The notes beneath the pieces were generated by a model that saw only the letters and a program-made list of their open reading frames with translations, had not been told where the DNA came from and searched no databases. A program made the translations under genes and the position numbers. From Pullulanibacillus sp. KACC 23026 (lineage in GTDB: Bacteria > Bacillota > Bacilli > Bacillales > Sporolactobacillaceae), in assembly GCF_029094525.1 (NCBI RefSeq), contig NZ_CP119107.1, positions 3,100,001 through 3,164,000 on the forward strand: a stretch of 64,000 bases of DNA, in the 5' to 3' direction. Below, in pieces: positions 1 to 64,000 of this stretch; within the stretch, counting starts at the first letter, position 1; each line of letters begins with the position of its first letter.

Positions 1-83
1 ATCTCATGTACAAGGTTCTATTAATGGCTGGCATCCCTTATTTTTTGTTTGTGCTCATCCAATTCATTATCTCAAAGCATTAA
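1..83 (+). CDS. C-terminal end of a membrane protein (partial, left edge)
   Basis: A reading frame enters from the left edge and ends at a TAA at 81-83. Its last 26 residues are strongly hydrophobic and finish in Ser-Lys-His, like the last transmembrane helix and short tail of an integral membrane protein. It converges on the DUF421 gene, and the two stop codons are adjacent with no spacer. The fragment is too short to name; a spore germination permease is one possibility given the sporulation-linked neighbours, but that is a guess. Confidence 0.45.
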   Translation, partial: LMYKVLLMAGIPYFLFVLIQFIISKH

Positions 84-944
84 TTATTTAAGATAAGACT
101 CCAATTTAGATTTTAAGGATTTGATGTTCGCTGCTTCATTTTTGTAAAGTTCTTTTGCCCCTTGATTATCCGTATCGAGTGCATAGAGGTCCAAATCAGC
201 CGCTACCTTTTTCAATTTCGCCATTACGGCCTGTCTTTCACTTGAAGCTGAGTTGTTCTTTTGGTCATTGACAAAATCGATGTAGAGCTGACCTTTTGAA
301 TCAACTTGAGCAGCATAAACATCCTTAAGATCTAAGACGCCTTTCTTACCCAGTTCACCTATGAGCCATTCCTTAGTAAATCCTGTATCATCCAATGCTT
401 TTTGAACGATTTTCCCTTGGCTGATCACCACTTCCGGTTTCTTATCTGCTTCAAGGGTCATATTAAGCTGATTGGGCGTAACAGGGCTCTCCATAGTTTT
501 CTTCATAACGCTAATCGCACCGTTCGTTTCAAAAACAGCGAGCTCGACATCGGAAAGCTTAAAAGCGTTATGCTGTCTAAGCTGAAGCATTAATTCATCC
601 AGGGATATTTTAGATTTGAACAGATTTTTCTCCTGTATTTTACCGTTTTCGATAAGAACCGTTGGCTTTCCTTCAACTAAATAACGTATCGGTCTAAAGA
701 GAAGGGATAGCAAAACTAAAATGAACGGAAGGATACCCCAAGTGGCCAAACCAATGGCTCCATCCAACCAGCTTACCCCTAAATTAACCGATAGATTTGC
801 GGTAATCGAGCCAATAGCAATACCCACTACATAGTCAAAAAAGGTCAGCTGCGATATTTGCCTTTTCCCTAAGATCCTGCAGATCAACAAAAGGAAGAAA
901 AAAGCAAACACGCAGCGCAGGATAATCAAAAGATAGTCAGGCAT
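84..944 (-). CDS. DUF421 (YetF-like) membrane protein
   Basis: The product is 286 residues. Three hydrophobic segments lie at about residues 4-24, 38-60 and 64-84, followed by a cytoplasmic region with the family signature VEGKPTVLIENGKI and an acidic/basic C-terminal extension. This matches the DUF421/YetF family, whose molecular role is not established. The start at 944 is chosen because GGAGG sits seven bases upstream; a start 12 codons earlier lacks such a site. It is divergent from a DUF4363-like gene and near a DUF1657 gene, a combination seen in the accessory part of spoVA-type sporulation loci (known association), which suggests a role in spores (inference). Confidence 0.85.
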   Translation of the reverse strand: MPDYLLIILRCVFAFFFLLLICRILGKRQISQLTFFDYVVGIAIGSITANLSVNLGVSWLDGAIGLATWGILPFILVLLSLLFRPIRYLVEGKPTVLIENGKIQEKNLFKSKISLDELMLQLRQHNAFKLSDVELAVFETNGAISVMKKTMESPVTPNQLNMTLEADKKPEVVISQGKIVQKALDDTGFTKEWLIGELGKKGVLDLKDVYAAQVDSKGQLYIDFVNDQKNNSASSERQAVMAKLKKVAADLDLYALDTDNQGAKELYKNEAANIKSLKSKLESYLK

Positions 945-1066
945 GTGTGTTCCTCCAACATCTAAATTCAAGTTTTCCAAGGGCCCTGCTCACTCCAAAA
1001 GGCCCTGTTGTATCTTTAGTATTTGGACATACTAAAAAAAAGATACAATAATTTAGGAGGAAAACC

Positions 1067-1426
1067 ATGAACCGTTTAGCTTTTGTAAAAATGGGTATCA
1101 GTGTTCTCTTAGGTATTTGTTTCTGGCTGCCCCAAACCACGTCCTTTGCAAAAGGTCAAGCTAATGAAATGAAACAACTTCAGCTTATCGAACAGGCGAC
1201 CCAACAGAAAAACTGGAGTGAAGCAAACTCACGCACTCATGCTTTAAAAAAATATTGTGAGGCCCGCTTATGGAAATATCAGCTTCTCTCTAATCAAAAC
1301 GAATATAACCCTATGTTGAGTGACCTTTCCAAACTAAATGGCGCTGTCAAGGCCCACGACAAAGCTCAAACGCTTGTTTGGATATCAGCCATAAAGTCAC
1401 AAGTTAAACTCATTTATTCACCCTAA
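1067..1426 (+). CDS. small secreted protein, DUF4363-like
   Basis: The product has 119 residues with an N-terminal signal peptide (Lys at 8, hydrophobic core to about residue 21, likely cleavage near Ser-Phe-Ala-Lys) and a helical remainder containing a QKNWSEA motif. Small exported proteins of the DUF4363 family commonly lie next to DUF421 genes, and the residue pattern (NWSEA... W... then paired helices) fits that family. A good ribosome site (AGGAGG) lies just before the ATG. It is transcribed divergently from the DUF421 gene and ends at a terminator shared with DUF1657. Function unknown; the family assignment is by pattern and context. Confidence 0.6.
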   Translation: MNRLAFVKMGISVLLGICFWLPQTTSFAKGQANEMKQLQLIEQATQQKNWSEANSRTHALKKYCEARLWKYQLLSNQNEYNPMLSDLSKLNGAVKAHDKAQTLVWISAIKSQVKLIYSP

Positions 1427-1431
1427 AAAGT

Positions 1432-1469
1432 AAAAATGAAGCCCTCCACATTGGACGGCTTCATTTTTG
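1432..1469. terminator. bidirectional intrinsic terminator
   Basis: An inverted repeat AATGAAGCC / GGCTTCATT flanks a short loop, with A-run on the left and T-run on the right. It lies between the convergent DUF4363-like and DUF1657 genes and can serve both. Confidence 0.85.
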
Positions 1470-1470
1470 T

Positions 1471-1677
1471 TTAAAACGTTTTAAATTGAGGTTCTTCTTT
1501 TTCCATTTGCATCTGACGAACCTCAAGAGCTTCTACAATCTTGGTGGCTTCGTCATAAGCCTCCTTAAAAATTTGGGCAGCCTGCTTATCTTGTGTTTCC
1601 ATCGAGAACAACTCTAAGCTTGCCTCAATGCTTTTTAGCTGCCCAATCGTCTGAAGGAGCTGTTGATAAGTCGTCAC
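1471..1677 (-). CDS. DUF1657 family protein
   Basis: The product is 68 residues, all helical, with the family pattern LKSIEASLE near residue 14, a central QAAQIF stretch and the typical C-terminal EEPQFK ending. DUF1657 proteins are small soluble proteins found in spore formers, often inside or beside spoVA-like operons. The start is a GTG at 1677 with GAGGTG upstream. Its closeness to DUF421 and a DUF4363-like gene supports a sporulation link. No biochemical function is known. Confidence 0.85.
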   Translation of the reverse strand: MTTYQQLLQTIGQLKSIEASLELFSMETQDKQAAQIFKEAYDEATKIVEALEVRQMQMEKEEPQFKTF

Positions 1678-1761
1678 CCCAAATCACCTCACCGTTTAAT
1701 ATGTCCTTTCGTGACAAAAGTTAATCAAACTCCGGAAGAGGATCCTGTTCTTAGGGCGATT

Positions 1762-2133
1762 TCAAGACCCGAGTTGGTCAAGCATCGTTGTTAACGTGTG
1801 TTCAATCGCACTGATCGTATTTAAAAAACGCTTTTTGCGTGTATCTTTTTGAAAAGCGGTAACCGATACAATGGTCAAATTTTCATCCGCATCTAATAAT
1901 TGCGGCACAAAGATGTATCGGGGCTTGGCTTCACGGATCCATTGCATAGCAAGAGGCTGCCATTCCTTAAGGAGCTCCGTCACATGTTCGGCATATGGCT
2001 TGACCTCTCCAAAAAAATCAACCTTATAATCGGCTGCGCTTGTCCGATTCAAAAACTGATCATGGCAGTCGCGGCCAATCTGCCTCAATTCTTCGGTTAT
2101 CGCCTTTAAACGAGCGAGCTGTTGATCATTCAT
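1762..2133 (-). CDS. yppE: YppE family protein (DUF1798)
   Basis: The product of 123 residues matches the YppE/DUF1798 family: an N-terminal helical region, the DFFGEVKPYAE motif near residue 39, REAKPRYI near residue 67 and a conserved KKRFLNTISAIEHTL C-terminal helix. The family is a small helical bundle of unknown function. In B. subtilis it also lies next to recU, which agrees with the position here. AGGTGCC before the ATG is a reasonable ribosome site. Confidence 0.85.
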   Translation of the reverse strand: MNDQQLARLKAITEELRQIGRDCHDQFLNRTSAADYKVDFFGEVKPYAEHVTELLKEWQPLAMQWIREAKPRYIFVPQLLDADENLTIVSVTAFQKDTRKKRFLNTISAIEHTLTTMLDQLGS

Positions 2134-2213
2134 AGCGGCACCTCCACTATGAGTGTATCAAATCCTTATTAAAATCTCACTTTTTTTATAACCGCTATCG
2201 GTTATTTATTTTT

Positions 2214-2513
2214 TTACGTTAGGACTGCCTTAACTCGACGGGAACGATGGTTCTTTTGCATCGACTGTTTTTCCGGCATAGCTTGCGTTAATTGGCTTAG
2301 TTCTGCATCGATGATCTTAAGATGCCCTTCAATTTTTTCAACTGTTGAGTAGATCTCCTCTAATTCGCGACGATGCTGCAGCAGCTGGATATTGACAACA
2401 TCGTCTGCCTTATTAGAGAGCTTTCGTTCAACTTGATCCAGTTTTAATTCAAGCAAATCCATTCTATTCATAAACATTTCAATCGACATTCCTGTATTAG
2501 AGTCTTGATTCAT
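2214..2513 (-). CDS. small coiled-coil protein of unknown function
   Basis: The product has 99 residues. From about residue 15 to 80 it shows heptad spacing of hydrophobic residues (LLELKLDQVERKL and following), so it is probably a coiled coil, with a basic tail (HRSRRVK). A GGAGG site lies nine bases before the ATG, which supports translation. It occupies the place of yppC/yppD in B. subtilis, but I do not recognise either family in it. No function is proposed. Confidence 0.65.
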   Translation of the reverse strand: MNQDSNTGMSIEMFMNRMDLLELKLDQVERKLSNKADDVVNIQLLQHRRELEEIYSTVEKIEGHLKIIDAELSQLTQAMPEKQSMQKNHRSRRVKAVLT

Positions 2514-2793
2514 GAGAAAAGCCTCCTCTAAAAAATAGATTAGTTTTTATAATTCGTTTTAATTTAGAGACATCCTTCACAAGCGACAAAACAAGTTTTG
2601 ATTCGTCAAAGAAAGTGCTCGTTTTTCTTTTTTTAATAGTTCATTTGACAGAAAAGGCATTTTTTAGGCCTGCCTTTTTCGCTCAAAAGAAATGAAACTT
2701 ATCTAACCCGAAACCGTCTCTAGAAAAGAGAGTTACTTCTATTAAGCGTATCAATTGTCATCAATTGTTAAGAATTATTTTATTGAAATAAGG

Positions 2794-2799
2794 TATAAT
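2794..2799 (+). promoter_or_regulatory. probable -10 element for recU-ponA
   Basis: A perfect TATAAT lies 28 bases before the recU start in an AT-rich stretch. No convincing -35 box sits at 16-18 bases; the best candidates are weak. Likely the sigma-A promoter of recU-ponA. The rest of the 2514-2793 gap shows no gene. Confidence 0.5.
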
Positions 2800-2827
2800 G
2801 AGATATCACTGTTAAAGGAGGACACCC

Positions 2828-3415
2828 GTGGCTATTCGATATCCAAATGGCAAAAAGGTTGACTTCTTGAATCAACTATCCTCTAATGTTAATTACGGAA
2901 ACCGTGGCATGACTCTAGAGGACGATCTTAACTTAACCAATGCTTTTTATAGGGAACAAGGGATCTGTCTGGTACATAAGAAACCAACCCCCGTCCAAAT
3001 TGTCAACGTTGACTACCCGAAGCGAAGCGCTGCTAAGATCACGGAGGCCTATTTTAAAAAACCATCAACTACTGATTACAATGGGGTGTATAGAGGACAT
3101 TACATTGACTTTGAAGCCAAGGAAACGAAAAATAAAACATCATTGCCGTTACAGAATTTTCATGAACATCAAGTGACTCACATGGAACAAGTGAAAGCAC
3201 ACCAAGGTATCTCGTTTATTATTGTCAAATTCGCTGACGATCAATCCCCTTACTTACTTGATGCCGATCTTGTGATTGCATTTTGGAAGGACCAACAAAA
3301 AGGTGGCCGAAAATCAATTCCTAAGAAAATGATTGTCACAAATGGACAACCTATTTCTATAGGTCTCAATCCTAGACTTGATTACATAAAAGCCATTGAC
3401 CGTCTTTATTTTTGA
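2828..3415 (+). CDS. recU: Holliday junction resolvase RecU
   Basis: RecU cleaves four-way DNA junctions during recombination and chromosome segregation. The product of 195 residues has the family N-terminus with [10 protein letters not shown] near residues 22-31, the [12 protein letters not shown] segment, and the nuclease core with TDYNG (about 82-86) and the metal-binding FEAKET (about 95-100). The length is usual for the family. The start is a GTG with AAAGGAGG upstream. It precedes ponA by about 50 bases on the same strand, the arrangement known in Bacillus, where the two are co-transcribed. Confidence 0.96.
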
Positions 3416-3464
3416 CTAGATAACGAATGGTTTAGTGAGTCTGTTTAGAAAGGTAGATGTAAAA

Positions 3465-6227
3465 ATGCCTGATTACAAATCACGGACAGAACGCCGGCGG
3501 GCGATGAATAATAACAAAAAACAAGCTTCAAGCAAGTCGAATCAGAAAAAAACCGTTAAACGAATCTTTCTGTCCATCCTTGCTGTTTTCATTTTATGTA
3601 TTATCTCTGGAATCATCGCTGTCGCTGCCATGATTCACGGTGCCCCGCCACTAAAGGCATCCGAATTAAAAACACCTGTCGCGTCAAAGATCTATTTCAA
3701 AGATGGCTCTTTAATGACGACAGTAGGCAGTGATGATCGTGTCTATGCGCCGATCAATCAAATTCCTAACATTGTAAGAGAAGCGTTTATCTCAACCGAG
3801 GACACTCGTTTCTACTCTCACTTTGGGATTGACCCCTATCGAATCGGAGGGGCTATCCTCGCCAACTTTAAAGGCGGATTTGGCTCCCAAGGGGGAAGTA
3901 CCATTACCCAGCAGGTCGTCAAAAATGATATTTTGACCTCCCAAAAAACGTTAACACGTAAAGTTCAAGAAGCCTATTTGGCCATTCGATTAGAACAAAA
4001 GTATTCCAAGGATCAAATTCTTGAAATGTACTTAAATACCATTTTCCTTGGAAGTCACTCTTATGGGGTCGGAACGGCTTCAGAAAACTATTACGGGATT
4101 TCCGTTAGTAAAATATCGGATAAAACAAGTAAAGGGCTGGCACAAGCGGCCATGCTTGCGGCATTGCCAAAAGCCCCAAGCTATTATGACCCGTCGAGCA
4201 ACCCAACAGCCGCCAAGCAGCGCCGCGACTTGGTTCTCGATCTTATGGTTAAGAACAAAGTGATTACTCAGGACCAAGCGGATGCGGCTAAGAAAGTCTC
4301 AATCAAAGATATGTTAAAGACAAACACGACGACTAAGAAGCAACGCAATTACGATGCCGTGCTGAATTTGATTGAGTCCCAATATGTAGGTAAAGGAAAA
4401 CAAATCAGCGAAACCGATTTCTATCAAGGCGGTTTAGCCATTCATACGACGATTGACAAAAAAGTTCAAAACACAATTGAGAATGCTTTAAATGATGATA
4501 GTAACTTCTCATCTGCTAAGAAAAATATTCAAGCAGGCATCGCATCCATTGACACGAAAACAGGTGCCATTTTAGGTATTGGCGGCGGACGTCACTATAC
4601 GAACGGCACCAACTGGGCTTTAGCTGGTGACACTTACAATGGAACCGGCAATCAAGTCGGGTCAACCGCCAAGCCTCTTGTGGATTATGGTCCAGCGATT
4701 GAATATTTAAAATGGCCGACTACCCATACCCTTCAAGATGAGCCTTATAAATATGCGGGAACCGATCTAACCGTTGGCGAATGGGATGGAACCTATTGGG
4801 GTAATTTGACAATGGAACGCGCCTTAGCTTACTCACGGAACGTTCCAGCTGTTAAAACGCTCAATGAGTTAGATAACACAATTGGTAAAAGTAAAATTAT
4901 TGCCTATGATAAAAAGCTTGGTATTAATTTTAATCCAAAGACTTATGTCGAATCCTATGCGATTGGTTCTTTTACAGCCAACCCATTAGAGATTGCCGGC
5001 GCTTATGCGACTTACGGGAATAACGGCGTCTACAATGCCCCCCATGCGATAACATCGATTGATTATCCAGATGGGCGCAAAGTCACATTAGATCACGATG
5101 AGCATGTAGCCGTTCACGATTATACAGCCTACATGATTACAGATATGCTAAAAGATGTGACACAAACGCCAACCACTTACTCAGGACCAAGTCTTGCTGG
5201 TTATCCGATTGTCGGAAAATCAGGATCAACGAACGTATCCGATGACTTGGCTAAGAAATATCATTTATCTTCCTGGGAGGTCCAACATGGGAACGTGGAT
5301 GAATGGTTTACCGGGTATTCACCAACTGTCACAACCTCTGTCTGGACGGGGTATGTTAAGCCAAGCAAACCAACATCCAGTGATGGAATTGTTTTAACAG
5401 ATAATGCGACAAAGATTGCTTCTGTCCTGTTTGGAGATGTCATGAAAGCTGTCACATCCAAAAATACCCCCTACTGGAGTATGCCAAATTCAGTGGTTCG
5501 GGCATCCGTTGAAAAGAGCACTGGCCTTCTGGCAAGTGACACAACACCAAAGAGTGATATCATAACAGGCCTTTATGTAAAAGGAACAGAACCATCTAAA
5601 GTGTCAACTAAATATCAAAAGCTAAGCCCTGTTTCCAGTTTAAAAGCGAGCTATGATGATAAGTCTAATACGGTTCAGCTTAACTGGGGCTACAATAGTA
5701 AACAAGACATCAGCTATGAAATCGATCAAAATACAAGCAGCGGATTCCAACCTATTGGCACATCTGACCAGACGTCCTTTACCGTAAATAATTTGCAACC
5801 GGGTACCGACTATGAATTCCAGGTTATCGCTATTTACACGGACCCGTCAGACGCTTCTAAGAACAAGAAGAGTGATCCAGTGAAAGTCACTATTAGCATC
5901 CCTGGCGCCACACCTCCAACTCCAGGAAACAATGGAGACAATGGCAACAATGGAAATGGTGATACCGGAAACAACGGGAACGGAAATGGGAACGATGGAA
6001 ACAATGGGAATGGCAATGACAATAGCAACGGAAATGAAAACAATGGCAATGGAAACGGGAACTCTGGCACGGGAACTGGCGATAGTAACAGTACTGGCAC
6101 TACAGGAACCGGAACTACAGGAACCGGGACTACAGGAACTTCCAATCAGACTCAAGGAACCTCCACCCAAAGTTCATCCATTGCTAATGATCCAGTCGGA
6201 ATCAATCACGCCGACCATAGACCATAG
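3465..6227 (+). CDS. ponA: class A penicillin-binding protein 1A (bifunctional)
   Basis: This enzyme polymerises and cross-links peptidoglycan at the outer face of the membrane. From the chosen ATG (start like B. subtilis PonA, weak AAAGGT site) it has 920 residues: a basic cytoplasmic tail, a membrane anchor at about 31-56, a glycosyltransferase-51 domain (about 60-250; catalytic Glu 112 in STEDTRFY, GGSTITQQ after it), a transpeptidase domain with STAK at 400-403, SRN at 457-459 and KSGS at 585-588, a fibronectin type III domain (about 722-812), and a Gly/Asn/Thr-rich tail to the end. The third transpeptidase motif is KSGS rather than the usual KTGT. It is downstream of recU. Confidence 0.96.
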   Translation: MPDYKSRTERRRAMNNNKKQASSKSNQKKTVKRIFLSILAVFILCIISGIIAVAAMIHGAPPLKASELKTPVASKIYFKDGSLMTTVGSDDRVYAPINQIPNIVREAFISTEDTRFYSHFGIDPYRIGGAILANFKGGFGSQGGSTITQQVVKNDILTSQKTLTRKVQEAYLAIRLEQKYSKDQILEMYLNTIFLGSHSYGVGTASENYYGISVSKISDKTSKGLAQAAMLAALPKAPSYYDPSSNPTAAKQRRDLVLDLMVKNKVITQDQADAAKKVSIKDMLKTNTTTKKQRNYDAVLNLIESQYVGKGKQISETDFYQGGLAIHTTIDKKVQNTIENALNDDSNFSSAKKNIQAGIASIDTKTGAILGIGGGRHYTNGTNWALAGDTYNGTGNQVGSTAKPLVDYGPAIEYLKWPTTHTLQDEPYKYAGTDLTVGEWDGTYWGNLTMERALAYSRNVPAVKTLNELDNTIGKSKIIAYDKKLGINFNPKTYVESYAIGSFTANPLEIAGAYATYGNNGVYNAPHAITSIDYPDGRKVTLDHDEHVAVHDYTAYMITDMLKDVTQTPTTYSGPSLAGYPIVGKSGSTNVSDDLAKKYHLSSWEVQHGNVDEWFTGYSPTVTTSVWTGYVKPSKPTSSDGIVLTDNATKIASVLFGDVMKAVTSKNTPYWSMPNSVVRASVEKSTGLLASDTTPKSDIITGLYVKGTEPSKVSTKYQKLSPVSSLKASYDDKSNTVQLNWGYNSKQDISYEIDQNTSSGFQPIGTSDQTSFTVNNLQPGTDYEFQVIAIYTDPSDASKNKKSDPVKVTISIPGATPPTPGNNGDNGNNGNGDTGNNGNGNGNDGNNGNGNDNSNGNENNGNGNGNSGTGTGDSNSTGTTGTGTTGTGTTGTSNQTQGTSTQSSSIANDPVGINHADHRP
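5925..6165 (+). repeat. low-complexity Gly/Asn/Thr coding repeat at the PonA C-terminus
   Basis: Degenerate repeats of GGAAACAATGG-like and GGAACCGGGACTACA-like units encode runs of Gly-Asn and then Gly-Thr-Thr. The reading frame stays open through the whole stretch, so it is a flexible tail and not a frameshift. Open frames on the opposite strand here are a by-product of the repeat. Confidence 0.85.
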
Positions 6228-6243
6228 TTAACAAAAATAAGTC

Positions 6244-6276
6244 AAAGAGGCTGTCCCAATAAGGGCAGCCTCTTTT
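6244..6276 (+). terminator. intrinsic terminator after ponA
   Basis: An inverted repeat AAGAGGCTG(T)CCC / GGG(C)AGCCTCTT is followed by TTTTC, 16 bases after the ponA stop. Confidence 0.85.
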
Positions 6277-6356
6277 CATGAAGAAATGAGCTCATATGCT
6301 AGTGCCTATTATCAAAATGACAATGACTAATCGGCTATTTGAATGGTCTGCAGAAT

Positions 6357-6670
6357 ATCCGAGAAGGTCCACTGCCCCACGGCAGATTAGCCAAAATCCC
6401 AAGAAGGTCTACCAATTATCCGAGAAGCTTGGCGAAAAATCCGAGAAGGTCTACCAATTAACCCAGAAGGTTGGCGAAAAATCCGAGAAGGTCTGCTAAA
6501 AATCCAAGAAGGTGGACCTTTTATCCGAGAAGGTCCACTGACCCACGGCAGATTAGCCAAAATCCCAAGAAGGTCTACCAATTAACCCAGAAGGTTGGCG
6601 AAAAATCCGAGAAGGTCTACTAAAAATCCAAGAAGGTGGACCTTTTATCCGAGAAGGTCCACTGATCCCC
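6357..6670. repeat. tandem intergenic repeat, 21-bp unit, about 13 copies
   Basis: Units of the type ATCCGAGAAGGTCTACCAATT recur at 21-bp steps, with variants ending GCGAAAA, CTAAAA or CCTTTT, and with a longer unit (CCACGGCAGATTAGCCAAA) occurring twice, 166 bp apart. Larger blocks are themselves duplicated. It fills the gap between ponA and the LigB-like gene. Open frames inside it are repeat artefacts. Confidence 0.85.
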
Positions 6671-6748
6671 ATTTTCATTCATTTGGTGGTGGCACCGTAA
6701 AACGCGCCATGGGAAGCTATTCGCCTTTTGGTTACGATGGGGCTTCAC

Positions 6749-7567
6749 TTAAGATTCTAAGTTATAAAATTCAGCGGTTAATAGTCCAAAATAGGTAGGT
6801 GCTTCATAGCAGAGGACTTCTGCCTTCCTTCCTTCTTTCGGAAGAGTGCCTGCTAATATCAATGATTGCCATATTCCATCAGGTTTGGCTTCCTCAATTT
6901 CTTTAACAGAGATTGTTGTCAAGGCTTCGAGATCGCCCTGTTTTACCCACTCGACGATTTTCTGATCAACTCGTTTTGCCTCTTCATGGAATCCGTAAGG
7001 GCCTGTTGCATCGTGTGTGTGTGACCAATCACAGCTTGCAATTAAAGCGACCCGTTTTCCACTTGAATCTATGGCGCGGCGAATCGCCTTCCCCATTGCA
7101 AGGTGTTCTTCATAACCTATTAATCGGGACGGTGTTAGAACAACAACAGGCACATTTGGCATGAATCGTAGCGGCACAATAGCTCCCCAGTCTAATTGAA
7201 GAATCGATAAAGGGCCTTCCGATGTTCCATAATTTAGTAAACCAACCGGAAGCTTCTCTGTTTCAGCCGCTTCTTTTATTTGTTGCGCAAGGGAGCGGTC
7301 CACTTCTTTTTTCATTTTATATGTGAGACCATTTATAGCTGACACGCCTTCCATTGCTTCACTCCCCGATATCGAGAATTGGCCATCGATTCTCGTACCG
7401 TGCGGTGTTATAACAAGAAGGACATCTGGCTGTGATCTGTTCACACGGCTTCCTAATTCGATCATAGCGGTACGCGTCCGTGCCATCCTCTCTTCAAATT
7501 GCCCTGCTAGTTCAGGAATAATTTCGTCCCCATGCGGCGTCATACAGGCATAAACAAGTTGTCCCAT
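6749..7567 (-). CDS. LigB-family (class III extradiol dioxygenase-like) protein
   Basis: The product of 272 residues matches the LigB/AmmeMemoRadiSam-B-like fold: an N-terminal MTPHGDEI near residues 9-16, ITPHGTRIDGQFSI near 52-66, ASCDWSHTH near 177-185 and a C-terminal PTYFGLLTAEF. The His residues in the TPHG and DWSHTH motifs correspond to metal ligands in class III extradiol dioxygenases, so metal binding is likely; the substrate is unknown. GGGGAGATAGGGGA precedes the ATG. It stands alone between a repeat block and a terminator, with no aromatic degradation genes around it, so a catabolic role is not supported by context. Confidence 0.8.
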   Translation of the reverse strand: MGQLVYACMTPHGDEIIPELAGQFEERMARTRTAMIELGSRVNRSQPDVLLVITPHGTRIDGQFSISGSEAMEGVSAINGLTYKMKKEVDRSLAQQIKEAAETEKLPVGLLNYGTSEGPLSILQLDWGAIVPLRFMPNVPVVVLTPSRLIGYEEHLAMGKAIRRAIDSSGKRVALIASCDWSHTHDATGPYGFHEEAKRVDQKIVEWVKQGDLEALTTISVKEIEEAKPDGIWQSLILAGTLPKEGRKAEVLCYEAPTYFGLLTAEFYNLES

Positions 7568-7605
7568 TCCCCTATCTCCCCTTTCATTAGTCTTATTTAC
7601 CGAAT

Positions 7606-7659
7606 GAAAAAACGGCCTATTTCCACTATAACAATTTTAGTAGAATTAGGCCGTTTTTA
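7606..7659. terminator. intrinsic terminator
   Basis: AAAACGGCCTA and TTAGGCCGTTTT form a long stem flanked by A and T runs. It lies between the P-loop gene and the LigB-like gene, both on the minus strand, and should end transcription of the former. Confidence 0.8.
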
Positions 7660-7699
7660 GTTATTAGATTTTGTGAAATAATTAAAAATAATGCCTTTA

Positions 7700-8152
7700 T
7701 CAGCAGATGGTTTCTAACCATTTTTTGACTTTCTTTTCAGGTATTAAAAAGGTTTCTTCTGGATTAACAATAAATCCCGTTTTCAGGCTGCTGATCACTA
7801 ACTCTTCAGGAATATCAACATAATGAAGGGTTAGCTCAACACCAAGTTCATCGGCAAAATGATGGAACTCGTCTTTTTGCTCACAGGTTAAACACTCTAA
7901 GTCAATAATGACATCCTTGCCATTCTTTAAAGCACTTGATGCTTTTTCCAGAACAAGAGATTTTAACGTTTCAGGTCTCAGTCCCTGGTTTTCTTCTAAT
8001 GTTGAAGCGGGATCTCCAAGATCATTTCCCAATAGGCGATTCTGCCAATCTGCTGGATTTAGATGAAGCGCATCGTATCTCGCCTCAAGATCTTGACCAA
8101 AGGAAGTCTTACATTTTCCAGGGAGACCGATTAATAAATGAAGGGTGGCCAT
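7700..8152 (-). CDS. P-loop kinase/ATPase-like protein with altered Walker A
   Basis: The product of 150 residues begins MATLHLLIGLPGKCKTS, the position and setting of a Walker A loop in small AAA_33/zeta-toxin-like kinases, followed by DLEC near residue 84, which could be a Walker B-like strand, and an EDxx-rich C-terminal half. The canonical loop would be GLPGSGKTT; here the glycine before the lysine is cysteine (codon TGT). So nucleotide binding may be changed. A GGAGAG site precedes the ATG. It is isolated, with a terminator behind it. Family assignment is general; the substrate is unknown. Confidence 0.65.
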   Translation of the reverse strand: MATLHLLIGLPGKCKTSFGQDLEARYDALHLNPADWQNRLLGNDLGDPASTLEENQGLRPETLKSLVLEKASSALKNGKDVIIDLECLTCEQKDEFHHFADELGVELTLHYVDIPEELVISSLKTGFIVNPEETFLIPEKKVKKWLETIC

Positions 8153-8178
8153 TCATCTCTCTCCTTTTACTTAAATGA

Positions 8179-8603
8179 ATCCAGCCCGGCACCCAAAAGA
8201 TATCTTATCCCTTTGTGACAGGCTCCTCCATTTTCTTGCCGCAATTGACTAAAACGAAAAAAACAAACTCAAAATGATGGATTTATAACAAGATCTACAA
8301 CAACAATTTGGATAGCATTCCTAATCTTAGCTTCTATCTTCTAATTTCATCGACTTCCTTATATCTCTAACTTCTCTAATAACCCGGATTCATTGATAAC
8401 CCGTGCTAAAGAGATCGTGACTGAATCCTCTTGACTCACTTAAACTATTATAACTCAAATATTACATTTGGGTAACTTTTATTACTGGGGAATTAAGGAA
8501 AAGTTTCAAATAAGACAATAAATAGTCAAATATCACTAACTCTTTCCCGATTTTACGTTAGCCCAAACATCTATTTCAGGATTTCAAAAAAATTTTGGGA
8601 TGT
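8179..8603. other. AT-rich intergenic region, no gene seen
   Basis: About 425 bases with stop codons in all frames and no recognisable RNA, repeat or strong promoter. It separates the SleL-like gene (transcribed towards it) from the P-loop gene, so it presumably contains that gene's promoter. Confidence 0.5.
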
Positions 8604-8637
8604 AAAAAGACCGTCAAGGAATCCTTTAACGGTCTTC
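8604..8637 (-). terminator. intrinsic terminator after the SleL-like gene
   Basis: On the minus strand AAGACCGT(TA)AAGG pairs with CCTT(G)ACGGTCTT, followed by TTTTTAC, about 80 bases after the stop. Confidence 0.8.
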
Positions 8638-8716
8638 TTAAATCCAACAATAGGAGCTATGGACATACATCAATCCCGATTTTTTTGTTTATCTGACTCA
8701 ATTTCGGAGTGTCTGT

Positions 8717-9988
8717 TCAACGTTTTCTGACATTAAAATAATCACGAATAAACGGCCAAACTGCCGGGTATTGGAAGGCTAGATTCCAAAAACTAATCCC
8801 TGACAAGTTCAGGCGATCGCATAAAGCAAACATCGCTTCCATCATCCGTAAATCTGGAAAATAGACAATGTGCTGCTTCCCATTTTCGTCCGTATATCTG
8901 AAATAAGGACTTGCCTCTTTCGGATCAAATGAGATGGCCGTATTATACTTTGCCGCAAGCGCGACGGCTTGGCGCTCCCGGAGTGCCTTAGCAAATTCCC
9001 CGCCTTTTTGATAAGGCAATGTCCAATCATAGCCATACAGCGGAACACTCATCACAATGCGTCTTGCGGGCATCACGGAGAGCGCATAATTAAGAACCTT
9101 TTCCACCTCAGTTATAGGGCTTACTGGCATCGGCGGTCCGCCGCTCCATCCCCATTCATAAGTCATGAGCACAACGAAATCGCAAACCTTGCCATGAAAT
9201 TGGTAATCATGGGATTCATACCACGCACCGACTTGCTGGCCGCTTGTCTTTGGTGCTAGTGATGATGAGATAATATAGCCTTCTTGGTGAAGCCGGTCAG
9301 CCAATCGTTTGATAAAGCGGTTATAGGCTTCACGAAGATCAGATCCCAAATATTCAAAATCAACATTTACCCCTCTGTAGCCTTTTGAACGAAGCACCGT
9401 TAAGACATTTTGAATCAAGGTGTCTTGCACAGATCTTGAGTTCAGGACCTTTGCGCCCACATCTTTGTCGAATTGACTCTCTTTTAAGTTAGTAATCGCC
9501 ATTAACGGCTGGACGTTCGTTTGTTTAATAGCAGCCAAAAGTGCAGCATCATCCGGTGGCGTTAAAGCCCCTTTTTCATCAACATGGTAACTAAAGACCG
9601 TTAGATAGGTGAGTCCTTCTGCCGCTTCTTGGAAATGTTCCACAGCATCAGAAACAAAAGGCTCAATAAATCCATTCGTAATAATGGTTTGTTTTTGTTT
9701 TGGCGGTAATTTTACCACATCACCTGGTGATAAGGGGCGGTTGGCTAAGGATGGATTCGCCTGAGATAAGGCTTGAAAGCTCAGATTAAACTTTTTTGCA
9801 ATGCTATAAAGCGTATCGCCTTCACGCACCGTGTATTGATTTTGGGTCGGGATCAGGAGCGTCTCCCCTAAAACTAACTGATTAGGATTAGCCAATTTAT
9901 TTGTACTTAGGATCGAGTCTGGTGACACGCCGTATTTCTGGGCAAGGCTATATAGAGAATCCCCGCTTGATACAACATGAACATTCAT
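8717..9988 (-). CDS. LysM-GH18 spore cortex hydrolase (SleL/YaaH-like)
   Basis: The product of 423 residues has two LysM domains (about 2-45 and 51-94) followed by a glycoside hydrolase 18 domain (about 105-420). The active-site motif is GVNVDFEY with Asp 210 and Glu 212. This architecture is that of SleL/YaaH, N-acetylglucosaminidases that digest cortex fragments during spore germination. There is no signal peptide, as in YaaH, which reaches the spore coat from the mother cell. The start at 9988 is preferred to a GTG two codons earlier, because GAGGAGG lies eight bases before it. It is a single-gene unit with its own terminator. Confidence 0.9.
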   Translation of the reverse strand: MNVHVVSSGDSLYSLAQKYGVSPDSILSTNKLANPNQLVLGETLLIPTQNQYTVREGDTLYSIAKKFNLSFQALSQANPSLANRPLSPGDVVKLPPKQKQTIITNGFIEPFVSDAVEHFQEAAEGLTYLTVFSYHVDEKGALTPPDDAALLAAIKQTNVQPLMAITNLKESQFDKDVGAKVLNSRSVQDTLIQNVLTVLRSKGYRGVNVDFEYLGSDLREAYNRFIKRLADRLHQEGYIISSSLAPKTSGQQVGAWYESHDYQFHGKVCDFVVLMTYEWGWSGGPPMPVSPITEVEKVLNYALSVMPARRIVMSVPLYGYDWTLPYQKGGEFAKALRERQAVALAAKYNTAISFDPKEASPYFRYTDENGKQHIVYFPDLRMMEAMFALCDRLNLSGISFWNLAFQYPAVWPFIRDYFNVRKR

Positions 9989-10050
9989 GTACACATCCTC
10001 CTCATGATGTCATCATGTTGATATCCTATGCCTAAACCGGGATCGAGTGA

Positions 10051-10560
10051 TTAGCCTTTTTGTTTTATTTTATAAAGAGCCCTTTTTTTCTTTGCTTCAT
10101 CAAAAAGAGAAGTGAGTTGGATGTAGGCATGATAATGGTTCGGTGACTCACAGATAAATGAGACCCTTTCCAAAACGTTAACGGGGGCAAGCTTTCGTTC
10201 TTTTAGGGCATCTAACCCAATTTGAGAAAAATCGACAGGAATTCCTTCACTCCAATAGAGATAGCAAATAAAGGCTTCCACTGCCTTGACCATGAAAGGA
10301 GCCGCTGCTTTTGTCTTTCTTTTATTAAAAAAGCTTTCAATAATGGGGGCTTGTTCGTTCCAATAGGTCAAGCACTGGTCGGCCCCCTTCTCACTTGACC
10401 ATGGCCATTCTTGCTCTAGCTCTATGTTGAGCGCATAACAAATATCAAAATAAAAAGGAAGCGTCTCTTTTAACGCAACCACATTGTCAACGTCTATTTC
10501 TGCACCCGCCTTATAAAACGGCGCGATGAAAAATGCGGATGGAACCTTTAACTTCCCCAT
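10051..10560 (-). CDS. ypoC: YpoC family protein
   Basis: The product of 169 residues matches YpoC: an N-terminal VPSAFFIAPFY, a central PWPWSS-like region and a C-terminal segment (APVNVLERVSFICESPNHYHAYIQLTSL, described here by its key residues N, E, R, F, P, H, Y). The family has no known function. It follows nth on the same strand, as in B. subtilis (nth-ypoC). Two in-frame ATGs are possible; the second (10560) has the better distance to GAGGAGG. Confidence 0.85.
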   Translation of the reverse strand: MGKLKVPSAFFIAPFYKAGAEIDVDNVVALKETLPFYFDICYALNIELEQEWPWSSEKGADQCLTYWNEQAPIIESFFNKRKTKAAAPFMVKAVEAFICYLYWSEGIPVDFSQIGLDALKERKLAPVNVLERVSFICESPNHYHAYIQLTSLFDEAKKKRALYKIKQKG

Positions 10561-10662
10561 CAACATCCCCTCCTCTCAGCAAACCGATCAGGTGCTTATC
10601 TGTACACTTGTGTTTGGCAGCACGTCTAGCCTTGCGAGCGTTTGACCGTCACAAGCGCTCCA

Positions 10663-11334
10663 TTACTTAGCGACAGGAATCACGTCACCTTTTTTCAAGC
10701 GTTTCTGTCCTTCACGGCAGACACCAAGCAATGGGCATTCTGGACAGTTTGGATTCTTGGCTGTGCAATGATAGCGGCCAAAAAAGATCAAGCGATGATG
10801 CGTATCGGTCCATTCCTCGATCGGCACCATTTTCTGTAATGTTTTCTCAACCTCCAAAACGCTGTCCTTTTGGCGGCAAATGCCGAGTCGTTTGCTAACG
10901 CGTTCCACGTGGGTATCGACCGCAATAGCCGGAACACCAAAAGCGTTTGAGACGACCACATTGGCTGTTTTTCGTCCTACTCCGGCAAGCTTCACCAATT
11001 CTTCATGGCTGCTTGGAAGTTCGCCATGATACTCATCTATAAGGGCTTGGCAAAGTTTTTGAATATTTTTGGCCTTATTTCTGAAGAGACCGATCCGCCG
11101 AATATCATTCTCTAATTCCTCGACGGGAACCGACACATAATCCCACGGTGTTTTGTATTTGGCAAACAGCTTTGGCGTAACTGTATTCACTAGTTTATCC
11201 GTACATTGAGCGCTCAAAAGCACAGCAATGGTTAATTCAAACGGATTGCTGTGTGTGAGTTCACAATGGGCATCTGGAAACATTTCCTTTAAGGTCTCCA
11301 GAATAACATGCATGGTCTTTTTTGTTACCGGCAT
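10663..11334 (-). CDS. nth: endonuclease III (DNA glycosylase/AP lyase)
   Basis: This enzyme removes oxidised pyrimidines and cuts at abasic sites in base excision repair. The product of 223 residues has the helix-hairpin-helix LAGVGRKTANVV with catalytic Lys 122, the catalytic Asp 140 in AVDTHVERV, and a 4Fe-4S cluster motif with Cys 190, 197, 200 and 206 (C-x6-C-x2-C-x5-C). Length is normal. It sits between dnaD and ypoC, 27 bases after dnaD, in the conserved dnaD-nth-ypoC order. Confidence 0.97.
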   Translation of the reverse strand: MPVTKKTMHVILETLKEMFPDAHCELTHSNPFELTIAVLLSAQCTDKLVNTVTPKLFAKYKTPWDYVSVPVEELENDIRRIGLFRNKAKNIQKLCQALIDEYHGELPSSHEELVKLAGVGRKTANVVVSNAFGVPAIAVDTHVERVSKRLGICRQKDSVLEVEKTLQKMVPIEEWTDTHHRLIFFGRYHCTAKNPNCPECPLLGVCREGQKRLKKGDVIPVAK

Positions 11335-11361
11335 TTGCTCTCCCTCCTTGCTTTGAAAGGG

Positions 11362-12060
11362 TTAATCGTTCTCGAGCCAATTGTACATCTTAACCGTTTG
11401 GCTTGTGCCCTCTGCTTGAGTTGTTTGGCTTGCAGGACGTCGTTTTTGACCTCTTATCCGTTCTCCATGTGCTTTTGCCTGTTCAAGCGTTTTAATTCCG
11501 TTGCGTCCCCAATCGAACAAGATGCGGTCAATATATCGAAAATTAAGTTTGCCGGAAATAACCGCTTCTCTTAAAGCCCCTACTATGAGTTGGGGCGTGT
11601 GATGATCCTGGTCGACCCACATTGCTAATGTCTCGCATTCAATCGGTGAAAGGGGTCTGCCAAACTCTTTTTCGAAGATGGTATAGAGTGCTTCTTCATC
11701 TTCTTTTTCTGTTTCATCTTTTTCTTTTAGAAGCTGATCGTCCAAAAGGCGCTCCCAAAGAAGTTCTAAAGAATAGTGTTCAGAGTACATCTCATCATTT
11801 GCTTTTTGTTCTATTTTTAAGAATCCGCGTTGAACGAGATTCCTTAATTGATTGGCGCATTGAGCAGGGGTTAAGGTCATCCTCTCTGCCAGCTCGTCCG
11901 GTGTCGGGAAGGTTTTTCCCTCTTGAAGGAAAGCATGCAAATGGATCAGAATAAAGGTTTCCTCCTCATTCAGTCCAATGCTCGCATAATGCTCTAATAA
12001 TAATTTTGGGAGTGTAATTGTCCCATTGATTAACCAATTGACTACCATTTTTTTCTCCAT
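11362..12060 (-). CDS. dnaD: DNA replication initiation protein DnaD
   Basis: DnaD works with DnaA, DnaB and DnaI in loading the helicase at origins and at stalled forks. The product of 232 residues has an N-terminal winged-helix domain (about 1-110) and the C-terminal DnaB_2/DnaD domain: YTIFEKEFGRPLSP near 144, LNFRYIDRILFDW near 192, and the closing YNWLEND. Two starts are possible, the second four codons later with a GGAG site; the difference is minor. It precedes nth and ypoC in one operon. Confidence 0.95.
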   Translation of the reverse strand: MEKKMVVNWLINGTITLPKLLLEHYASIGLNEEETFILIHLHAFLQEGKTFPTPDELAERMTLTPAQCANQLRNLVQRGFLKIEQKANDEMYSEHYSLELLWERLLDDQLLKEKDETEKEDEEALYTIFEKEFGRPLSPIECETLAMWVDQDHHTPQLIVGALREAVISGKLNFRYIDRILFDWGRNGIKTLEQAKAHGERIRGQKRRPASQTTQAEGTSQTVKMYNWLEND

Positions 12061-12206
12061 AGTTCGACACCTCTAGCTTATTATAGCACACTTAAGTGTC
12101 TAACAGGTGCTCCTTAAAATCCCATCCTGTTCTTCAAAGCTTGGACCGGGACCTCTCCCTTTAATCCAGCTTTTTCAGTGAAACGGAAGAACCGTCCCCC
12201 CGTTTC

Positions 12207-12244
12207 AAAAAAACCACCCGTCAGTGTATGAACGGGTGGTTTTG
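12207..12244 (-). terminator. intrinsic terminator after asnS
   Basis: AAAACCACCCGT and ACGGGTGGTTTT form a strong stem with a T-run on the minus strand, about 35 bases after the asnS stop. Confidence 0.88.
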
Positions 12245-12277
12245 ATGGGGGGCAGGATTCGATGGTTATTGGTTTGA

Positions 12278-13573
12278 TCAAGGGTATAGGCGGTTGAGCA
12301 GGCGTGGGAATGGGATCGTTTCACGCACGTGCTCGGTGCCGGATATCCAGGCAACGGTTCTTTCAAGACCAAGACCAAATCCGCTGTGAGGGACTGACCC
12401 GTAGCGGCGTAGTTCAAGGTACCACTCATAGGCTGGATCCGTCAGATTATGCTCTTTGTAACGCTCTTCAAGAAGAGAAAGATCATCAATCCGCTGACTT
12501 CCCCCAATGATTTCGCCATAGCCTTCTGGTGCGATGAGGTCCGCACAGAGAACGACCTCTTCTCGATTTGGATCCGGCTTCATATAGAAAGCTTTAATAG
12601 AGGTTGGATAATTGGTTATAAAGACCGGCTTATCGAAGCTTTCGGCAATCGCGGTCTCATGAGGTGCACCAAAATCATCGCCCCAGTCAATATCGTCAAA
12701 GCCTTTATCTTTAAGCAATTGGATGGCGTCATCGTAAGAAATCCGCGGGAATGGAGCTTGGATGGCTTCAAGTTTTGAAACATCACGATCAAGTGCCTTA
12801 AGCTCCATTTGGCAATTCTTAAGAACCGACTGCACGATATAGCTCACATAATTTTCTTGAATGACTAAGCTTTCTTCATGATCGGTAAAAGCCATCTCTG
12901 GTTCAATCATCCAAAATTCAATCAAGTGGCGACGCGTTTTCGATTTTTCCGCTCTGAAAGTCGGCCCGAATGAAAAGACTTTTCCAAATGCCATAGCTGC
13001 TGCTTCCATATAAAGCTGACCGCTTTGTGACAAATAAGCATCACGATCAAAATATTTCGTATGGAACAGGTCCGTTGTTCCTTCCGCTGAGCTTCCTGTA
13101 AGTATCGGCGGGTCCACCTTTGTAAATCCATTATTGTTAAAGAATTCATAAGTTGCCCGAATGACTTCATTACGAATTTTTAAAATGGCATGTTGACGGC
13201 TGGAACGGAGCCATAAATGACGATGGTCCATTAAAAATTCAATACCATGCTCTTTTGGTGTAATGGGATAGTCGTGAGCAAGTTGAATGACTTCAACGTC
13301 TTTGACCGTTAATTCATAGCCAGATGGTGAACGATGATCTTCTCTCACTGTTCCTATTATGTATAAAGAGCTTTCTTGAGTTAACGAACTGGCCCTTTCC
13401 CATGCTTCTTCAGATACTTCACTTTTCACAACGACACCTTGTATAAAGCCTGTCCCATCGCGAAGTTGTAAAAATTGAATTTTTCCGCTTGAGCGTTTAT
13501 TAGCAAGCCATGCTCCAATTTTCACATCTTGTTCGACATAATGCTTCACTTCTGCAATTGTTGTTTTTTGCAT
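12278..13573 (-). CDS. asnS: asparaginyl-tRNA synthetase
   Basis: This cytoplasmic class II enzyme charges tRNA-Asn. The product of 431 residues has the OB-fold anticodon-binding domain (about 1-105: [23 protein letters not shown]) and the class II catalytic domain, with motif 2 near [16 protein letters not shown] and motif 3 near [13 protein letters not shown]. The start at 13573 (MQKTTIAEV) is chosen because AGGAGTG lies before it and it matches known AsnS starts; an upstream extension has no support. No T-box leader is visible upstream, where the decayed aspB lies. Confidence 0.96.
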
Positions 13574-13647
13574 AACTTTCACTCCTACTCTGACTGTTAA
13601 ATGTTCAAAAGTCATCTGAATTTATCAATTGTGAAGGATGATGACCA

Positions 13648-14451
<804 letters not shown>

Positions 14452-14471
14452 TTGCCTTCTCCTTCAATTGA

Positions 14472-14975
14472 TCATTGAAGATGACTAAAAGCAATAGGGT
14501 TTCCCACCGATTTGCCTGAATAATAATCAAAATAGCTAAAAACGTAATCACCGTTCGGCTCTACATACACAAGTTCCCAAACTGGTCTTGAACGATGGAT
14601 AAGACCTAAATTCGCGGATACAAGTTTTTTATAAGAGACATGTTTCATAAAGGCTTGGAGAATCTCCTTCTTTGAGTAGCCGACTGAAACAGGGACGGAC
14701 ATCGGCACTTTCTTTTTAAAAGGTTCTTGGACGAACACCCAAACTTTGACTTTGTTGGTCAGTTCCGTTTTGACGACCTCATAGGAAGTATCTCCCCGAT
14801 ATTCTGAAACCGACAGAATGGTTTTGACATGGAAGTGCTTTTTCACGATTTGTGTGGCTTTGTTTACCTTTTGCTGCTTAGTGGCTTCGATGTGATGAAA
14901 GATCGCCACCAACTGCCAAATAAACAAAATAATAATAAGAAGGACCACTCCATAGACAATTCGTTTCAACTGCAA
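14472..14975 (-). CDS. ypmB: YpmB family membrane-anchored protein (DUF5590)
   Basis: The product of 167 residues has one N-terminal membrane helix (about 5-26) and an extracytoplasmic remainder with two PepSY-like repeats, including AFMKHVSYKKLVSANLGLI and the C-terminal YVFSYFDYYSGKSVG. This matches YpmB, found upstream of aspB-asnS in B. subtilis. Function unknown; surface location follows from the anchor. Its ribosome site before the ATG is weak, and it probably once led the ypmB-aspB-asnS transcription unit; with aspB decayed, asnS still follows. Confidence 0.88.
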   Translation of the reverse strand: MQLKRIVYGVVLLIIILFIWQLVAIFHHIEATKQQKVNKATQIVKKHFHVKTILSVSEYRGDTSYEVVKTELTNKVKVWVFVQEPFKKKVPMSVPVSVGYSKKEILQAFMKHVSYKKLVSANLGLIHRSRPVWELVYVEPNGDYVFSYFDYYSGKSVGNPIAFSHLQ

Positions 14976-15218
14976 TCACTCACTTACTCACATTAAATGG
15001 CTGTATGCCACAGCCTTAAATTTCCAAACCCTGCTTTTTCATACGACTGACGTTACAAGGACGAGAAGGATCGCTTCTTTGACTTCCCTAAAGCATCCCT
15101 ATGTAAGGCGTTTTATTCATGATTTTGTTGGTCAAAATATGTTAGTCATAGTTTACCGAAAGACGGTGAAACTATAGGTACCCAACCAAGGGATCATTCT
15201 CTAACCTACACCTTTTTT

Positions 15219-15262
15219 ATAAAACGAAGCCTTCTAAAGCAGAGGGTTTCGTTTTTTTTTTT
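15219..15262. terminator. intrinsic terminator (probably bidirectional)
   Basis: AAAACGAA(G)CC and GG(G)TTTCGTTTT form a stem with a long T-run on the plus strand and TTTTAT on the minus strand. It most likely ends the gene at 15352-16197. The remaining gap 14976-15218 shows no gene. Confidence 0.7.
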
Positions 15263-15351
15263 CAAAACAAGCTTTATTATAGCACAACTTTTCATTCACA
15301 GTAGCGGCACTCGACAAGAAAAATTAAAAACGTTTGTTTGGATAAATTGAC

Positions 15352-16197
15352 TTATTCATTTTCTTCTGCTTCTGTCATCGTCATCATTTCATAATGCTCT
15401 CTTGACATTTTAAAGGTGACATTTCCCACCTGGGCAATATTAAAAGTCTCAATCATAGCATTCGACAACTCTTCAACAAGCTCTTCATTCAGTGTCTTAT
15501 TCTTGCCTTTATATAGGACAGCCACTTCCGGATCCATTTTTTGAAGCGTCAAAGGGGATTTGAACGCTCTTTGGCCGAAGTTTGATAGTTTGACGATTCG
15601 TGCAGAAACAGCGCTATGCTTTTTGCTAAGTGATTTTTCAAAGGCTTCTTGATTACTTAAATAGAGTAATCGATTTTGCCCATAACGGATATAAAAATTA
15701 AGATCGCCTTCAGGGCTCTCGCTTTGCTTTTGAATATAGACATTTGGCAAAATTTCATGTTCTTTTGTTCCTGTCCAAACATCATATATTGAAAGGGGCA
15801 AATCTGGAATTAAAATATCTTTTTTAATTAAACCGCTTGTCATAACGGACGACACTTTAAAATGCCGAGTTAAGGCAAGCACATGACTGCGAAATGCCTT
15901 TTGGTGATTGGTTAAAATTAACGTGTGAATATGGGCAACCCTGTAGAGCTTTAGCTGCTCCAGAAGAGCATCAAACGAATGAGGGCCACCTGTATCAATT
16001 AACACCGCATCCGTTGGAGATTGAACTAACGCCGCTTCACCCTCAGGAACATTTAAGAAGGTAATGGCAATTTCATCCGGATCTAATTCAAAATCAATGG
16101 AATCAATTTTTGCTTTTGCAGAATTAACAGGACTAAGAGGCACGCTAAAAATAAGCAATGCCATCATTAAGACCATCCACTTGATTGTAACAGCCAT
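15352..16197 (-). CDS. secreted metallo-beta-lactamase-fold protein lacking the metal motif
   Basis: The product of 281 residues has a signal peptide (hydrophobic 5-20, then SAKAKID). The mature part resembles the C-terminal hydrolase domain of ComEC: ITFLNVPEGEAALVQS near residue 44 and VLIDTGGP near 66. At the place of the HxHxDH metal motif it has TNHQKAFRSH, so the usual zinc ligands are missing. It is probably a non-catalytic or altered MBL-fold protein exported from the cell. It stands where dinG and ypmA lie in B. subtilis. The ATG at 16197 follows directly on a T-run of the pan terminator; GGGGG in that hairpin is the only ribosome site candidate. Confidence 0.75.
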   Translation of the reverse strand: MAVTIKWMVLMMALLIFSVPLSPVNSAKAKIDSIDFELDPDEIAITFLNVPEGEAALVQSPTDAVLIDTGGPHSFDALLEQLKLYRVAHIHTLILTNHQKAFRSHVLALTRHFKVSSVMTSGLIKKDILIPDLPLSIYDVWTGTKEHEILPNVYIQKQSESPEGDLNFYIRYGQNRLLYLSNQEAFEKSLSKKHSAVSARIVKLSNFGQRAFKSPLTLQKMDPEVAVLYKGKNKTLNEELVEELSNAMIETFNIAQVGNVTFKMSREHYEMMTMTEAEENE

Positions 16198-16235
16198 AAA
16201 AAACCCCCAATCTTTGACTAGTTTGCAACGATTGG
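16198..16235 (-). terminator. intrinsic terminator of the pan operon, abutting the next start codon
   Basis: CCCCAATC and GATTGGGG pair around an 18-base loop, followed on the minus strand by a T-run that ends at the ATG of the MBL-fold gene. The stem's 3' arm carries the only Shine-Dalgarno-like G-run of that gene. Confidence 0.85.
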
Positions 16236-16277
16236 GGAAAGTTATCCATTAACTTTTCATGACAATGTTTAAACGAG

Positions 16278-16664
16278 TTAGACCAATACGCCCGCTTTTT
16301 CGCTGGCCACTTGGCGTTCTATAATTTTATTGTTTTCATCGACAAAAACAACGGTTGGAGCATGATGGAGCCACTCTTCTTGTGAGAGCATGGCATAGGA
16401 AATGATAATAACTTTATCTCCAACTTGACAGCGGCGCGCGGCTGCTCCATTCAAGCAGATCGTACCTGAACCACGCTCGCCTTTAATAATATAGGTCTCA
16501 ATCCGTTCACCATTATTGTTATTAACAATTTGCACCTTTTCATTCTCAAGCCAGCCTACCGCATCCATTAGGTCCTCATCAATTGTAATACTGCCTACAT
16601 AATTAAGATTCGCTTCTGTTACCGTTGCTTTGTGCAGCTTTCCTGTCATAAATGTTCGCAGCAT
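16278..16664 (-). CDS. panD: aspartate 1-decarboxylase
   Basis: PanD makes beta-alanine from aspartate for pantothenate. It is translated as a proenzyme that cleaves itself between Gly 24 and Ser 25, creating the pyruvoyl cofactor; the site is visible in YVGSITID. The product of 128 residues has the normal length and the conserved [21 protein letters not shown] block near 72-92. It is the last gene of panB-panC-panD, two bases after panC, and is followed by a terminator. Confidence 0.97.
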
Positions 16665-16666
16665 GC

Positions 16667-17521
16667 TTAATCCTCCTGATGTGAAATAATGATATTGTCA
16701 ATAAGCCGGACATTCTTATAAAAGACGGCTGTCGCCAAAATCTTTTCCCCAGATGTTTCTTTAGGCTCTAATTCGGGATAAGATAAAATCGTTAAATAAT
16801 CCACTTTTCCAAGCTTAAGACTTGCTTCAAGCTTTTCACGAACTCTTTTTTCCGCCTCACTCATGGATAGGCCTTCTTGCTTCATCAAATCGCGTCCCCA
16901 TTGAAGCGTTTGATAAATAACAGGCGCCTCTTGACGCTCATCCGTACTTAATCGGACATTCCTTGAGCTCTTCGCTAATCCATCCGACTCTCTAACCGTT
17001 TGAACCCGTTGAATGCGAATTGGGAATTTTAAAGTATCAATGAGTCCTTGGACAACGGCAACCTGCTGAGCGTCCTTCATCCCAAAATAAGCGACAGAGG
17101 GCTGGACAAGATGAAAGAGCTTCGTTAAGACGGTAACCACTCCGTCAAAATGACCTGGACGGCTCGTTCCGCATAAGACATTCGTTCGCTTGGTTACCGT
17201 CATTTGAATGAGGTCTTGATCCGAATAAATCTCCTCAACACTTGGATAAAAAAGGACATCCATCCCGGCAGCCTCGACCAATTGTTTGTCATGTTCAAAA
17301 TCCCTTGGATACGTTTCAAAATCCTCATTGGGGCCGAATTGGGCTGGATTCACAAAAACACTGACAACATTAATGTCCGTTGTCCGTTTTGCCTCACGCA
17401 TTAAGCTTAAATGGCCTTCATGCAAGAAGCCCATTGTCGGAACAAATCCAATTTTGTGCCCTTTTGCTTTTTGCTCTAACACGAACCGCTGGATCTCTTG
17501 CGCATTCTTTATGACTTTCAC
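16667..17521 (-). CDS. panC: pantothenate synthetase
   Basis: PanC joins pantoate and beta-alanine using ATP. The product of 284 residues from a GTG start has the nucleotide-binding [15 protein letters not shown] near residues 26-40, [18 protein letters not shown] near 55-72 (key residues N, P, Q, F, Y, P, R), FYPSVEEIY, and SSRNVRLS near 183. The GTG at 17521 is chosen because GGAGG lies nine bases upstream and the 12-codon extension upstream would overlap panB. It starts one base after the panB stop codon. Confidence 0.95.
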
Positions 17522-17522
17522 G

Positions 17523-18356
17523 TTATTTTCCTCCGTATAAGGCCTGCAGGGTTTCATCTTTTATATTAAAAGCATGCTCTTCACCTGGAAAAGCCACTGA
17601 TTTGACATCTTTAATATAGGCTTCAATGCCTTGTTGAATCGTTTCAGTTATATTCGCATATTGCTTGACGAACTTTGGAGCACGGTGACCTCCATAACCA
17701 ATGACATCATGATAGACAAGCACTTGTCCATCCGTCTCATGACCTGCACCGATCCCGATAACCGGAATGTTAAGCGCTTCAGAAACTTTGGCTGCGAGCT
17801 GTTGTGGAACACATTCAAGAACCAGCATGAAGGCTCCGGCTTGCTCTGCGGCTTTCGCATCACTTAACAACTGCTTCGCTTGCTCGATATCTTTTCCTTG
17901 AACTTTGAATCCGCCTAGAACGCCGACTGATTGAGGGGTAAGACCTAAATGGGCGACAACCGGAACACCCGCCATTGTTAGACGGTCAATCATCTCAAGA
18001 ACAATGCCAGCGCCCTCAAGCTTTACCGCATTGGTTCCGCCTTCTTGGATTAGCCTGCTTGCATTGGCTAACGTTTCACTGACGCTCGAGTGATACGTCA
18101 TAAAAGGCATATCGGTCACGACAAACGTATTGGGTGCTCCTCGACGAACGGCTTTTGAATGGAGCAGCATGTCTTCAAGCGTAACGGGAACTGTGGAATC
18201 ATAGCCCAATGCCACCATACCAAGAGAATCTCCCACCAAGATCAGATCCACTCCTGCGTCTTGTGCAATCTTCGCAGCGGGATAATCGTAAGCGGTAAGC
18301 ATTGCAATTTTGTCATTATCCAGCTTCATTTTCTTAAAAGCAGCCGTACTCTTCAT
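17523..18356 (-). CDS. panB: 3-methyl-2-oxobutanoate hydroxymethyltransferase
   Basis: PanB makes ketopantoate in the first step of the pantothenate pathway. The product of 277 residues has [19 protein letters not shown] near residue 19, the metal-binding VGDSLGMV near 42, DMPFMTYH near 82, VKLEGAG near 111 and [17 protein letters not shown] near 196 (key residues G, H, D, Q). GGAGG lies seven bases before the ATG. It leads the panB-panC-panD operon and has a long structured leader with its own promoter. Confidence 0.97.
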
Positions 18357-18536
18357 CTTTCTTCCTCCTTTTCTTAGAGGAAGTACTTCTCTGCATTAGA
18401 AAAACTCCTTACCAAAATGAGTAAGAAGGGCAGCAGAAGACATCCTCTGTCCATGTCCTTCTTAGGATCAAGGCAGACCTTTGTAGACATTTTTTTACTA
18501 ACAAACAGGTACAGTTCCTTTTACGGATACCGTCCG
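18357..18536 (-). promoter_or_regulatory. structured 5' leader of panBCD (candidate pan-type cis RNA)
   Basis: Read on the minus strand, the roughly 180-base leader contains a hairpin near its 5' end (GTTC...GAAC enclosing GGA-CGGTA-TCC, at 18508-18540) and a second strong hairpin at 18435-18462 in which AGAA(G)GACAT pairs with ATGTCTTCT around a 9-base loop, with one bulged G. No intrinsic terminator is obvious. A pan RNA motif upstream of panB is known from Firmicutes; whether this leader belongs to it needs a covariance search. Confidence 0.4.
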
Positions 18537-18542
18537 AACCAA

Positions 18543-18551
18543 ATTATAACA
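18543..18551 (-). promoter_or_regulatory. extended -10 promoter element of panBCD
   Basis: On the minus strand TGTTATAAT is a perfect extended -10 (TGnTATAAT). No good -35 is seen, as is usual for extended -10 promoters. It lies in the gap between birA and panB. Confidence 0.6.
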
Positions 18552-18604
18552 CATTTTAACCTTAAATGGCTTGACTTCATTATTTAACTCGGATTTTGGA
18601 CCGT

Positions 18605-19606
18605 TCACTCTTCTTTAGACAGGTCAATATCAGCTGAATAAATATGGTGAGTGTTTCCTTCTTCGTCTTCAAGAAGCAGAATCCCATCATCCGTGATGCC
18701 TTTGGACATGCCTTTTATGACGGTTCCTTTTACGGTTCGCGCATACATGAGCCGGCCATGGCTAATCGCATAGCTTTCCCAAAGTAATTTAATAACGTGG
18801 AAGCCTTCTTCAATATAAACGGTATACAAGCTTTCTAACTCATTTAAAATAGCCGCTACTAATGCTGGACGTGAAACAGAGTGCCCCAGAATTTGCTTAA
18901 GAGAAGTGGCAATAGAGGCGATGTCTTCTGGGACTTGGTCGCGGGTGGTATTCACATTCATCCCAATACCAATAATGACCGACTTGACTGTCCCTTCCTC
19001 CGCCTGCAGTTCGGTCAGGATTCCGACAAGTTTGCGCTCCTTGTAGAGCAAATCATTAGGCCATTTAATTTCAAGCGTCACCCCTGTTACTTTTTGAACC
19101 GCTCTTGCTACACAGACAGCAGCAAGCAAGGTCAATTGAGGCGTTTTGTGGATGGGGAGATCCGGTCGCAAAATGAGGCTCATCCAGATCCCTGTCCCTT
19201 TTGGAGAATGCCAAGTACGTCCAAGACGCCCTCTGCCCCCGGTTTGCTCCTCAGCTAATATAACAGTTCCGTGAACCGCTTTATCTTCAGCAAGATAGTG
19301 AGCCAGTTTCTGCGTTGAAGGAATGGATTCATGAATATGTAAAGATCTGCCAAGAAATTCAGTCTCTAGCTGGTCTTCAATCTCTGCCTCTGTCAGAACA
19401 TCAGGTGTCCGGATAAGACGATAGCCTAACTTCTGAACGGATTCGATTTCATACCCTAACTCGATTAATCCTTGAATTTGCTTCCAAACCGCCGTTCGAG
19501 AGACGCCCAATTGTTCGGAAATCGCCTGACCGCTTATATGTGTATCTTGATTTTTTAAAAGCATTCTTAATATGTCTTGTTTCTTTTCATCCACTCGAAT
19601 ACCCAC
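18605..19606 (-). CDS. birA: biotin-protein ligase and biotin repressor
   Basis: BirA attaches biotin to carboxylase subunits and, in the two-domain type, represses biotin genes. The product of 333 residues has an N-terminal winged helix (about 8-70, GQAISEQLGVSRTAVWKQIQ; key residues S, R, T, A, V, W, K) and the ligase core with GGRGRLGRTWHSPKG near 117-131 and IKWPNDLLYKERKLVGIL near 182. So it is the repressor type. The GTG start at 19606 lies inside the end of cca (40-base overlap), which suggests coupled translation. A later GTG four codons on is an alternative start. Confidence 0.94.
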   Translation of the reverse strand: MGIRVDEKKQDILRMLLKNQDTHISGQAISEQLGVSRTAVWKQIQGLIELGYEIESVQKLGYRLIRTPDVLTEAEIEDQLETEFLGRSLHIHESIPSTQKLAHYLAEDKAVHGTVILAEEQTGGRGRLGRTWHSPKGTGIWMSLILRPDLPIHKTPQLTLLAAVCVARAVQKVTGVTLEIKWPNDLLYKERKLVGILTELQAEEGTVKSVIIGIGMNVNTTRDQVPEDIASIATSLKQILGHSVSRPALVAAILNELESLYTVYIEEGFHVIKLLWESYAISHGRLMYARTVKGTVIKGMSKGITDDGILLLEDEEGNTHHIYSADIDLSKEE

Positions 19607-20766
19607 TCTCGTATAGCATCATAAGAATGAACCAATGATCCCTTTATTATCTCATCTTCAATCTCGGACAGAAGTTCTCCTACCCAAGGCCCGCCTTTCA
19701 GACCCGTCCACTCGAGTAAGTCCCGCCCCGTTATTAGTAAATCATCGCGTGACTGGATAGGCAGTTGTTCTTTTAATGCTTCAATTTGTCCCTTTCTAGT
19801 CTCGTTCCCTATGGCTTGTCCAAGTCGATCCGCTGCATAAAGCAATTCTTCCTCGTAGTGATAGAGGGTAAACAAGGTGAGACGAGTCTTTTCATAGATC
19901 TTGAAAAAGCGAGACAAATCAAGAATAGACTGAGTTAGGCGCCGAGAAAATTTGAAGGCAAGCAGCAAATCGGCAGTAACCTCTCTATCCAATGCGTAAA
20001 ACAATAACGTCCAGCGCTCGGCAGCCGATTGCAAACCATGAAAGTTTACCTTTTTAATTCGATCCAGTGCTCCTGAAAGTTGCTCTAGGCCCGGTATATA
20101 CTGTGATAAATGGGTTTTCTCAACCAGTTCAAAGCCCTTATGAGGCACAAGCCCTTCTAAACACTTGCTTAATTCCTCACGAACCCGTTCGATGGAGATG
20201 TTCTGAATCAGCGATGCTTTCTTGATCATCGCGTCCACGAGCTTATTTGATGGTGTCATGTCCAATTGGCTGACAAACCGGCAAGCCCTAAGCATCCTGA
20301 GAGGGTCTTCCTCAAACCGTTTAGAGGGCTCTCCGACTGTCACAAGCTGTCTATTTAAAAGGTCCTTACAGCCATTAAAAGGATCGATCAACTTCCCGCT
20401 TCTGTCGATCGCCATCGCATTCATCGTAAAATCCCGTCTCGAAAGATCAACCATAATGTCTTTTTCAAACGTCACCTGGTCCGGGTGGCGATAATCCGAA
20501 TACCCTGCTTCTGAGCGGTAGGTCGTCACTTCATAAGGTTTCCCTCCCCAAATGACAAGAACCGTTCCATGCTTTAACCCCACAGGAACGGTATTTTCAA
20601 AAAGAGAGAGGACCTTTTCAGGAAGAGCAGACGTTGCAATGTCAATATCATGAATCGGTCTTTTAAGCAGTGAATCACGAACTGCCCCTCCGACAATATA
20701 GGCGGATTCCCCATTTTGAATGAGGCGATCCAATATGGGGGTCGCTTCTTCAAACGGAGAGGTCAT
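19567..20766 (-). CDS. cca: CCA tRNA nucleotidyltransferase
   Basis: This enzyme adds or repairs the 3' CCA of tRNAs. The product of 399 residues has the nucleotidyltransferase head with YIVGGAVRDSLL near residue 19 and DIDIAT near 39 (catalytic acidic residues), RRDFTMNAMAI near 109, the ERVREEL helix near 179 and EDPLRMLRACRF near 145, all typical of the Bacillus-type class II enzyme. It overlaps the bshA stop by four bases (ATGA type) and the birA start by 40 bases, so bshA-cca-birA form one unit. Confidence 0.96.
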   Translation of the reverse strand: MTSPFEEATPILDRLIQNGESAYIVGGAVRDSLLKRPIHDIDIATSALPEKVLSLFENTVPVGLKHGTVLVIWGGKPYEVTTYRSEAGYSDYRHPDQVTFEKDIMVDLSRRDFTMNAMAIDRSGKLIDPFNGCKDLLNRQLVTVGEPSKRFEEDPLRMLRACRFVSQLDMTPSNKLVDAMIKKASLIQNISIERVREELSKCLEGLVPHKGFELVEKTHLSQYIPGLEQLSGALDRIKKVNFHGLQSAAERWTLLFYALDREVTADLLLAFKFSRRLTQSILDLSRFFKIYEKTRLTLFTLYHYEEELLYAADRLGQAIGNETRKGQIEALKEQLPIQSRDDLLITGRDLLEWTGLKGGPWVGELLSEIEDEIIKGSLVHSYDAIREWVFEWMKRNKTY

Positions 20767-21911
20767 CTTATAACCGCCTTTTTATCCTTCAAGACATCTT
20801 CATAGACCTTCTCGTATTGCTCGACTATGCGAGAGGAAAGAAACTCATTCCTTGCGACACTTAGAGCGTTATAACCCATCTGTTCATGCAGTTCTGGATG
20901 ACTCAGCAGATGAATGGCCTTTTGAGAGGCAGCTTCCACATCGCCGATTTCGACAAGATAACCCGTATAGCCGTCCTTCACCACCTCAGGAATCCCCCCT
21001 GCATAGGTGCCAATTGCCGGTACCCCGCAGGAAGCAGCTTCTAATAAAATGAGGCCAAAGCTTTCCTTTGATGAAAGCAAGAGGGCCAAATCACTAATCG
21101 ACAAGATCTCCGCTACATTTTCTTGCCGACCTAAAAACAGAACATCCTGACTGAGTCCCAACTCTTTCACAAGACGTGTGACACGGGGCAATTCAGGACC
21201 TTCTCCTATCAACAAGAGCTTCGCAGGCAATTTCTCCCTTACTTTTGCAAAGGTCTTCACAACATCTGGAACCCGCTTCACTTCTCGGAAATTCGAAATA
21301 TGGGTGAGCACCTTTTCTTCCGGGGAAATGTGATACGCTTCCTTAAGACCGTTATCTTCCCGTTTAAAGTAGATGGATTCATCCACAAAATTATGAATGG
21401 GCACAATTTCTCGCTCTGTTTCAAGCAACTCTTTTGTTTGAACAACCAAGTCATGAGAAACAGCGGTCACACAATCCGAATTTTCAATCCCAAAGCGAAT
21501 CATGGCTTTAAGTGTCGGATCAAAGCCTAATACCGTAATATCCGTTCCATGCAAAGTCGTCACGATTTTCAAATGATCCCCTACCATTTGTTTGGCCAAA
21601 AAGGCACAGACCGCATGAGGAACGGCATAATGAACATGCAAAATATCAAGTTTTTCGCGCACGGCAACCTCTGCCATTTTACTCGCTAATGTGAGATCAT
21701 ACGGAGGATAACGAAAGACGGCATACTGATTCACTTCCACCTCGTGAAAAAAGATATTTCTTGAAAACGTATCGAGCCGAAAGGGAATACTCGATGTTAT
21801 GAAATGTACCTCATGACCTCTGTCCGCTAGTTTTTTTCCAAGCTCTGTGGCGACAACTCCAGAACCCCCGACAGTCGGGTAGCACGTAATACCTATTTTT
21901 AAGGTCTTCAA
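20763..21911 (-). CDS. bshA: bacillithiol synthesis glycosyltransferase
   Basis: BshA joins GlcNAc from UDP-GlcNAc to L-malate, the first step of bacillithiol synthesis. The product of 382 residues is a GT4 enzyme: KIGITCYPTVGGSGVVATELG near residue 5 (key residues Y, P, G, G, S, G), HVHYAVPHA near 94, THISNFREVKRV near 203, the nucleotide-sugar KESFGLILLEAASCGVPAIG near 283 (key residues E, F, G, E, A). It lies upstream of cca with a 4-base overlap and downstream of bshB1, the usual order. Confidence 0.96.
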   Translation of the reverse strand: MKTLKIGITCYPTVGGSGVVATELGKKLADRGHEVHFITSSIPFRLDTFSRNIFFHEVEVNQYAVFRYPPYDLTLASKMAEVAVREKLDILHVHYAVPHAVCAFLAKQMVGDHLKIVTTLHGTDITVLGFDPTLKAMIRFGIENSDCVTAVSHDLVVQTKELLETEREIVPIHNFVDESIYFKREDNGLKEAYHISPEEKVLTHISNFREVKRVPDVVKTFAKVREKLPAKLLLIGEGPELPRVTRLVKELGLSQDVLFLGRQENVAEILSISDLALLLSSKESFGLILLEAASCGVPAIGTYAGGIPEVVKDGYTGYLVEIGDVEAASQKAIHLLSHPELHEQMGYNALSVARNEFLSSRIVEQYEKVYEDVLKDKKAVIR

Positions 21912-21981
21912 GTTTGACCACCTTCTAACTTGTATTTGGAAAATGAATTCATTATAAGAGTTATGGTTTGACCAGCTTGCC

Positions 21982-22695
21982 TTATAACAATGATTTTACG
22001 ACGAGCGGCTTTGAAGTGCGAAATCCTTCAGCAAAAGTCAGACCGCCTTCCTTTCCAAAAAGACGATCACGGCTTTCGACCGTTTCTATATAACCATTGG
22101 TTAAAGGGGTCTCAATGCCCCCTTCTTCAATGACAAACTGACTCCTATAAGACTTTAATGCCTTCATTTTCTCTTCTTGTACAGACGTAATATCCACTAA
22201 GAAATCGGGCTTATGAAAGCCATTGATAAAATAAAAGTAAAGGTCATCTGCACGATGTCTGGAACACCCTTTATTCCCTTTATATTTCTCAACACCCGCT
22301 GAAAAAACCGCTTCTTTAACAAGTGTTCCGCAATGGCCATGGTCGGGATGCCTATCCTGCTCAAACGGAGCAAAGACAAGCTTCGGTTTTGTCGAACGAA
22401 TAATGTCGACTATGGTATTGATCACCGCTTGCGGATCTTGCATCAGCCCTCTGTCAGGAAAATCGAGACACTCACGGTAGGCAAGGCCTATGGCTTTCGT
22501 CGCCTCTCGCGCCTCTTTTTGCCGGCGCTCTACCGTTCCATTAGAAGAGAGCTCTGCTTTCGTTAAGTCAACAATGCCTACTTTATAGCCTTTTCTTGCA
22601 TAAAGGCAAAGCGTTCCGCCCATTCCAATCTCCACATCATCCGGATGAGCACCAAAAGCCAATAGATCTAGGGAGATAGGCGTTTTATTTACCAT
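21982..22695 (-). CDS. bshB1: bacillithiol synthesis deacetylase
   Basis: BshB1 removes the acetyl group from GlcNAc-malate, the second step of bacillithiol synthesis. The product of 237 residues carries the zinc-binding [14 protein letters not shown] near residue 16, the family motif [18 protein letters not shown] near 44 (key residues E, S, N, G, R) and [10 protein letters not shown] near 117. It begins inside the end of mgsA (about 10-base overlap). A good match for the PIG-L/LmbE family, type B1 by its position next to bshA. Confidence 0.96.
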
Positions 22696-23101
22696 CCGTA
22701 TCGCGATCCTTTACAATATCACGCCAATGAAGCTCTCCACGGGCAAGAGCATGCATGAGAAGTTCAGCACTGGCCATATTCGTTGCAAGTGGTATTTGGT
22801 AAACATCACTTAAGCGCATCAAGGCACTGATATCAGGCTCATGCGGCTGTGCTGTCAAAGGATCTCTAAAGAAGATCACCATATCCATCTCATTATCAGC
22901 GATCATCGCTCCAATTTGCTGATCCCCGCCAAGCGGTCCTGATTGAAAACGCTGGATGCTAAGCCCTGTCGCCTCCATAATGCGCTGCCCCGTCGTCCCT
23001 GTTGCATAGAGATGGTGCTGCTTTAAGATCGGCTCATAAGCAATGGCAAACCGAACAATATCCGGTTTCTTCAAATCATGCGCTATAAGTGCGATATTCA
23101 T
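22685..23101 (-). CDS. mgsA: methylglyoxal synthase
   Basis: MgsA turns dihydroxyacetone phosphate into methylglyoxal, a bypass when phosphate is short. The product of 138 residues has [12 protein letters not shown] at the start, ATGTTGQRI near 33 for phosphate binding, [14 protein letters not shown] near 54 and [17 protein letters not shown] near 74 (key residues D, P, L, H, D). Length is usual. It lies between dapB and bshB1, and its detoxification product path depends on bacillithiol, made by the next genes. Confidence 0.96.
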
Positions 23102-23144
23102 TTCATCCTACCCCTTTTTTTAATTCTGTATTTTTATAATAAGA

Positions 23145-23951
23145 TTAAAACATTATAGTGTCTAATCCATAAACTAAAGTTTCTAATTTCATCACTTCTT
23201 CAACGGCTAATTGGACGCCATTCATGAAAGATAAGCGATTCATCGAGTCATGGCGTATCGTTAAAAGTTCCCCTTCTCCGCCAAATAAGACTTGCTGGTG
23301 AGCAATCAGCCCCGGAAGTCTGACACTGTGAATGCGAAAGCCATCAACATTCGCACCGCGCGCCCCTGGAATGGTTTCCACTTCATCAGGGTGGCCTTGA
23401 CGGACAGTTGAACGGTCTTTTTGAATCATTTCCGCCGTTTTAATCGCTGTTCCAGAAGGCGCATCCCGCTTTTGGTCATGATGCTGCTCAATAATCTCTA
23501 CATTTGGAAAGAAACGAGCGGCCATTTGGCTCCATTTCATCATGAGAACCGCTCCAACAGCGAAGTTAGGCGCGATAATTCCTCCTACTTGAGAAGCATC
23601 AGCTTTCACCTTAAATTGCTGAACCTCTTCTTCTGTGAAGCCTGATGTTCCAACCACCGGGCGGACTTTGTAAGCCAAAGCGGTTTGGATATGCTGCTTT
23701 CCTGCCTCAGGATGTGTAAAATCTATCAAAACATCCGGAGTCGTATTTGAAAAACAAGCTTCCAAATCGGTATAGATCGGAGCACTTATGTCCGGAAGTC
23801 CCTCTAAGTCACGAATTTCAAGCCCTTCGTTTTTCGTATCAACTGCCCCGACCAATTCAAAATGAGGCGTTCTATGTATCATATGTATCGTTTCACTGCC
23901 CATTTTTCCTCTTGGTCCTGCCACCACAATTCGAATTGTTTGTTCTGCCAT
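23145..23951 (-). CDS. dapB: 4-hydroxy-tetrahydrodipicolinate reductase
   Basis: DapB reduces the DapA product with NAD(P)H, on the path to diaminopimelate, lysine and spore dipicolinate. The product of 268 residues has the dinucleotide-binding VVAGPRGKMGSE near residue 9, VIDFTHPEA near 74, and the active-site IEQHHDQKRDAPSGTA near 153 (catalytic His, Lys). Its ATG shares one base with the ypjD stop (TAATG), so the two genes are coupled. Confidence 0.96.
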   Translation of the reverse strand: MAEQTIRIVVAGPRGKMGSETIHMIHRTPHFELVGAVDTKNEGLEIRDLEGLPDISAPIYTDLEACFSNTTPDVLIDFTHPEAGKQHIQTALAYKVRPVVGTSGFTEEEVQQFKVKADASQVGGIIAPNFAVGAVLMMKWSQMAARFFPNVEIIEQHHDQKRDAPSGTAIKTAEMIQKDRSTVRQGHPDEVETIPGARGANVDGFRIHSVRLPGLIAHQQVLFGGEGELLTIRHDSMNRLSFMNGVQLAVEEVMKLETLVYGLDTIMF

Positions 23952-24295
23952 TAATCTTCAGCCTGCCCTTCCGTTTTTAACGTCCAGCGCCCTTTGTCTC
24001 TTGTATTAAATTTGTGCATCACATGATCAAATGACGTTGTCAAATCAATATGAAGTGAATTAGCTAAGCAGATCGCTACAAATAACACATCTCCCAGCTC
24101 TTCTTCTACTGTGTTTTCTTTTTCTGTTTTTTTCTTCGGTTTCTCACCATAATAATGGTTGATTTCCCGGGCAAGTTCACCGAGTTCCTCTGTCAAACGT
24201 GCCATTAATGCCAGCGGTGAAAAATAGCCCTCTTTAAATTGGCCAATATAATTATCAACTTCTTTTTGCATCTCCGCCATTGTTTTTTGACTCAA
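23951..24295 (-). CDS. ypjD: MazG-like nucleotide pyrophosphohydrolase YpjD
   Basis: The product of 114 residues is a single MazG-type helical domain with EELGELAREINH near residue 30 and the metal-binding EEELGDVLFVAICLAN near 64 (key residues E, E, D). Such enzymes hydrolyse nucleoside triphosphates to monophosphates; the substrate of YpjD is not fixed. It starts the ypjD-dapB-mgsA-bshB1-bshA-cca-birA run and faces away from ypjC. Confidence 0.93.
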   Translation of the reverse strand: MSQKTMAEMQKEVDNYIGQFKEGYFSPLALMARLTEELGELAREINHYYGEKPKKKTEKENTVEEELGDVLFVAICLANSLHIDLTTSFDHVMHKFNTRDKGRWTLKTEGQAED

Positions 24296-24511
24296 GTGGA
24301 TTCACTCCTATATAAGATCAATCATGTAAAATCCTAACCATAAACGTCTTCTTTTATCATCTTAGCGAAAAATCACCTGTTTTGACAAATCTTTGAACTA
24401 TTTGCAAACAAAGTCGTTTTGTATCTATACTAATCTCGGATGATGCTGTACCATCTTTTGGGAATACTAATTTGCATATTGAATTTAAAAGTTGTTTAAA
24501 GGAGTGAGTGT

Positions 24512-25387
24512 ATGCCCTTATCTATAAAAATTAAAAACGTCTTTTTTATGATTCTCGGCTCTGCCATCTTTTCATTTGGTCTCGTCAATTTTAATATTAA
24601 AAACCATTTGGCTGAGGGCGGTGTCACTGGGATTACCTTGATTTTATACAACCTATTTCATATTGATCCCGGGATCTCTAACCTTGTTCTGAATATTCCT
24701 TTGTTCTTTGTGGGATGGCGCTTGTTAGGAAAAAATGTGTTTGTTTATACGCTCATCAGTACAGCGGCCGTTTCCTTATTTTTGTGGGTGTTTGAGTATT
24801 GGTTAACCTTTAATTTTTCTCTAAAAAGCGACATGACCCTTGCCGCTCTATTTGCAGGTGTTTTCATTGGTTCTGGTCTTGGCATCATCTTTCGTTTTGG
24901 CGGAACGACAGGCGGAACCGATATTATTGCCCGCTCATTAAATCGCTATTTCGGTTTGACGATTGGGAAAACCATGTTTGCGATGGATGCGTTCGTCATT
25001 GTCCTTTCATTAATTTATTTAGATTTCCGACAAGCGATGTATACATTGGTTGCCGTTTTCGTTGCAGCACGTGTCATTGATTTTATTCAGACCGGTGCTT
25101 ACGCTGCCAATGCCTTAATGATCATTTCTCTCCACACAGAGGAAATAGCCGATCGAATCATTAAAGAACTCGACCGAAGCGCTACATTATTAAGCGGTAA
25201 AGGCGGCTATTCCCAAACCCCCCTTGAGGTTCTCTACTGTGTCGTGAGTCGAAGTGAACTGTTCCGACTAAAACAACTTATTCAAAGCGTTGACCCACAC
25301 GCCTTTGTCACCGTCCACGAAATTCATGACGTTATGGGTGAAGGCTTTACATTGGATGAGAATAAAAAACCGCTTTATGATCATTGA
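24512..25387 (+). CDS. ypjC: YitT family membrane protein YpjC (DUF161 and DUF2179)
   Basis: The product of 291 residues has five or six membrane helices in the first 200 residues, including the family motif FRFGGTTGGTDIIARSL near residue 128 (key residues G, G, T, G, G, D), and a soluble C-terminal DUF2179 domain with LLSGKGGYSQTPLEVLYCVVSR near 228. The family is conserved in Bacillales, with an unproven transport role. It is one of few plus-strand genes here, with AAGGAGTG before the ATG, and is convergent with the next gene. Confidence 0.92.
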   Translation: MPLSIKIKNVFFMILGSAIFSFGLVNFNIKNHLAEGGVTGITLILYNLFHIDPGISNLVLNIPLFFVGWRLLGKNVFVYTLISTAAVSLFLWVFEYWLTFNFSLKSDMTLAALFAGVFIGSGLGIIFRFGGTTGGTDIIARSLNRYFGLTIGKTMFAMDAFVIVLSLIYLDFRQAMYTLVAVFVAARVIDFIQTGAYAANALMIISLHTEEIADRIIKELDRSATLLSGKGGYSQTPLEVLYCVVSRSELFRLKQLIQSVDPHAFVTVHEIHDVMGEGFTLDENKKPLYDH

Positions 25388-25422
25388 GAAAAAATAAGAA
25401 CCAGCTCTAATTTCTGCATTAA

Positions 25423-25449
25423 AAAACCTCGGGAGATCTCCCGAGGTTT
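25423..25449. terminator. bidirectional intrinsic terminator
   Basis: A near-perfect palindrome ACCTCGGGAGATCTCCCGAGGT flanked by A and T runs lies between the convergent ypjC and yugP-like genes. Confidence 0.9.
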
Positions 25450-26131
25450 AATTGTTATCACGATTATTCATACCGACTAACATGAGAACGAATCTTAAGA
25501 GCTCAAGTACGGCTACTAAAGCGGCAGCAACATAGGTTAAAGCGGCTGCGCTTAAGACCGATCTTGCACGGCGTTTCTCACTTTGGTCGATCAGACCGAG
25601 TTGCTGCAGTTGTACCATAGCCCGGCGCGAAGCATTAAACTCAACAGGCAATGTCACAATTTGAAACAAGACCGCTGCTCCAAATAAAATAACCCCAATT
25701 AAAGCAGCTTGCATAAGGTGCAGAAAAACACCCGCTAAAATAAAAATCCACGAAAGACTTGATCCAATATTAGCGACAGGAACAAGCGCATGCCGCATGC
25801 GAAGCGGCGCATAGTTCTTCTTATCTTGAATGGCATGCCCCACTTCATGAGCGGCAACCGCAACTCCAGCTACTGAAGCCCCGTAGTAGCTTTGCTCAGA
25901 CAGTCTCAATACCTTGCCTCTTGGATCATAATGATCCGTGAGCTCACCTGGTATGAGCTCAATATCAATATGATAGAGCCCATTGGCATCTAAGATCCGT
26001 CGTGCCGCCTCATAACCGGTAATTCCTCTATTATTTCTTACTCTCGCGTATTTTGAAAACGTGCCCTTCACTCTCATTTGAGCCCAAAAAGGAATGATCA
26101 TGATGAGAACAAAATAGATCAGGTAACCCAT
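25448..26131 (-). CDS. yugP: membrane zinc metallopeptidase, YugP family
   Basis: The product of 227 residues has an N-terminal membrane helix, a zinc protease motif HEVGHA at residues 95-100 and two or three further membrane segments (about 115-150 and 185-215). This matches the YugP family (DUF peptidase_Mx). The conserved YYGASVAGVAVAAHEVGH block supports it. The start at 26131 is chosen for its 8-base distance to GGAGG. It is not at this place in B. subtilis, so it has moved relative to that genome; its substrate is unknown. Confidence 0.88.
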   Translation of the reverse strand: MGYLIYFVLIMIIPFWAQMRVKGTFSKYARVRNNRGITGYEAARRILDANGLYHIDIELIPGELTDHYDPRGKVLRLSEQSYYGASVAGVAVAAHEVGHAIQDKKNYAPLRMRHALVPVANIGSSLSWIFILAGVFLHLMQAALIGVILFGAAVLFQIVTLPVEFNASRRAMVQLQQLGLIDQSEKRRARSVLSAAALTYVAAALVAVLELLRFVLMLVGMNNRDNN

Positions 26132-26286
26132 CATCTCTACCTCCATTGTCCTTTTAACAAGATGCCATTAAGAAATGATTGTGGCGATCTCCTAAGGTCA
26201 ATTTTAGTCAAACTAAGGTTGTTCTGTCAACTGAAGGCCACGTCTTAAAAAAACCATTTACCGAATGTGACAGACCTTTGACTGAA

Positions 26287-27081
26287 TTAGTTTGTCGGGG
26301 TGACGCCGCCTCTATACTTCTTCCAGCTGACATACAGTAATACCAAACCAATTAATCCGCCCATTGCCAACATCATAGAATGAAGCGATTCATCCGGAAG
26401 GGCATTAACACTCTGGCTGCGCACTTTAAAGACACTCTTTAAATCGGATTCGAGTGCATGGAGTTGTCCAATATTTTGTGAACGATTTTGGATATAGGTC
26501 ATCCGATTATTCGTCATAACAAGGACCGTTCCTTCTATGCGGTTCACTTTTTGCGGACTCACATTTATGACCATTGCCGGATAAATCATTTGATAAAGAT
26601 CGAGAAATTTATTAAGGTCAACCTGAAACGCCTCATCTTTATTGGCTTCTAGGTCTGTCTGAACATTATTTAACGCACTCATCACTTGGTCGCTCATACT
26701 GATCCACATAGGGGTGCCGTCTGTAGATAAGGCATCGACCACCAAACTCAACTGCACAACATCCCGTTTCAATTTAACTGGATCCTCTTGGTTGTTTAAG
26801 TCCATTTTCAATGTATCTAAACTCGTCGTCATCGTTCGACTATCTGTATCCGTTAAATTGGCAGCATCACTTTTTTGAAGCTTTGTCCACGTTTTCAAGA
26901 AATCCTGAACAAAAGTAAGACTCGCCGTTGTATCCTTTTGGTCAACCGCTTGTGACAGATCAGTTGTTAATTCAGTTAAATGCGACCACTGATCACTGGT
27001 TGGAGAACTTTTAGCCTGTCCATATCCAGGAAATATAAAAAAGCTTGCCATTAGAATGATTACTAGGAATCTTGGTCTCAT
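26287..27081 (-). CDS. ypjB: sporulation protein YpjB
   Basis: The product of 264 residues has a signal peptide (hydrophobic 5-21), a long helical extracytoplasmic region and a C-terminal membrane helix (about 232-250) followed by KKYRGG. It matches the YpjB family of sporulation proteins, whose exact job is unknown. It lies between a yugP-like gene and ypjA as part of the conserved ypjA-ypjB-ypjC group. No terminator is clear between it and ypjA, but there is a 135-base gap. Confidence 0.88.
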   Translation of the reverse strand: MRPRFLVIILMASFFIFPGYGQAKSSPTSDQWSHLTELTTDLSQAVDQKDTTASLTFVQDFLKTWTKLQKSDAANLTDTDSRTMTTSLDTLKMDLNNQEDPVKLKRDVVQLSLVVDALSTDGTPMWISMSDQVMSALNNVQTDLEANKDEAFQVDLNKFLDLYQMIYPAMVINVSPQKVNRIEGTVLVMTNNRMTYIQNRSQNIGQLHALESDLKSVFKVRSQSVNALPDESLHSMMLAMGGLIGLVLLYVSWKKYRGGVTPTN

Positions 27082-27216
27082 CTCCGGAACCCTCCTCGTA
27101 TACCGAAATTATATGAAAAGGGGACAAGAATTAGACCTACTCTAAAGACAAGCTGATGACGATCATTTTGAACTTTTTTCTTAAAGGTGACATCGTTGCA
27201 TTTTCTCTTAGCCGAC

Positions 27217-27807
27217 CTAGTAGCGCTTTGGAAAGCGTGGTTTCACACAAGTGAAATAGACCAAACCAATGGTAAAGAGACTCAGCCAAAATGTGATATA
27301 GCCAATATAAGGCTCGTACGGCTCAAGCGGCGGATACCATGGCATAACGTGAAACACATAATCAATCATTTCATTATTTATAAGGACAATAGCTGCCATT
27401 ACAAGGTGCCAAGAACGAATTTTATAAAACGGGATATAGAGCAAGCCTTCAATCGCCATCGAGCCATGAGAAACCACTAGCATCCAATTGCCCAATTGGA
27501 GCGGATAACCGATGGCACCGGCAGCCAAGTTCATCCCAACCGCCCATACCCCATATTTAAATAGCGATGTGACAGCCAGTGCCTCCATTAGCGGCCAATT
27601 TCGTTTAAAAAGAAAAGCAACGAGTACTAAGCAAAAAAACAAGCTGGCAGTCGGGCTGTCCGGCACAAAAATACTTAACGGAAACGGCGTCGCTTTCAAT
27701 TGATCACGATACCAATAATACCCATAGATAGTCCCTAAAAAATTGATCACAAGCAGCAACCCAAGCGTCGAGCGCTTACCTAGCGTATATTGTACGAGCG
27801 TATTCAT
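27217..27807 (-). CDS. ypjA: YpjA family membrane protein (DUF1405)
   Basis: The product of 196 residues has five or six membrane helices and the DUF1405 features: INFLGTIYGYYWYRDQL near residue 21, FVPDSPTASLFF near 46, VVSHGSMAIEGLLYIP near 111 and VFHVMPWYPP near 151. Family function unknown. It follows the qcr operon in B. subtilis; here 2.6 kb of tandem repeats lies between qcrC and ypjA. Confidence 0.9.
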   Translation of the reverse strand: MNTLVQYTLGKRSTLGLLLVINFLGTIYGYYWYRDQLKATPFPLSIFVPDSPTASLFFCLVLVAFLFKRNWPLMEALAVTSLFKYGVWAVGMNLAAGAIGYPLQLGNWMLVVSHGSMAIEGLLYIPFYKIRSWHLVMAAIVLINNEMIDYVFHVMPWYPPLEPYEPYIGYITFWLSLFTIGLVYFTCVKPRFPKRY

Positions 27808-27994
27808 AAACGGATTCCTTCTTCATCGTGGTCTGTAAAGTCTTTAATGTTGTGATGGTATCAACGGCAGGAAAGGCTGTGCTGAACAAGCCTAACCTTA
27901 TTTGTCTAGCAGGCTTGTCTTAAGTCATTCGCGCGGCCTCCGATTAAAAATCCGATTAGACTTTCCTATTATGCCATTATTTGGACCAAATGTT

Positions 27995-29890
27995 AAGCCG
28001 CGATGAACGCCATTCTTGCCTGCCCTCAACCCTTTTTTGGCGTTCATCCCCTTGATGAACGCCTTTCCAGCTCCCTCTTCCACTTATTTTGGCGTTCATC
28101 ACCTCGATGAACGCCATTTTCGCCTACTCTCAACCCTTTTTTGGCGTTCATCCCCTTGATGAACGCCATTCCAGCTGCCTCTTCCACTTATTTTGGCGTT
28201 CATCCCCTCGATGAACGCCTTTCCAGCTGCCTCTTCCACTTATTTTGACGTTCATCCCCTTGATGAACGCCTTTCCAGCTGCTCTTCCACTTATTTTGGC
28301 GTTCATCCCCTTGTTGAACGCCTTTCCAGCTGCCTCTTCCACTTATTTTGGCGTTCATCCCCTTGATGAACGCCTTTCCAGCTGCCTCTTCCACTTATTT
28401 TGGCGTTCATCCCCTCGATGAACGCCATTTTCGCCTACTCTCAACCTTATTTTGGCGTTCATTCCCTCGATGAACGCCATTTTCGCCTGCCCTCAACCCT
28501 TTTTTGGCGTTCTTCCCCTTGATGAACGCTATTCCAGCTGCCTCTTCCACTTATTTTGGCGTTCATCCCCTTGTTGAACGCCTTTCCAGCTGCATCTTCC
28601 ACTTATTTTGGCGTTCATCCCCTCGATGAACGCCATTTTCGCCTGCCCTCAACCTTTTTTTGGCGTTCACCCCCTTGATGAACGCCATTTTCGCCTGCTC
28701 TCAACCCTTTTTTGGCGTTCATCCCCTTGATGAACGCTATTCCAGCTGCCTCTTCCACTTATTTTGGCGTTCATCCCCTTGATGAACGCCTTTCCAGCTG
28801 CCTCTTCCACTTATTTTGGCGTTCATCCCCTTGTTGAACGCCTTTCCAGCTGCCTCTTCCACTTATTTTGGCGTTCATCCCCTTGATGAACGCCATTCCA
28901 GCTGCCTCTTCCACTTATTTTGGCGTTCATCCCCTCGATGAACGCCATTTTCGCCTGCCCTCAACCTTTTTTTGACGTTCATCCCCTTGATGAACGCCAT
29001 TCCAGCTGCCTCTTCGACTTATTTTGGCGTTCATTCCCTCGATGAACGCCTTTCCAGCTGCCTCTTCCACTTATTTTGGCGTTCATCCCCTTGATGAACG
29101 CCATTTTCGCCTGCTCTCAACCCTTTTTTGGCGTTCATCCCCTTGATGAACGCCATTTTCGCCTGCTCTCAACCCTTTTTTGGCGTTCATCCCCTTGTTG
29201 AACGCCTTTCCAGCTGCCTCTTCCACTTATTTTGGCGTTCATCCCCTCGATGAACGCCATTTTCGCCTGCCCTCAACCCTTTTTTGGCGTTCATCCCCTT
29301 GTTGAACGCCATTCCAGCTGTCTCTTCCACTTATTTTGACGTTCATCCCCTTGATGAACGCCATTCCAGCTGCCTCTTCCACTTATTTTGGCGTTCATTC
29401 CCTCGATGAACGCCTTTCCAGCTGCCTCTTCCACTTATTTTGGCGTTCATCCCCTTGATGAACGCCTTTCCAGCTGCCTCTTCCACTTATTTTGGCGTTC
29501 ATCCCCTCGATGAACGCCTTTCCAGCTGCCTCTTCCACTTATTTTGGCGTTCATCCCCTCGATGAACGCCATTTTCGCCTGCCCTCAACCTTTTTTTGGC
29601 GTTCATCCCCTTGATGAACGCCTTTCCAGCTGCCTCTTCCACTTATTTTGGCGTTCATCCCCTCGATGAACGCCATTTTCGCCTACTCTCAACCCTTTTT
29701 TGGCGTTCATCCCCTTGATGAACGCCATTCCAGCTGCCTCTTCCACTTATTTTGGCGTTCATCCCCTCGATGAACGCCATTTTCGCCTGCTCTCAACCCT
29801 TTTTTGGCGTTCACCCCCTTGATGAACGCCATTTTCGCCTGCTCTCAACCCTTTTTTGGCGTTCATCCCCTTGATGAACGCCATTCTTAA
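27995..29890. repeat. tandem palindromic repeat array A: about 37 units, 52-bp period
   Basis: Each unit holds a palindrome GGCGTTCATC-loop-GATGAACGCC preceded by TTTT, then a spacer of about 20 bp. From the first (28002) to the 37th core (29873) the mean step is 52.0 bp. Two spacer types recur: CCAGCTGCCTCTTCCACTTA (about 22 units) and TCGCCTGCCCTCAACCC (about 13), in irregular order. Loops are CCCCTTG or CCCCTCG. Both end units are variants (ATTCTT). No gene or cas gene lies in or next to it. Confidence 0.95.
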
Positions 29891-29911
29891 CTGCCCTCAC
29901 CCCTGCACCGG

Positions 29912-30346
29912 CTTTTTGGTTTATTGGAGCCCACTTCTCATACTTTGGGCTCCACTCAAGCCTTGTGTTTGGTTTATTGGAGACCACTTCTCATACTTTG
30001 GGCTCCACTCAAGCCTTGTGTTTGGTTTATTGGAGACCACTTCTCATACTTTGGGCTCCACTCAAGCCTCGTGTTTGGTTTATTGGAGCCCACTTCTCAC
30101 ACTTTGGGCTCCACTCAAGCCTTGTGTTTGGTTTATTGGAGACCACTTCTCATACTTTGGGCTCCACTCAAGCCTTGTGTTTGGTTTATTGGAGACCACT
30201 TCTCATACTTTGGGCTCCACCCAAGCCTCGTGTTTGGTTTATTGGAGACCACTTCTCACACTTTGGGCTCCACTCAAGCCTCGTGTTTGGTTTATTGGAG
30301 CCATCTCACACTTTGGGCTCCCGTCACGCCGTGTTTTAGTGTATTG
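29912..30346. repeat. tandem repeat array B: eight units, 53-bp period
   Basis: Unit starts TTTGGTTTATTGG lie at 29915, 29968, 30021, 30074, 30127, 30180, 30233 and 30286, exactly 53 bp apart, followed by a degenerate ninth. Each unit contains GGAGCCCA (or GGAGACCA) and TGGGCTCC as an inverted repeat around 12 bases. All frames are open because 53 is not a multiple of three; these are not genes. It begins 22 bases after array A. Confidence 0.95.
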
Positions 30347-30447
30347 GTATCTTTTTATCTGAAGCTGCTTTTTTGTCGGCTTTCTGTCTCTCATCGCCGT
30401 CGGTCCACGCTTCTTCGTTAGTTCCCTCCAATTTCTACACCAAACAA

Positions 30448-30476
30448 AATAAGCCAGCCCGTGGGCTGACTTATTT
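30448..30476 (-). terminator. intrinsic terminator after qcrC
   Basis: AAGTCAGCCCACGGGCTGGCTT on the minus strand forms a hairpin, then ATTTTGTTT. It overlaps the qcrC stop codon. Confidence 0.8.
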
Positions 30477-31232
30477 CTTGCTGACACTTGAGACGAAGTT
30501 AGCAAGTGTTTTGAGTTGTTGTTGACTTCCTTTAAAGACACCAGCCGGCATTTGGCCGCCGCCCTTTGTGGCCATGCTTTCAACAACTGCTGGTGCGAGG
30601 TTTTTGCCAACTAATGCTGGCCCTACTCCGCCATCAAGGTTGTTTCCATGACAGCCGGAACAGTTCTGCGCGAACAGTTTATAACCCGCTGAATTTTTGT
30701 CAATCGAGACTTGTTTGACAATTTCTCCTTGGGTTTTGGATTGTTCCCAGTTATGTGACATGGATGATTCCCACGTGAGATAAATAATCATCACTAGACT
30801 AAGTAGCATAATCAAAGTAGAAATGGGACGTTTTAACGGACGGCGTTCAAAACCGCGGTCCAGCCATGGGGCAACGATGAGGGCAAGAAAGGCAATACCA
30901 GGAATAATTACCGTTCCAAGAAGTTTATAATGGCCAGATGCATAAGGGTATTTAAGCAATTGATACAAAAATAGGAAGTACCAGTCAGGTAGCGGAATAT
31001 AGCCCGAAGCAGCCGGGTCTGCCTCTTTCTCTAAAGGAGACGGATCCGCCATGGTTAAGACCAGAAAACCGATTAAAAAAACAGCTCCAACCATCCACTC
31101 TTTTAAAAGAAAGTTTGGCAAAAACGCTTCTGTTTTGCCCGGGTACTCCGAATAATCTTTGGCTGGCACAAATTTAGCATGATCCGGTACGCGAGAATCA
31201 CCAACAAATTTCATTCCTTTTCCACGATGCAT
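30471..31232 (-). CDS. qcrC: menaquinol:cytochrome c reductase, cytochrome b/c subunit
   Basis: QcrC is the third subunit of the bc complex, which passes electrons from menaquinol to cytochrome c in the membrane. The product of 253 residues has three membrane helices (about 48-66, 100-125, 136-155), the WYFLFLYQLLKYP segment typical of subunit IV, and a C-terminal cytochrome c domain with heme motif CSGCH near residues 192-196 and a Met ligand in GGGQMPAG near 232. This fusion is the Bacillus type. It ends the qcrA-qcrB-qcrC operon. Confidence 0.96.
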   Translation of the reverse strand: MHRGKGMKFVGDSRVPDHAKFVPAKDYSEYPGKTEAFLPNFLLKEWMVGAVFLIGFLVLTMADPSPLEKEADPAASGYIPLPDWYFLFLYQLLKYPYASGHYKLLGTVIIPGIAFLALIVAPWLDRGFERRPLKRPISTLIMLLSLVMIIYLTWESSMSHNWEQSKTQGEIVKQVSIDKNSAGYKLFAQNCSGCHGNNLDGGVGPALVGKNLAPAVVESMATKGGGQMPAGVFKGSQQQLKTLANFVSSVSKK

Positions 31233-31292
31233 GAATATCCCTCCTTCTCATGTTTTTTAGTCTTATAGAGTTGATCCAGATAAAAAACGTTC

Positions 31293-31967
31293 TTAAAGCG
31301 GACCAGAAATCCCTTGCTTACGAATCATGAGGAAGTGGGCTGCTAACAAGCCAAAGAGTGCTGCTGGTAAGAAAAACACGTGTATCGCAAAGAAGCGAGC
31401 GAGTGTCTGTGCGCCAACAATATCACTGCTTCCCTGAAGCAAAATCTTAATCCAATTCCCAATAATCGGGAAGGCTGCCGCAATTTGCAACCCTACTTTT
31501 GTTGCAAAGAGCGCTTTCATGTCCCACGGTAACAAATAACCCGTAAAACCTAATCCAAGGATAACGAAAAATAAAAGGACCCCAACAATCCAGTTAAGCT
31601 CACGAGGTTTCTTATAAGCACCTGTAAAGAACACGCGCAGGGTATGCAAGAAGACCATTACAATAGTGACACTCGCTCCCCAGTGGTGCATCCCGCGAAC
31701 GATTTGACCATAAGCCACTTGGTTCTGAAGGTAGTAAACCGAATCCCAAGCGTTGCTGATATCCGGTACATAATACATTGTTAAGAACATACCAGAAAGA
31801 ATTTGGATCACGATCGTGAAAAAGGTTAATCCACCAAAACAATAAACAAAAGCAGAGAAGTGATAGGCAGGGTTGACATGTTCAGGCACCTCGTGATCAG
31901 CGATATCACGCCAAAGCGGGGTGATATCTAACCGTTCATCCACCCAGTCGTAAATTTTCTGAATCAT
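31293..31967 (-). CDS. qcrB: menaquinol:cytochrome c reductase, cytochrome b subunit
   Basis: QcrB is the short cytochrome b6-type subunit. The product of 224 residues has four membrane helices with the heme-ligand histidines in MHHWGASVTIVMVFLHTLRVF near 92-112 (key residues H, H, H) and AIHVFFLPAALFGLLAAHF near 193-211 (H and H). Length equals the B. subtilis protein. It lies two bases after qcrA. Confidence 0.97.
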   Translation of the reverse strand: MIQKIYDWVDERLDITPLWRDIADHEVPEHVNPAYHFSAFVYCFGGLTFFTIVIQILSGMFLTMYYVPDISNAWDSVYYLQNQVAYGQIVRGMHHWGASVTIVMVFLHTLRVFFTGAYKKPRELNWIVGVLLFFVILGLGFTGYLLPWDMKALFATKVGLQIAAAFPIIGNWIKILLQGSSDIVGAQTLARFFAIHVFFLPAALFGLLAAHFLMIRKQGISGPL

Positions 31968-31969
31968 GA

Positions 31970-32476
31970 TTAAGCCCCCTCTCTTTGATGAGCATTTCCA
32001 AGATAGACTTTCCCGTCTTTAACTTGTACGTCAAATACTTGGAGCGGCAGCGGCGGGGGTGTTCCTGGAATATTGATACCCATTTTAGTATAACGTCCAC
32101 CATGACAAGGGCAGTGAAACTGATTTGGAAACGATGGGTCTGAATTCCACCCCACAGTGCAACCTAGGTGGGTACAAATTGGAGATAACGCCACAATGTC
32201 GTTACCTTGCTTAAATATGTAAGCGAGATTGATTTCATCAAACTCATGCCAACCATCTACTCTGTGTACGCTGAATTGGAAACGCTGGGGCTCATTTGTT
32301 AGTTTACTAACATCAGCCACCTGAACCATCGATCCCTTCGTTTTCGGACGAAGCAAAGGATCAATAGCAAAGCGTGCCATCGGCGCAATCATAGCAGCTC
32401 CCATGAAACCGCCTACACCCATAAGCGTGTAGTTGAGAAATTGGCGTCTGGTGACATCTTGCTCTTTGTTGCTCAT
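31970..32476 (-). CDS. qcrA: menaquinol:cytochrome c reductase, Rieske iron-sulfur subunit
   Basis: QcrA carries the 2Fe-2S cluster that takes the first electron from menaquinol. The product of 168 residues has an N-terminal twin-arginine-like VTRRQFLNYTLMGVGGF membrane segment, which suggests Tat export, and cluster-binding CTHLGCTVGW near 107 and CPCHGGRY near 126. It leads the qcr operon and has a consensus promoter upstream. Confidence 0.96.
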   Translation of the reverse strand: MSNKEQDVTRRQFLNYTLMGVGGFMGAAMIAPMARFAIDPLLRPKTKGSMVQVADVSKLTNEPQRFQFSVHRVDGWHEFDEINLAYIFKQGNDIVALSPICTHLGCTVGWNSDPSFPNQFHCPCHGGRYTKMGINIPGTPPPLPLQVFDVQVKDGKVYLGNAHQREGA

Positions 32477-32544
32477 ATTTCCCCCCCTGTTCTATCGGAA
32501 ATTCGAACACAAATTAAGTTCACACATAATACTAGGACATTCCC

Positions 32545-32574
32545 ATGATAGCGCAATCTTCTGATAACTGTCAA
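32545..32574 (-). promoter_or_regulatory. sigma-A promoter of qcrABC
   Basis: On the minus strand a perfect TTGACA (32569-32574) is followed after 18 bases by TATCAT (32545-32550), about 70 bases before the qcrA ATG. Confidence 0.65.
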
Positions 32575-33052
32575 TAAATTTTCACAGTTATCGGAAACAT
32601 CTCTCTCTTTGAATTTGCGAGTTTTTTTGTGGGCATCCATCCTATCCCGCTCGTTTAACGCATTCCTGCCACTTTTGAGTTAAATAGATTTGTTTCACCC
32701 ACTTAACTTGCTTTACTTTGATTTCATATGGTTTTTTATTACCAGACATTCTTACACTTGAAAATGTTCACAAATTTTTCTTATTTATTAAAAATATTAT
32801 GTCGGATTAATGCGTATTATAGGTGAAAATGGGGCACGGCGACTCGAACTCTATTTCATCTGCTTGATTGTTTTTGACTCAAGTAACGATAGACTTGCTT
32901 TCCAATTACTAGTGAACCTGCGGCGCCCCGAGCCAGGTTACCTCGTGTGACCTTGCAAAATCTAGAGTTGGCAACGCTTTAGAAACACCCGAGCTTCAAG
33001 TGTTTCCAGTCTCTCTATTTTCGCGTTAAAAAGGCTAAATTTAAAAGCTTGA
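32575..33052. other. intergenic region between ypiF and the qcr promoter, no gene seen
   Basis: About 480 bases, AT-rich on the qcr side and more mixed on the ypiF side. A hairpin GAAACAC/GTGTTTC lies at about 32982-33010, without a T-run. No open frame with a ribosome site and no recognisable RNA. Confidence 0.5.
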
Positions 33053-33526
33053 TCACTTTTGCAGTGACCAAGCCTGAGTAATTTTTTTCATGATTTGAGC
33101 AACTTGTTCGTTTAAATAATCTTGCTTATAGGTTGAATCCATGTGTTCAATCGGAATCGCAGGCATCCACACCACTTGAACATGCTCGCCCAGCTCGTCT
33201 GTTTGAGTACGGCTAAAATCTGGATCTGACACTAGACAAACGATGTGTTTGAAATCGCTTTCTTTTATTTCTTGAATCCAGGGCTGGAAGAGGTCTTTCT
33301 TTTCCGCCTCATCGATCTTCTTTAAATAAGTAAAAGGTGGACTTAAAATGACTCGCCCTTTCAATTGCCGTTCGGTCTCTTCCCCTAGAAGAAGGCTGTA
33401 GTGCCCCTCAACAACCGCATTGCCCATTTCATTTCCCCATTCAATCGGAACAAATGGAATAAGTACAGTATCAATATATGCTTTCTCTTTGACAGACACA
33501 TCCATGTCTTTAACCGTCCACTTCAT
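33053..33526 (-). CDS. ypiF: YpiF family protein (DUF2487)
   Basis: The product of 157 residues begins MKWTVKDMDV and contains AYIDTVLIPFVPIEWG near residue 16 and CLVSDPDF near 96, as in the YpiF/DUF2487 family. Soluble, with unknown function. It lies between ypiB and the qcr operon, as in B. subtilis, where ypiA-ypiB-ypiF precede qcrABC. Confidence 0.88.
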   Translation of the reverse strand: MKWTVKDMDVSVKEKAYIDTVLIPFVPIEWGNEMGNAVVEGHYSLLLGEETERQLKGRVILSPPFTYLKKIDEAEKKDLFQPWIQEIKESDFKHIVCLVSDPDFSRTQTDELGEHVQVVWMPAIPIEHMDSTYKQDYLNEQVAQIMKKITQAWSLQK

Positions 33527-33544
33527 GAGTCTCCCCCGCTTTCT

Positions 33545-34126
33545 TCACATTGGATTACTCTCGTCACTGCCATCTTCATCTATTTCTTTTTGTAAGGCTT
33601 TCAGTTGGTTCGTTAAGGTTTGAAAGACTTGTTTGTCACGTTTGGCCAGGGCTTCATCAATGGCTTTTGTCAATTTATCCAACGTGAATCTTTTTTCAGA
33701 ATTCAAAAGGATCCGAGACGCCTCATGCCCATATCGCTCTTCTATATTCATCTCGGCAAAAGGCGGATCCTCTAAAACGGAGAGATAGGGAGCCGCGTGT
33801 GACGCCCCTTCAAAATCTAATTGTATATATATAGGATCATCTTGAAAAAGACGGATATCATGAAACGCTTTTTCCGGTTCATTCGTCTCCACTCTCTCTT
33901 TTCTATACAAAAAAGCAGGTGATGAGGAGTGCCGATCAGCAATTAACATAGCGCGGGGACATTTCTCTATGGAATCCACAAATCGCAGGAGTCCGATGAT
34001 ATGATCGTCACTTAATATATAATTTAATAACCACATACACTCTTTTGCTTTTAAATCATAACGACCCAGGAACCATTTCAGGAAACTTCTCTTTTCATTA
34101 ATTGAAATGAGCTGTTCGATGGTCAT
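33545..34126 (-). CDS. ypiB: YpiB family protein (UPF0302)
   Basis: The product of 193 residues has the family N-terminus (IEQLISINEKRSFLKWFL; key residues E, K, R, F, W, F), ECMWLLNYILSDD near 29, HFVDSIEKCPRAMLIA-like RFVDSIEKCPRAMLIA near 48 and a C-terminal segment of paired helices with ALAKRDKQVFQTLT. Function unknown. It sits between ypiA and ypiF with 18-55 base gaps and is probably co-transcribed with them. Confidence 0.9.
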   Translation of the reverse strand: MTIEQLISINEKRSFLKWFLGRYDLKAKECMWLLNYILSDDHIIGLLRFVDSIEKCPRAMLIADRHSSSPAFLYRKERVETNEPEKAFHDIRLFQDDPIYIQLDFEGASHAAPYLSVLEDPPFAEMNIEERYGHEASRILLNSEKRFTLDKLTKAIDEALAKRDKQVFQTLTNQLKALQKEIDEDGSDESNPM

Positions 34127-34180
34127 CTTCCCCTTTACTTTCTTTACTATTTATAGAATCCAATCCCCATTGAAACGGCG

Positions 34181-35455
34181 TTAAAAGTTATTATCTTCCT
34201 GTTCATACAACCGTTCTAAGAATTCAATAAGCTCTTGATCTTGTGTTAAGCTAACAGCCTTTTCCAATGTTGTAATCGCTAATGTACGATTTCCCATTTC
34301 CCATGAGATTTCCCCAAATTCCTTCAAAAAATCAGGATCTTCACTAAAATAAGGGCAGACCGATTCATAAATTGGAAAAGCCTCTTCAAGCTGATCATCC
34401 TGATAAAGGGCATTGCTATAATACCAGGTCAGAACCGGATCTTCTAAATCCTCCATCGGTTGAAACAACTTAATAATTGCTTCATAGTCATTCTCTTCCC
34501 GATAAATTTCGACCAGCAGCTTCAGCGCTTCAACATGCTCCGAATCTTCTTCTAATAGCTCCGTGATCTGCTCGATCGCTTTCTTTGGCTCCCCAGCCTT
34601 AATCAGAGCTTTGGCCAGCCTGATCTTCAAGCGTTCATTATGCTCATCCTGCCTGACCCCGATCGTCAACGCTTCAATCGCCTCCGTAACCGCCCCTTCT
34701 TCTTCATAGGCATCCGCCAAAATAGGGTAAAGGGATGAGTAGGAAGGATCAAGCTCTTTTAATTTTTCAAGCTGGGTAATGGCCGTCTGGGGCTTTCCTG
34801 CTTGCATAGCTGTCACAGCATAACCAAACAGCCCGTCCAAAGTAACTCCTTTTTCAATTCCTTTATTATAATAGATTAATGCCTCTTCAAATTGACCTCG
34901 AAGACTTAATACCTCTGCCAATTTCAACGGGATGTTTTCATGTTCTAAAACCTCCGTATGAAGCACTTTTTTATAAAGCTCAATAGCCTCCGATACCCGC
35001 CCAATCTGTGCGTAGAATTCAGCGAGGGCGAAGCTTAAGATCGGCTCATCAGGACTTGTTTTGAGGGCCTGCAAAAGCCGCTGTTCGGCCGCTTCTTCTA
35101 AACCTTGCGCTTGATAAAGGTCAGCAAGAAGAACCTGTGCACTCAAATAATTAGCATCGAGTGGATGAATATCCGTTAGACTATCGATGGCTTCATCCTC
35201 AAGATCAAGATCAATGGCAGCCTCTGAGAGCGATAAAGCATAACTTGAATCACCCGGATGTCGCGAATGAAGGTGTTTAAGAAGCTTATAGGCTTCCTCT
35301 GACATTCCCCAATCCAAGTATAATAAAGCGATTTCATAAGTCAATGGATCGTCCGCTTGTTTTAAGACGGTTTTAAGCTTCTCTAATCCCTCTTCATACT
35401 GTCCAGATTCAATATATGATATGGCGATTTGTAAGTGTTGTTCTAATGTTTGCAT
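34181..35455 (-). CDS. ypiA: tetratricopeptide repeat protein YpiA
   Basis: The product of 424 residues is built almost entirely of TPR-like helical repeats (for example ALAEFYAQIGRVSEAIELYKKVL near 144, described by its A-L-Y-G-A-Y pattern), which bind partner proteins. It matches the YpiA family, next to aroA in B. subtilis. No signal peptide or membrane segment. The start at 35455 is chosen because AGGAG lies seven bases before it; the 26-codon upstream extension has no ribosome site. Confidence 0.9.
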   Translation of the reverse strand: MQTLEQHLQIAISYIESGQYEEGLEKLKTVLKQADDPLTYEIALLYLDWGMSEEAYKLLKHLHSRHPGDSSYALSLSEAAIDLDLEDEAIDSLTDIHPLDANYLSAQVLLADLYQAQGLEEAAEQRLLQALKTSPDEPILSFALAEFYAQIGRVSEAIELYKKVLHTEVLEHENIPLKLAEVLSLRGQFEEALIYYNKGIEKGVTLDGLFGYAVTAMQAGKPQTAITQLEKLKELDPSYSSLYPILADAYEEEGAVTEAIEALTIGVRQDEHNERLKIRLAKALIKAGEPKKAIEQITELLEEDSEHVEALKLLVEIYREENDYEAIIKLFQPMEDLEDPVLTWYYSNALYQDDQLEEAFPIYESVCPYFSEDPDFLKEFGEISWEMGNRTLAITTLEKAVSLTQDQELIEFLERLYEQEDNNF

Positions 35456-35585
35456 CTCACGACTCCTATACAGCTGCATACTATGTAAATCTATATTTAG
35501 TTTTATGATAGACGACTCGCCATTCTCTATCAAGTCTAAGGTTTATTTCTTTGGCTGTTTTCGTAAACTTTGTTGTTTTTTTTAG

Positions 35586-35692
35586 GCTCCAATAAGCTCG
35601 CTTTCCGCGGGCAATCCGTGAGCCTCCTCGGCAAAATACGCCTGCGGGGTCTCACCTGGCTTGCTATTCCCACAGGAGTCTCGCCTATTTCC
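35586..35692. repeat. Bacillaceae-type GC-rich intergenic repeat
   Basis: The sequence runs from CTCCAATAAGCTCGCTTTCCG through GAGCCTCCTCGGC and CGCCTGCGGGGTCTCACC to CAGGAGTCTCGCC. Elements of this kind recur in intergenic regions of many Bacillaceae. One copy is seen in this window. The rest of 35456-35869 shows no gene. Confidence 0.75.
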
Positions 35693-35869
35693 ACCTATTT
35701 TTTTATCAACTAGAACACTCTTTTAGAAAAGAGCCATTTCTTTTTATAAAAAATAAAGCACAGCCTTCATAAAACCGATCGCTCGCTTACCCGACTGGAA
35801 AACAAGCCTATTTTCGCAACTTTAAGTCTTACTTATCAAGATCGGGGTTGGCAAGGGGCTTTATAAAGA

Positions 35870-35908
35870 AAAAAAGAACCCGGTTTCTTTTAAACAGGGT
35901 TCAAAAAA
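35870..35908 (-). terminator. intrinsic terminator after aroA
   Basis: GAACCCTGTTT and AAACCGGGTTC pair on the minus strand, with a run of seven T after them, about 90-125 bases after the aroA stop. Confidence 0.85.
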
Positions 35909-35994
35909 TATGGATGGAGTGGAGAGAAACCATTTGATTACATTATAAAGGACATAAATTAAAAAAACAATCCTATTTTTCAAAATATTTAACT

Positions 35995-37287
35995 TTATTT
36001 ATTTTTTGTAAAGAAATCATAAAAGCCTGGGAAAGATACGGCAATGGCTTCCCCTTCTTCTAAGATAAGTGGTTGGTCTGTCAGTACGGCTGCCACTCCG
36101 AGCATCATCCCAATTCGATGATCGCCATGGCTTTTCACCCTTCCTCCCTTTAAAGAGGTACGAGGCTGACCCTGAATGATCATGCCGTCTGGTGTCGGCT
36201 CAATTTGGACACCGATTTTCGTCAGTTCCTCACAAACCGTTTGAATCCGGTCGGTTTCTTTCACTCTAAGCTCTTCGGCATCCTTAATGACAGTAGTCCC
36301 TTCAGCTTGACTGGCAATCAAAGCGAGGATCGGAATTTCATCGATTAAACGTGGGATAACTTCCCCGGACACTGTCGTGGCTTTTAAAGATTGCCCTTTG
36401 ATATGCAAGTCTGCCACTGGCTCAAAATTCTCTTCTCTCTGATTAAGAAGTTCAATGGAGGCACCCATGTTTTCTAAAACGGTGAGAAGGCCCGTTCGAG
36501 TTGGATTAATCCCAACATTTTTAATGATTAGTTCACTGCCTGGTGTGATTAAAGCAGCGGCAATAAAAAAGGCAGCGGACGAGAAATCGCCTGGCACACG
36601 GATATGTGTGGCGGTCAGTGTTTGACCGCCTTTTACCCGGTGTGTCGTGCCTTCTGTCTCAATCGTAACACCAAAAGCCCTTAGCATCCGTTCGGTGTGA
36701 TCTCTTGAAAGATGCGGCTCCTCGATCGTTGTTTCACCAGATGCCTGAAGACCCGCTAGAACAAGTGATGACTTCACTTGAGCACTTGCTACAGGTGACT
36801 GGTAATGAATCGCTTTTAACGCGCCGCCAACAATGGAAAGCGGCGCATAGCGACCGTTTTCACGTCCATAAAAGGTACCTCCCATATTTTTCAGAGGTTT
36901 TGTAACGCGATCCATTGGACGTTTGTTTAAAGAACGGTCACCGGAAATGACACTATAAAACGGCTGGCCCGAAAGCAACCCAATGATTAAGCGTGCGGTT
37001 GTTCCCGAATTGCCAACATCCAAAACCGTTTTCGGTTCGGTTAGTCCCTTTAGTCCATTGCCATGGATCGTCACGTGTTCACCATCGCGTTCAATCGTGA
37101 CTCCGAGCTCCGACATACACCTAATTGTTGAGAGGCAATCTTCCCCCAACAGGAAGCCTTCAACCGTTGTCGTGCCTTCTGCAATAGAGCCGAGCATAAC
37201 CGAGCGATGCGAAATCGATTTATCACCCGGAACCGTCATCTCTCCTGTAAATGTTTTACCTTTACTGTCAAATACGTAATCCGTCAT
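35995..37287 (-). CDS. aroA: 3-phosphoshikimate 1-carboxyvinyltransferase (EPSP synthase)
   Basis: This shikimate-pathway enzyme joins shikimate-3-phosphate and PEP. The product of 430 residues has the N-terminal GDKSISHRSVMLG near residue 21 (key residues K, S, R), LDVGNSGTTARLIIGLL near 89, DRSLNKRPMDR near 117, and the C-terminal KSHGDHRIGMMLG near 384. The sequence near NSGTTARL is of the class II kind common in Firmicutes. The start at 37287 is chosen for AGGTG six bases before it. It follows tyrA with the stop of tyrA just upstream. Named aroE in older B. subtilis usage. Confidence 0.96.
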   Translation of the reverse strand: MTDYVFDSKGKTFTGEMTVPGDKSISHRSVMLGSIAEGTTTVEGFLLGEDCLSTIRCMSELGVTIERDGEHVTIHGNGLKGLTEPKTVLDVGNSGTTARLIIGLLSGQPFYSVISGDRSLNKRPMDRVTKPLKNMGGTFYGRENGRYAPLSIVGGALKAIHYQSPVASAQVKSSLVLAGLQASGETTIEEPHLSRDHTERMLRAFGVTIETEGTTHRVKGGQTLTATHIRVPGDFSSAAFFIAAALITPGSELIIKNVGINPTRTGLLTVLENMGASIELLNQREENFEPVADLHIKGQSLKATTVSGEVIPRLIDEIPILALIASQAEGTTVIKDAEELRVKETDRIQTVCEELTKIGVQIEPTPDGMIIQGQPRTSLKGGRVKSHGDHRIGMMLGVAAVLTDQPLILEEGEAIAVSFPGFYDFFTKNK

Positions 37288-37296
37288 TGTTATCAC

Positions 37297-38397
37297 CTAA
37301 TCATTTAGATATGTGTGGTAGCCATTACTTTCCAAGAGGGGAATGGCAAGATCGCGGTCGCGTTCGGTTTGAAACGAGAGGTGAAGGACACCTGAAATCG
37401 TTTCACGCAGCTCAATAATATTTAAGTTCATAAGGTTAAGTCCTGCTTCCCCAACAAGTGTTGCGACCCTTCCTAACTCGCCTGGATGGTCAGCTATATC
37501 CAGATAGAGGTCGTTTGAAGAAGGAATTGCACCTTTTTTCTTAACTGGAAACTGGTCACGAAAGGCTTTCGCCACTTCAAAAAAGCTTTTGATCCCTTGA
37601 TTATCCTCATTTAATAAATCCATCTTAACTTGATTCATGACTTCTTCCCATGATTCAAAAAGGGATAGTAAAACCTCTCGATTATTTAAGGTAATATCCT
37701 GCCAAAGAATGGGATCTGAGGAGGCAATCCGCGTGATATCACGAAATCCGCCCGCCGCAAAACTCGGAAGATCAAATCCATCTTCTGGCCTGTTCCTAAG
37801 ATGATGGACAAGTGCCGCTGCCACAATATGAGGAAAGTGGCTGATGACGCCCACCATTTCGTCATGCTTTTCTGGATCAACCACCAAAAGCTTGGCGCGC
37901 GTCGCACTGAGCCAGGCCTTTAACTGTTCAAGGCGTTCTGCAGGCACATGATCCAACGGTGTTAAAAAATAATAGGCGTTTTCAAACAGATCAGGTGTCG
38001 CCGCCTCCACACCACTTTTATGAGAACCTGCCATTGGATGGCCACCTATAAAAGCAACATGAGACAAACGCGCTTTGGCTCTTTCAGCAATTTGGGTTTT
38101 GGTGCTGCCCACATCTGTGATAATGACATTCGGTTTTAACGAAACATGACTCAAGCGATCGATTGCCTCCAAAATCGCCCCAACAGGTGAGGCAAGAATG
38201 ATGATATCCGCATCCTTGGCACCGTCCTCAATGGAGCTGCCCTTTTCATGAACTATCCCCAATTCCTTACCTTTTTCAACAGCTAGAGGATTGGCGTCAT
38301 AAGCGGTGACTCGGAATTGGTCAGATGAGTTTTGCATCGCTTTAATTAACGAGCCCCCGATCAGACCTAACCCGCAGATAAAAACATTAATGCTCAT
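37297..38397 (-). CDS. tyrA: prephenate dehydrogenase
   Basis: TyrA oxidises prephenate towards tyrosine with NAD. The product of 366 residues has the NAD-binding [16 protein letters not shown] near residue 6 (GxGxxG), [11 protein letters not shown] near 71, [16 protein letters not shown] near 121, and a C-terminal ACT domain (about 290-360) from [18 protein letters not shown], which usually gives feedback control by tyrosine. The ATG at 38397 lies inside the end of hisC (11-base overlap), with GAGGAATTT upstream. Two further in-frame starts upstream lack ribosome sites. Confidence 0.95.
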
Positions 38398-39469
38398 GAA
38401 CAAATTCCTCTAGCAAGTGTATAATGGCCGCGTTCTGCTCTTTTGTTCCAATCGTGATTCGAACGGAATTAGGGCAGCCTAAAGCTTCACCTGACCGGAC
38501 GATAAAGCCTCTTCTCAAAAGAAAATCGAATACTTCATCACCTGATGCTTTAAAATAGATAAGAATAAAATTCGATTCAGATGGATAGTACTTTAACCCT
38601 TCTTTTTCACAAAAAGCATAGTACTGAGCCAATCCTTCACGATTCTTTTCAACAGACTCTTGGATAAAGGCCTGATCCTTTAGCGCTTCAGTTGTAGCCG
38701 CCTGCGCGATTCGAGACACATTAAACGGCTCTCGAGTCGGTTCAATTTGAGCAATAAAATCCGCATCCCCAATGGCATAACCTACTCTTAAACTCGCTAA
38801 CCCGTAAGCTTTTGAAAAAGTACGCGTGACAACTAGATTAGGGAAACGTTCAATCAACGGAATGGTTTGCGGGTAGTCTGAAGCCGTTACATACTCATAG
38901 TAAGCCTCATCACTGACAACAATCACATCTTCAGGAACCCTCTCCAGAAAGGCAACGAACGTTTCTTCAGGAATATAAACTCCAGTTGGGTTATTAGGAT
39001 TACAAACCCAGACGAGTCGTGTTTGCTCATCAATTTGGGCAAGCATTCCTTCTAAATCCTGCTGTCCGTCGATAAGCGGGACTTGACGTACTTCAGCTCC
39101 ATCCACAATGGCATTGTGACGGTACTGCGGGAAGGTAGGCCATGGGTAAACCGTGTTTGTCCCTGCTTCCAATAAGGCACGGCTTAACAAATGAATCAAT
39201 TCATCTGTCCCATTTCCAAAAATAAGTTGATTTTCTGCTACACCTAGATGCTCACTCATAGCTTTTCGTAAATTCGTTGCATAGCCATCCGGATAGAGCT
39301 GGAGTTCATGAAGCACTGATTGGATTCCTTCAACCGCTAACGGTGAACAACCAAAAGGATTCTCATTGGAAGCTAGTTTCGTAATCTCCGAAAGGCCCAG
39401 CTCCCTTTTGACTTCATCCGTTTGTTTTCCGGGCTTATACGCTGTAAGTCCTTTTAATTGTTTTTTCAA
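38387..39469 (-). CDS. hisC: histidinol-phosphate aminotransferase
   Basis: HisC transfers an amino group to imidazole acetol phosphate in histidine synthesis and, in Bacillus, also works in tyrosine and phenylalanine synthesis. The product of 360 residues is a class II PLP enzyme with [13 protein letters not shown] near 31, [13 protein letters not shown] near 84, [12 protein letters not shown] near 153, and the PLP lysine in [17 protein letters not shown] near 213. The start is a TTG at 39469 with GAGGTG seven bases upstream, which fits the usual N-terminus; a longer start with ATG 16 codons upstream is possible. It leads hisC-tyrA-aroA. Confidence 0.93.
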
Positions 39470-39527
39470 TGTAGTCACCTCAAAATCAGAGAGTGTGTTC
39501 ACTCCCCTATATCCCATTTATTTTTTT

Positions 39528-39533
39528 ATTATA
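39528..39533 (-). promoter_or_regulatory. probable -10 element for hisC-tyrA-aroA
   Basis: On the minus strand a perfect TATAAT lies about 60 bases upstream of the hisC start; a weak TTTAAA sits 17 bases before it. Confidence 0.45.
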
Positions 39534-39540
39534 CATCAAT

Positions 39541-39730
39541 GCTTTAACGCTTTAAATAGACAATTAAAAATTCCCTAGTTCATCTCGCTTCACCGCTAGT
39601 CTTTCGCGAAACGCTTGTCCATTTTAATGCGACCATCGCTTGTCAGACCAATTAGGCGTAACCACACAACTCGCTCTCTTCGGACGCGGTAAACCCGCCC
39701 TCATAAATCCTTATGTATCTCATAAAAGTC
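39541..39730. other. intergenic region between the trp and hisC units, no gene seen
   Basis: Mixed-composition sequence with no open frame, repeat or RNA that I can support. The trp terminator follows at its right-hand side in + coordinates. Confidence 0.5.
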
Positions 39731-39788
39731 AAAAGGGAAGCGGATCGCCCCATTGCCCTTAGCAACGGGTCTACCCCTCCCTTTTGAT
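39731..39788 (-). terminator. intrinsic terminator after trpA
   Basis: AAAAGGGA and TCCCTTTT enclose a structured loop on the minus strand and are followed by GACTTTT. It ends the trp operon about 30-80 bases after trpA. Confidence 0.7.
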
Positions 39789-39813
39789 TTTACCATTAAA
39801 GGTCATGAAAAAC

Positions 39814-40614
39814 TCAGAAAAACTTTTGTTTCAGTACTTGTTTTATTTCTTGGACCGATTCAGCACGGGTCGCTTCATCTTGCAGCGGTTCAACTCGAGA
39901 TTCGATTTCACGGACGATGGCACTTCCAACAATAAAGGCATCACAGTAGTTATTAAATTCTGCAACATGTTCTTTGGAAGAAATCCCAAAGCCAACCGCA
40001 ATGGGGCTGCGGGATGCCGCACGGACGCGTTCTAGAAAGTTAAAGACATCCTTGCGAAAAGTTTGGCGGACACCCGTTACCCCGAGAGACGACACGCAGT
40101 AAAGAAAACCGTCCGCTTCCGCTCCAATTTTAGCAAGGCGAGCATCTGAAGTGGTGGGGGCAACGAGTGAGATTAAGGCGAGTCCATGAGCCCGACATTT
40201 GGCACGCAAAGCGTCACTTTCTTCAAACGGCAGGTCTGGAACAAGAACACCATCGAGTTCATTTTCAACTGCAAGTTCGATGAAACGATCCTCTCCTAAT
40301 TGCATCAGTAAGTTGTAATAAGTGAAACAAATGACTGGAATCGTTAATCCCTTCTCACGCATAACAGGGACAAGTTCCATAGCCTTAAGAAGGGTCATGC
40401 CGCCATCAAGAGCTCGAATGGAAGCCCTTTGGATAACAGGTCCATCTGCCAGCGGATCCGAATAAGGAATGCCCAGTTCTAAGACGCGTGCGCCTATTTC
40501 CTGCAAGGCAAGTGCGAGTTCAACAGTCGTTTTCATATCCGGGTCTCCAGCTGTTATAAAGGGAATAAAATCAGGCGATTCACTTTTGGTAAAAGCATTA
40601 GCTAGTCGACTCAT
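39814..40614 (-). CDS. trpA: tryptophan synthase alpha subunit
   Basis: TrpA splits indole-3-glycerol phosphate and passes indole to TrpB. The product of 266 residues has [11 protein letters not shown] near 17, the catalytic Glu in [19 protein letters not shown] near 40 (key residues E, G, P, D, D), [12 protein letters not shown] near 125 (catalytic Asp) and [12 protein letters not shown] near 210. It overlaps the trpB stop by four bases and ends the operon. Confidence 0.97.
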
Positions 40615-41807
40615 GCTTGCCCCTCCGCTTCCATCCGTCGTTTAATTTGTTCGACGTCTTTATCACCGCGCCCTGACAAGTTCACGACAATGGCTTGATC
40701 TTTGCCCATTGTTTTTGCCTTTTTGAAAGCAAGAGCAAGAGCATGAGCGCTTTCAAGTGCCGGGATAATCCCTTCAAGACGCGAGAGCAGCTTTAAGGCA
40801 TCCATCGCTTCTTCATCCGTGATTGGTTCATAAACGGCACGACCTGAATCGGATAAATAAGCATGCTCAGGCCCGATACCTGGATAATCCAAACCAGCAG
40901 AAATCGAGTAAGGTTCAATTATTTGCCCATCCTCATCCTGAATCAAATAGGTTAAGGAACCATGAATGACACCTTTTCTTCCCTTAGACAGGGTTGCCGC
41001 ATGTTCGGAAGTCTCAACGCCTAAACCTGCTCCTTCAGCTCCAAACAGCTTCACATCATCTTCCAAGAAAGGATAGAACATGCCGATCGCATTGCTTCCG
41101 CCTCCTACACAGGCTACGACTGCATCTGGCAGCTTCCCTTTTAGTTCAAGAAATTGTGCCCTTGTTTCATCGCCAATAACGCGTTGGAAATCGCGAACCA
41201 TCATTGGATAAGGATGGGGGCCGACAACTGAACCGATTAAATAAAAAGTGTCTTCCACGTGCTCAACCCAATAGCGAAGCGCTTCGTTAGTGGCATCCTT
41301 GAGCGTATGGGAGCCGCTTGTAGCGGGCACAACTTCAGCCCCTAACAATTCCATTCGAAAGACATTAAGCTTTTGTCTTTCAATGTCTTTTGCCCCCATG
41401 AACACTTTGCATTCAAGTCCAAGATAAGCGGCAATGGTCGCGGAGGCAACACCATGCTGGCCGGCACCTGTTTCAGCCACAATTTTTTGCTTGCCCATTC
41501 GTTTGGCCAAGAGACCTTGCCCGATAGCGTTATTAATTTTATGAGCACCCGTATGGTTCAAATCTTCTCTTTTCAAATAAATTTCGGCGCCGCCAATGTG
41601 TTCAGTGAGGCGCGGAGCAAACGTGAGCGGTGTTGGACGTCCTGAATAGTCTTTTAATGTCCGGCGATAAGCTTCAATAAAAGCATCATCCTGCATCGCC
41701 TCTTTTAAGGCCGCCTCTAGCTCTTGTACAGCGAACATTAAGGTTTCAGGCACAAATTGACCGCCGAATTCCCCAAAACGCCCTCGTTCATCTGGATAAA
41801 CTGTCAT
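40611..41807 (-). CDS. trpB: tryptophan synthase beta subunit
   Basis: TrpB joins indole and serine with PLP. The product of 398 residues starts like all TrpB ([14 protein letters not shown]), has the PLP lysine in [16 protein letters not shown] near 81-96, [11 protein letters not shown] near 108 and [10 protein letters not shown] near 230 for phosphate binding. It overlaps trpF and trpA by four bases each, so translation is probably coupled. Confidence 0.98.
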
Positions 41808-42445
41808 GTTGACACAACCTTTCTCTCTAATGCTTCGATTCGTGATCGTGATTTTTTCTCGGACGCTTCAATGCCAGAGGCCAAATCTATGCCATCTGGT
41901 TTATACTCTAAAAGGGCTGCCACATTTTCAGGCGTCACACCACCGGCAATCATGCAAGGCATGCCAAGCTGATGCGCCACCTCTAGATAATCAGGGACAT
42001 AAGACCAATCGAACGCTTGCCCTGTTCCTCCTAAAGCGCCTGCCACCTTAGAATCCACAAGAAAGGCGTCTACGCATCCCGCGTAATCTTTCATCTTTTC
42101 CAAAGCACCCTCTTCGTGATGGATCACTTTCCACACCTCGCCATTGTACAGGCCGCGCAATTCTTTTATAAAGCAAGGGGTTTCTGTGCCGTGAAGCTGT
42201 ATCACATCGAGGTGGATCGCCCTAAGGTGCTCGTTCAACTCTTCTAAACTAGGATTGACAAAAACACCGACCATTTTCTGATTGGTTGAGGAGGCTTGCG
42301 CAAGCCATTCCCCTACCCGCTCAGGGCTTACATATCGCTTGCTAGTTGGGACAAAAATAAATCCAAGATGGGTCGCTCGGCTTTGGCTTACAAGCTTATA
42401 ATCCTCATAAGACCGATTTCCACAGTACTTTAAGTAAAGCGTCAT
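41804..42445 (-). CDS. trpF: phosphoribosylanthranilate isomerase
   Basis: TrpF carries out the Amadori rearrangement of PRA. The product of 213 residues is a TIM barrel starting [13 protein letters not shown] (the catalytic Cys of KICG is kept), [12 protein letters not shown] near 28, VQLHGTE near 80 and GGVTPENV near 167. It is somewhat divergent in the N-terminal strand (YCGNRS instead of the usual ICGL) but otherwise complete. It overlaps trpC and trpB by four bases each. Confidence 0.94.
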
Positions 42446-43209
42446 GAGACCGTAACTTCTCCAAAGAGCTGCTCAATCCCGAGTTCTGGCGTTTCTGCAC
42501 GCATGAGAGCTTCCCCGACTAAAGCTCCGTTTACGTGTTTACTGATTAGAAATTGAACATCATCCGGCGTTAAGACACCTGATTCACTGATGACTAGTGA
42601 AGAATCAGGCACCATCGGTAAAACCCGTTCTGTCACCTTCAAGCTCGTTTCAAAGGTTTTGAGATTGCGATTATTAATCCCTATTATTTTTGGCGAAAAG
42701 ACAGTTAAGACGGATTCAAGCTCCTCTTCGTTATGCACTTCAACTAAAGAATCCATGCCTCTTTCCACCGCTTCTTGATAAAATTCATGAAGCTGGTTAG
42801 GCTCAAGGGCGGCAGCAATTAATAAAATCGCGTCTGCCCCAATCCGATCACTCTCTTCAATCTGTCTTTGATCAATAATAAAATCTTTTCGCAGGACAGG
42901 TCGTTTAACCGTTTTTTTGACACGGATTAAATTCTCATGTGACCCTTGGAAATAAGAACGATCGGTTAACACCGAAATGGCATCCGCCCCGCCTCGTTCA
43001 TAGTGTCCCCCTACCTCTTCAGGGTCTAACGTTTCTTTAAAAACCCCTTTAGATGGAGATGCCTTTTTCACTTCCGCGATCAATCCCAGTTGGCGACGCG
43101 GCCGTGAAAGAGCTTCATAGAAGGAGACCCGCGTTAATCCTTCCACCCGCTCAGGCATTTGAAAATTTGCCAGCTCTTCTATTTTGGTTAACAAAATTTT
43201 TTCAAGCAT
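42442..43209 (-). CDS. trpC: indole-3-glycerol phosphate synthase
   Basis: TrpC closes the indole ring. The product of 255 residues has LIAEVKKASPSKGVF near 42 (catalytic Lys), DAISVLTDRSYFQGS near 76, PVLRKDFIIDQRQI near 103, GINNRNLKTFE near 173 and SESGVLTPDDV near 203. Length is normal. It follows trpD by 21 bases and overlaps trpF by four. Confidence 0.97.
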   Translation of the reverse strand: MLEKILLTKIEELANFQMPERVEGLTRVSFYEALSRPRRQLGLIAEVKKASPSKGVFKETLDPEEVGGHYERGGADAISVLTDRSYFQGSHENLIRVKKTVKRPVLRKDFIIDQRQIEESDRIGADAILLIAAALEPNQLHEFYQEAVERGMDSLVEVHNEEELESVLTVFSPKIIGINNRNLKTFETSLKVTERVLPMVPDSSLVISESGVLTPDDVQFLISKHVNGALVGEALMRAETPELGIEQLFGEVTVS

Positions 43210-43230
43210 GAATCGGACCTCCTTAAAATC

Positions 43231-44262
43231 TTAAAAACCATTTATTTTTATTGACTGCAGAGATTCTTGGCACAAGCTTTTATAATACTCAGCGGTAACC
43301 TTCGATAAAATGGCTTGTTTCGCCTCTTGGATACCATCAGTGATGGATGCCGATCTGCCCGCCGCATATAAAGCAGCTCCAGCATTTAAATAGACGATGT
43401 TCATCGCTGACGAATTAGCCGTCCCATCAAAAATTTGTTGGATGAGACAGGCGCTTTCTTCAACGCTTGAAACTTGGATATCTGAAAGGCTTCCCCTCTC
43501 CAATCCGACTTCTTCTGGTGTCAGCGTTCTCTCTTCAATCGATTGGCGATCAACGATTAAATACTGAGACGGCCCGGTTATCGAAAATTCATCAAGGCCC
43601 CCTTCTCCCGTAACGAGGATGGTGCGCGTGACGCCTAATTCTCTCAGGGCACTTGCCATTTTACGCGCCTGATTAAAATCATAGACGCCAATCAGTTGCC
43701 GCTTCGTATTAGCTGGGTTCGCAAGCGGCCCGAGCAAATTAAAGACAGTTCGAAAGCCAAGTTCCTTTCTTGGTCCAACCGCATGCTTCATGGATGCATG
43801 ATAGAGCGGAGCAAATAAGAAACATAGATTAGTAGATTGTAAAGCATGAAGCGCTTCTTCCGGGCTATTCTGGACAGGCAAACCAAGCGCCTCCAAGACA
43901 TCGGCACTACCGCTTTTTGAAGACATGGCCCGATTGCCGTGTTTCGCGACCTTGACGCCGATCGACGCGAGAAGGATCGCCACCGTTGTTGATATATTAA
44001 ACGTACTTGAACCGTCACCACCTGTTCCACAAGTATCCAAGGCATCTTCTGAATGCTCTAAAGTGGTCACATGGCTTCTCATGGATTCAACAAAGCCCGT
44101 CAGTTCCTCAACAGTTTCTCCCCGGAAACGCAGGACAGATAGAAAACTCGATATTTGGCTTGGTGTTGCCTTGCCCGTCATGATCGTATCCATCATTGAT
44201 CGGGCTTCACTCCGAGAAAGGGTTTTCCCTTCAATTAGTTCAGACAATAAGGACTTAAACAT
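43231..44262 (-). CDS. trpD: anthranilate phosphoribosyltransferase
   Basis: TrpD adds phosphoribosyl to anthranilate. The product of 343 residues has DTCGTGGDGSSTFNIST near 75-91 for PRPP binding, KHGNRAMSSKSGSADVLEALG near 106 (key residues H, G, N, S, G, D), and FNLLGPLANP near 165. The ATG at 44262 is chosen for GGAGG seven or eight bases upstream; it lies just inside the end of trpE, so the two are coupled. Confidence 0.96.
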   Translation of the reverse strand: MFKSLLSELIEGKTLSRSEARSMMDTIMTGKATPSQISSFLSVLRFRGETVEELTGFVESMRSHVTTLEHSEDALDTCGTGGDGSSTFNISTTVAILLASIGVKVAKHGNRAMSSKSGSADVLEALGLPVQNSPEEALHALQSTNLCFLFAPLYHASMKHAVGPRKELGFRTVFNLLGPLANPANTKRQLIGVYDFNQARKMASALRELGVTRTILVTGEGGLDEFSITGPSQYLIVDRQSIEERTLTPEEVGLERGSLSDIQVSSVEESACLIQQIFDGTANSSAMNIVYLNAGAALYAAGRSASITDGIQEAKQAILSKVTAEYYKSLCQESLQSIKINGF

Positions 44263-45772
44263 GGTTTTCAACCTCCTTTTTCTCAAAGAGCCGTTCTGCT
44301 AAATAAAGAGCTTGAAACAAGGCACGTGCTTTATTCCGCGTTTCGTCCCACTCATTTTCCGGAATGGAATCCGCTACAATCCCTGCTCCTGCTTGCACAT
44401 ACGCCTGACCTTTGTGGCAGACAAAGGTTCGAATGGTGATGCAAGTATCCATCGTCCCATCATAACCAATGTAGCCAACCGCCCCGCCATAAAAGCCTCT
44501 TGCAACTGGCTCAAGCTCTGCAATGATTTCCATCGCTCTAATTTTTGGCGCTCCTGACAACGTTCCAGCGGGGAAAGCTGATGTTAGAGCATCGATTGGC
44601 TCTGCGTCTTTTTTTAACGTTCCTCTTACTTTCGAGACGAGATGGATGACTTGGGCAAAAGGAATAGCCTTCATAAGAACCGGAACGTGAACGGAGCCAT
44701 ATTCCGCCACCCGACCAACATCGTTTCGAGCAAGGTCAACGAGCATCATATGTTCTGCCCGTTCTTTCTCATCTGCCAAAAGCTCCTCCATTAAAGCTTG
44801 ATCTTCTTCAGCACAACTTCCCCGTTTTCGTGTTCCGGCAATTGGATGTATTTCAACTTCTTGGTTCTCAATATTCACCAATCGTTCAGGTGAAGAGCCG
44901 ACAAGTTCAAATTCTCCTAATTTCATGTAAAAAAGATAAGGCGATGGATTCATAATTCGTAAAGCCCGGTAGAGCTGCCATGGGGTCACCTTCAATGGGA
45001 TATGGTAGCGATTGGATAATACCGCTTGAAAAATATCGCCCGCCTTAATGTAATCTTTTATTTTCTCTACAGCGGCAACATAGGCTGCTTTGGACATGGA
45101 AGACTTCGCCTGATTGAAATCGGCCACTTTCTCTATTAATGCAGGCCGAGCAAGTTCAACGGTCCCATTTACTTGAAAAAAGAGATTGGCAAGCCGAGTC
45201 TGCTCCTCCAGTAAGCCATCGATTTTTTTCTGCAAGTCATCCGCACATTCTCCTTCTTGATGTCTTGCAAACGATATAAAGGTCATCGTCTGTTCATAAT
45301 GATCAAACGCAATGATGGTTTCACAGAAAACAAAAGCGTACGGAGGTGTACCGAGATCATTGTCTTGATGTGGCGGAATGTGATCAAAATCAGAAACCGC
45401 ATCATAAGCAATGGCTCCAACTGCTCCTCCAGGAAACCCATGACTTGTAGGAGCGGGTGCCGGACGCAAGTGTTTATTTACCTTCGCTAGCAATTCCTTT
45501 AAAGAATCAGCCTTTAGTTGGACATTTGATTGGTCTTCAGTAAAAATAAAACTTTCCTGTTCTTTAAATAATTTGGCGAAGGCTTGAATGCCAATAAAAG
45601 AATGGCGTGACCAGGAATGACTCGGTTCACGGCTTTCAAGCAAAAAAACGAGCTCGTTGCCTAATTTCTCAGCTATATCAATAGGGGTTAAGCGATCTGA
45701 AAAAAACGTTTGACTGACCGGGAAGGTTTTGAAGCCTTTCTCAATAGCTTCACTTGGGGTTAATAGTGTCAT
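44255..45772 (-). CDS. trpE: anthranilate synthase component I
   Basis: TrpE makes anthranilate from chorismate together with a glutamine amidotransferase, whose gene (trpG/pabA) is not in this window and in Bacillus lies with the folate genes. The product of 505 residues has the feedback-site motif LLESREPSHSWSRHSFIG near 43 (key residues L, E, S, R, S), the catalytic core with YIKAGDIFQAVLSNR near 240, PSPYLFYM near 274, HPIAGTRKRG near 309, HMMLVDLARNDVGRVAEYGSV near 341 (key residues D, L, R, N, D) and GTLSGAPKIRAMEII near 405. GGAGG precedes the ATG. Expression is set by the TRAP-type leader upstream. Confidence 0.97.
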   Translation of the reverse strand: MTLLTPSEAIEKGFKTFPVSQTFFSDRLTPIDIAEKLGNELVFLLESREPSHSWSRHSFIGIQAFAKLFKEQESFIFTEDQSNVQLKADSLKELLAKVNKHLRPAPAPTSHGFPGGAVGAIAYDAVSDFDHIPPHQDNDLGTPPYAFVFCETIIAFDHYEQTMTFISFARHQEGECADDLQKKIDGLLEEQTRLANLFFQVNGTVELARPALIEKVADFNQAKSSMSKAAYVAAVEKIKDYIKAGDIFQAVLSNRYHIPLKVTPWQLYRALRIMNPSPYLFYMKLGEFELVGSSPERLVNIENQEVEIHPIAGTRKRGSCAEEDQALMEELLADEKERAEHMMLVDLARNDVGRVAEYGSVHVPVLMKAIPFAQVIHLVSKVRGTLKKDAEPIDALTSAFPAGTLSGAPKIRAMEIIAELEPVARGFYGGAVGYIGYDGTMDTCITIRTFVCHKGQAYVQAGAGIVADSIPENEWDETRNKARALFQALYLAERLFEKKEVENHV

Positions 45773-45851
45773 CGTCTCATTCCTCCTGTTGGATCATTGG
45801 ATCAATCTGGAGCAATGAGTGATTATGAGGAACATAGAGGCCTATAAATTA

Positions 45852-45882
45852 GAAAAACCCATAGGCTAATCAGCCTATGGGT
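45852..45882 (-). terminator. trp operon attenuator (intrinsic terminator in the leader)
   Basis: On the minus strand CCCATAGGCT and AGCCTATGGG form a 10-bp perfect stem around four bases, followed by TTTTTC. It stands about 80 bases before trpE and 17 bases after the TRAP triplets, the classic place for a TRAP-controlled attenuator. Confidence 0.9.
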
Positions 45883-45898
45883 GGATTTATAATATCCC

Positions 45899-45946
45899 CT
45901 CAGCTCGCCTCAGCTTCACTCACTCTCAACTCTTCTCAAAAGACTC
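45899..45946 (-). promoter_or_regulatory. TRAP binding site in the trpE leader
   Basis: On the minus strand, triplets GAG, GAG, GAG, GAG, AAG, GAG, GAG, GAG lie between 45937 and 45899 with gaps of 2, 2, 3, 2, 2, 2 and 2 bases, and a further GAG lies at 45944-45946 after six bases. TRAP, an 11-mer ring, binds (G/U)AG repeats spaced by two or three bases (known). When bound it would prevent an antiterminator and allow the terminator at 45852-45882 to form. The regulator gene mtrB is in this window. Confidence 0.88.
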
Positions 45947-45965
45947 ATTTCAAAATAGTGGGTCT

Positions 45966-45983
45966 ATGAACGCTCTCGTTCAT
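45966..45983 (-). promoter_or_regulatory. 5' stem-loop of the trp leader
   Basis: On the minus strand ATGAACG-AGAG-CGTTCAT is a perfect 7-bp hairpin between the promoter and the TRAP triplets. In B. subtilis a 5' stem-loop in the trp leader helps TRAP bind; this one has the same relative place. Confidence 0.6.
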
Positions 45984-46029
45984 TTCTAACCCAGTTTCAA
46001 TTAACAAATAAATGCGACTCTCTTTACTT

Positions 46030-46058
46030 ATCTTATCGAATGATAGCGTGTGTGTCAA
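46030..46058 (-). promoter_or_regulatory. sigma-A promoter of the trp operon
   Basis: On the minus strand TTGACA (46053-46058) is followed after exactly 17 bases by TAAGAT (46030-46035). It lies directly after the aroB stop codon, giving a leader of about 250 bases before trpE. Confidence 0.85.
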
Positions 46059-46065
46059 AGAGAAG

Positions 46066-47142
46066 TTATGAGCTTTTCATAAATTTCGACAATTGTTCTA
46101 AAATATCAGCTTCCGGAATCTCAACAAGCGCCGGCTTACCGATCTCTTCTAAAAGCACGAACCTCACCTGATTACCCAGCCGCTTCTTATCCCGTTTCAT
46201 TGCTTCAAAAATGACCGGTACTTCTAGATCAGCTGGCACACGAACTGGCAAATCAAGGGCATTCAGCCACTCCCGCAGCGTTTCTGTCGGCAGCTGATTT
46301 CCATACCAAGCTTCACTTAACTGCAGGGCAAAGAGAAGTCCAATTGCCACACCTTCCCCGTGTGTTAACACCCCGTAGCCCGAAACCTTTTCCAAAGCAT
46401 GTCCAAGCGTATGTCCAAGATTCAAAAAGGCACGCTGCCCCTGTTCTAACTCATCAGCGTCCACGACAGCGGCTTTGACCCGAATACCGCGCCCAATAAA
46501 CGGCGTTACAGCGGAGACGCTCAGATGCGACTTATCAGGGATCGCTGCTCTTAGTTCTTCAAAAAATGCCGAGGACTCCAAAAGACTATGCTTAATTAAT
46601 TCGCTAAAACCCGACCGCCACTCGCGAGGAGGCAAAGACTCAAGGAAAGTTGTATTGTAAATAACCGCATCAGGGTGATAAAATGCCCCAATTAAATTCT
46701 TACCTTTCGCGTGATTAATTCCGACCTTCCCACCGACACTGCTGTCATGGGCAAGAAGGGTTGTTGGGAGCTGAATCCAGCTGACACCGCGCAAATACGT
46801 TGCTGCGACAAAGCCGGCCAAATCACCGACTACTCCGCCTCCTAATGCAAGAATACAAGCCTTGCGATCAAGGTTTAGCTCAAGCAGTTGGTCAAGCAGT
46901 TTTGAGTAAACAGCAAACGATTTGGAAGGCTCCCCTGATGGAACGACCGCATGATGGACAGGACCATAAGAGGAAAAAGCTTCTGTAACTTGATCTAAAT
47001 ATAAAGGAGCGACCGCATCATCAGTAATAATAAAATAAGAGCTGTATGTTTTTAATGCCATGTCCTGAAGCTGATTCAGAAGGTTTTCACCTAAGTAAAT
47101 GGGATATGTTTTACTAGCCGCCCGAATCCACAGTGTTTCCAT
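46066..47142 (-). CDS. aroB: 3-dehydroquinate synthase
   Basis: AroB is the second enzyme of the shikimate pathway and uses NAD and a metal. The product of 358 residues has PSGEPSKSFAVYSKLLDQLL near 67, LALGGGVVGDLAGFVAATYLRGV near 98 (key residues G, G, G, D, G, F), PTTLLAHDSSVGGKVGINH near 125, the metal-binding FLNLGHTLGHALE near 240 and THGEGVAIG near 260. It starts at the aroC stop, and ends just before the trp promoter. No aroH follows, unlike in B. subtilis. Confidence 0.97.
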   Translation of the reverse strand: METLWIRAASKTYPIYLGENLLNQLQDMALKTYSSYFIITDDAVAPLYLDQVTEAFSSYGPVHHAVVPSGEPSKSFAVYSKLLDQLLELNLDRKACILALGGGVVGDLAGFVAATYLRGVSWIQLPTTLLAHDSSVGGKVGINHAKGKNLIGAFYHPDAVIYNTTFLESLPPREWRSGFSELIKHSLLESSAFFEELRAAIPDKSHLSVSAVTPFIGRGIRVKAAVVDADELEQGQRAFLNLGHTLGHALEKVSGYGVLTHGEGVAIGLLFALQLSEAWYGNQLPTETLREWLNALDLPVRVPADLEVPVIFEAMKRDKKRLGNQVRFVLLEEIGKPALVEIPEADILEQLSKFMKSS

Positions 47143-48308
47143 TAAAACTCACGCGCCCAATCACGGCGCTCCTGAACCCGCTGGACTAATTCTTCCAGTC
47201 GGTCTCCACCGAACGTCTCCATTAATTCCCGGGCAACCTCCCAGGCAACCACACTCTCACAGACAACACTCGCTGCGGGAACCGCACAATTATCCGTCCG
47301 TTCAATACTTGCTGCAAACGTTTCTTTTGTATCAATGTCGACACTTTGAAGCGGCTTGTACAGAGTTGGAATAGGCTTCATGACACCGCGTACCACGATC
47401 GGCATGCCATTGGTCATACCGCCTTCAAATCCGCCTAAACGGTTCGTTTTACGAGAGAAACCCTCTTCTTTAGACCAAATGATTTCATCATGCACCTGAC
47501 TTCCTGGCAGATTAGCCATCTCGAAGCCTTCCCCAAACTCGACTCCTTTAAAAGCATTAATGCTCATAACAGCAAGGGCCATTCGTGCATCCAGTTTGCG
47601 ATCATAATGAACATGGCTGCCCAATCCAATTGGTGCGCCTTTCACAATCACTTCGACAATTCCACCTACCGAATCTCCATTGTCTTTCGCTTGATCGATC
47701 GCCTGCTTCATTTTTTCTTCTACCTCTGGGTCCAGACAGCGAACCTCTGAGGCTTCTGTTTTTTCTCTAAGAACAGCTAGATCCTCAGGAACCTCTGTTT
47801 GGTCCCAAACGCCGCCAATATTCACCACACGGCCGCCCACTTCGATTCCAACTGCCTTTAATAGTTCTTTCGCAACCGCTCCCACCGCAACACGAGCCGC
47901 TGTTTCACGAGCTGAAGAACGTTCAAGAACATTTCGCATATCGCGGTGTCCGTATTTAATCGCGCCGTTTAAGTCGGCATGACCAGGACGAGGCCGCGTC
48001 ACTTGTTTCTTAATAGCCGTTGGGTCATCTACGGGATCTGGACCCATAATATCCACCCAATTTTTCCAGTCTTTATTTTCAACAACAAGGGTGATCGGAG
48101 CACCCGTTGTCTTTCCGTGGCGAACCCCGTTTAGAAATTGAATTTGATCCGTCTCAATCTTCATGCGACGGCCGCGGCCATAACCGCCCTGTCTTCTTCT
48201 TAATTCCTCATTAATGACTTCTGCCGTTAAAGTTAAACCAGCCGGAACACCTTCGATAATCGCTGTAACTTGGGGTCCATGTGATTCGCTTGCTGTTAAA
48301 TAGCGCAT
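47142..48308 (-). CDS. aroC: chorismate synthase
   Basis: This FMN-dependent enzyme makes chorismate from EPSP. The product of 388 residues has [14 protein letters not shown] at the start, [15 protein letters not shown] near 38, [34 protein letters not shown] near 126-159 (key residues G, H, A, R, D, R, S, S, R, E, T) and [20 protein letters not shown] near 295. GGAGG lies before the ATG. It is called aroF in older B. subtilis usage. The single-base overlap with aroB indicates one operon. Confidence 0.97.
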
Positions 48309-48675
48309 TTTATTGCCTCCTAGTTCTAGCCTTTCTTTTCATAGAAAAACGTTTATGAATCCAGAAAATGGCGGCGGCAGTCAATAAAGAGTTGCTAAAG
48401 CACGCCTAGCCGTTAACCACCACTTAAGGTCCAATCACTTTTATAGCTTTTAGAGTTGGCCTCTTCTGTCAAATGAATCCTCACGTTTTGTTTTAAGCAC
48501 ATAGTCGGATCGCCCCCCCTGATTCAGAAAGGATTGGATCGCAGATAATGCCGTTTGAAAGTTATAGGCTGCTGATCTTATTCTATTTTACATAAATTCT
48601 TTTCCCTTTTAAAGTATCGAAGTATTCGAGATTGTTCAAGTCATTTAATCATTTTTTCTGAAAAAATACCTTCTA
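48309..48675. other. intergenic region between aroC and ndk, no gene seen
   Basis: About 370 bases with no supported open frame. In B. subtilis cheR lies here; no trace of cheR is seen. The promoter for aroC-aroB should be within it, but I cannot place it with confidence. Confidence 0.5.
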
Positions 48676-48706
48676 AAAAAAACAGCCGCTTATGGCGACT
48701 GTTTTA
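48676..48706 (-). terminator. intrinsic terminator after ndk
   Basis: AAAACAGTCGCC-ATAA-GCGGCTGTTTT on the minus strand forms a stem with one mismatch and is followed by more T, 14 bases after the ndk stop. Confidence 0.85.
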
Positions 48707-48719
48707 GATAAGGCTTGGA

Positions 48720-49163
48720 TTAAACCCATGCATCCACATTTTTCGTATAAGTTACCAATTCATTTTCGTTAAAAAATAAATTGATTTCGCGAGCCGCACT
48801 TTCCGGGGAATCCGAACCATGGATAATATTTTGGCTCATTTGTACCGCGTAATCACCGCGAATTGTTCCAGGAGCGGCTTCTTGCGGATTCGTTGCTCCC
48901 ATCATTTTGCGAGCCGTTGCAATAACGCCATCGCCTTCCCAGACCATCGCAAATACAGGACCCGATGTAATAAAGTTGACCAGCTCTCCAAAGAACGGGC
49001 GCTCTTTGTGCTCACCATAATGCTGTTCAGCTAATTCCCGTGTAATCACCATTAATTTGGCACCTGCTAGCTTATAGCCTTTTTTCTCAAAGCGAGTGAC
49101 CACTTCACCGATTAAATTGCGCTGTACACCATCTGGTTTAACCATTAAAAACGTTCTTTCCAT
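48720..49163 (-). CDS. ndk: nucleoside diphosphate kinase
   Basis: Ndk balances nucleoside triphosphates by passing phosphate through a histidine. The product of 147 residues has [19 protein letters not shown] at the start, [16 protein letters not shown] near 55, [18 protein letters not shown] near 89 (key residues N, P, G, T, I, R, D), and the active-site His 115 in NIIHGSDS. The start at 49163 matches known Ndk proteins and has GTGAGG before it; a 14-codon upstream extension is not supported. Confidence 0.97.
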
Positions 49164-49546
49164 TCTAAAATCCTCACCTTCAACTATGTAATAACTCGTT
49201 TTCAATACTTGGTTACGCTCTCAAAACGGAGCGGCTTGTCTCTAAAAGAAAAGACAAGTCTAGTCTATCAAAAAACCGACCCTTTTTACAAATTTCGATC
49301 AAGAAATCGGCTTTCCTTCTGTTGCTTTTAGGTTTGACTGCCGTTTCCCTTAACTAGACAATCGCTCCCTTTTAAAGCCACTATCAGCATGTTTATAGCC
49401 GGGATGTTAGAAAAGCAAGCGACAGACCACGCTTTTCAATTCACAAAAAAGCATCGTTTCAAGGCTGCCCATTCTCTATTTAAAGACTAGCAGCCCTTTT
49501 TGATAGCCATTGCGGTGTGCCACGATAAATATAAGGGTATCCCGGC
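49164..49546. other. intergenic region between ndk and hepT, no gene seen
   Basis: Nearly 400 bases of AT-rich sequence with several small T-rich inverted repeats, but no strong terminator, RNA or open frame. It should carry the ndk promoter. Confidence 0.45.
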
Positions 49547-50521
49547 TTAATATTTTCGCGTGCCTATGTAATCCGCAATTTCTTTAAGGTGCTCGACCGC
49601 TTTTCGGTCCTGCGGCAATTGATCAATCACCTGATAGGCTTTTTTCAGGTAACGATCGCTTAAGGCTTGAGCTTTTTCAATGCCACCAGAACCCCGAATT
49701 AGTTGAACCACCTTGTTCCATTCTTCATTGTCAAGCTCGTCACTCCTCAACAAATAGCCGAAAAGCTGTTCTTTCATTTCAGGATCTTCAAAAGCCATAA
49801 TGGTCGGCAGCGTTAAGTTTCCCTGACGGATATCACTAGCTGCCGGTTTGCCAAGCTGCTTTTCTGTTCCAACGAAATCTAAGATATCATCCGTAATTTG
49901 AAACGACATTCCCATAAAATAACCGAAGTAATAAAGGTGACGGCAGATCGTCTCGTCTGCTTCAGCTGCCTTTGCCCCAAGGTAACAGCTGACCGCCATC
50001 AAAAGGGCTGTTTTACGTTTGATACGGAGTAAATAACTTCTGAGATTCTGATGCCAATTATATTGATCACGTATCTGGATGATTTCCCCTAATGTCATCT
50101 CATGAATCGCATTGGATAAGACTTGATGGGCCGCTTTTACTTCAAGACTTGCCATTTCCTCCTGAGCTCTTGCAAACATAAAATCTCCTGTGTACATAGC
50201 AATTCGATTATCCCATTCTGCTTTAACCGTCTTCTTCCCTCGACGAAGATCCGCATCATCAATCACATCATCGTGAACAAGAGAGGCCATATGAATAAGT
50301 TCTAATGAAACAGCTACCTTCGTGACCACACCAGGCTTTGCTTGGCCGAACTGTGACGCCAGCAGGACGAATACGGGGCGAATCCGTTTTCCACCTGCTC
50401 TTAATAACTGATTCCCTGCCTTCTTTAGGATCGGTTGATCAGCCGACACGATTACCTCGAGTCGTTTCTCGATACGATTTAAATCGGGCTTAAACTGTCG
50501 ATAGATACCCGCTAAACTCAT
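49547..50521 (-). CDS. hepT: heptaprenyl diphosphate synthase component II
   Basis: HepT is the catalytic subunit that builds the C35 side chain of menaquinone-7. The product of 324 residues is a trans-prenyltransferase with GGKRIRPVFVLL near 43, the first aspartate-rich motif DDVIDDADLRRG at 84-95, and the second DDILDFVG near 213. It acts as a dimer with HepS, encoded at 51289-52062; MenG lies between them. Confidence 0.96.
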   Translation of the reverse strand: MSLAGIYRQFKPDLNRIEKRLEVIVSADQPILKKAGNQLLRAGGKRIRPVFVLLASQFGQAKPGVVTKVAVSLELIHMASLVHDDVIDDADLRRGKKTVKAEWDNRIAMYTGDFMFARAQEEMASLEVKAAHQVLSNAIHEMTLGEIIQIRDQYNWHQNLRSYLLRIKRKTALLMAVSCYLGAKAAEADETICRHLYYFGYFMGMSFQITDDILDFVGTEKQLGKPAASDIRQGNLTLPTIMAFEDPEMKEQLFGYLLRSDELDNEEWNKVVQLIRGSGGIEKAQALSDRYLKKAYQVIDQLPQDRKAVEHLKEIADYIGTRKY

Positions 50522-50570
50522 TGTCTCACCTTTTCATTTCATTAATTCATTTTCTCCCGAGGTTGCTTTA

Positions 50571-51284
50571 CTAGAGCTGTTTTGGTTTAACGCCATGGTG
50601 AATCGCTGCAATTCCACCTGTTAACGAGATGAAGGTAACCGATTCAAAGCCAGCTTCTCTAAACAGATCAGCTAACCGTTCTTTCGAAGGGAAGTTTTGA
50701 GTGGATTCGTTCAGCCATGCATATTCATCGTATTTATTGGCAAACCATTTGCCAAGTAAAGGCATGATCTTTCTAAAATAAAAGAAATAAATTTGTTTAT
50801 ACCCGATCAATGTCGGCTGTGACGTTTCTAGACAAGTTAAAGTGCCACCAGGCTTCAAGACCCGATGGATTTCTTTAAGCACGGTCAGATAATCCGGTAC
50901 ATTTCGGAGACCGAAGCCAATTGACACTTGATCAAACGTGTTCGCTTCAAAAGGCAAATTCATGGCATCCCCATGAATAAACTCAACGTTAGAAGACTTT
51001 TTAATTTCCTTTTTGTGTTCGGCAACTGAGAGCATATTTTGACTAAAATCAAGGCCTTTTACAGTCCCGTTCGGAAGTACTACCTGTGATAATGCCAGCG
51101 CCCAATCCCCAGTTCCTGTGCACACATCTAAAATTGACATCCCTGGTCGCGGGTTCATGCGCTTCATTGCCTTCTTGCGCCATACGATATGTTGATTGAA
51201 GCTGATCAAGGAGTTCATAAAGTCATATTTTTCATAGATCGTTTCAAATACGTGATGGACTTTTTCGTGCTTGCTTTCTGTCAT
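50571..51284 (-). CDS. menG: demethylmenaquinone methyltransferase
   Basis: MenG (UbiE/MenH family) methylates demethylmenaquinone with SAM, the last step of menaquinone synthesis. The product of 237 residues has YDFMNSLISFNQHIVWRKKAM near 20, the SAM-binding ILDVCTGTGDWALAL near 49, VKGLDFSQNML near 74, SIGFGLRNVPDY near 120 and the C-terminal GGIAAIHHGVKP typical of the Firmicutes enzyme. It lies between hepS and hepT, four bases after hepS. Confidence 0.97.
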   Translation of the reverse strand: MTESKHEKVHHVFETIYEKYDFMNSLISFNQHIVWRKKAMKRMNPRPGMSILDVCTGTGDWALALSQVVLPNGTVKGLDFSQNMLSVAEHKKEIKKSSNVEFIHGDAMNLPFEANTFDQVSIGFGLRNVPDYLTVLKEIHRVLKPGGTLTCLETSQPTLIGYKQIYFFYFRKIMPLLGKWFANKYDEYAWLNESTQNFPSKERLADLFREAGFESVTFISLTGGIAAIHHGVKPKQL

Positions 51285-51288
51285 GTCC

Positions 51289-52062
51289 TTAGCCTTCTTC
51301 CGCTAACAAACTCAAGTCCATTTTCTCAGGCTTAAAAAGCGAAAACTTAGATAATTGCTCGATAAACGGATAGCGTTTGATGTCGATATTAAGAAGACGT
51401 TGACTGCCTTCTTTCACTGCTTCATCTATAGTTTGTAAAAAGCCCTTTTTCAAATCTGGTTTTTCTTCAAGAATCGAGTGAAGAAATTTCGTCGATTTGC
51501 CATTGAAATAATGATCTTTTTCGTTGATTAAGCGTGCGACATAAAAATAGTCCGTAATCAACGCTTTCCATTTCGGCAAATTTAAATAATTGGCCACATT
51601 TAATAAAAGAGTTGACTCAATTTGTTTTATAAGTTCAAACAAGCGGCCATATGGAAGGTCGAGCTTAAAAAAGCTGGTCTTATCTTCGTTTATTTTCTGA
51701 ATCGCATCCGAAATTTGCTTAATCATGGAAAAATCGGATTGATCTGCTAATAATTGGTAATATTTTGAGCTGTAATAATCCCCTGCTAATGCCGTCAATT
51801 GACGGAGCTTCCGTTCTTTATCATTAGTTGAGGGGTGTATGAGAATCCGATCATGCGTTTCTAGGGCGAGATGAACGAGGCTAATTGATGTGATATAGTC
51901 TTCAACATTTGAATAGCTCCCGTTTTCCTCAAACATCGCGCAAAGAAACCAAATATGATCATAATCTATTTGAGGACGTTGAATAAAACGATTAAGCGTT
52001 GGATGATCAATCGCTTTTTCAATTTTATTGACTATGTAATCATAGTTGTCCAAAATGGTCAT
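51289..52062 (-). CDS. hepS: heptaprenyl diphosphate synthase component I
   Basis: HepS is the regulatory subunit that, with HepT, sets product length at C35. The product of 257 residues is all helical and matches the divergent HepS family: an N-terminal HPTLNRFIQRPQIDYD, SLVHLALETHDRIL near 61, and RQLTALAGDYYSSKYYQLLA near 84-103 (key residues R, L, G, D, Y, Y). It lacks the aspartate-rich motifs, as expected. The start at 52062 fits the family; an upstream extension of 25 codons is possible but has no better ribosome site. Confidence 0.9.
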   Translation of the reverse strand: MTILDNYDYIVNKIEKAIDHPTLNRFIQRPQIDYDHIWFLCAMFEENGSYSNVEDYITSISLVHLALETHDRILIHPSTNDKERKLRQLTALAGDYYSSKYYQLLADQSDFSMIKQISDAIQKINEDKTSFFKLDLPYGRLFELIKQIESTLLLNVANYLNLPKWKALITDYFYVARLINEKDHYFNGKSTKFLHSILEEKPDLKKGFLQTIDEAVKEGSQRLLNIDIKRYPFIEQLSKFSLFKPEKMDLSLLAEEG

Positions 52063-52260
52063 AGTTGAGCCCCCAGCACTCGGGTTGGTTTTATGCAGAC
52101 AGTATTCAAAACCATCCGCTTCAAGAATTCCATCCAAGTTATTTCAGTTATAAGCATTATTTACCATAATAAAAACCTTTATTAATTATAGCATTGAAAG
52201 AACCATGATAAAAGTTTATTCCTTTTCTCTTTGTTTCAACCCTATGACAATTAGGCCAAG

Positions 52261-52284
52261 AGAAAAGAGGCTAAGGCTTGCCTC
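52261..52284 (-). terminator. possible intrinsic terminator after mtrB
   Basis: On the minus strand GAGGC and GCCTC pair around eight bases and are followed by TTTTCTCTT. The stem is short, so the call is tentative. Confidence 0.45.
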
Positions 52285-52338
52285 AACCTCCCCTCATCCA
52301 ACGGCGGATGTTAGTCGCATTAAGTTGACGGCCAAGGG

Positions 52339-52560
52339 TTACTCGCCTGATTCGATCGTGCCATGCTTGGTAACGATGGTCGCTTTTCCCCTCACCTTAA
52401 TCGCAGACGTATGTTCAGTAAATTGGGCAAGCATCACTTCACCCTTGTCCAATTTTTCAGAGTGATGAAATCGAGTATCGGCCCCTCTGGTCAGCCCTAT
52501 GACATTCACTCCATTTTCTTTGGCCTTAATTACAAAAAAATCATTGATTTCATTTGCCAT
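52339..52560 (-). CDS. mtrB: tryptophan RNA-binding attenuation protein (TRAP)
   Basis: TRAP forms an 11-subunit ring that binds tryptophan and then GAG/UAG triplets in trp mRNA. The product of 73 residues is close to B. subtilis MtrB, with [26 protein letters not shown] at 17-42 (in parts) and [16 protein letters not shown] at 45-60. The RNA-contact residues Lys 36, Lys 55 and Arg 57 correspond to Lys 37, Lys 56 and Arg 58 of B. subtilis. It follows folE (mtrA) as in B. subtilis. Its target leader is at 45899-45946 in this window. Confidence 0.97.
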
Positions 52561-52608
52561 CTAGTTATCCAACCCCTTTAGAAATCCCCGGTTAAGTCTC
52601 AAAATGAA

Positions 52609-53172
52609 TCAGCCTTTAATAAGCATCATGGCTTCGGAACGTGCTGATGAATCTTTCTCAAAAACGCCTCTTACCGCTGAAGTTACCGTCTTAGAGCCCG
52701 GTTTCTTAACCCCTCGCATCGTCATGCACATATGTTCTGCTTCAATGACCACAATGACGCCATGCGGAGAGAGTGTTTTGACAATGGAATCAGCAATTGT
52801 ACTTGTAATGCGTTCCTGAAGCTGAGGACGTCGCGTAACCGCCTCAACAGCTCGGGCCAGCTTACTTAAGCCTGTCACCTTTCCATCTTTCGGAATATAA
52901 CCAACATGGGCAACACCAAAGAACGGAACAAGATGGTGCTCACACATGGAATAAAAAGGAATATCCTTCACAAGAACGAGTTCTTCGTGATCTTCTCCAA
53001 ACACAGTCGCAAAATACTCATCCGGATTTTGATTTAAGCCTTGAAAGACTTCTTCATACATCCGTGCCACTCGTTTTGGCGTATCTAACAAGCCTTCACG
53101 GCTCGGATCTTCTCCGATAGCTTCTAAAATCATCTTAACTGCTTCTTCTATTTTTGCATGGTCAACACTCAT
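52609..53172 (-). CDS. folE: GTP cyclohydrolase I (MtrA)
   Basis: FolE makes dihydroneopterin triphosphate from GTP for folate. The product of 187 residues has [21 protein letters not shown] near 22 (key residues E, P, R, E, G, L, T, P, R), the zinc and active-site [22 protein letters not shown] near 71-92 (key residues C, H, H) and the C-terminal [11 protein letters not shown]. The start at 53172 has GGAGG eight bases upstream. It forms an operon with mtrB, so folate precursor and tryptophan control are linked as in B. subtilis. Confidence 0.96.
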
Positions 53173-53303
53173 GAAATGGTCCTCCATCTTTCTATTATAC
53201 AGTGAATGTTAGCATATCACATACCTGCGTGCAAAAATAGTGGATTTCCCCATTCTACTTGTGCTATATCCATCATCATTAACGGAACCTTTTGAATAAA
53301 TAA

Positions 53304-53334
53304 GAAAAAGAGCCACTTCAATGTGACCCTTTTG
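53304..53334 (-). terminator. intrinsic terminator after hbs
   Basis: AAAAGGGTCAC and GTGGCTCTTTT pair on the minus strand, followed by TTC, about 35-60 bases after the hbs stop. Confidence 0.82.
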
Positions 53335-53366
53335 GTGTTTTGCCCTAAAAAGTTATGTATTTAACA

Positions 53367-53648
53367 TTAGTTAACCGCATCTTTAAGGGCTTTACCTGGT
53401 TTAAAAGCAGGCACTTTGCTTGCAGCAATACTAATTTCTTCACCGGTTTGTGGATTACGCCCTTTACGCGCGGAACGTTCACGAACTTCGAAGTTACCAA
53501 ATCCAACTAACTGGACCTTACCGCCTTCTTTTAATGCGTCGGTGATTGCTAAGAATACGGAGTCAACAGCTTTGGTTGCATCTTTTTTAGAAAGTTGAGT
53601 CGATTCAGCTACAGCATTTACCAATTCTGTCTTATTCAACGCCTTCAC
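53367..53648 (-). CDS. hbs: DNA-binding protein HU
   Basis: HU is the main nucleoid protein and bends DNA. The product of 93 residues has the typical [16 protein letters not shown] start, the central [27 protein letters not shown]-binding arm near 43-66 (key residues G, F, G, R, R, R, K, R, N, P, G) and [15 protein letters not shown] at the end. GGAGG lies upstream in a strong ribosome site. It is placed between spoIVA and folE as in B. subtilis. Confidence 0.97.
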
Positions 53649-53920
53649 CTCCTCTCGGGGAGCGTTTTGCTAAGTTACCATTTTTCAGGAAAACTACTAG
53701 AAAAACGTGGTTCAACGCTATATTAATGTATGCTTTAAAATAATTCAAGCCTCTTTTTAACTAATTCCCGCTAAAATCCAAGCTTTTTCTACATTTTGCT
53801 AAAATCCCGGTCACATTTAGTTATTAAGACCCTTATCTCCTTGATCCAACTAGATTCATAATAACCGAAAGTTTTGGATTTTAAACACAAATACTTAAAA
53901 TAATGTATTTAATTGACAAT

Positions 53921-53950
53921 AAAAAAAAGACTCTCGATGATTGAGAGTCT
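53921..53950 (-). terminator. intrinsic terminator after spoIVA
   Basis: On the minus strand AGACTCTC and GAGAGTCT pair around seven bases, followed by eight or nine T. The rest of 53649-53920 shows no gene and should carry hbs promoters. Confidence 0.9.
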
Positions 53951-53965
53951 GGCCAAACTATATGA

Positions 53966-55444
53966 TTAGAGGATAATGGCGATTAGACCGCCGGATCCTT
54001 CGTTTATGATGCGCTCAAGGGTTTCTTTTAATTTATAGCGGGCATTTTCAGGCATTAATGAAAGTTTTGCAGAAATACCTTCTCTAACAATGGAATTAAG
54101 TGAGCGGCCGAAAATATCGGAATTCCAAATTGAAAGCGGGTCATCTTCAAAGTCCTGCATGAGATAACGGACTAGTTCTTCGCTTTGCTTTTCTGTTCCA
54201 ATAATTGGGGCAAACTCGGATTCCACATCCACTTTAATCATATGAATGGATGGAGCTACGGCCTTCAACCGGACACCGAAACGCGAGCCTTGGCGGATGA
54301 TTTCCGGCTCATCTAAACTCATATCCGTAATAGCCGGTGCCGCAATTCCATAACCTGTTTGTTTCACCATCTTAAGCGCTTCAGCCACTTGGTCATATTC
54401 GCGCTTAGCTTCAGAAAACTCTTGCATGAGTTGAAGGAGATGATCCTTACCGCGAATCTCCACTCCCACCACTTCTTTTAAAACTTGATCATAAAGATCA
54501 TCAGGTGCATAAAGATCAATTTCGGCAATGCCCCGACCCATCTCAATGCCGGCAAGTTGGGCGTTTTCAATGAATTCAAACTCATCAAAATGACCGACAA
54601 CACGGTCGACATCACGCAAGCGGCGAATATCTTTGACTGTATTTTTTACAGCCTCTTCATAGCTTTCACGAAGCCAATGATCTTCCCTTAGAACCATTAC
54701 CCAGCTTGGAAGATTCACATTCACTTCAAGCACTGGGAATTCGTATAACGCTTCACGTAACACAACATTAATGTCGTGCTCCGTCATATTTTCAACACTC
54801 TGTGCGAGAACAGGAATATCATATTTCTCAGTAAGTTCTAAGCGCAACTGCTGAGTATCAGGGTGCTGCGGGTGTGTCGAATTGATGATCATAATAAACG
54901 GTTTGCCTACTTCTTTAAGCTCCTCGACAACTCGCTCTTCTGCAACCAAATAATCATGCCGCGTAATATCGCCGATGGACCCGTCAGTCGTAATGACAAC
55001 CCCTAATGTTGAATGCTCTTGGATAACCTTACGCGTTCCAATTTCAGCGGCTTCTTGAAATGGGATGGGCTCGTCATACCAAGGTGTATGCACCATACGC
55101 GGCCCGTTTTCATCTTCAAAGCCCTTTGCTCCTGGTACAGCATAGCCGACACAATCTACTACACGAATGTTCACATCTAAGCCTTCATCAACGCTGACGG
55201 ACACCGCATTGTTAGGGACAAATTTAGGCTCTGTTGTCATGATTTGGCGCCCTGCCCCACTCTGCGGCAACTCGTCTTGCGCACGTGCGCGTTCGGCTTC
55301 GTTTTCAATATTGGGAAGAACGACAAGCTCCATAAATTTCTTAATGAAGGTCGATTTACCTGTTCGAACCGCCCCAACTACGCCTAAATAAATATCACCG
55401 CCCGTGCGCTCGGCGATATCTTTAAAAATATCGACTCTTTCCAA
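53966..55444 (-). CDS. spoIVA: stage IV sporulation ATPase SpoIVA
   Basis: SpoIVA hydrolyses ATP to polymerise on the forespore surface and forms the base of the spore coat. The product of 492 residues has the N-terminal P-loop GAVRTGKST at 24-32, a TRAFAC-like GTPase-related domain with VVDCVGY near 95 and IINSTHPQHPDT near 186, a middle domain, and the conserved C-terminus that ends in GLIAIIL, which is needed for binding to SpoVM and SpoVID in B. subtilis. Length equals that of B. subtilis. A sigma-E-like promoter lies upstream. Confidence 0.98.
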   Translation of the reverse strand: MERVDIFKDIAERTGGDIYLGVVGAVRTGKSTFIKKFMELVVLPNIENEAERARAQDELPQSGAGRQIMTTEPKFVPNNAVSVSVDEGLDVNIRVVDCVGYAVPGAKGFEDENGPRMVHTPWYDEPIPFQEAAEIGTRKVIQEHSTLGVVITTDGSIGDITRHDYLVAEERVVEELKEVGKPFIMIINSTHPQHPDTQQLRLELTEKYDIPVLAQSVENMTEHDINVVLREALYEFPVLEVNVNLPSWVMVLREDHWLRESYEEAVKNTVKDIRRLRDVDRVVGHFDEFEFIENAQLAGIEMGRGIAEIDLYAPDDLYDQVLKEVVGVEIRGKDHLLQLMQEFSEAKREYDQVAEALKMVKQTGYGIAAPAITDMSLDEPEIIRQGSRFGVRLKAVAPSIHMIKVDVESEFAPIIGTEKQSEELVRYLMQDFEDDPLSIWNSDIFGRSLNSIVREGISAKLSLMPENARYKLKETLERIINEGSGGLIAIIL

Positions 55445-55491
55445 TGTAAACCCTCCCGATCACATTATCGTAGAACAAACTCGAATACTAT

Positions 55492-55520
55492 ATAACTATG
55501 ACTTTGTCCACTAAATATGC
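55492..55520 (-). promoter_or_regulatory. sigma-E-like promoter of spoIVA
   Basis: On the minus strand GCATATT (55514-55520) is followed after 13 bases by CATAGTTAT (55492-55500). Sigma-E promoters have KMATATT, 13-15 bases and CATACAHT. It lies about 50 bases before the spoIVA ATG, and spoIVA is under sigma-E in B. subtilis. Confidence 0.6.
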
Positions 55521-55592
55521 CATTCTTCCCTAACAAAACTTCCTTCTGGAAAAAACTATAAATAAAATAATGGCAAAAGGAATTTGTTCGAA

Positions 55593-55631
55593 AGAAAACC
55601 TCTCCCAATCAATGTATTTTGGAAGAGGTCA
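55593..55631 (-). terminator. intrinsic terminator after yphF
   Basis: On the minus strand GACCTCTTCC and GGGAGAGGTT pair around about 14 bases, followed by TTCTTTC. Confidence 0.75.
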
Positions 55632-55672
55632 AAACATGACTTATAATTTTGTTAAAATTTATTTTGAACGAG

Positions 55673-56407
55673 TTATTTAGAAGGCGTTTTAAGTAAGAAG
55701 TTCACTTCACCTTTATCATTTAAGGCATAGGGGACGGACGCGACTGGGACATAAGGAGATTTTGCGTATAATAAATAGCGCAAGTCTTTTCCTTTTGGCA
55801 ATTTTTCTTTTGAAGCCTTGACTGCGTTATAAATATCCGGCAAATAATTCACGTAAACTTGAGACTTGCTGTCCATAAACAAACTGAGAGGCTGCCCCGA
55901 ATAAGGACTCTTCACCTCTGGCGCTGTTTTATAACCAATCGCTTTATAATCAATCGTGTAGCGTCCATCGGCCAAAATTTGACCAACCGGTGAAAATCCT
56001 TTGTTTTCACGAAAAACTTGTATCTTATTTTCGATGTCTTGAATGGTACTGATAATGGTTAAATCATAAACCTTAACGGTAGGATCGGTCTCTGCATTGA
56101 CAATGACGTATTGAAAATATCCCCCCTCTTCATAGGCATTGACAGGCGCTTCTGGAAGATATTCAGGGACAAGCCTTTTAAAATCAATCGCATTTTGTTC
56201 AAAAATAGGCGTTTCAGGCGTGCTGTTCTTGATGGGTAATACACCTGTTTTTTTCTTGTAATCATCCACTGCCTGCTGAACTTCCGTGATTTGAGCCTTA
56301 TAGGCAGTATGGCTAGTCGCTTTCGGGTCACCCGGATAGCCGCAAGCCTGAAGAATTATCGTGGTAAAAATAATGAGTGCAATCGCTGCCGTTCTTCGCT
56401 TCATCAT
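55673..56407 (-). CDS. yphF: YphF lipoprotein (DUF3939)
   Basis: The product of 244 residues has a lipoprotein signal with lipobox LQACG near residues 19-23, so the Cys is the membrane-anchored first residue after cleavage. The mature part begins GYPGDPKA and contains PEYLPEAPVNAYEEGGYFQYV and GRYTIDYKAIGYKTAP (described by their P, Y, G, F pattern), as in YphF/DUF3939. Function unknown. The start at 56407 has AAGGA about nine bases upstream. It follows yphE with a small gap, as in B. subtilis. Confidence 0.88.
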   Translation of the reverse strand: MMKRRTAAIALIIFTTIILQACGYPGDPKATSHTAYKAQITEVQQAVDDYKKKTGVLPIKNSTPETPIFEQNAIDFKRLVPEYLPEAPVNAYEEGGYFQYVIVNAETDPTVKVYDLTIISTIQDIENKIQVFRENKGFSPVGQILADGRYTIDYKAIGYKTAPEVKSPYSGQPLSLFMDSKSQVYVNYLPDIYNAVKASKEKLPKGKDLRYLLYAKSPYVPVASVPYALNDKGEVNFLLKTPSK

Positions 56408-56428
56408 ATCCGTCATTCCTTTTTCACT

Positions 56429-56626
56429 TCAAGTTCCGGGTCCAGAAGAAATTACGAGTACCATTAACAGTCCTCCAAAAATAAAAAGGCATGTTGCAAT
56501 AAATGAAACGATCCCTCTAAAAATGCCTTTTAATTTCGTCCGAGAGAGAAGGATGAGAAGGCTCGCCACAATCATGAACCCCATGGCCACAAAGGACAGC
56601 CACATTTTAACGAGTCCGAGTGACAT
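56429..56626 (-). CDS. yphE: YphE family membrane protein (DUF2768)
   Basis: The product of 65 residues has two membrane helices (about 9-29 and 38-60) separated by a short basic loop RTKLKGIFRG. This fits the DUF2768/YphE family, found beside gpsA and yphF in Bacillus. Its function is unknown. GGAG lies upstream of the ATG. It probably forms an operon with yphF. Confidence 0.87.
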   Translation of the reverse strand: MSLGLVKMWLSFVAMGFMIVASLLILLSRTKLKGIFRGIVSFIATCLFIFGGLLMVLVISSGPGT

Positions 56627-56988
56627 AATGGATGATCTCCTTTTTACTAGTTTAATTGGCTTTTCCTAAAGAACGCCTTATGTGACCTTCCTACACCTTT
56701 GGGTCACAAATAGAGGGTGCCTTCAAACCTTTAGGTGAAGGCGGTCACCTGGCTACTTAATTTCTAAAACTTTTCCCTGCTCGTTTTCTGTCTTGCTAAA
56801 ATATGTATAAAAAAAACGGTTTCAAGGGATCGGCATTAGAAAAGCGCTAGCGCCCTTGATTATCCAACCACACCGCGGCATGTCCCCTTATTTCAGCCAT
56901 TTTTTGTATAAAGAGGATCTTACAGCCTTTACAGTTAGTTAATTCAAATGATTTCTATTTAACAAACTATAAAGATAAGTATAAAACA
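56627..56988. other. intergenic region between yphE and the spoVIF terminator, no gene seen
   Basis: About 360 bases with no supported open frame. It should contain the yphE-yphF promoter; no consensus pair stands out. Confidence 0.45.
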
Positions 56989-57027
56989 AAAAAAAGCCGA
57001 AAGAAAGATAAATATCCTTCTTTCGGC
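56989..57027 (-). terminator. intrinsic terminator after spoVIF
   Basis: GCCGAAAGAAGGATA and TATCTTTCTTTCGGC pair on the minus strand with a long stem, then eight T. It lies 114 bases after the spoVIF stop. Confidence 0.88.
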
Positions 57028-57140
57028 AGTGACTAAACCTTTCCAATCAGCCAGCTCTTCTTAAGTTTAATAATATTGTGTATTCAATATAACGTATGCG
57101 ATCCGTCCCTAATTTGTCGATGATGTTTGCCTAATATGAA

Positions 57141-57401
57141 TTACTTTTGGTTAAACATTTTAGATAGGGAAGAAAAGTTAAGAGGAATATTGTTATTTAC
57201 AATTGCCTTTACAATTTTGTCCTCTTTATCTTTTGAAACCTCGACATTTGCCATTCTTGCAACGCGATGCACAATTCCGCGAACCGTTTCTTCATCCTGG
57301 AAGTTGGCGTTTGCAATTGAATTGGCGAGTGAAAAAATATCCTCTTTTTTCACATTGGTTTTTTTCTCAATATGATCAAAAAACGGATTATTTGGATCCA
57401 T
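57141..57401 (-). CDS. spoVIF: stage VI sporulation protein F
   Basis: The product of 86 residues begins FFDHIEKKTNVKKEDIFSLA and contains DEETVRGIVHRVARMAN near 38, followed by KIVKAIVNNNIP near 63 and the closing SSLSKMF, all typical of SpoVIF, a small soluble protein needed for late coat assembly in B. subtilis. In B. subtilis the gene is elsewhere, so its place beside gpsA is a local feature. GGAGG lies before the ATG. Confidence 0.92.
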   Translation of the reverse strand: MDPNNPFFDHIEKKTNVKKEDIFSLANSIANANFQDEETVRGIVHRVARMANVEVSKDKEDKIVKAIVNNNIPLNFSSLSKMFNQK

Positions 57402-57566
57402 GAAAGCCCTCCTCTTTAACTTGCTTTCAAAATAGTATATGGGAGGGAACTTGGAAACGTGAAAACCAATTGCCCAAAAGTTTTTTCACGCAAGCGATCG
57501 ATAAATAATTGAGTTTAAAACTTTCAAAAACGGCTAACGAACCGTTGCGGATCATCAGAAAAACAT

Positions 57567-57842
57567 GAGACGTAACGAGAACACGCTATCTGGCTTAAAC
57601 CCGCCCAATTGAAGAACAAAGCGCAACCAGAATACACTATTCGCCTCCTATTAGGCCATTTGAGCAATTAGGCGTAACGTGGATTCGCTTATGAATCGTC
57701 AATCAGCCCAAAACGGCACTCATTTCAAGAAATAGCGTACCCTCGTTACCGCTATCCTTGAAATCAGCCTCTAAAATAGGAAATAGCGTATCCCCGTTAC
57801 CACTAAAACATACAAGTGTAACGAGAATACGCTATTTGGCAA
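57567..57842. repeat. dispersed imperfect repeats with an ATAGCGTA-N-CGTTAC core
   Basis: Copies of AATAGCGTACCCTCGTTAC (57731), AATAGCGTATCCCCGTTAC (57782) and their reverse complement GTAACGAGAACACGCTAT (57572) and GTAACGAGAATACGCTAT (57818) lie in the gap between spoVIF and gpsA, with partly degraded copies between. Opposed copies could form long hairpins. No gene lies in 57402-57870. Confidence 0.7.
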
Positions 57843-57870
57843 AAATTAATCGAATCCAGTAATTCAGTAG

Positions 57871-58914
57871 TCATGATGAGCCAAATTGATCTTCTATAAG
57901 ATCATTCAGCTTTCCATGCTCGGTTGTTTTCACTCGTCCCATCAATTGGTCCACCGCATTTTTCGGTGAATTCCCTTGAAATATAACGGAGTAAATGGCG
58001 GAGGTAATAGGCATGTCCACCTTTTGCTCCTGGGCGAGGTAATAAGTGGCTTCTGTTGTACGAATCCCTTCAACAACCATTCCCATTGTATCCAGTGTCT
58101 CCTGCAAGGAACGACCTTTCCCAAGAAGGTTTCCGGCTTTCCAATTTCGGCTATGAACACTTGTACACGTGACAATGAGGTCTCCCATCCCAGCAAGACC
58201 CGTGAAGGTGAGCGGGTGAGCGCCCATTTTAATACCGAGGCGAGATATTTCCGACAATCCTCTCGTAATAAGCGCCGCCTTCGCATTATCCCCATATCCC
58301 AAACCATCTGAAATGCCCGCACCTAGCGCGATGACATTCTTTAGAGCACCGCCTAATTCCACACCAATGATGTCGTCATTCGTATAGACTCTAAAGTTCT
58401 GATTGATAAACAAATCCTGAGCAAGCGCTGCGGCTTCTGGTTTTTTAGATGAAACGGCCACTGTTGTCGGCTGTCTTAGACAAACCTCTTCTGCATGACT
58501 CGGCCCAGATAAGACGACGACCCCTTTAGTCAATTCCGCGGGCACTTCTTCTTCAATCATCTCGGAAATGCGTTTGGACGTCTTAGGCTCAATTCCTTTG
58601 CTGGCATGAATAAAGACAGCAGGCCTTGTCATGACTTTAATTAAGTCGGAGAGAACCGACCGGATACTGACAGTGGGGACGACCAAAACGATCGTATCAA
58701 GGTCTCGAACCGCCTCCCCCAAGTCCGTATAGCCCATGATTTCAGGTGAAAGCTTCACTTCAGGAAGGTATCGTTTGTTTGTATGGAATTGGTTCAACTC
58801 ATCGATCTGTTCTTGTCTTCTCGCCCAAAGACGCACTCGATGACCATTGTCAGCCAGAACCATTGACAAAGCTGTCCCCCAGCTGCCTGCACCAATTACC
58901 GCTACTTCTGACAT
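57871..58914 (-). CDS. gpsA: glycerol-3-phosphate dehydrogenase (NAD(P)+)
   Basis: GpsA makes sn-glycerol-3-phosphate for phospholipids. The product of 347 residues has the NAD-binding VAVIGAGSWGTALSMVLADNGH near 4-25 (GxGxxG), HASKGIEP near 107, LSGPSHAEEV near 138, the catalytic Lys region GGALKNVIALGAGISDGLGYGDNAKAALITRGL near 188-220 (key residues K, N, D, G, N, K, A, R). GGGGGAAT precedes the ATG. It follows plsY, which uses its product. Confidence 0.97.
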   Translation of the reverse strand: MSEVAVIGAGSWGTALSMVLADNGHRVRLWARRQEQIDELNQFHTNKRYLPEVKLSPEIMGYTDLGEAVRDLDTIVLVVPTVSIRSVLSDLIKVMTRPAVFIHASKGIEPKTSKRISEMIEEEVPAELTKGVVVLSGPSHAEEVCLRQPTTVAVSSKKPEAAALAQDLFINQNFRVYTNDDIIGVELGGALKNVIALGAGISDGLGYGDNAKAALITRGLSEISRLGIKMGAHPLTFTGLAGMGDLIVTCTSVHSRNWKAGNLLGKGRSLQETLDTMGMVVEGIRTTEATYYLAQEQKVDMPITSAIYSVIFQGNSPKNAVDQLMGRVKTTEHGKLNDLIEDQFGSS

Positions 58915-58968
58915 ATTAGATTCCCCCAAACTCCGACTTTACATGGTGTTATAAAAGTTGCTTATTAA

Positions 58969-59562
58969 TTAAGCTTTTTTGGCCCCTAATTTATTTTCAT
59001 TCCCGTGAATTAAACGAACGATGTTTTCACGGTGTTTGTATGCCGATAGAAGGAAGAGAATGAGACCCACAATAACAAAAGACACAGATGCCCCAAAAAA
59101 GTATGAAAGAAGCGGCGTCACTAAAATTAAAAAGAGTGATCCTAATGAGACGTAACGAGTCACAGCAATAATGATGATGGTGATAATACCCGTAATAACA
59201 GTAGGGATGGGTGCCAGTACGAGAAAAATACCAATGGTCGTCGCAACACCCTTTCCCCCTTTAAATCCATGATAAACGGGCCAAACATGACCGACCATGG
59301 CGAGCAATCCTGTCACATCGACGGCCCATTCAGGAAGATGAAGCAGTTTGGCAATCAGAATCGCCACGATCCCTTTTATGGCGTCCAAAAGTAAAACTAA
59401 AATTGCGGGTCCTTTCCCCAAAACACGCATCGTGTTCGTTGCCCCGGCATTTCCGCTTCCATAATTTCGAATATCCACTTTCTTTATAGCCTTTGTAAAA
59501 ATAATACTAAAACTGATGGATCCGATGAGATAAGCGACCAAAAAAGCAATGAAGGTCGTCAT
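58969..59562 (-). CDS. plsY: glycerol-3-phosphate acyltransferase PlsY
   Basis: PlsY transfers acyl groups from acyl-phosphate to glycerol-3-phosphate in the membrane. The product of 197 residues has about five membrane helices and the three active-site loops: SGNAGATNTMRVLGK near 37-51, GHVWPVYHGFKGGKGVATTIG near 91-111 (key residues H, F, G, G, G, A) and SAYKHRENIVRLIHGNE near 173-189. GGAGG lies before the ATG. It sits between der and gpsA, the usual order in many Firmicutes though not in B. subtilis. Confidence 0.96.
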   Translation of the reverse strand: MTTFIAFLVAYLIGSISFSIIFTKAIKKVDIRNYGSGNAGATNTMRVLGKGPAILVLLLDAIKGIVAILIAKLLHLPEWAVDVTGLLAMVGHVWPVYHGFKGGKGVATTIGIFLVLAPIPTVITGIITIIIIAVTRYVSLGSLFLILVTPLLSYFFGASVSFVIVGLILFLLSAYKHRENIVRLIHGNENKLGAKKA

Positions 59563-59573
59563 AGTCTCCCCTC

Positions 59574-60890
59574 CTAGTTTTCTTGTCTTTTTCTAATATA
59601 TATTCGAATTGGCGTCCCGATAAAGCCGAATGTTTCTCGTATACGATTTTCTAAAAAGCGCTGATAAGAAAAATGCATCAGCTCAGGATCATTGACAAAA
59701 ATTACAAAGGTCGGCGGCTTCACACTAACCTGTGTCGCATAGAAAATTTTGAGACGATTTCCTTTATCAGACGGCGGCGGTGTCATCGCGGTAGCATCGG
59801 AAATAACATCGTTTAAATGACTCGTCTGAATGCGCATACTGTGATTCTCTGCGACTTGATCGATAACAGGCAGCAATTGGTGAAGCTTTTGCTTCGTTTT
59901 AGCCGAAAGAAATACAATCGGGGCATAGCTTAAGAATTGAAACTCATCGCGAATTTTTTCCTTAAACTCGTCCATCGTTTTGTGGTCTTTTTCAACCGCA
60001 TCCCATTTGTTGACGACAATGATAACCGCTCGGCCTGCTTCATGAGCATAGCCCGCAATTTTCTTATCCTGCTCAATAATCCCTTCTTCACCATCTAAAA
60101 CAACGAGCACCACATCGGAGCGTTCAATCGCTCTTTGGGCTCTGAGCACACTATATTTCTCAGTCTTTTCATAGACCTTACCGCGTTTACGCATTCCGGC
60201 CGTATCAATAATGACATAATCCCGATCATTTCGATGAAAAGGCGTATCAATGGCGTCACGGGTTGTTCCGGCAATATCACTTACAATGACCCGTTCAGTC
60301 CCTAAGATCGCATTAACAAGAGACGACTTTCCGACATTTGGCCTTCCGATCAAAGAGAACAGAATGGTGGATTCGTCGTATTCTTCTTCTTCCACCCGTT
60401 CAAAATGAGCCACTACATTATCCAGCAGATCACCGAGCCCAATGCCGTGAGCACCAGATATTCCGGTTGGCTCTCCAAAACCGAGCGAATAAAATTCAAA
60501 GAGGTTATGTCTTCTTTCGGGGTTATCAATTTTATTAACCCCAAGAACAACAGGCTTCTTTGACCGGTAGAGAATCTGCGCCACTTCTTCATCCGCTCCA
60601 GTCACGCCGTCTTCCCCATCACAAATAAATAAAATAACATCGGCTTCTTCAATCGCTAGATGAGCCTGCTCGCGCATTTGAAAAAGAAGCGGTTCATCCC
60701 CAAGATCGATCCCACCTGTATCAATAATATGAAAATGCCAGCCTAACCACTCTCCATTTCCATATAAACGATCGCGAGTTACACCTGGTGTATCCTCTAC
60801 AATCGCCATTCTTTCTCCAACAATTCGATTAAAAATCGTTGACTTACCTACGTTCGGTCTCCCGACAATGGCAACAACTGGCTTTGCCAT
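59574..60890 (-). CDS. der: ribosome assembly GTPase Der (EngA)
   Basis: Der has two GTPase domains in tandem and helps mature the 50S subunit. The product of 438 residues has first-domain GRPNVGKST near 10, DTPGVTRDR near 33, DTGG near 58 and NKID near 119; second-domain GRPNVGKSS near 183, [11 protein letters not shown] near 229 and NKWD near 294; and a C-terminal KH-like domain with [28 protein letters not shown] near 391 (key residues P, F, N, Y, L, N). It is 11 bases from plsY on the same strand. Confidence 0.98.
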
Positions 60891-61029
60891 TCATGCACTT
60901 CCTTTCATCACAGTCCATAATCCACTTTGAGCAATTGGTTTTACACTCAACTTATGACTTGTAAGTTCCAATATGTAATAACCCAAGTGAATCTATCTTA
61001 TCAAATGGTTCGGCTTAGGACAAACACGT

Positions 61030-61626
61030 TTATTTTTCAATCCGTTTAGTCTGCCTTGTCAAGGTGGCCGTTCTGACTATTAATAAGCCTTGATGCGTCA
61101 GTTCCCAGCTCACAAGAAGGATGAGTATAAAGCTCACCATCACTAAATAATCCGTGTCCCCGACAAGCTGGTCATACGGGTAAAAAACAAGAGATTGCAA
61201 GCATTCTCCCTGACTCATTCCTATCAATAATATAGCAACGCGATTCCAAAAATCCTGAGTTAAGACCAAAATGAAAAAGCACATGAATAAAATAAAAGTC
61301 CACTCCGGCAAAATCATTAAAATAGCAGGATCATAAAGCCAATAAATTTGGGCAAGTACATCTAGCATCATAACAATGAACGAGGCAACTCCCAGTCTAA
61401 CTACCTTCGTAAATGATAAATTAGATAAGAGACCGCAGCCTGTTAACCCAAAAACGAGAAAAGTTAGATTCACCTTTGTTTGTCCTATCGGAACAGAGAA
61501 AGGCGATACGGTAATCATGAGTAAAATTAGACACGACAAGGTTGCCCTTTTCTTCCCATCTCTATAAAAAAATACAACAATGATCCAAAATCCCCAAAGT
61601 GCCCAATAAAACCAAAAATTATTCAT
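61030..61626 (-). CDS. yphA: YphA family membrane protein
   Basis: The product of 198 residues has six membrane helices spread over nearly its whole length and a basic C-terminal tail. It matches the YphA family, which lies between ypfD and der in B. subtilis. Function unknown. A hairpin-plus-T-run directly precedes the ATG and includes the GGAGG sequence, so its translation or read-through may be controlled there. seaA (yphB), present in B. subtilis next to yphA, is absent. Confidence 0.8.
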   Translation of the reverse strand: MNNFWFYWALWGFWIIVVFFYRDGKKRATLSCLILLMITVSPFSVPIGQTKVNLTFLVFGLTGCGLLSNLSFTKVVRLGVASFIVMMLDVLAQIYWLYDPAILMILPEWTFILFMCFFILVLTQDFWNRVAILLIGMSQGECLQSLVFYPYDQLVGDTDYLVMVSFILILLVSWELTHQGLLIVRTATLTRQTKRIEK

Positions 61627-61665
61627 AAAAAAGGATCCACCTCCCTCTTAATTATGGGTGGATCC
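61627..61665 (-). terminator. terminator-like hairpin immediately before yphA
   Basis: On the minus strand GGATCCACC (61657-61665) and GGTGGATCC (61633-61641) pair perfectly, followed by six T that run into the ATG at 61626. GGAGGTGG, the Shine-Dalgarno candidate, lies in the 3' arm. Confidence 0.7.
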
Positions 61666-61785
61666 CAGTAAAATTAAACCTTGTCGTATAAAAAAAGGCA
61701 CTCGTGTGGAGAAAATCTAAATCGCCGTATTGAATAAAGCTTGGAGTTTTTCTTTAATAGGTTTTTCAAGCTCATTAAACGCTTT

Positions 61786-62730
61786 ATGAACGCCAAAATG
61801 AGCGGATGAGGCTGATGCAATGGCGTTCATCGAGGGAATGTACGCCAAATGAGTGAGTGCGGCTGACGGAGTGGCGTTCATCAAGGGAATGAACGCCAAA
61901 ATGAGCGAGTGCGGCTAACGCAATGGCGTTCATCAAGGGAATGTACGCCAAAATGAGCGAGTGCGGCAATTGGAATGGCGTTCATCGACGGGATGAACGC
62001 CAAAATGAGCGAGTGCGGCTGACGCAATGGCGTTCATCAAGGGAATGAACGCCAAAATGAGCGAGTGTGGCTGACAGAATGGCGTTCATCGACGGGATGT
62101 ACGCCAAAATGAACCGATGAGGCTAACGCAATGGCGTTCATCAAGGGGATGAACGCCAAAATGAGCGAGTGCGGCTGACGCAATGGCGTTCATCAAGGGG
62201 ATGAACGCCAAAATGAGCGAGCGCGGCTGACGCAATGGCGTTCATCGACGGGATGTACGCCAAAATGAGCGAGTGCAGCTGACGCAATGGCGTTCATCGA
62301 CGGGATGAACGCCAAAATGAGCCGATGAGGCTAACGCAATGGCGTTCATCAAGGGGATGAACGCCAAAATGAGCGAGTGCGGCTGACGCAATGGCGTTCA
62401 TCGACGGGATGAACGCCAAAATGAGCGAGCGCGGCTGACGGAGTGGCGTTCATCGAGGGGATGAACGCCAAAATGAGCCGATGAGACTAACGCAATGGCG
62501 TTCATCGACGGGATGAACGCCAAAATGAGCGAGCGCGGCTGACGCAATGGCGTTCATCCAGGGAATGAACGCCAAAATGAGCGAGTGCGGCTGACGCAAT
62601 GGCGTTCATCCAGGGAATGAACGCCAAAAAGAGCGGATGTGGCTGCCGAAATGGCATTCATCAAGGGGATGTACTCCAAAAAGAGCGGATGAGGATGCCG
62701 GAATGGCGTTCATCGAGAGAAAGCGGATTT
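61786..62730. repeat. tandem palindromic repeat array C: 18 units, 52-bp period
   Basis: Cores GGCGTTCAT-loop-ATGAACGCC start at 61822, 61873, 61925, 61977, 62029, 62081, 62133, 62185, 62237, 62289, 62341, 62393, 62445, 62497, 62549, 62601, 62653 and 62705, mean step 51.9 bp. The spacer is of the kind AAAATGAGCGAGTGCGGCTGACGCAAT. Loops are CAAGGGG, CGACGGG, CGAGGGA, CCAGGGA. Reverse-complemented, the core with its flanking T-run is identical to that of array A. A few cores have ATGTACGCC. Open frames inside are artefacts. Confidence 0.95.
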
Positions 62731-62935
62731 TATAAATAAGCGGAGAAATTCCTCTTATTTAGGAAATCGCACTGAAAATAACTCAAATAAAAGGAGGAAT
62801 TCCGGCTATTGACTCCAGAAAGCGTGGATCGGCGTCCTTTTGCCCTGCTTAAGCGGAAAACCTCCGCTTATATACCCGCATCTGAGCTCGATTCTGCTGT
62901 TTAGCCGGAAAATCTCCGCTTATTTCCGGCTACCC
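62716..62935. repeat. dispersed hairpin repeats with an AAGCGGA...TCCGCTT core
   Basis: Three or four imperfect copies, for example AAGCGGAAAACCTCCGCTTAT (about 62850) and GCCGGAAAATCTCCGCTTATT (about 62899), each with inverted halves. They follow array C directly and have no coding potential. Confidence 0.65.
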
Positions 62936-63035
62936 AAATACCTGCCATTAGTAAAAATTTCAACCTAGTCCTTAGCACAGTGACAACAACAATGGTCAAG
63001 ATGGTTTATAGGCTGCGATTTTGCTAGTTATATCC

Positions 63036-63153
63036 GCTGGTTATTTTTGCTGGTTATTTCGCTGGCTATTTTTGCTGGCTATTTTTGCTGGCTATTTTTG
63101 CTGGCTATTTTTTCGCTGGCTATTTTCGCTGGCTATTTTTTTCGCTGGCTATT
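63036..63153. repeat. short tandem repeat, GCTGGCTATTTTT unit, about nine copies
   Basis: GCTGGYTATTT recurs nine times at 13-17 bp steps with variable T-runs. It lies just before the ypfD terminator. Confidence 0.85.
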
Positions 63154-63160
63154 AAAACAA

Positions 63161-63187
63161 AAAAAGGCGGCCGCGGCCGCCTTTTTT
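63161..63187 (-). terminator. intrinsic terminator after ypfD
   Basis: AAGGCGGCCGCGGCCGCCTT is a perfect palindrome with A and T runs at both ends, 9 bases after the ypfD stop. Confidence 0.88.
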
Positions 63188-63195
63188 ATTGGTCA

Positions 63196-64000
63196 TTATT
63201 TATATTTTTTTAATTGATCGCCGATGACGTCTCCAAGTGAAAAACCTGTTCCGGAGGGTTCATCTGATTGATAGGTCTCAATAGGTTCAGGCTGAGCGGG
63301 TTCTAGAAGCTCGCGAATGCTTAGTGAGACACGCTTATCTCTTTGATTGACATCTAACACCTTCACTTGAACCTGTTGGCCTTCCTCGAGCACTTCTTGA
63401 GGCGTTCCAATATGTTCATGAGAGATTTCTGAGATATGGACAAGTCCTTCAACGCCAGGTAAAATTTCAACAAAGGCACCGAATGGAACTAATCGCTTCA
63501 CTGTTCCTTCAACCACATCGCCCGCTTTTAATTTCTCAGCGGCCTCTTCCCATGGTCCTGGCTGAGTGGCCTTAATGGATAGAGAGATGCGTTCATTATC
63601 GCGGTCAACAGCCAATATTTTCACCTTGACTTGATCCCCTTCTGAAACAATCTCAGATGGTGTTTCAACGCGGTAATGAGCCAATTGTGAAATATGAACA
63701 AGACCGTCAACACCGCCAATATCAACAAAAGCACCAAAGCTTGTTAGACGTTGAACGGTACCTTCAACGATATCGCCTTCTTTAAGGTTTTGCAGAACAT
63801 CTTGCTTAGCAAGCTCTGCCTTTTCGTCAAGAACAGCCCGGTGAGAAAGAATGACCTTGCGCTTTTCGCGATCAAGCTCAATAATTTTCACGTCCATTGT
63901 TTGTCCTTTGTAGTCGGAAAAATCCTCTACAAAATGGCGCTCAACCAATGAGGCTGGAATGAATCCGCGAACTCCAAGGTCAACAACTAGACCTCCTTTA
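63196..64000 (-). CDS. ypfD: S1 RNA-binding domain protein YpfD (partial, 5' end beyond the right edge)
   Basis: The frame runs to the right edge of the window, so the gene start is missing; about 268 codons are visible. It holds the end of one S1 domain (GFIPASLVERHF, then KIIELDREKRKVILSHR) and two complete S1 domains (GTVQRLTSFGAFVDIGGVDGLVHIS and GTVKRLVPFGAFVEILPGVEGLVHIS, in parts), then a short acidic and Ser/Gly tail ending GDVIGDQLKKYK. This is the C-terminal part of the ribosomal protein S1-like YpfD of Bacillales, which binds RNA. It lies upstream of yphA in the B. subtilis order. Confidence 0.92.
   Translation of the reverse strand, partial: KGGLVVDLGVRGFIPASLVERHFVEDFSDYKGQTMDVKIIELDREKRKVILSHRAVLDEKAELAKQDVLQNLKEGDIVEGTVQRLTSFGAFVDIGGVDGLVHISQLAHYRVETPSEIVSEGDQVKVKILAVDRDNERISLSIKATQPGPWEEAAEKLKAGDVVEGTVKRLVPFGAFVEILPGVEGLVHISEISHEHIGTPQEVLEEGQQVQVKVLDVNQRDKRVSLSIRELLEPAQPEPIETYQSDEPSGTGFSLGDVIGDQLKKYK

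Follow-up and report, generated by a model that had tools for sequence, protein, structure and literature searches.

A polar family of 52-bp palindromic tandem arrays in Pullulanibacillus sp. KACC 23026 and other Bacillales genomes, oriented mostly with replication

Introduction

Short intergenic palindromes that occur in high copy number, form hairpins and are often located after gene ends are known as REP/BIME elements, of which the GTAG and CGTC families, associated with RAYT, are treated in PMC3733652. Stem-loop families, including a 74-bp family of B. halodurans that is considered here by its description only, are covered by PMC2267715. CRISPR arrays combine a palindromic repeat with spacers of constant length. 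Moreover, polar skewed motifs such as KOPS/SRS and Chi, which are scattered 5- to 8-mers, have an orientation that follows replication, and staphylococcal STAR and other minisatellites represent intergenic tandem repeats within the same order. To our knowledge, neither a constant 52-bp period nor polarity with replication is known for STAR-type minisatellites, which are set apart from the arrays described here by description alone.

This study describes tandem palindromic arrays in a stretch of 64,000 nucleotides of the Pullulanibacillus sp. KACC 23026 chromosome (NZ_CP119107.1, positions 3,100,001 to 3,164,000; hereafter the window), as well as their relatives in this and other genomes. With a 25- to 27-bp palindrome that is present in 479 units in this genome, the family falls within the REP/BIME size range (20-40 bp, intergenic, many copies). 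Unlike REP/BIME elements as presented in PMC3733652, the units are arranged in tandem at 52 bp, are polar with respect to the replichore, have no RAYT in the 172 array loci examined and are almost never singletons. The many single or paired units that characterize REP/BIME were not encountered: among the matches listed for 118 loci, three solitary units were located elsewhere versus 285 near arrays, and in 523 kb of this genome a search for the exact inner core with at least four of the five outer pairs detected no solitary palindrome versus 379 inside arrays. The GTAG or CGTC tag is absent from the stem foot in the consensus of 80 arrays (GAAAtGtcc...GgcCaaaacg). The arrays have the palindromic repeat and the constant spacer length in common with CRISPR, but their linkers are repeated within the arrays and 20 arrays are present in one genome. 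Like KOPS/SRS and Chi, the arrays display polarity with the replichore, whereas they consist of clustered palindromes. Known polar motifs as the content of the arrays were rejected as too rare, since by raw count GAGAAGGG was present in 1 of 123 arrays from named genomes (among the matches listed) and in none of the 20 arrays of either G000 or G140, and AGCGG in 14 of 123 (among the matches listed), 4 of 20 and 2 of 20, respectively. A prior description of such arrays was not found in a literature search that is thin on subscription journals and includes PMC3733652, PMC2267715 and PMC12306157 in part.

Results

Two arrays of one family in the window

TRF analysis of the window revealed array A14 at 61786-62717 (period 52, 17.9 copies), which has its purine-rich hairpin strand on the + strand and comprises approximately 18 units of 52 bp, and array A13 of the same family at 28035-29886 (period 52, 35.6 copies; 36 units), which has its purine strand on the - strand, the leading strand at this position. 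The oriented core TTTTGGCGTTCATCCCCTYGATGAACGCC, with up to three mismatches allowed, matched 53 times in the window, 36 times on the + strand (28-29.9 kb) and 17 times on the - strand (61.8-62.7 kb), and the same search in 100 shuffles gave no matches. TRF and core matches therefore agree with the initial annotation, in which the same core, T-run and 52-bp period were assigned to both arrays, in opposite orientation and with unlike linkers. For example, the A14 hairpin at 62133-62157 (+ strand) is predicted to have a 10-bp stem and a 5-base loop (GGCGTTCATC AAGGG GATGAACGCC; first helix of the ssDNA fold), followed at 62158-62184 (+ strand) by a linker of AAAA and 23 further bases up to the next hairpin.

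A14 is preceded by the gene of an S1-domain protein (63196-63948, - strand; Pfam PF00575) and followed by that of a YphA-like membrane protein (61030-61626, - strand; PF24124), and the 28-kb array region is flanked by genes encoding a DUF1405 protein (27217-27807, - strand; PF07187) and a cytochrome b/c subunit (30471-31232, - strand; PF13442 and PF00032). Besides, the window contains tandem arrays at 6390-6637 (21/42-bp period, AAATCCGAGAAGGTC type) and, near A14, at 63019-63153 (13/26-bp period, GCTGGCTATTTTT type), as well as a pan motif RNA at 18443-18536 on the - strand (56.6 bits).

The family within the genome

Merging of 44 BLAST matches to A14 yielded 20 intergenic arrays in the chromosome (4,801,000 bp in a single contig), which according to fuzzy counts comprise 477-479 units. 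On the purine strand the unit reads GGCGTTCATC-RAGGG-GATGAACGCC-AAAA, followed by 23 mostly purine bases (per-position counts over 462 units). In 442 pairs of adjacent units of the same array, differences per site amounted to 0.044 in the stem, 0.129 in the loop and 0.255 in the linker; this contrast was much smaller in pairs with just 1-3 linker differences (0.040, 0.121 and 0.070, respectively). The stem and linker values from all pairs, combined with a modal step of 52 in 20 of the 20 arrays and linkers that are unlike, bear out the earlier view that this is one family in which core and period were constrained while linkers were turned over. Random periods and orientations of the same core, which had been named as the opposite outcome, were not found in this genome-wide collection.

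The tandem arrays are homogenised internally and contain higher-order periods, and recurring linker types are common to distant arrays, with 20 distinct units being identical in at least two arrays. Within the genome a stem change is hardly ever matched by a compensating one, and 153 of 479 units have a broken innermost pair. Single-stranded DNA folding of three units gave z-scores of -7.15 for the purine strand and -6.79 for the other strand, and these low values on both strands predict that hairpins can form on either one.

The largest array (L051:6861-9992; 56-58 units) precedes a 16S-23S-5S rRNA operon by approximately 1.9 kb. A second superfamily of arrays with a 52/53-bp period and a different core (29915-30347; L050:10253-11232) occupies about 30 genomic loci and is less strongly biased in orientation (about 20 of 30).

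Distribution across the order

The strict core was detected in one of 26 genomes of the family, i.e., in none of the 25 others besides this genome. Loosening the core to 18 fixed bases gave matches in three of the 397 genomes sampled from the order, the other two containing 52-bp arrays with different linkers. A generalised core, defined as TTCAT-N7-ATGAA occurring twice at permitted periods of 37-67, was found in 56 of these 397 genomes, representing 28 of 136 genera, versus one of 397 genomes for the reversed-pattern control, and in none of the 15 other sampled genomes of the own family. These matches total approximately 3,100; nine of the 56 genomes are counted on the strength of one match each, which in some of them may be due to chance. 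Among the matches listed, the period was 52 in 115 of 119 distinct places, 51 in two, 53 in one and 57 in one, these places being derived from 18 of the 56 genomes and not being independent, since neighbouring matches share units. In 12 further genomes the first match had a period of 52 in nine cases, and of 48, 53 and 55 in one case each.

In named genomes the exact 29-base pattern had no match, whereas a looser pattern with the period fixed at 52 matched at least 118 stretches, all in Bacillota among the matches listed. The titled genera, mostly recognised by name, are taken by us to belong to the Bacillales (now Caryophanales at NCBI), which was confirmed at NCBI for Ammoniphilus, Scopulibacillus, Lysinibacillus and Sutcliffiella; two sources are MAGs with no title more specific than Bacillota bacterium and Bacillaceae bacterium. 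Among the matches listed, chaining of the units gave 123 arrays; of their 567 steps, 522 measured 52 bp, 34 measured 51 bp and 7 measured 53 bp, in a search that had been seeded on 52.

Comparison of A14 with plasmids and phages gave no blastn match. Three pattern pairs were found in viral contigs, and inspection of their surroundings revealed no 52-bp array. One viral contig contains a CRISPR-like array (L326:880-1650) with a mostly 66-bp period and a TTTCAT...ATGAAC palindrome in its repeat that resembles the core. Moreover, in genome G075 a 52-bp array of a different core (L115:5729-5909) abuts a TTCAT array, hinting that the 52-bp step is common to unlike cores.

Stem structure and persistence at matching loci

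Covariation was analysed in an alignment of 61 units, each taken from a different one of the at least 118 named-genome stretches, one per organism or strain and chosen by the author; the invariance of TTCAT/ATGAA in this alignment is imposed by the search pattern. Covariation is present in the outer five pairs: 62 cells were changed on both sides versus 28.4 in shuffles (0 of 500 shuffles reached 62), and the covariation score was 0.241 versus 0.101 with its maximum at slide 0, both statistics carrying the kinship of the 61 mutually related sequences. Pairs that were changed on both sides (five) were no more numerous than in shuffles, 423 of 500 of which reached this number. Excess pairing had z-scores of 2.7-5.9 at pairs 1-5, 1.4 at pair 6, 0.6 at pair 7 and 1.7-2.2 at pairs 8-11, and its drop after pair 5 suggests a stem length of 10 bp. 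On the purine strand the consensus over 80 arrays reads GAAAtGtccTTCATaaggg.gATGAAGgcCaaaacg, and the GG/CC polarity of the loop matches the purine polarity of the linker in 49 of 70 callable arrays, with 10 more undecided.

Three pairs of genomes have arrays at corresponding loci: Metabacillus niabensis with M. halosaccharovorans (92-95% identity in the flanks), Fredinandcohnia onubensis with Bacillus sp. REN16 (80-86%), and Bacillus timonensis with Peribacillus cavernae (66-69% in both flanks). The two arrays of the last pair, of 12 and 3 units, have unlike linkers and kept the palindrome and a 51-52-bp step. Judged from these sequence comparisons, the presence of arrays at the same loci in different species favours long maintenance at these sites over recent hopping.

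Orientation relative to replication and transcription

In this genome dnaA is located at the contig end, and the sign of the GC skew switches in the interval 2.46-2.55 Mb. Sixteen of the 20 arrays have their purine strand as the leading strand (left arm 9 of 10, right arm 7 of 10; one-sided binomial 0.006), the exceptions starting at 1,991,613, 3,161,786 (A14), 4,461,358 and 4,732,803. A14 is exceptional because its purine strand is on the + strand at 3,161,786, in the right replichore, and its orientation opposes both replication and the flanking genes. All 20 arrays detected with a polar pattern were purine-leading in G140, a complete chromosome in a single contig with dnaA at base 1 and a skew switch at 2.41-2.80 Mb (14 on the + strand left of ter and 6 on the - strand right of it; binomial 1e-6), and so were all seven detected in this way in G075, a 4.55-Mb contig of a near-complete chromosome with a skew switch at 2.01-2.25 Mb (2 and 5 per arm; binomial 0.008). 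In both, the polar pattern takes units with a given flank, symmetrically for the strands, by which 69 of 90 and 23 of 110 matches were oriented, respectively. The initial suggestion that orientation depends on the replichore consequently holds for the family in three chromosomes and fails for A14 itself. Clustering near ter, with 17 of 20 arrays at distances above 1.4 Mb from the origin in this genome, was dropped as a general feature because it is absent in G140.

Among the matches listed for named genomes, 79 of the 98 arrays that could be compared, out of 123, agreed with the flanking GC skew and 19 were against it, and 55 of 61 strongly polar arrays with a clear skew agreed. Compositional skew alone was judged unlikely as the cause of polarity, because the mean purine content of G140 linkers (0.84, range 0.69-0.90) exceeds the highest value in 2,919 other windows (0.79; mean 0.54, sd 0.07), although the lowest array value of 0.69 does not, and because exceptional arrays retain the polarity of the motif itself.

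Gene direction, which had been proposed as the other guide to orientation, proved to be a weaker predictor. In G140, 13 of the 20 arrays are positioned between co-directional leading genes, six between convergent and one between divergent genes, and all follow replication. Among the matches listed for named loci, with gene calls from a codon-usage script that missed some genes, the numbers with and against replication were 37 and 5 for tandem-leading, 9 and 5 for convergent, 3 and 1 for divergent, and 5 and 1 for tandem-lagging contexts (two of these last six being nearly unpolar); 57 of 123 arrays were left out of this count because of weak skew or a missing flank. When contexts with neutral or opposed transcription were pooled (named loci, seven arrays of G140 and five of this genome), 29 of 36 arrays were oriented with replication (p 1.6e-4). 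None of the 123 named arrays, among the matches listed, overlapped a called gene. Finally, array gaps were convergent in 13 and divergent in 6 cases, versus 40 and 64, respectively, in a background of which the array gaps form part, i.e., convergent gaps are over-represented.

Discussion

The arrays are best read as a polar, spacing-constrained DNA element that is probably recognised by a putative protein during replication. In a fuller form of this reading, which is tentative and has slightly less than an even chance in our estimation, they constitute a polar hairpin satellite family that is shared by many genera of the Bacillus order, functions at the DNA level, is oriented by replication and is bound by a putative sequence-specific protein. 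Each unit consists of a palindrome with a stem of approximately 10 bp (inner TTCAT/ATGAA and covarying outer 5 bp) and a short loop, short A-runs that flank it on the same strand, and a mostly purine linker up to the next hairpin at 52 bp. The purine hairpin strand is usually the leading strand, and thereby also the lagging-strand template, and the array could be bound while single-stranded or, alternatively, as a duplex with sites every five helical turns; the protein as well as its single- or double-strand reading are what we infer. Such a protein would depend on the stem as well as on the 52-bp step, and selection for binding together with concerted evolution inside arrays would keep hairpin and spacing while linkers turn over.

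The exact spacing despite turned-over linkers points to selection on length, the covariation of the stem to a recognised palindrome or hairpin, the mostly purine linkers to a strand that is free of competing structure, and the orientation to replication. Moreover, exact spacing in combination with replication orientation in 27 of 27 polar-pattern arrays of two chromosomes implies a putative recognising machinery. Helical phasing alone fails to explain the step of 52, because no in-phase periods of around 42 or 63 bp were encountered. Counting against this explanation are the 341 of 397 sampled genomes without matches, the polarity exceptions (4 of 20 arrays here and 5 of 14 convergent named loci, among the matches listed), the uncompensated stem changes in this genome and the small stem advantage at 1-3 linker differences. 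A more specific role as chromosome-polarity element, in which hairpin strings at exactly 52 bp along each arm would be read directionally by a dedicated putative protein in replication or segregation, is conceivable and rather doubtful. A repeat family with base-exact spacing in 28 of 136 sampled genera has so far no description that the literature search could find, and since the arrays are large, numerous and open to deletion or inversion, a reader of polar repeated DNA becomes testable.

Function at the RNA level, by which arrays would be co-transcribed with the upstream gene and hairpin strings would protect, process or sequester RNA, appears very improbable. It is in line with the sense orientation of 19 of the 20 G140 arrays relative to the upstream gene, at a median of 111 bp past its stop codon, and purine linkers would leave such an RNA unstructured; however, arrays in convergent, divergent or lagging-gene contexts mostly follow replication (29 of 36), and an exact 52-base spacing is not expected for flexible RNA. 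Furthermore, no intrinsic terminator (GC stem and T-run) was detected inside either window array, the single match at 29947-29963 lying outside, and none of the arrays in the window and 12 array loci had an Rfam match above gathering score. Neutral evolution of a satellite, in which slippage amplifies a hairpin repeat and the other orientation is lost through template-hairpin deletion, could account for tandem arrays that are homogenised inside and contain higher-order periods, for the orientation bias and for the stem changes that remain uncompensated here. We nevertheless consider it improbable, as adjacent units differ several times less in the stem than in the linker, the outer stem covaries across genera, the period stays at 52 while linkers differ, and different species retain arrays at the same locus.

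Mobility was considered as a further, rather unlikely explanation, by which an HUH/Y1-type enzyme (RAYT or IS200-like) would recognise hairpins in the lagging-strand template and copy or insert units. Insertion at that template would produce orientation by replication, a patchy distribution and units common to several arrays, such as the 20 that are identical in two or more arrays here. This genome has seven Y1_Tnp matches, three of which are RAYT-like by sequence reading, and in a survey of the 397 genomes with one RAYT as query, matches were more common in genomes with arrays (46 of 56) than in others (187 of 341). The remaining 10 of the 56 array genomes lack a RAYT match, including G075 (110 pattern matches), G267 (108) and G234 (73); RAYT was consequently rejected as a requirement for arrays, being absent from some array-rich genomes. 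No RAYT was found in 172 array loci by a search that detected three positive controls, and no core beside the three RAYT-like genes of this genome. The near absence of solitary units and the arrays at matching loci in different species likewise argue against mobility. A core search beside the IS200-like genes gave two weak partial matches. These IS200-like TnpA genes (L058-L061) comprise two without an internal stop, one with an internal stop, and one that is shortened and contains a stop.
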